Source: Streptosporangiaceae bacterium (GTDB lineage Bacteria; Actinomycetota; Actinomycetes; Streptosporangiales; Streptosporangiaceae). From it: 11,623 nucleotides of DNA. The notes under the pieces were generated by a model that saw nothing but the letters and a program-made list of their open reading frames with translations, was not told where the DNA came from and ran no database searches. The position numbers and the translations under genes are program-made. Positions 1 to 11,623 of this stretch are shown piece by piece (the stretch's first letter is position 1; every line of letters begins with the position of its first letter). The stretch is taken from the NCBI GenBank assembly GCA_030042885.1, contig JASHYW010000217.1:1-11623 (forward strand), in the 5' to 3' direction.

Positions 1-1725
1 GAGCTGGCCGGCCAGCGCATCTTGCTTGGCTACCAGACGACCAGCAGCAAGATGACGCTGGGCGTCGGTGTCGACCATGTGATCGACACCGCGTGCGCCT
101 ATCACGCCGCCGGCTCGGCGGGAGAGGACTCCAGCGAGGTCGTCGTCACGGCCGAAGCACCACCCGGCGTCCCGATCCGGATCACCAAGTACGCGACTTA
201 CCAGACCTCCCGCAGCGCCCCGGTGCGCGAACTCGCCGACCGGTGCCGCCGGACGCTGGGCCGCGCCGTCTCCGGCGGATTCGACGTGATCGCTGCGGCT
301 CAGCGCGAGCAGCTCGACCGGTTCTGGGACCGCGCTGACGTGCGCGTGCAGGCAGGGACGAACCTGGTGCGGCTCCAGCAGGCGATCCGGTGGAATCTGT
401 TCCAGGTCGCGCAGGCATCCTGGCGGGCCGAGGGGGCCGGCATTCCTGCTAAGGGGCTAACCGGGCAGGCCTACGAGGGGCACTACTTCTGGGATACCGA
501 GGTCCACGTGCTGCCATTCCTGACCTACACCCAGCCCAGGATCGCCCGGAACCTGCTGCGGTTCCGGCACAGCATGCTCGGCCGCGCCCGGGAGCGGGCG
601 GCGGAGATGAGCCAGCGGGGCGCGCTGTTCCCGTGGCGGACCATCAACGGCGAGGAGGCCTCGTCCAATTTCCAGCAGGGCACCGCCCAGTATCACATCG
701 ACGCCGATATCGCTTACGCGGTCATGCGCTACGCCCGCGTGGAGGGCAGCGGACGCGTGCTCGGCGAGATAGGCGCTCAGATCCTCGTCGAGACCGCCCG
801 GCTGTGGGAGGACCTCGGGTTCTACGGCACCGACGGGAGGTTCCACATCCACGGCGTCACCGGCCCGGACGAGTACACCACCGTGGTCAATGACAACACT
901 TATACCAACCTGATGGCGCGGCTGAATCTCAATTCCGCCGCCGCCACGGTCCGCCGGCTGCGCGAGGAACAGCCCGCTGACTACATCGCGCTTGTCCACG
1001 AGGTAGGGCTCAAGCCCGGCGAGGCCGAGTCGTGGGAACGCGCGGCGGCCGCCATGCACGTGCCGTTCGATGAGAAGCGCGGCATCCATCCCCAGGACGA
1101 CACCTTCCTTGACCGAGAGGTGTGGGACCTCGCCGCCACGCCGCGCGAGAAGTTCCCGCTTCTGCTGCACTACCACCCGCTGGTGATCTACCGGTACCAG
1201 GTACTGAAACAGTCCGACGTCGTGCTGGCGATGTTCCTGCTCGGCGACGAGTTCTCCGAGGAACAAAAACGCCGCAACTTCGAGTACTACGATCCGCTCA
1301 CCACCGGCGACTCATCGTTGTCGGCATGCGTGCAGAGCATCGTCGCCGCCGAGATCGGCAAGTACCGCGAGGCTCTGGAGTATTTCGAGTACGCGCTGCT
1401 CATGGACCTGGCCAACGTCGCAGGCAACGTCTCGGACGGGGTCCACATTGCCGCCGCTGCCGGTGTCTGGTCCTCACTGGTCTTCGGGTTCGGCGGCGTG
1501 CGCGATTTCGACGGCCGACTGTCCTTCGCGCCCAGGCTGCCGCGCGCCTGGAAGGAACTCGCGTTCTCGCTTCGCTTCTGCCACCGGCAGATCCGGGTGC
1601 AGCTCACTCACGACGAGGAGCGCTACCTCCTTGACGAGGGCGCTCCGCTGGAGGTCACCATCCGCGGCGAGCCACACCTGCTCAGCCCCGGCACCGCAGT
1701 CGCGATCAAACTTCCGCCGCCATGA
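1..1725 (+). CDS. GH65 family alpha-glucoside phosphorylase/hydrolase, 5' end outside the window
   Basis: The reading frame is open from base 1, so the gene is cut by the window edge; 574 codons remain of a family that usually has about 750-800, leaving the C-terminal catalytic part. It carries the (alpha/alpha)6-barrel signatures of glycoside hydrolase family 65: YEGHYFWDTEVHVLPF (around residue 159), GTAQYHIDADIAY (around 227) and GPDEYTTVVNDNTYTN, in which Glu291 of the fragment (codon 871-873) is the expected general acid. LKQSDVVLAMFLLGDEFS and DPLTTGDSSLSACVQS follow; the latter is the loop that in the phosphorylases contacts phosphate. A short beta-sandwich C-terminal domain ends the protein. 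Family members phosphorolyse or hydrolyse maltose, trehalose or kojibiose in the cytoplasm. Which substrate is used, and whether it is a hydrolase like some actinobacterial members, cannot be read from the sequence. TTG at 22 lies inside the gene and is not its start. Confidence 0.93.
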   Translation, partial: ELAGQRILLGYQTTSSKMTLGVGVDHVIDTACAYHAAGSAGEDSSEVVVTAEAPPGVPIRITKYATYQTSRSAPVRELADRCRRTLGRAVSGGFDVIAAAQREQLDRFWDRADVRVQAGTNLVRLQQAIRWNLFQVAQASWRAEGAGIPAKGLTGQAYEGHYFWDTEVHVLPFLTYTQPRIARNLLRFRHSMLGRARERAAEMSQRGALFPWRTINGEEASSNFQQGTAQYHIDADIAYAVMRYARVEGSGRVLGEIGAQILVETARLWEDLGFYGTDGRFHIHGVTGPDEYTTVVNDNTYTNLMARLNLNSAAATVRRLREEQPADYIALVHEVGLKPGEAESWERAAAAMHVPFDEKRGIHPQDDTFLDREVWDLAATPREKFPLLLHYHPLVIYRYQVLKQSDVVLAMFLLGDEFSEEQKRRNFEYYDPLTTGDSSLSACVQSIVAAEIGKYREALEYFEYALLMDLANVAGNVSDGVHIAAAAGVWSSLVFGFGGVRDFDGRLSFAPRLPRAWKELAFSLRFCHRQIRVQLTHDEERYLLDEGAPLEVTIRGEPHLLSPGTAVAIKLPPP

Positions 1726-1738
1726 CAGGGACATGACC

Positions 1739-1770
1739 GCAGGTCCATGAGAGCGGCGAGATGGACCTGC
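1739..1770 (+). terminator. Hairpin after the GH65 gene
   Basis: GCAGGTCCAT (1739-1748) and ATGGACCTGC (1761-1770) form a perfect 10-bp stem with a 12-base loop, 13 bases after the GH65 stop. A competing stem, GGCGAG (1755-1760) with CTCGCC (1770-1775), overlaps it. There is no T-run, which is common for actinobacterial terminators. It lies between two convergent genes and could serve both. Confidence 0.6.
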
Positions 1771-1852
1771 TCGCCCCGGCTGGCGCTCAGCCCGGGTGAG
1801 GAGCATGCCGATCACTTGTACTGCTAGCTTCGTGGCCTTCAGACCGCGGTTG

Positions 1853-3445
1853 CTATGCGCGGCGGCGTTTGCGGGCGAGCGAGGCCAGGCCGACGCCGAC
1901 GGCGAACGCGCCGACCAGCGGGAGCCAGTGCCGGGAGGCGGGGGGCGCGGCGGGGGGAGGAGGCGGGGTCGGCTGTTCGCGCAGGCGGGCGATCGCTTCC
2001 GGCAGGAGGGCGGGCAGCTCGGCGGCGAGGTCGAGGTATTCGAAGCGGTAACGGTGCCACTGCTGTCGCAGTGCCTCGGGGCTGGGCCGGAGGATGTGCT
2101 GCAGCTCGGGCAGCAGCGGGCGGGCGAGCTCGGCGAGGTTGAGCTGGGGGTCTACGATCATCGCGGTTGCTTCGAGGTTGACCAGGGCGCGTGCAAGCAG
2201 CATCAGCCCGCGCGGGAAAACGATCCCGTGATGCGCTCCCAGCGCGAGCTCCGACAGCAGGAGGCGGGCGATCGAGAAGTCAGCGGCACTCATGCCGAAC
2301 CAGTCCTGGACGGTGTCGGCGAGCGCGCCGCGAAAGCCGACCGGGTCGGCGCCGGGGAGGAATTCCGACATGCGCAGCAGCTGGTCGCCGACCGCCTCAT
2401 AGTCGCCATCGATGAGCGCCCAGAAAATGAAAGCCACCCGCCGCCGCTCGCCGGGATCAAGCCGCCCGAACATGCCGAAATCGACGAAGCCGACCCGGTC
2501 ACCGGGCAAGAACAGCACATTGCCGGGGTGCGGGTCGGCATGGAACAGCCCGAACTGGAAAACCTGGCGCAACATCGCCGCGGCGCCCGCGCGCAGCACT
2601 GTTTCTGGGTCGATGCCAGCCCGCCGCAAGTCGGCAGCGGGCTCCGGTGCCAGCCCCGCGAGGAACTCAGTCGTCAGCACGCGCTCCGAACTCCGGTCGC
2701 CGATGACCTCGGGGATCACTACTCGGTCATCCTCTGCGAACAGGTGCCGCAGCCGTTCAGCCGTGCGCGCCTCACGCCGGAAGTCGAGCTCGCGCCGGGT
2801 GTACTTGGCCAGCTCGGCCACCGCCTCTGAGGGCCTGAAGGCAACCGCGCCCGGCTGGTGCCGCTCAAAGCGGCGGGCCAGCGTAGTGAGCAGCGCAAGG
2901 TCCCGTTCGACCTGCACCCTGATACCAGGGCGCTGCACCTTCACCGCCACCTGGCGGCCATCGGACAGCCGCGCCCGGTGCACCTGCGCCAGCGACGCTG
3001 CGGCAAATGGGTCCCGGTCAAATTCGGCGTACAGCGCACCGAGTGGCGCACCGAGCTCGGCCTCGACGATAGCCACCGCCTCCGCCGCCGGGAAGGGCGC
3101 GGCATGGGTGTGCAGGCCACGCAACGCCTCGGCATACTCCAGCGGAACATAATCCGGCCGCAGCGCGAGCATCTGCCCCGCCTTGACAAACGTCGGCCCC
3201 AGCCGCTCAAGCGTCAGCCGCAGCCGCTCGGGCAGCGGAATGTCCGCCTCCAGATGGGTCGGGCACTTCGTGCCCGACCGGAACGCGCAGACCAGGCGGC
3301 GGGGGGACACCCACGCGCTCAGGCCCAGCGCCTGAACAAGCCAGTCGAAGCCGCTCGCAGACAAGATGGTGGCGATCTCCACAGCCCGCGCCAGCTGCTC
3401 GGCGGCCGCACGGGGACCGCCCCCGAACCCATTCCCCGTCCTCAC
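1853..3445 (-). CDS. ABC1/AarF/UbiB family atypical protein kinase-like protein
   Basis: This 530-residue protein has the diagnostic motifs of the ABC1/UbiB (ADCK) family in order: KxGQ as KAGQ (residues 88-91, in TFVKAGQMLALRPDYVP), the Ala-rich nucleotide loop AAAS (148-151), the lysine of VAVKVQRPG (Lys169), ExD in RRELDFRREA (about 219-221), the catalytic HADPHPGN (302-309) and the metal-binding DFG (322-324). A proline run and one membrane-like helix (HWLPLVGAFAVGVGLASLA) followed by KRRRA close the C-terminus, suggesting a membrane anchor. Family members support ubiquinone/menaquinone-type lipid metabolism or act as lipid-linked ATPases; the target here is unknown. Start: GTG at 3445 sits 4 bases after a perfect AGGAGG. 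Upstream in-frame ATG 3496, ATG 3586 and TTG 3595 would add 17-50 low-complexity residues without a good ribosome site. It converges on the GH65 gene. Confidence 0.92.
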   Translation of the reverse strand: MRTGNGFGGGPRAAAEQLARAVEIATILSASGFDWLVQALGLSAWVSPRRLVCAFRSGTKCPTHLEADIPLPERLRLTLERLGPTFVKAGQMLALRPDYVPLEYAEALRGLHTHAAPFPAAEAVAIVEAELGAPLGALYAEFDRDPFAAASLAQVHRARLSDGRQVAVKVQRPGIRVQVERDLALLTTLARRFERHQPGAVAFRPSEAVAELAKYTRRELDFRREARTAERLRHLFAEDDRVVIPEVIGDRSSERVLTTEFLAGLAPEPAADLRRAGIDPETVLRAGAAAMLRQVFQFGLFHADPHPGNVLFLPGDRVGFVDFGMFGRLDPGERRRVAFIFWALIDGDYEAVGDQLLRMSEFLPGADPVGFRGALADTVQDWFGMSAADFSIARLLLSELALGAHHGIVFPRGLMLLARALVNLEATAMIVDPQLNLAELARPLLPELQHILRPSPEALRQQWHRYRFEYLDLAAELPALLPEAIARLREQPTPPPPPAAPPASRHWLPLVGAFAVGVGLASLARKRRRA

Positions 3446-3449
3446 AGCA

Positions 3450-3455
3450 CCTCCT
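3450..3455 (-). promoter_or_regulatory. Ribosome binding site that fixes the ABC1 kinase start
   Basis: AGGAGG on the minus strand, 4 bases before GTG 3445. It decides for the 530-residue form over the longer 547- to 580-residue readings. Confidence 0.7.
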
Positions 3456-3737
3456 GCCCCAGACCCGGCACCTGCCCTTTTCCCGTCATGGGGCATACGG
3501 ACCTGCCAGGCAGCCGGCTCTGGTAACCCGTATCCACGCACCAGCTGCGAGCACGCCTGGCCATGCCCGCCCTGCCATCCTGACATGCCAGGCAAGACCT
3601 GAAGTCAGGGCGAGGCGCCGCGGTCGGCTGGCGCGAGCCGTAATGCGGTTGCCCAGATCAACGGGGCGGGCGCACGCTGGGATCGTCGGCGAGTCGGGGG
3701 AGGTGCGCGGTGGCCGGGCAAGCCAGTGCCGGGAGGC

Positions 3738-3752
3738 CCGGTGAGTCACCGG
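3738..3752. promoter_or_regulatory. Perfect 15-bp palindrome, operator candidate
   Basis: CCGGTGA-G-TCACCGG is a perfect 7-1-7 palindrome lying between two divergent genes, 125 bases before the VOC start. That position suits a dimeric repressor site. No regulator gene is adjacent, so its protein is unknown. It could also fold as a hairpin. Confidence 0.4.
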
Positions 3753-3864
3753 CCGCAGCACCCCAGGGCTGGTCGCATCCGACCATCCACGCCGGCTGCA
3801 CAGTCAGCGCGGGCCGATGAGTTTCCGCGCCGGAACGGGTCGTAGGTTCAGCAGCCGCAAGTTC

Positions 3865-3870
3865 AGGAGG
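3865..3870 (+). promoter_or_regulatory. Ribosome binding site that fixes the VOC start
   Basis: AGGAGG followed by 6 bases and ATG 3877. The in-frame ATG at 3817 would add 20 basic residues with no family match and has no such site. Confidence 0.75.
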
Positions 3871-3876
3871 AAGTGG

Positions 3877-4269
3877 ATGAGCAACACAACGGCAACCGGG
3901 ATCCGCCAGATCAGCCTGGTCTGCGTGCCGGAACCTGACCAGGACAAGGCGATCGAGTTCTATGAGTCACTCGGCTTTGAAAAGCGCACCGACACCCCGT
4001 TCGGCGGCGGCTACCGCTGGGTGGAGGTCTACCCGCCGGAGGGGACGACCGGGATCGCGCTGGCGCCGCCGCGGCCCGGGAGCGAGGTCACGCCGGTCGA
4101 GACCGGGATCACCCTGACCACCGCTGACATCGATGCCACCCATGCCGCCCTGCAGGCCCGCGGGGTGGACGTGGACGCTGAGGTGGCGCGGATGGGCGAC
4201 CCAGTGCCGCCGATGTTCTGGCTACGCGACCCCGCCGGTCACTCGCTGATGGTGGTCGAGCAGCGCTGA
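3877..4269 (+). CDS. VOC family (glyoxalase/bleomycin-resistance fold) protein
   Basis: This is a 130-residue protein of the usual single-module VOC size. It starts with IRQISLVCVPEPDQDKAIEFYESLGFEKRTDTPF, the first beta-alpha-beta unit with the FYxxLGF helix. It then has YRWVEVYPPEG, a TGITLTTADIDATHAALQARGVDVDAEV linker helix, and FWLRDPAGHSLMVVEQR, the closing DPxGxxxxVVE strand whose glutamate is normally a metal ligand. The first canonical metal ligand (His in the opening strand) is replaced by Ser or Gln, so full metal-dependent glyoxalase I activity is doubtful. Many actinobacterial relatives are uncharacterised dioxygenase-like or drug-binding proteins. It stands alone, with a strong ribosome site and a hairpin downstream, so it is probably monocistronic. 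The substrate is unknown. Confidence 0.85.
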   Translation: MSNTTATGIRQISLVCVPEPDQDKAIEFYESLGFEKRTDTPFGGGYRWVEVYPPEGTTGIALAPPRPGSEVTPVETGITLTTADIDATHAALQARGVDVDAEVARMGDPVPPMFWLRDPAGHSLMVVEQR

Positions 4270-4303
4270 GCGCCTCGGCCTCGCAGGCCGCTGCTCCGCC
4301 GAT

Positions 4304-4321
4304 CTCGGTGGCCCCACCGAG
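4304..4321 (+). terminator. Hairpin after the VOC gene
   Basis: CTCGGTG (4304-4310) and CACCGAG (4315-4321) form a perfect 7-bp stem with a GCCC loop, 34 bases after the VOC stop. A smaller CGGCCT/AGGCCG hairpin lies just before it (4275-4290). There is no T-run. Confidence 0.5.
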
Positions 4322-4470
4322 CCTGGCTCCCGCAACCCACGTATGGACACGTTCGCGGCAAGCCGTCCAGACCTAGCTGTAAACCTCAGGTAAACCAGGT
4401 GGTCAGGTGAATCATACCGGCCTGCTCGCAGGCGGTGCGTTTTGCCCGCAGCCCGCGGCGGCTGCCGCCG

Positions 4471-4617
4471 GATGGCATCCATCCGGCGCTTAAAGTCGGC
4501 CATCCGCTGCTTGGCCAGTTCGATGTCGGCATGAGGGACTGCTCCGGTGTCCTTCTCCAGCGCGTGCAAGAGCACCACCAGGTTTTCCGAGCGCTGGTAC
4601 AGGATGCCGCATCTCAT
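4471..4617 (-). pseudogene. C-terminal remnant of a RelE/HigB-like (phage Gp49-like) toxin
   Basis: Minus-strand codons from ATG 4617 read MRCGILYQRSENLVVLLHAL and then EKDTGAVPHADIELAKQRMADFKRRMDAIRRQPPRAAG. This matches the C-terminal half of the RelE/HigB-type toxin family: a strand-forming (R)ILYxxR, VVLLHAFxKxT, a TP-like turn, then an IExAxxRMxDFxxRM helix. The first half, which carries the LRELR-type motif, is not found in any minus-strand frame up to 4790. On the 3' side the frame runs on without a stop into sequence of shadow-like composition as far as 4222, under the VOC gene. No antitoxin with a helix-turn-helix is visible next to it. I therefore call it a truncated, non-functional remnant. 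A small functional protein starting at 4617 is possible but unlikely. Confidence 0.5.
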
Positions 4618-4789
4618 CCCCTTCCGGGTGATGTGGCGTGGCGCACGGGACGCGAGCATGAGGGTGAGTACCGGTATCGCTGGCATGTCAGCCGACCCAG
4701 CACGGCACTCCGACAGGACCCCTCTCCGGACACCGTGCGCCAGCCGGTGGCGTTGTCGGATCCGCTGAGCAGCACACGGTGGGTGAGCA

Positions 4790-6262
4790 GTGTATGTCGT
4801 AATGATAGCGCCCGAGTGCGCGCCGGCGGCCAAGGCCGGCGGGCTGGGCGATGTGGTAGCCGGCCTGAGCCGCGAGCTGGAGCTGCGGGGGAACGCGGTC
4901 GAGATCATCCTGCCGAAGTACGCCAGCCTGCGCTACTCCGATATCTGGGACCTGCAGCCCAGCTACCACGACTTGTCGGTGCCGTGGTATGGCGGGGCCG
5001 TCCGCTGCACGGTGTGGTTCGGCTACGCGAACGGCCGGAAATGCTTCTTCATCGAGCCGCACTCGGCGGCTGATTTCTTCGCCCGGGACCGCTTGTACGG
5101 GTACGGCGACGACGCGGAGCGGTTCGCGTTCTTCTCCAAGGCTGCTCTCGAATTCATGGTCCGCGCCGGGAAGCGCCCCGATGTCATTCACTGCCACGAC
5201 TGGCAGACCGGGCTCGTCCCGGTCCTGCTGTATGAGCAGTACGGCCAGGTCATGCCAGACCAGAGAGTCTGCTACACCATCCACAACTTCCGCCATCAGG
5301 GCACCAGCGGCGAGCAGTTGCTCTGGGCCACCGGGCTGGGCCGCCCCGACTATTTCCTCGACGCCGACCGGCTGGGCGATGACTTCCGCTACCGCGGGCT
5401 GAACCCGATGAAGGGCGGCATCCTGTATGCGAATTTCGTGACCACGGTCTCCCCCAACCATGCCGACGAGGCGCTCTACGACGACGGCGCCTCTGGGCTC
5501 GGCCGCACCCTCAAGGACCATCAGGACAAGTTCCGCGGCGTGCTCAACGGCGTCGACTACGACGTCTGGAACCCCGAGACTGACCCGTTCCTGACGACCC
5601 GTTACTCAATGGAAAGCATCGAGCGCAAAGCCGAGGACAAAAGGGCGCTCAGGGACCGGTTCTGGCTGCGCGACAGCGATGGCCCGGTCGTGGCGTTCGT
5701 GGGCCGGCTCGACGAGCAGAAGGGCATGCACCTGGTCCACCACGCCCTGTTCTACACCCTGGCCCATCGCGGCCAGTTCGTCCTGATCGGCGACGCCGGA
5801 TACCACGACGGCATCACCGACCATTTCTGGCATCTCAAGGGGTACCTCAACGACAATCCGGATTGCCACCTGGAGATCGGCTACCGCGAGGACCTGGCCC
5901 ACCTGGTCTACGCGGGCGCGAACCTGCTGCTGGTGCCCAGCATGTTCGAGCCGTGCGGGCTGGCTCCCCTGATCGGCATGCGGTACGGGACGGTGCCCAT
6001 GGTGCGGGCCACCGGCGGTATGGCCGACACCGTGTTCGACTACGACCACTCGGGGCGCCCGCCGGCCGAGCGCAACGGGTACGTCTTCCACCACACCGAC
6101 AACCGGGCCGTCGAATCCGCGCTGAGCCGGGCCCTACGGCTGTGGTCCGGCCGCCCGCGTGCATTCGGCAAGCTCGTCGCCACCTGCATGCGCGCCGACT
6201 ACTCCTGGGCCCGGCCCGGCCAGGAATACCTGGACATCTACCAGCACATCCGGCACAAATGA
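4790..6262 (+). CDS. glgA: Glycogen synthase, GT5 family (ADP-glucose type)
   Basis: This complete 490-residue protein is of typical GlgA length. It transfers glucose from a nucleotide sugar, usually ADP-glucose, to the non-reducing end of alpha-1,4-glucan in the cytoplasm. Visible motifs are the N-terminal KxGGL sugar-nucleotide loop (KAGGLGDVV, Lys15), the HCHDWQTGLVP acceptor-side motif (134-144), YTIHNFRHQG (162-171), TTVSPNHADE (218-227), VLNGVDYDVWNPETDP (251-266), GRLDEQKG (305-312), and FEPCGLAPLIGMRYGTVPMV plus TGGMADTV (386-415), with Glu387 as the conserved C-domain catalytic-site glutamate. GTG 4790 lies 3 bases after an in-frame TGA (4784-4786); ATG 4802 is the only near alternative but trims the first strand. 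The ribosome site (GGTGGGTGAG) is weak. Many mycobacteria use the GT4-type GlgA/GlgM instead, so a GT5 enzyme is informative about lineage. It is the only clear gene on its strand in this section. Confidence 0.95.
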   Translation: MYVVMIAPECAPAAKAGGLGDVVAGLSRELELRGNAVEIILPKYASLRYSDIWDLQPSYHDLSVPWYGGAVRCTVWFGYANGRKCFFIEPHSAADFFARDRLYGYGDDAERFAFFSKAALEFMVRAGKRPDVIHCHDWQTGLVPVLLYEQYGQVMPDQRVCYTIHNFRHQGTSGEQLLWATGLGRPDYFLDADRLGDDFRYRGLNPMKGGILYANFVTTVSPNHADEALYDDGASGLGRTLKDHQDKFRGVLNGVDYDVWNPETDPFLTTRYSMESIERKAEDKRALRDRFWLRDSDGPVVAFVGRLDEQKGMHLVHHALFYTLAHRGQFVLIGDAGYHDGITDHFWHLKGYLNDNPDCHLEIGYREDLAHLVYAGANLLLVPSMFEPCGLAPLIGMRYGTVPMVRATGGMADTVFDYDHSGRPPAERNGYVFHHTDNRAVESALSRALRLWSGRPRAFGKLVATCMRADYSWARPGQEYLDIYQHIRHK

Positions 6263-6263
6263 T

Positions 6264-6346
6264 TCCCGCCAGGGAACGAGCCCGAACCGGGGTGCGCCCA
6301 CTCCATGTCCCCGTCCCGACCATGGCACATCCCGACCCTGGCGGGA
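6264..6346. repeat. 11-bp perfect inverted repeat directly after glgA, possible terminator
   Basis: TCCCGCCAGGG (6264-6274) and CCCTGGCGGGA (6336-6346) are perfect inverted copies with 61 bases between them. With one single-base gap the match extends outward to include TGAT on each side, and on the left that TGA is the glgA stop codon. It may act as a long-loop transcription end or be a small inverted duplication. Confidence 0.55.
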
Positions 6347-6576
6347 GATCACTGCTCGTTGGCGAAGATCTTGTCCATCGCCTCAGCGCAGGTCGGAGGG
6401 CTGATACCGGGCGATCGCGGGCAGTTGGACGCAATGTGGTTGCTGCCGTTTGCTGCTGCCGTCGAGGACCCGCCGCTCGTCCGTATCGGGCCACAGTGGG
6501 GAGTATTCAGGGCCTAGGCCGCCCCATGGTGCGCCACGGGAGCCGGGTCCGGTGGGGGTCTATTCAGGATGCCGAT
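6347..6576. other. Intergenic stretch with no convincing gene
   Basis: On the minus strand a frame stays open from 6513 down to a TGA at 6349-6351 and ends in CAEAMDKIFANEQ, with mostly G/C third positions. It has no usable start codon except a very late ATG, so it can at most be a gene remnant. The stretch also holds a GGCCTAGGCC palindrome (6511-6520) and TATTCAGG twice (6504 and 6561). No RNA gene was recognised. Confidence 0.3.
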
Positions 6577-6591
6577 CACGCGTCACGCGTG
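6577..6591 (-). terminator. Hairpin after the membrane glycosyltransferase-like gene
   Basis: CACGCG-TCA-CGCGTG is a perfect 6-bp stem with a 3-base loop, 7 bases past the stop of the minus-strand gene ending at 6599. There is no T-run. Confidence 0.45.
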
Positions 6592-6598
6592 TACGACC

Positions 6599-8521
6599 TC
6601 AGCGGCGCAGCCGCCAGCTGAGCACTTCGCCAATGTGAAAGGTTGGCCTGCCGAAGAGCCGGGTCAGGACGCGTGCAACGGGTGACTGCTGGCTGGTGAC
6701 CACGACGATCGCAGCGGTCCGCCAGGATCCGAGGACGGCACGGAGCTCCGCGTCGGACAGGCTTGGTGGATGCCGTCCCTGCCACAGCTCATCCAGGTAA
6801 CTGGCGACCTCCGTCTGCGGACTGCGGACCGAGAAGAAGAACGCGGCCTCCCCGGTAGGGCCGGGCCCGATGAAGTAGCCGCCGATCATCGAGCCGGGCT
6901 GACCTGTATCCGCCTGCCAGCGCAGTACCTCGGGCTCGCCACCGGAGGGGAACGGGAGGGCGAGCACCGGCGCGTCCAGTGGGAGTCGCAGCCTGGCGAA
7001 GGTCGCCTGCCAGCCGACCGGGACCTGCGAGAGCGGAGCTGCCTGGTAAGGCAGCGGCACCAGCGGCAAGACTGCGAACAGCGCGACCGCGATGAGGGCT
7101 CCGCGTGGCCAGCCCCGCCAGCCCCCGGGCCGCCGCACCGCCCCGCGTGCCCGATCCAGCGAGAACGCAAGGACCGCGGCAGCCGCACCGTCCGCGAGGA
7201 GAGAGATGCGCCACGGCAGCACTTGTGTCAGAAGGGGAAGCCCTTCCAGCCAATGCCATGGCAGCAGCCGCCCCGGCCACCTGAAACCGCCGCCGACGGG
7301 CAGGTTGCCGCCGCCGAGTGCACACAGTTCCAGCACCACCCAGGTCACCGCCGCGGCCCGGACCCGCAGATCCCGCCAGAACACCGCCACGGCGACCACC
7401 AGGACACCGATCAGCGGCCAGCCCAGGTAAGCCAGGTCCTCAGCCCTCGGCCGCACGATCGGCGGGGTGGCAGCCGCGCTGGCGCGGGTGTGGAACAGCA
7501 GCGAAGCCGAGGGCGTGACCACCCAGGCAGGGTTGCTGACTATCGAAACCAGCAGCTTATTGTGTTCGGCCAGCGGGCCAGCAAGCTGCACCCACAGCGC
7601 ATGCCCGCCGGCGAGCAGAAACACCGCCGCCGCCGCGGCCAGCCCGGTCACTGCGCCGCGGACCCGCCCCGGCACCGCCATGGGGCGGCTCACCGCCACC
7701 GTCACCGTGAGGATCAGGCCCGCCAGCGCCGTGTACACCAAGAGCTCTTCCCCGATAAACAGCTGCGCGGCGCACAACAGCCCAAGCCAGACGCCGACCC
7801 GGACGCTGCGCCCACGACCGGTGATCAGCCGAAGGACAGCATCGATGATCAGCGGCGGCAGAACCGCGAACTGCAGATGGTAGTGCGCGAAGCCCGCGTT
7901 CAGCATCGCTGGGGAAAACCCGTAGACCGCCCCGCCCAGCGCGGCCGCGCTGACACTCGCCCCCCACCGGCGCAGCACCCAGAACAAGCTGGCCGCCGAC
8001 CCCGCGAAGCCCAGCGTCAGCACCACGGTCAGGCTGACCTGCGGGCCGGCCAGCAGCGTCACCGGCGCGAGCAGCACCCCCGGCAGCAGGAACGATGTGT
8101 TCCACATCAGGTTGATACCCTGCGGCGCGTTCATCGCGGCCGTCACCAGCGCAGGCAGGCGCCCGTGCGCGACAGCCGTGGCCGCATAGCGCAGGAACCA
8201 GGCAAACAAGTCCACGTCGCCGCCACCACCAAGCTGGTCACGGCCAGCCGGATCCGCCCACAACCGCGCTGTCACCGCCGCCGCGCCGATGAGGTAGCAG
8301 CATGCCACCAGCCACGGCTCCACCGTCCGATGGTGACGCCCTTGGCGCTCCACGGCCCGCGTCGGCTCGGCCACCAGCGGGGCAAAGCCCGCCGTCGCCT
8401 TCCTCCCCGGTGCTTCCGCGGCCGTCAGCCGCTCATCGGGATCCGGCTCGCCGGTATCCACGGACGCGCACGGGTCTTGTCCAGCCTCACGCTGTTCCCT
8501 GGGCGTCACAGAGCGCCTCAC
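6599..8521 (-). CDS. Polytopic membrane protein, GT-C glycosyltransferase-like
   Basis: The 640-residue protein begins with about 65 hydrophilic residues. About ten hydrophobic segments follow (roughly 70-88, 142-160, 163-183, 192-208, 213-232, 242-258, 260-278, 290-311, 366-381, 390-404, 440-455, 474-490), and the last 150 residues are probably extracytoplasmic. GGDVD at 100-104, just after the first membrane helix, matches the acidic motif that GT-C enzymes place in the first outer loop, and NAPQGINLMW (131-140) fits the P-x-G-x-N pattern seen in actinobacterial members. GT-C enzymes use polyprenyl-phosphate sugars on the outer face; donor and acceptor are unknown here. The start is GTG 8521, preceded directly by in-frame TGA and with no strong ribosome site; GTG 8509 is an alternative. 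A long plus-strand frame covers the same DNA but is a compositional shadow. The exact family is uncertain. Confidence 0.75.
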   Translation of the reverse strand: MRRSVTPREQREAGQDPCASVDTGEPDPDERLTAAEAPGRKATAGFAPLVAEPTRAVERQGRHHRTVEPWLVACCYLIGAAAVTARLWADPAGRDQLGGGGDVDLFAWFLRYAATAVAHGRLPALVTAAMNAPQGINLMWNTSFLLPGVLLAPVTLLAGPQVSLTVVLTLGFAGSAASLFWVLRRWGASVSAAALGGAVYGFSPAMLNAGFAHYHLQFAVLPPLIIDAVLRLITGRGRSVRVGVWLGLLCAAQLFIGEELLVYTALAGLILTVTVAVSRPMAVPGRVRGAVTGLAAAAAVFLLAGGHALWVQLAGPLAEHNKLLVSIVSNPAWVVTPSASLLFHTRASAAATPPIVRPRAEDLAYLGWPLIGVLVVAVAVFWRDLRVRAAAVTWVVLELCALGGGNLPVGGGFRWPGRLLPWHWLEGLPLLTQVLPWRISLLADGAAAAVLAFSLDRARGAVRRPGGWRGWPRGALIAVALFAVLPLVPLPYQAAPLSQVPVGWQATFARLRLPLDAPVLALPFPSGGEPEVLRWQADTGQPGSMIGGYFIGPGPTGEAAFFFSVRSPQTEVASYLDELWQGRHPPSLSDAELRAVLGSWRTAAIVVVTSQQSPVARVLTRLFGRPTFHIGEVLSWRLRR

Positions 8522-8540
8522 TCAAGCTATGCAACCCCGC

Positions 8541-8588
8541 ATCCTATGCTGGCGGCGTCGAACTGGTGCAGGCACCTGCCTACTGGTG
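8541..8588 (-). promoter_or_regulatory. Candidate promoter and operator of the membrane protein gene
   Basis: On the minus strand TAGGAT (plus-strand ATCCTA, 8541-8546) fits the actinobacterial -10 consensus and lies 19 bases before the GTG start. No clear -35 exists. The -35 zone instead holds overlapping perfect palindromes, GGTGC-AG-GCACC (8565-8576) and GCAGG-CA-CCTGC (8568-8579). These are flanked by two copies of ACTGGTG (8562-8568 and 8582-8588) exactly 20 bp apart. A promoter with weak -35 and a regulator site on it is the simplest reading. Confidence 0.4.
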
Positions 8589-8643
8589 TGATCCGCCGCT
8601 CCTGCGCCTCACAGTATCCACGTACTCGGTTGCTGCCAGGCGA

Positions 8644-8746
8644 GGGTCTGTCAAGTTCGACGGTGTAACTTCTTTCTCTGTTGTTACTTGCGTCCCGCGC
8701 TCAGGCGGCCGTCGAAGGTGATGTCGAAAGCGTTCAGGGCGGCGGG
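8644..8746 (-). mobile_element. End of an IS256-like insertion sequence: terminal repeat and transposase C-terminus
   Basis: A minus-strand frame ends at TAA 8684-8686 with PAALNAFDITFDGRLSAGRK. The ALNAF-I-F-GR pattern is the typical last stretch of IS256/mutator-family transposases. Immediately beyond the stop lies GTCTGTCAAGTTCGACGGTG followed by TAACTT (plus strand 8645-8670), which resembles the terminal inverted repeats of actinobacterial IS256-type elements. Only about 20 transposase codons remain; upstream the sequence switches to recombinase-gene material. No partner repeat for the other end was found in the window. This is a dead remnant. Confidence 0.5.
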
Positions 8747-8828
8747 CGCGCTGGCGGTATCGGCATAACCGGGAGCCTGGCGGGACGAGGCTGTCTTTCT
8801 CTGGACATCGGCGAGAGAGGGCAGCGAC

Positions 8829-9984
8829 ATGGTTATCGTGCGCGGGGTGCACGTGGTGGGCCCGCTGGAACCGTATGCGGAAGGACTGGCCTGCGAGCTG
8901 GCCCGGCTGGGCTTCACCGAGCTTTCGGCTGGTGGCCAGTTGCGGCTGGCCGCGCACCTGAGCAGGTGGCTGGCCGTGGAGGCCTGGGGACGGCAGCGCT
9001 GGCTGACCCGGTGACGGACCGGTTTCTGGCGGCGCGCCGCGCCGCCGGGTATACGGGGTACTTGTCGCCCAAGGCACTGCGCCCGGTGCTGGATTACCTG
9101 CGCAGCCTTGGCGTAGTGCCGGAACCGGAACAACCCCTGGCCGGCGAGCGTGGCAGGGGAATTGCTGGAGGCGTACCGGGAGTACCTGCTGGGCGAGCGC
9201 GGCGTGCAGGCTGCTGTGGCCCGCGGCTACCTCTACCTGATCCGCCCGTTCGCGGAGCGGTACGCCGCCGGCGGCACGGCGGGTCTGCAAGGGCTGACGC
9301 CGGGCGATGTCACGGCATTCCTGACTGCCCAGTCGCGGCGGCTGGCGCCGAAGACCGCTCAGCGGCTGGCGACCGCGTTGCGGTCGCTGCTGCGGTTCTG
9401 GCATCTGCAGGGCCTGACCTGCGGGGGCCTGGAGCAGGCGGTGCCGAAGGTAGCGAATCGCCAGCCGGGGCTTCCCCGGCCGCTGGAGCCCGGCCAGGTG
9501 CAGGCTTTGCTGGATTCCTGCGACCTGCAGACCGCGTCCGGGCTGCGCGACCTGGCGATGCTCACGCTGATGGCGCGGATGGGGCTGCGGGCCGGGGAGG
9601 TCGCCGGCCTGCGCCTGGACGACATCGGCTGGCGGGCCGGGGAGGTCACCGTCCGCGGCAAGGGCAACCGCCACGACCGGCTTCCGCTCACGGCTGACGC
9701 GGGCGAGGCGACAGCGGCCTGGCTCCAGCGTGGCCGACCCGCCACGGCGCTAGACCGCAGCGTGTTCACTCGCATCAAGGCCCCGCACCGGGGCCTGACC
9801 TCGGGCGGGGTCACCCAGGCGGTCGCGGCAGCGGCCAGGCGGGCCGGGCTGGGCGCAGTTCACGCCCACCGGCTGCGGCACAGCGCGGCCACCGCTCCCT
9901 ACCAGTTCCGAGGACGGCATCCCCGAGATACTGGCTGAGCTGCGTCTTGGCCATGAGGTTCCGGGCATGACCTGGCCTTATGCC
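8829..9984 (+). pseudogene. Tyrosine recombinase (phage-integrase family), frameshifted
   Basis: Read across three frames this is a near full-length tyrosine recombinase of about 385 residues. Frame A (ATG 8829 to about 8985) gives the N-terminal HLSRWLAVEA region. A second frame (about 8980-9130) continues with DRFLAARRAAGYTGYLSPKA, and the first frame resumes near 9145 with VAGELLEAYREYLLGERG, the SAM-like core-binding domain. The catalytic domain has Arg in LRAGEV (codon 9588-9590), Lys in RGKGNR and H-x-x-R in HAHRLRHSAAT (9867-9878). Near 9890-9900 the frame moves again, and the remaining box LRLGH (His 9952-9954) and catalytic Tyr (TAT 9979-9981, nine residues after that His) are in the new frame. 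Left unshifted, the frame ends at 9938 without these residues. The gene appears decayed. GTG 9150 could start a shorter but incomplete protein. It points at the tRNA fragment next to it. Confidence 0.8.
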
Positions 9985-9986
9985 AG

Positions 9987-10033
9987 TGGGCGATACTGGG
10001 ATCGAACCAGTGACCTCCTCGGTGTGAACGAGG
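9987..10033 (-). tRNA. tRNA-Val(CAC) 3' half, att core of an integrated element
   Basis: On the minus strand the sequence gives an anticodon arm CCTCG-TTCACAC-CGAGG (anticodon CAC, valine), a 5-base variable region AGGTC, a T arm ACTGG-TTCGATC-CCAGT, then the acceptor strand ATCGCCC and discriminator A. All stems pair perfectly. The 5' half is missing: no GGGCGAT acceptor strand or D arm occurs in the following ~50 bases. This is not a functional tRNA. A 3' half of this length, from the anticodon stem to the 3' end, is the usual identity segment of elements that integrate into tRNA genes. It is left at the junction away from the restored tRNA, so the element should lie to its right (10034 onward). 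Confidence 0.85.
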
Positions 10034-10056
10034 TCCGGTCGGCTCGGCAACCATGG

Positions 10057-10070
10057 CCTTCAGGTGAAGG
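10057..10070. promoter_or_regulatory. 14-bp perfect palindrome near the att core
   Basis: CCTTCA-GG-TGAAGG is a perfect inverted repeat 24 bases inside the presumed element end. CAGGT occurs at 10061 and 10073. It could bind an integrase accessory factor or a repressor. Confidence 0.3.
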
Positions 10071-10097
10071 ACCAGGTCAGGGGCTCCTCTTCAGCCC

Positions 10098-10157
10098 GGT
10101 TGGGAGAGGTTCAGGGCGGTTCGCGCCAGTTGCGGCCTCCCAAATTCCTCCCAGTTG
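10098..10157 (+). promoter_or_regulatory. Helically phased repeat array before the small gene
   Basis: GGTT, GGTT, GGTT and AGTT start at 10098, 10108, 10118 and 10128, exactly 10 bp apart. CCAGTTG occurs at 10126 and 10151, and CCTCCCA at 10136 and 10147 (11 bp apart). The array ends 6 bases before the ribosome site of the 51-codon gene. Such face-of-helix phasing suits cooperative protein binding. No clear -10 box was found. Confidence 0.35.
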
Positions 10158-10175
10158 ATCATGGAGGAGAAGCCC

Positions 10176-10331
10176 ATGTCCGATCCCGGTGTCGTCCGGA
10201 CCGAGCACACTCGGCTGCGCGCTGCGGGTTCGCCCGTCGGGGTGGCCTGCGAACTGCCCGATGGCCGTGAGCGACACGGTGCCTGTGGCCCTGCCGGCCA
10301 GTTGACGCGGCGAACGGGAACAGGACGATGA
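10176..10331 (+). CDS. Small 51-residue hypothetical protein coupled to the DUF2637 gene
   Basis: ATG 10176 is preceded by GGAGGAGA (10163-10170) at ideal spacing, and the frame ends in a TGA (10329-10331) overlapping the ATG of the next gene as ATGA. That overlap plus the strong ribosome site argues for a real, translationally coupled gene. The product begins MSDPGVVRTEHTRLRAAGSP and ends QLTRRTGTGR. It is hydrophilic and basic at the end, with two cysteines and no membrane segment or recognisable domain. An in-frame ATG at 10161 would add five residues but contains the ribosome site, so it is less likely. Small genes next to DUF2637 genes are common in integrative elements. I do not recognise its family. 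Confidence 0.65.
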   Translation: MSDPGVVRTEHTRLRAAGSPVGVACELPDGRERHGACGPAGQLTRRTGTGR

Positions 10332-11149
10332 CGGCGCTCACCACTCCCCCGCAGGTTACTGGTGCCTACGACGTGACCGCGACCAGCCAGGTCGACCGGG
10401 TCATACGCGCCTCTACCGCGGTGGCCGTGCTCGCTGTGGCAGGTGTCGCTGCGTATGTTTCCTACTGGCACGCTTACGCGGTCGTCCAGGCACATGGCGA
10501 GAGCGGTGCCACCGCCCGGTTGGAGCCGGCCACTATCGACGGCCTCGTCTACGCCAGTTCGATGGTGATTCTGTACGCGGCGAGGCATGGGAATCGCGTG
10601 CCTCGCCTGGCCCGCTGGCTGCTCGGGCTGGGGATCGCGGCTACCTTGACGGCGAACATGGCCCAGGGCTGGTCGCACGGGCCGGTCGGAGCGGCCGTCG
10701 CGGCCTGGCCTGCGATCAGCCTCGTAGGTTCATACGAACTTCTAGTCTGGCTGATCCGCTCTGCCGGAGCGCTCCAGCAGACTGCATCGGGCGCGCATTG
10801 CCGCCGGTGCATCGCATGCCGTGATGTGATGCCTCCCGCTCCCCGGGTGTCCGTCAACGGCGAGCAGCACGGCCCAAGCGAGCGCGGCTCAGCGGCGGCT
10901 CAGGTGGTGCAACCGGTCCAGCACTGGAACGCCGCAGCCGACACTGAGCGCCAGGAGGGAGCCGATGAGGACGTCAATCGCGCTGCAGTGATCGCTTACC
11001 AGCTGAGCGTCCAAGCCGGGAATCCGCTCTCTGAACGCAAACTCGCACAAACGTTCGGACGAACTTCCCGCCGCTGGGCGCGCGCGAGGATCACCGAGGC
11101 ACGTAAAATATCGCCCTTCCAGGACGCGCCAGGGACTCCGTCGTCATGA
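10328..11149 (+). CDS. DUF2637 membrane protein with C-terminal helix-turn-helix
   Basis: This 273-residue protein belongs to the DUF2637 group frequent in actinomycete integrative and conjugative elements. Four membrane segments fill the N-terminal half (about 28-50, 68-86, 97-113, 118-145). They include the family-like YVSYWHAYAVVQAHGESG, ARLEPATIDGLVYASSMV and LGIAATLTANMAQGWSHGPV. After a linker, LSERKLAQTFGRTSRRWARA (235-254) is a predicted helix-turn-helix typical of the family C-terminus. The role is unestablished; an association with transfer or replication of the element is usually assumed from context. Unusually, AHCRRCIAC (156-164) places three cysteines two residues apart right after the last membrane helix, a possible metal site. 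The start overlaps the stop of the small upstream gene (ATGA). The usual partner genes (FtsK-like translocase, replication initiator) would lie beyond the window. Confidence 0.85.
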   Translation: MTALTTPPQVTGAYDVTATSQVDRVIRASTAVAVLAVAGVAAYVSYWHAYAVVQAHGESGATARLEPATIDGLVYASSMVILYAARHGNRVPRLARWLLGLGIAATLTANMAQGWSHGPVGAAVAAWPAISLVGSYELLVWLIRSAGALQQTASGAHCRRCIACRDVMPPAPRVSVNGEQHGPSERGSAAAQVVQPVQHWNAAADTERQEGADEDVNRAAVIAYQLSVQAGNPLSERKLAQTFGRTSRRWARARITEARKISPFQDAPGTPSS

Positions 11150-11312
11150 GTTGACCGAAGTCCCTGAGGGGTCTCTGGCGACCAACCCGGGCCACGAGCC
11201 GCCGGTTAACAGGAGGTCTGTACCGGCGGGAGCGATCAGCTGCCGCAGATGACCGTCAGCCCGCTTGATCTGCATAAAGGCTCGTCACGGGCTTACAGGG
11301 CCACCTTAGCAG

Positions 11313-11404
11313 GTGTGCCGCCGTGTGCCAGGGAATGCCGTTTCGTCTGTGGGAACCCTGTGGGGGGACGCCGCCGCGGCCTGGACTTGTGGGATTTCTG
11401 TGGG
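11313..11404 (+). repeat. Paired GTGTGCC/CTGTGGG repeats, iteron-like
   Basis: GTGTGCC occurs at 11313 and 11323 (10 bp apart). TGTGGG occurs at 11348, 11359, 11388 and 11399, that is, two pairs each 11 bp apart with the pairs offset by exactly 40 bp. Three of the TGTGGG copies are preceded by C. Such helical-turn spacing is typical of protein-binding iterons. Confidence 0.45.
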
Positions 11405-11472
11405 GCGAGCGGACGCCCTGCTCAGCCTTTTGACGATGGTTCGAAATCGTGCCGTTGCCAGCGCAACCTTGG

Positions 11473-11541
11473 GTCCCTGGGACGAAACCGCAAGCGACTG
11501 CGGGGCACGATCTTGCAGGGGACGTCAAGGGTCCCCGGGAC
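11473..11541. promoter_or_regulatory. Two GTCCCNGGGAC palindromes 58 bp apart
   Basis: GTCCCTGGGAC (11473-11483) and GTCCCCGGGAC (11531-11541) are perfect palindromes of the same consensus, each preceded by GG. Two identical operator-type sites in a gene-free stretch suggest a dimeric repressor of the element. Confidence 0.45.
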
Positions 11542-11567
11542 AACTCCTGAGTGAGCGAACTGACCAT

Positions 11568-11598
11568 AAGCGTCAGACGTTGGATGGGTGTGACGCTT
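11568..11598. repeat. 8-bp inverted repeat near the window end
   Basis: AAGCGTCA (11568-11575) and TGACGCTT (11591-11598) are perfect inverted copies with a 15-base spacer. This could be a repressor site or a hairpin. Confidence 0.35.
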
Positions 11599-11623
11599 CG
11601 GCAGACCATGCATAGTCGCCGGG

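Follow-up and report, generated by a model that had tools for sequence, protein, structure and literature searches.

The window analysed here (that is, the whole stretch of 11,623 bases, the contig of which ends before the predicted complete tRNA) holds on its left a GlgA gene (4790–6262) with GH65, ABC1-kinase and glyoxalase genes around it, all to the left of the seam described below, and a 640-aa protein gene on the minus strand (6602–8521) that has no Pfam match at E 0.001. Given that the 80 relatives of GlgA kept from genome contigs come from many phyla at 56–64% identity, this gene may have been acquired horizontally. The GH65 gene in a stretch of genome G270 was considered as cargo shared with the window and, at 31% identity to the window GH65, was taken for another paralog. 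Pfam detected no Rep or FtsK domain in the six plus three window proteins searched, the element running off the contig, and no gene for transfer or replication was noted on it.

On the minus strand at 9987–10033 lies the 3′ part of a tRNA-Val(CAC) gene, which constitutes the att core and comprises the anticodon stem (from its first base) and loop, the variable region, the T arm, the 3′ acceptor strand and the discriminator base. Positions 9984–10033 are identical to the intact tRNA-Val(CAC) gene of genome G009 (locus L181; 50 of 50 bases, E 8e-25), and 62 of 66 bases agree when more flank is included; this was the best match obtained for the query 9967–10040, which matched in 327 of 393 actinobacterial genomes. 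ARAGORN reported no tRNA gene in the window and the Rfam tRNA model scored the core at 23.4 bits, below its cut-off of 29, as expected for a tRNA fragment. The earlier note on this DNA had described an antisense tRNA-Val(CAC) 3′ half without a 5′ half, and this description holds: the match to an intact gene is perfect and no 5′ half adjoins. A search of the window with the whole tRNA returned neither a complete 5′ half joined to or beside the core, which that note had named among the findings that should overturn its reading, nor a second core copy. An exact search of viral contigs gave 0 matches for the window form of the core and 2 for the form found in Nonomuraea (see below), the latter being read at the core flanks alone.

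The core is preceded by an att-flanking spacer (9968–9986, plus strand) that begins with a TGACCTG box (9968–9974), and an inverted copy of this box lies in the right-hand flank (10073–10079, minus strand). In either orientation, the box occurs within 450 bp upstream of DUF2637 genes at 7 of 8 loci that have a tRNA fragment (window included) and at 22 of 77 loci that do not (expected, 0.1 per locus). It is also present behind tRNA genes that run directly into a hairpin (L166 and L191), and AGGTCA lies within 45 bp downstream of 15 of the 133 distinct tRNA genes in the fetched actinobacterial loci, some of them running into a hairpin. As the box also stands behind such genes, TGACCTG alone is no proof of an integrase arm; having been found after tRNA genes without an integrase, it was rejected as an integrase arm mark and kept as a flank motif.

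Left of the spacer, at 8829–9896 on the plus strand, is the remnant of a recombinase (recombinase A) of a XerD-like family of about 402 aa, identified by tblastn, profile and Pfam Phage_integrase matches, that lacks its C terminus and contains stops and frame changes. Residues 1–356 of protein P0002 align with 8829–9896 at 77% identity, two stop codons being included, and the match to the family ends at residue 356 of about 402 (near position 9896); a profile of 105 relatives, which likewise breaks off there, scores 470 bits for 9150–9935. The family is very common (4,808 proteins at E up to 0.001 from 7,999 candidates scored), and both named proteins among the 120 matches listed come from a Streptosporangiaceae bacterium. 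Recombinase A is a decayed copy of this family. RIT-type recombinase trios are made up of three adjacent recombinase genes.

At 9907–9969 on the plus strand follows a C-terminal scrap of another recombinase, integrase B (21 residues, SEDGIPEILAELRLGHEVPGM; peptide search, tblastn and B profile), in a frame that differs from that of recombinase A. The single broken recombinase that had been read as reaching the core is therefore two: recombinase A ends near 9896 and is followed by a scrap of integrase B in a different frame, and recombinase A, belonging to another family and lying in another frame, was ruled out as the element's own integrase. Used as a 33-residue query against 393 genomes, the scrap hit 23 of them at E up to 0.1 (lowest E value, 1.2e-4). 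The top hits are C termini of tyrosine integrases that share the conserved stretch RLGH...GM..Y (52% identity over 25 residues to the integrase of L107); the weaker ones are not. Against a B profile of 11 integrase ends, the scrap reaches 30.6 bits and recombinase A about 0, although the former score is partly circular because the profile was built from the scrap's own hits; the recombinase A profile misses the scrap. The independent support for the identity of the scrap comes from what the matches are and where they sit. Pfam gives no match to the scrap at E 10, two full-length integrase B members match Phage_integrase at 29.6 and 23.8 bits (cut-off, 27.1), and a tblastn search of plasmids and phages with the scrap plus part of the core returned weak matches only.

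The relatives of integrase B show where such a gene ends. At five loci (L102, L105, L107, L108 and L128), a complete tRNA-Val(GAC) gene stands behind the end of a B-type integrase gene, and at L125 such an end adjoins tRNA-Ala; the open integrase frames are short at L102, L105 and L128 (134, 115 and 198 aa) and span 409 and 412 aa at L107 and L108. At L125, L106 and L127, the integrase frame stops at the TGA with which the TGACCTG box opens, and frame ends range from within this box at these loci to about 110 bp before the core (L107). The suggestion that an att core might overlap the 3′ end of its own integrase thus survives in a weak form (that is, the integrase frame abuts the core in relatives) but not in the strong one, as conserved integrase residues are not encoded in or past the core: the tyrosine codon ends 262–267 bp before the core in five of five tRNA-Val relatives. 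The methionine codon of the GM motif ends 274–279 bp before the core at the same five loci compared with 17 bp in the window, and from this difference about 257–262 bp (that is, the integrase end and the left arm site) seem to be absent from the window, if its ancestor shared the layout of these relatives. At L106 (G244:C69), a 548-aa open integrase frame ends in the TGACCTG box and a tRNA-Ala-like fragment follows, with no complete tRNA detected by ARAGORN; this locus is possibly another seam, or an attP.

Right of the core, a direct repeat (CCTCCCA-N4-CCTCCCA; 10136–10153, plus strand), the presumed integrase arm site (P′ arm) of a right-hand element, is followed on the same strand by a small open reading frame (10161–10331; 56 codons from the ATG at 10161, or 51 from the ATG at 10176) that overlaps, as ATGA, the start codon of a DUF2637 protein gene (10328–11149, plus strand; Pfam PF10935, E 2e-11). 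The latter is the first larger gene of the right-hand element and starts 295 bp past the core end. With the search pattern [CT]CTCCC?A-N-[CT]CTCCC?A, the repeat at 10136–10153 is the only match in the window, and the distance between its start and that of the core is exactly 149 bp both here and in genomes G286, G333 and G364 (L252, L259 and L266), the right flanks of which align with that of the window at 67% mean column identity over the alignment. The repeat is absent from the DUF2637 flanks of three loci with tRNA fragments (L233, L264 and L280) and was not found beside the tRNA fragments of G192, G144 and G105. On the integrase side, it starts exactly 80 bp left of the core at L102, L105, L107, L108 and L128, and 79 bp left at L169; L115 has none, L103 carries the repeat after its integrase, and L127, L125 and L106 are without it. 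The pattern occurs 43 times in the 1.146 Mb of sequence retrieved (the sites above and overlapping loci included); of 27 distinct occurrences, 16 adjoin integrase B, DUF2637 or a tRNA-Val core. Within a genome, one repeat subtype occurs on both sides (TCTCCCA in G286, TCTCCA in G364). We take the repeats at −80 and +149 for putative integrase arm sites.

An antisense tRNA T arm lies within 1,200 bp upstream in 7 of 84 other DUF2637 loci, six times at 231–450 bp, and a sense T arm lies upstream in 1 of the 84; six further places were left out of this count and 2 of the 86 loci supplied had no DUF2637 match. No DUF2637 match was found in viral contigs. The placement of an element on the right of the core, proposed earlier from the orientation of the core, is in keeping with what lies there, namely the DUF2637 gene and the +149 repeat; on this side the window holds the end of an element.

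Three other genomes repeat the order of the window, from integrase scrap through core and +149 repeat to the DUF2637 gene. In G286, G333 and G364, the core and then a DUF2637 end follow an integrase-B remnant, which scores 50–64 bits to the B profile in G286 and G333 (window, 28 bits) and was recognized in G364 by tblastn (E 1e-9); L216 and L248, which are DUF2637 loci without a detected tRNA fragment, score 18 bits. Other genomes hold related arrangements. G192 has a decayed integrase, a tRNA-Val(GAC) fragment, another integrase and a complete tRNA, in that order; the decayed integrase B at G192:C17 (L127 / L196 up to 9711) has a histidine in the catalytic tyrosine position. G144 and G105 each have two tRNA-Val(CAC) fragments and one complete gene within 10 kb, and the match of both G144 fragments stops at the end of the anticodon loop, which fits a crossover at that point. 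In G364, a 78-kb stretch between two cores holds type-IV-secretion-system-like (T4SS-like) genes and may contain more than one element. At L244/L301, L303 and L103 (G286:C14), the core between the same arm repeats and TGACCTG boxes resembles the 3′ end of a permease gene and not a tRNA; by our reading of the DNA by eye, the integrase-B/DUF2637 family thus seems to use a protein gene as a target as well. In G270, an inverted repeat precedes the core, a complete tRNA-Val(GAC) gene and an integrase end lie 9 kb to the right, and no integrase-B remnant was found left of the core; this is a solo element.

We interpret the window as a seam between two elements that accreted in tandem at tRNA-Val(CAC), the left one now decayed, and assign this reading a probability of roughly 78%. 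Three of the features by which such a seam is recognized are present, namely a 3′ tRNA core without its 5′ half, a decayed integrase end on one side and the end of another element opposite; a complete tRNA with a further copy of the core is predicted at the far end of the array, beyond the contig. Of the two readings offered in the earlier note (two tandem elements with the left one decayed, or overlap of the core with its own integrase) the former is the best supported. A single element might yield the same picture if reads of its circular form (attP), or the assembler, had linked its two ends (integrase and DUF2637) through the 47-bp core: integrase, core and DUF2637 in this order are exactly the attP of such an element, the core is the repeat at both ends of an integrated element so that a misjoin could occur, and the order of integrase and core is found on a circle in plasmid III of Nonomuraea gerenzanensis. 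We nevertheless consider this unlikely, as the integrase of the window is a scrap without an arm repeat and therefore unable to make a circle, and as the identical order with decayed integrases recurs within contigs of 396,616, 127,500 and 60,214 bases (G286, G364 and G333, respectively). It is still less probable, and indeed very improbable, that a single element integrated at tRNA-Val(CAC) beside an old integrase scrap of other origin, at a site that had not been used earlier. Although G270 has a solo element whose tRNA flank is ordinary and the flank box also lies behind tRNA genes without an adjoining integrase, the scrap is in family, orientation and place what would be expected if an element of this kind ended there on its right, and G286, G333 and G364 show the same.

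The TAT at 9979–9981, which sits in the spacer 5 bp before the core, had been claimed as the catalytic tyrosine codon of the recombinase. In the protein alignment it indeed occupies the catalytic column, placed four residues past GM like the tyrosine of the relatives; however, the surrounding DNA (9968–9986) agrees with the flank of the tRNA-Val(CAC) gene of G009 at 15 of 19 positions, TTATG included. We judge that the TAT is probably flank DNA, that the true tyrosine codon was deleted and that the position in the catalytic column is fortuitous. That the window instead holds a working or recently working integrase with its catalytic tyrosine encoded in the att flank, the C terminus of which would be altered by integration, is scarcely credible: this placement of the TAT and the integrases extending across attP that are noted in passages of the Islander paper (Mx8 and SSV; PMC4383910) speak for it, yet no integrase B is in place before the residues SEDG (recombinase A, of another family and in another frame, precedes them), the tyrosine of all five relatives lies well before the core, and TTATG is present in the G009 tRNA flank too.

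In the tandem accretion that we favour, the order of events would have been as follows. An older element of the integrase-B/DUF2637 family would have sat at tRNA-Val(CAC) with its integrase gene ending at the tRNA, and a second element of the same family would then have inserted at the restored 3′ end of the tRNA gene, its integrase recombining the core of the circular form with that of the tRNA gene, presumably helped by the arm sites as integrase-binding sites. This would have produced the order of old integrase end, core, new P′ arm and DUF2637, and would have shifted the complete tRNA far to the right. The old integrase may subsequently have decayed by the loss of about 260 bp (including the tyrosine and the P-arm repeat), and the degenerate recombinase A would thus have come to border the integrase-B scrap. 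The contig itself carries no complete tRNA, no second integrase and no left end belonging to the older element; the first two are predicted beyond it. The older integrase is broken or not found in seven of seven seams inspected (the window, three places in G286, and G333, G364 and G192). By the strict pattern, the P-arm repeat left of the core is present in one of these seven (L244/L301) and in six of the seven complete-tRNA-Val(GAC) ends that have an integrase-B end or remnant (L102, L105, L107, L108, L128 and L169, not L115), although at L102, L105, L128 and L169 the integrase frame is short or decayed too.

Accretion of this type has precedents. Passages of PMC9513070 describe how actinomycete integrative and conjugative elements (AICEs) accrete at tRNA genes, decayed members included, and report AICE03 elements in a tRNA-Val gene of Streptomyces, the repeats of which, at 46 nt, are nearly as long as the 47-bp core of the window; PMC3218068, in the sections consulted, reports tandem element pairs in Frankia and Streptomyces and the element order att-tra-rep-int-att, with the integrase at one end. 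As far as these parts of the two papers describe it, AICE accretion resembles the window in that successive elements share one tRNA 3′ end and the older one is a remnant; however, an AICE combines a tyrosine integrase and a tRNA target with a replication initiator and a TraB/FtsK transfer protein, of which the contig, where the element runs off the end, shows the tRNA core and an integrase scrap, and the class of the element is thus not established, nor are the T4SS-like genes between the cores of G364 a shown AICE core. Passages on the Islander approach (PMC4383910) state that the end of an island can be told from a displaced 3′ fragment of a tRNA gene and that tandem arrays are recognized by one fragment and one integrase each; the window shares this fragment principle as set out there, but has the fragment alone, without a complete tRNA.

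A further parallel is plasmid III of Nonomuraea gerenzanensis, a circular 59-kb record that contains an integrase end and a tRNA-Val(CAC) core (L099, 2760–3046). The core has no 5′ half, follows an annotated integrase end and agrees with that of the window at 45 of 46 bases; the chromosome of this organism holds a complete tRNA-Val(CAC) gene, and plasmid and chromosome form an apparent attP/attB pair. Unlike the window, plasmid III has no TGACCTG box left of its core, and an HTH regulator rather than DUF2637 adjoins the core. A keyword search of one paper collection for DUF2637 with 'integrative' found no paper.

In summary, tandem accretion at tRNA genes is already known, and the DNA landmarks of the present case are unusually easy to read. 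For this family of integrative elements from actinobacteria, the att layout (that is, the repeat at −80, the TGACCTG box, the tRNA core, the inverted box, the repeat at +149 and DUF2637) makes it possible to assign short metagenome contigs to an element end and to spot tandem seams without a whole genome. A more speculative and, on balance, doubtful extension is that the survival of tandem elements of this family would require a crippled internal hybrid attP, the loss of one arm locking an unstable array into a permanent island; the greater age of the inner element explains the same integrase and P-arm repeat counts, which come from loci that were not randomly drawn. If true, this lock would bear on the persistence of some tandem arrays, which passages of PMC3218068 call inherently unstable.
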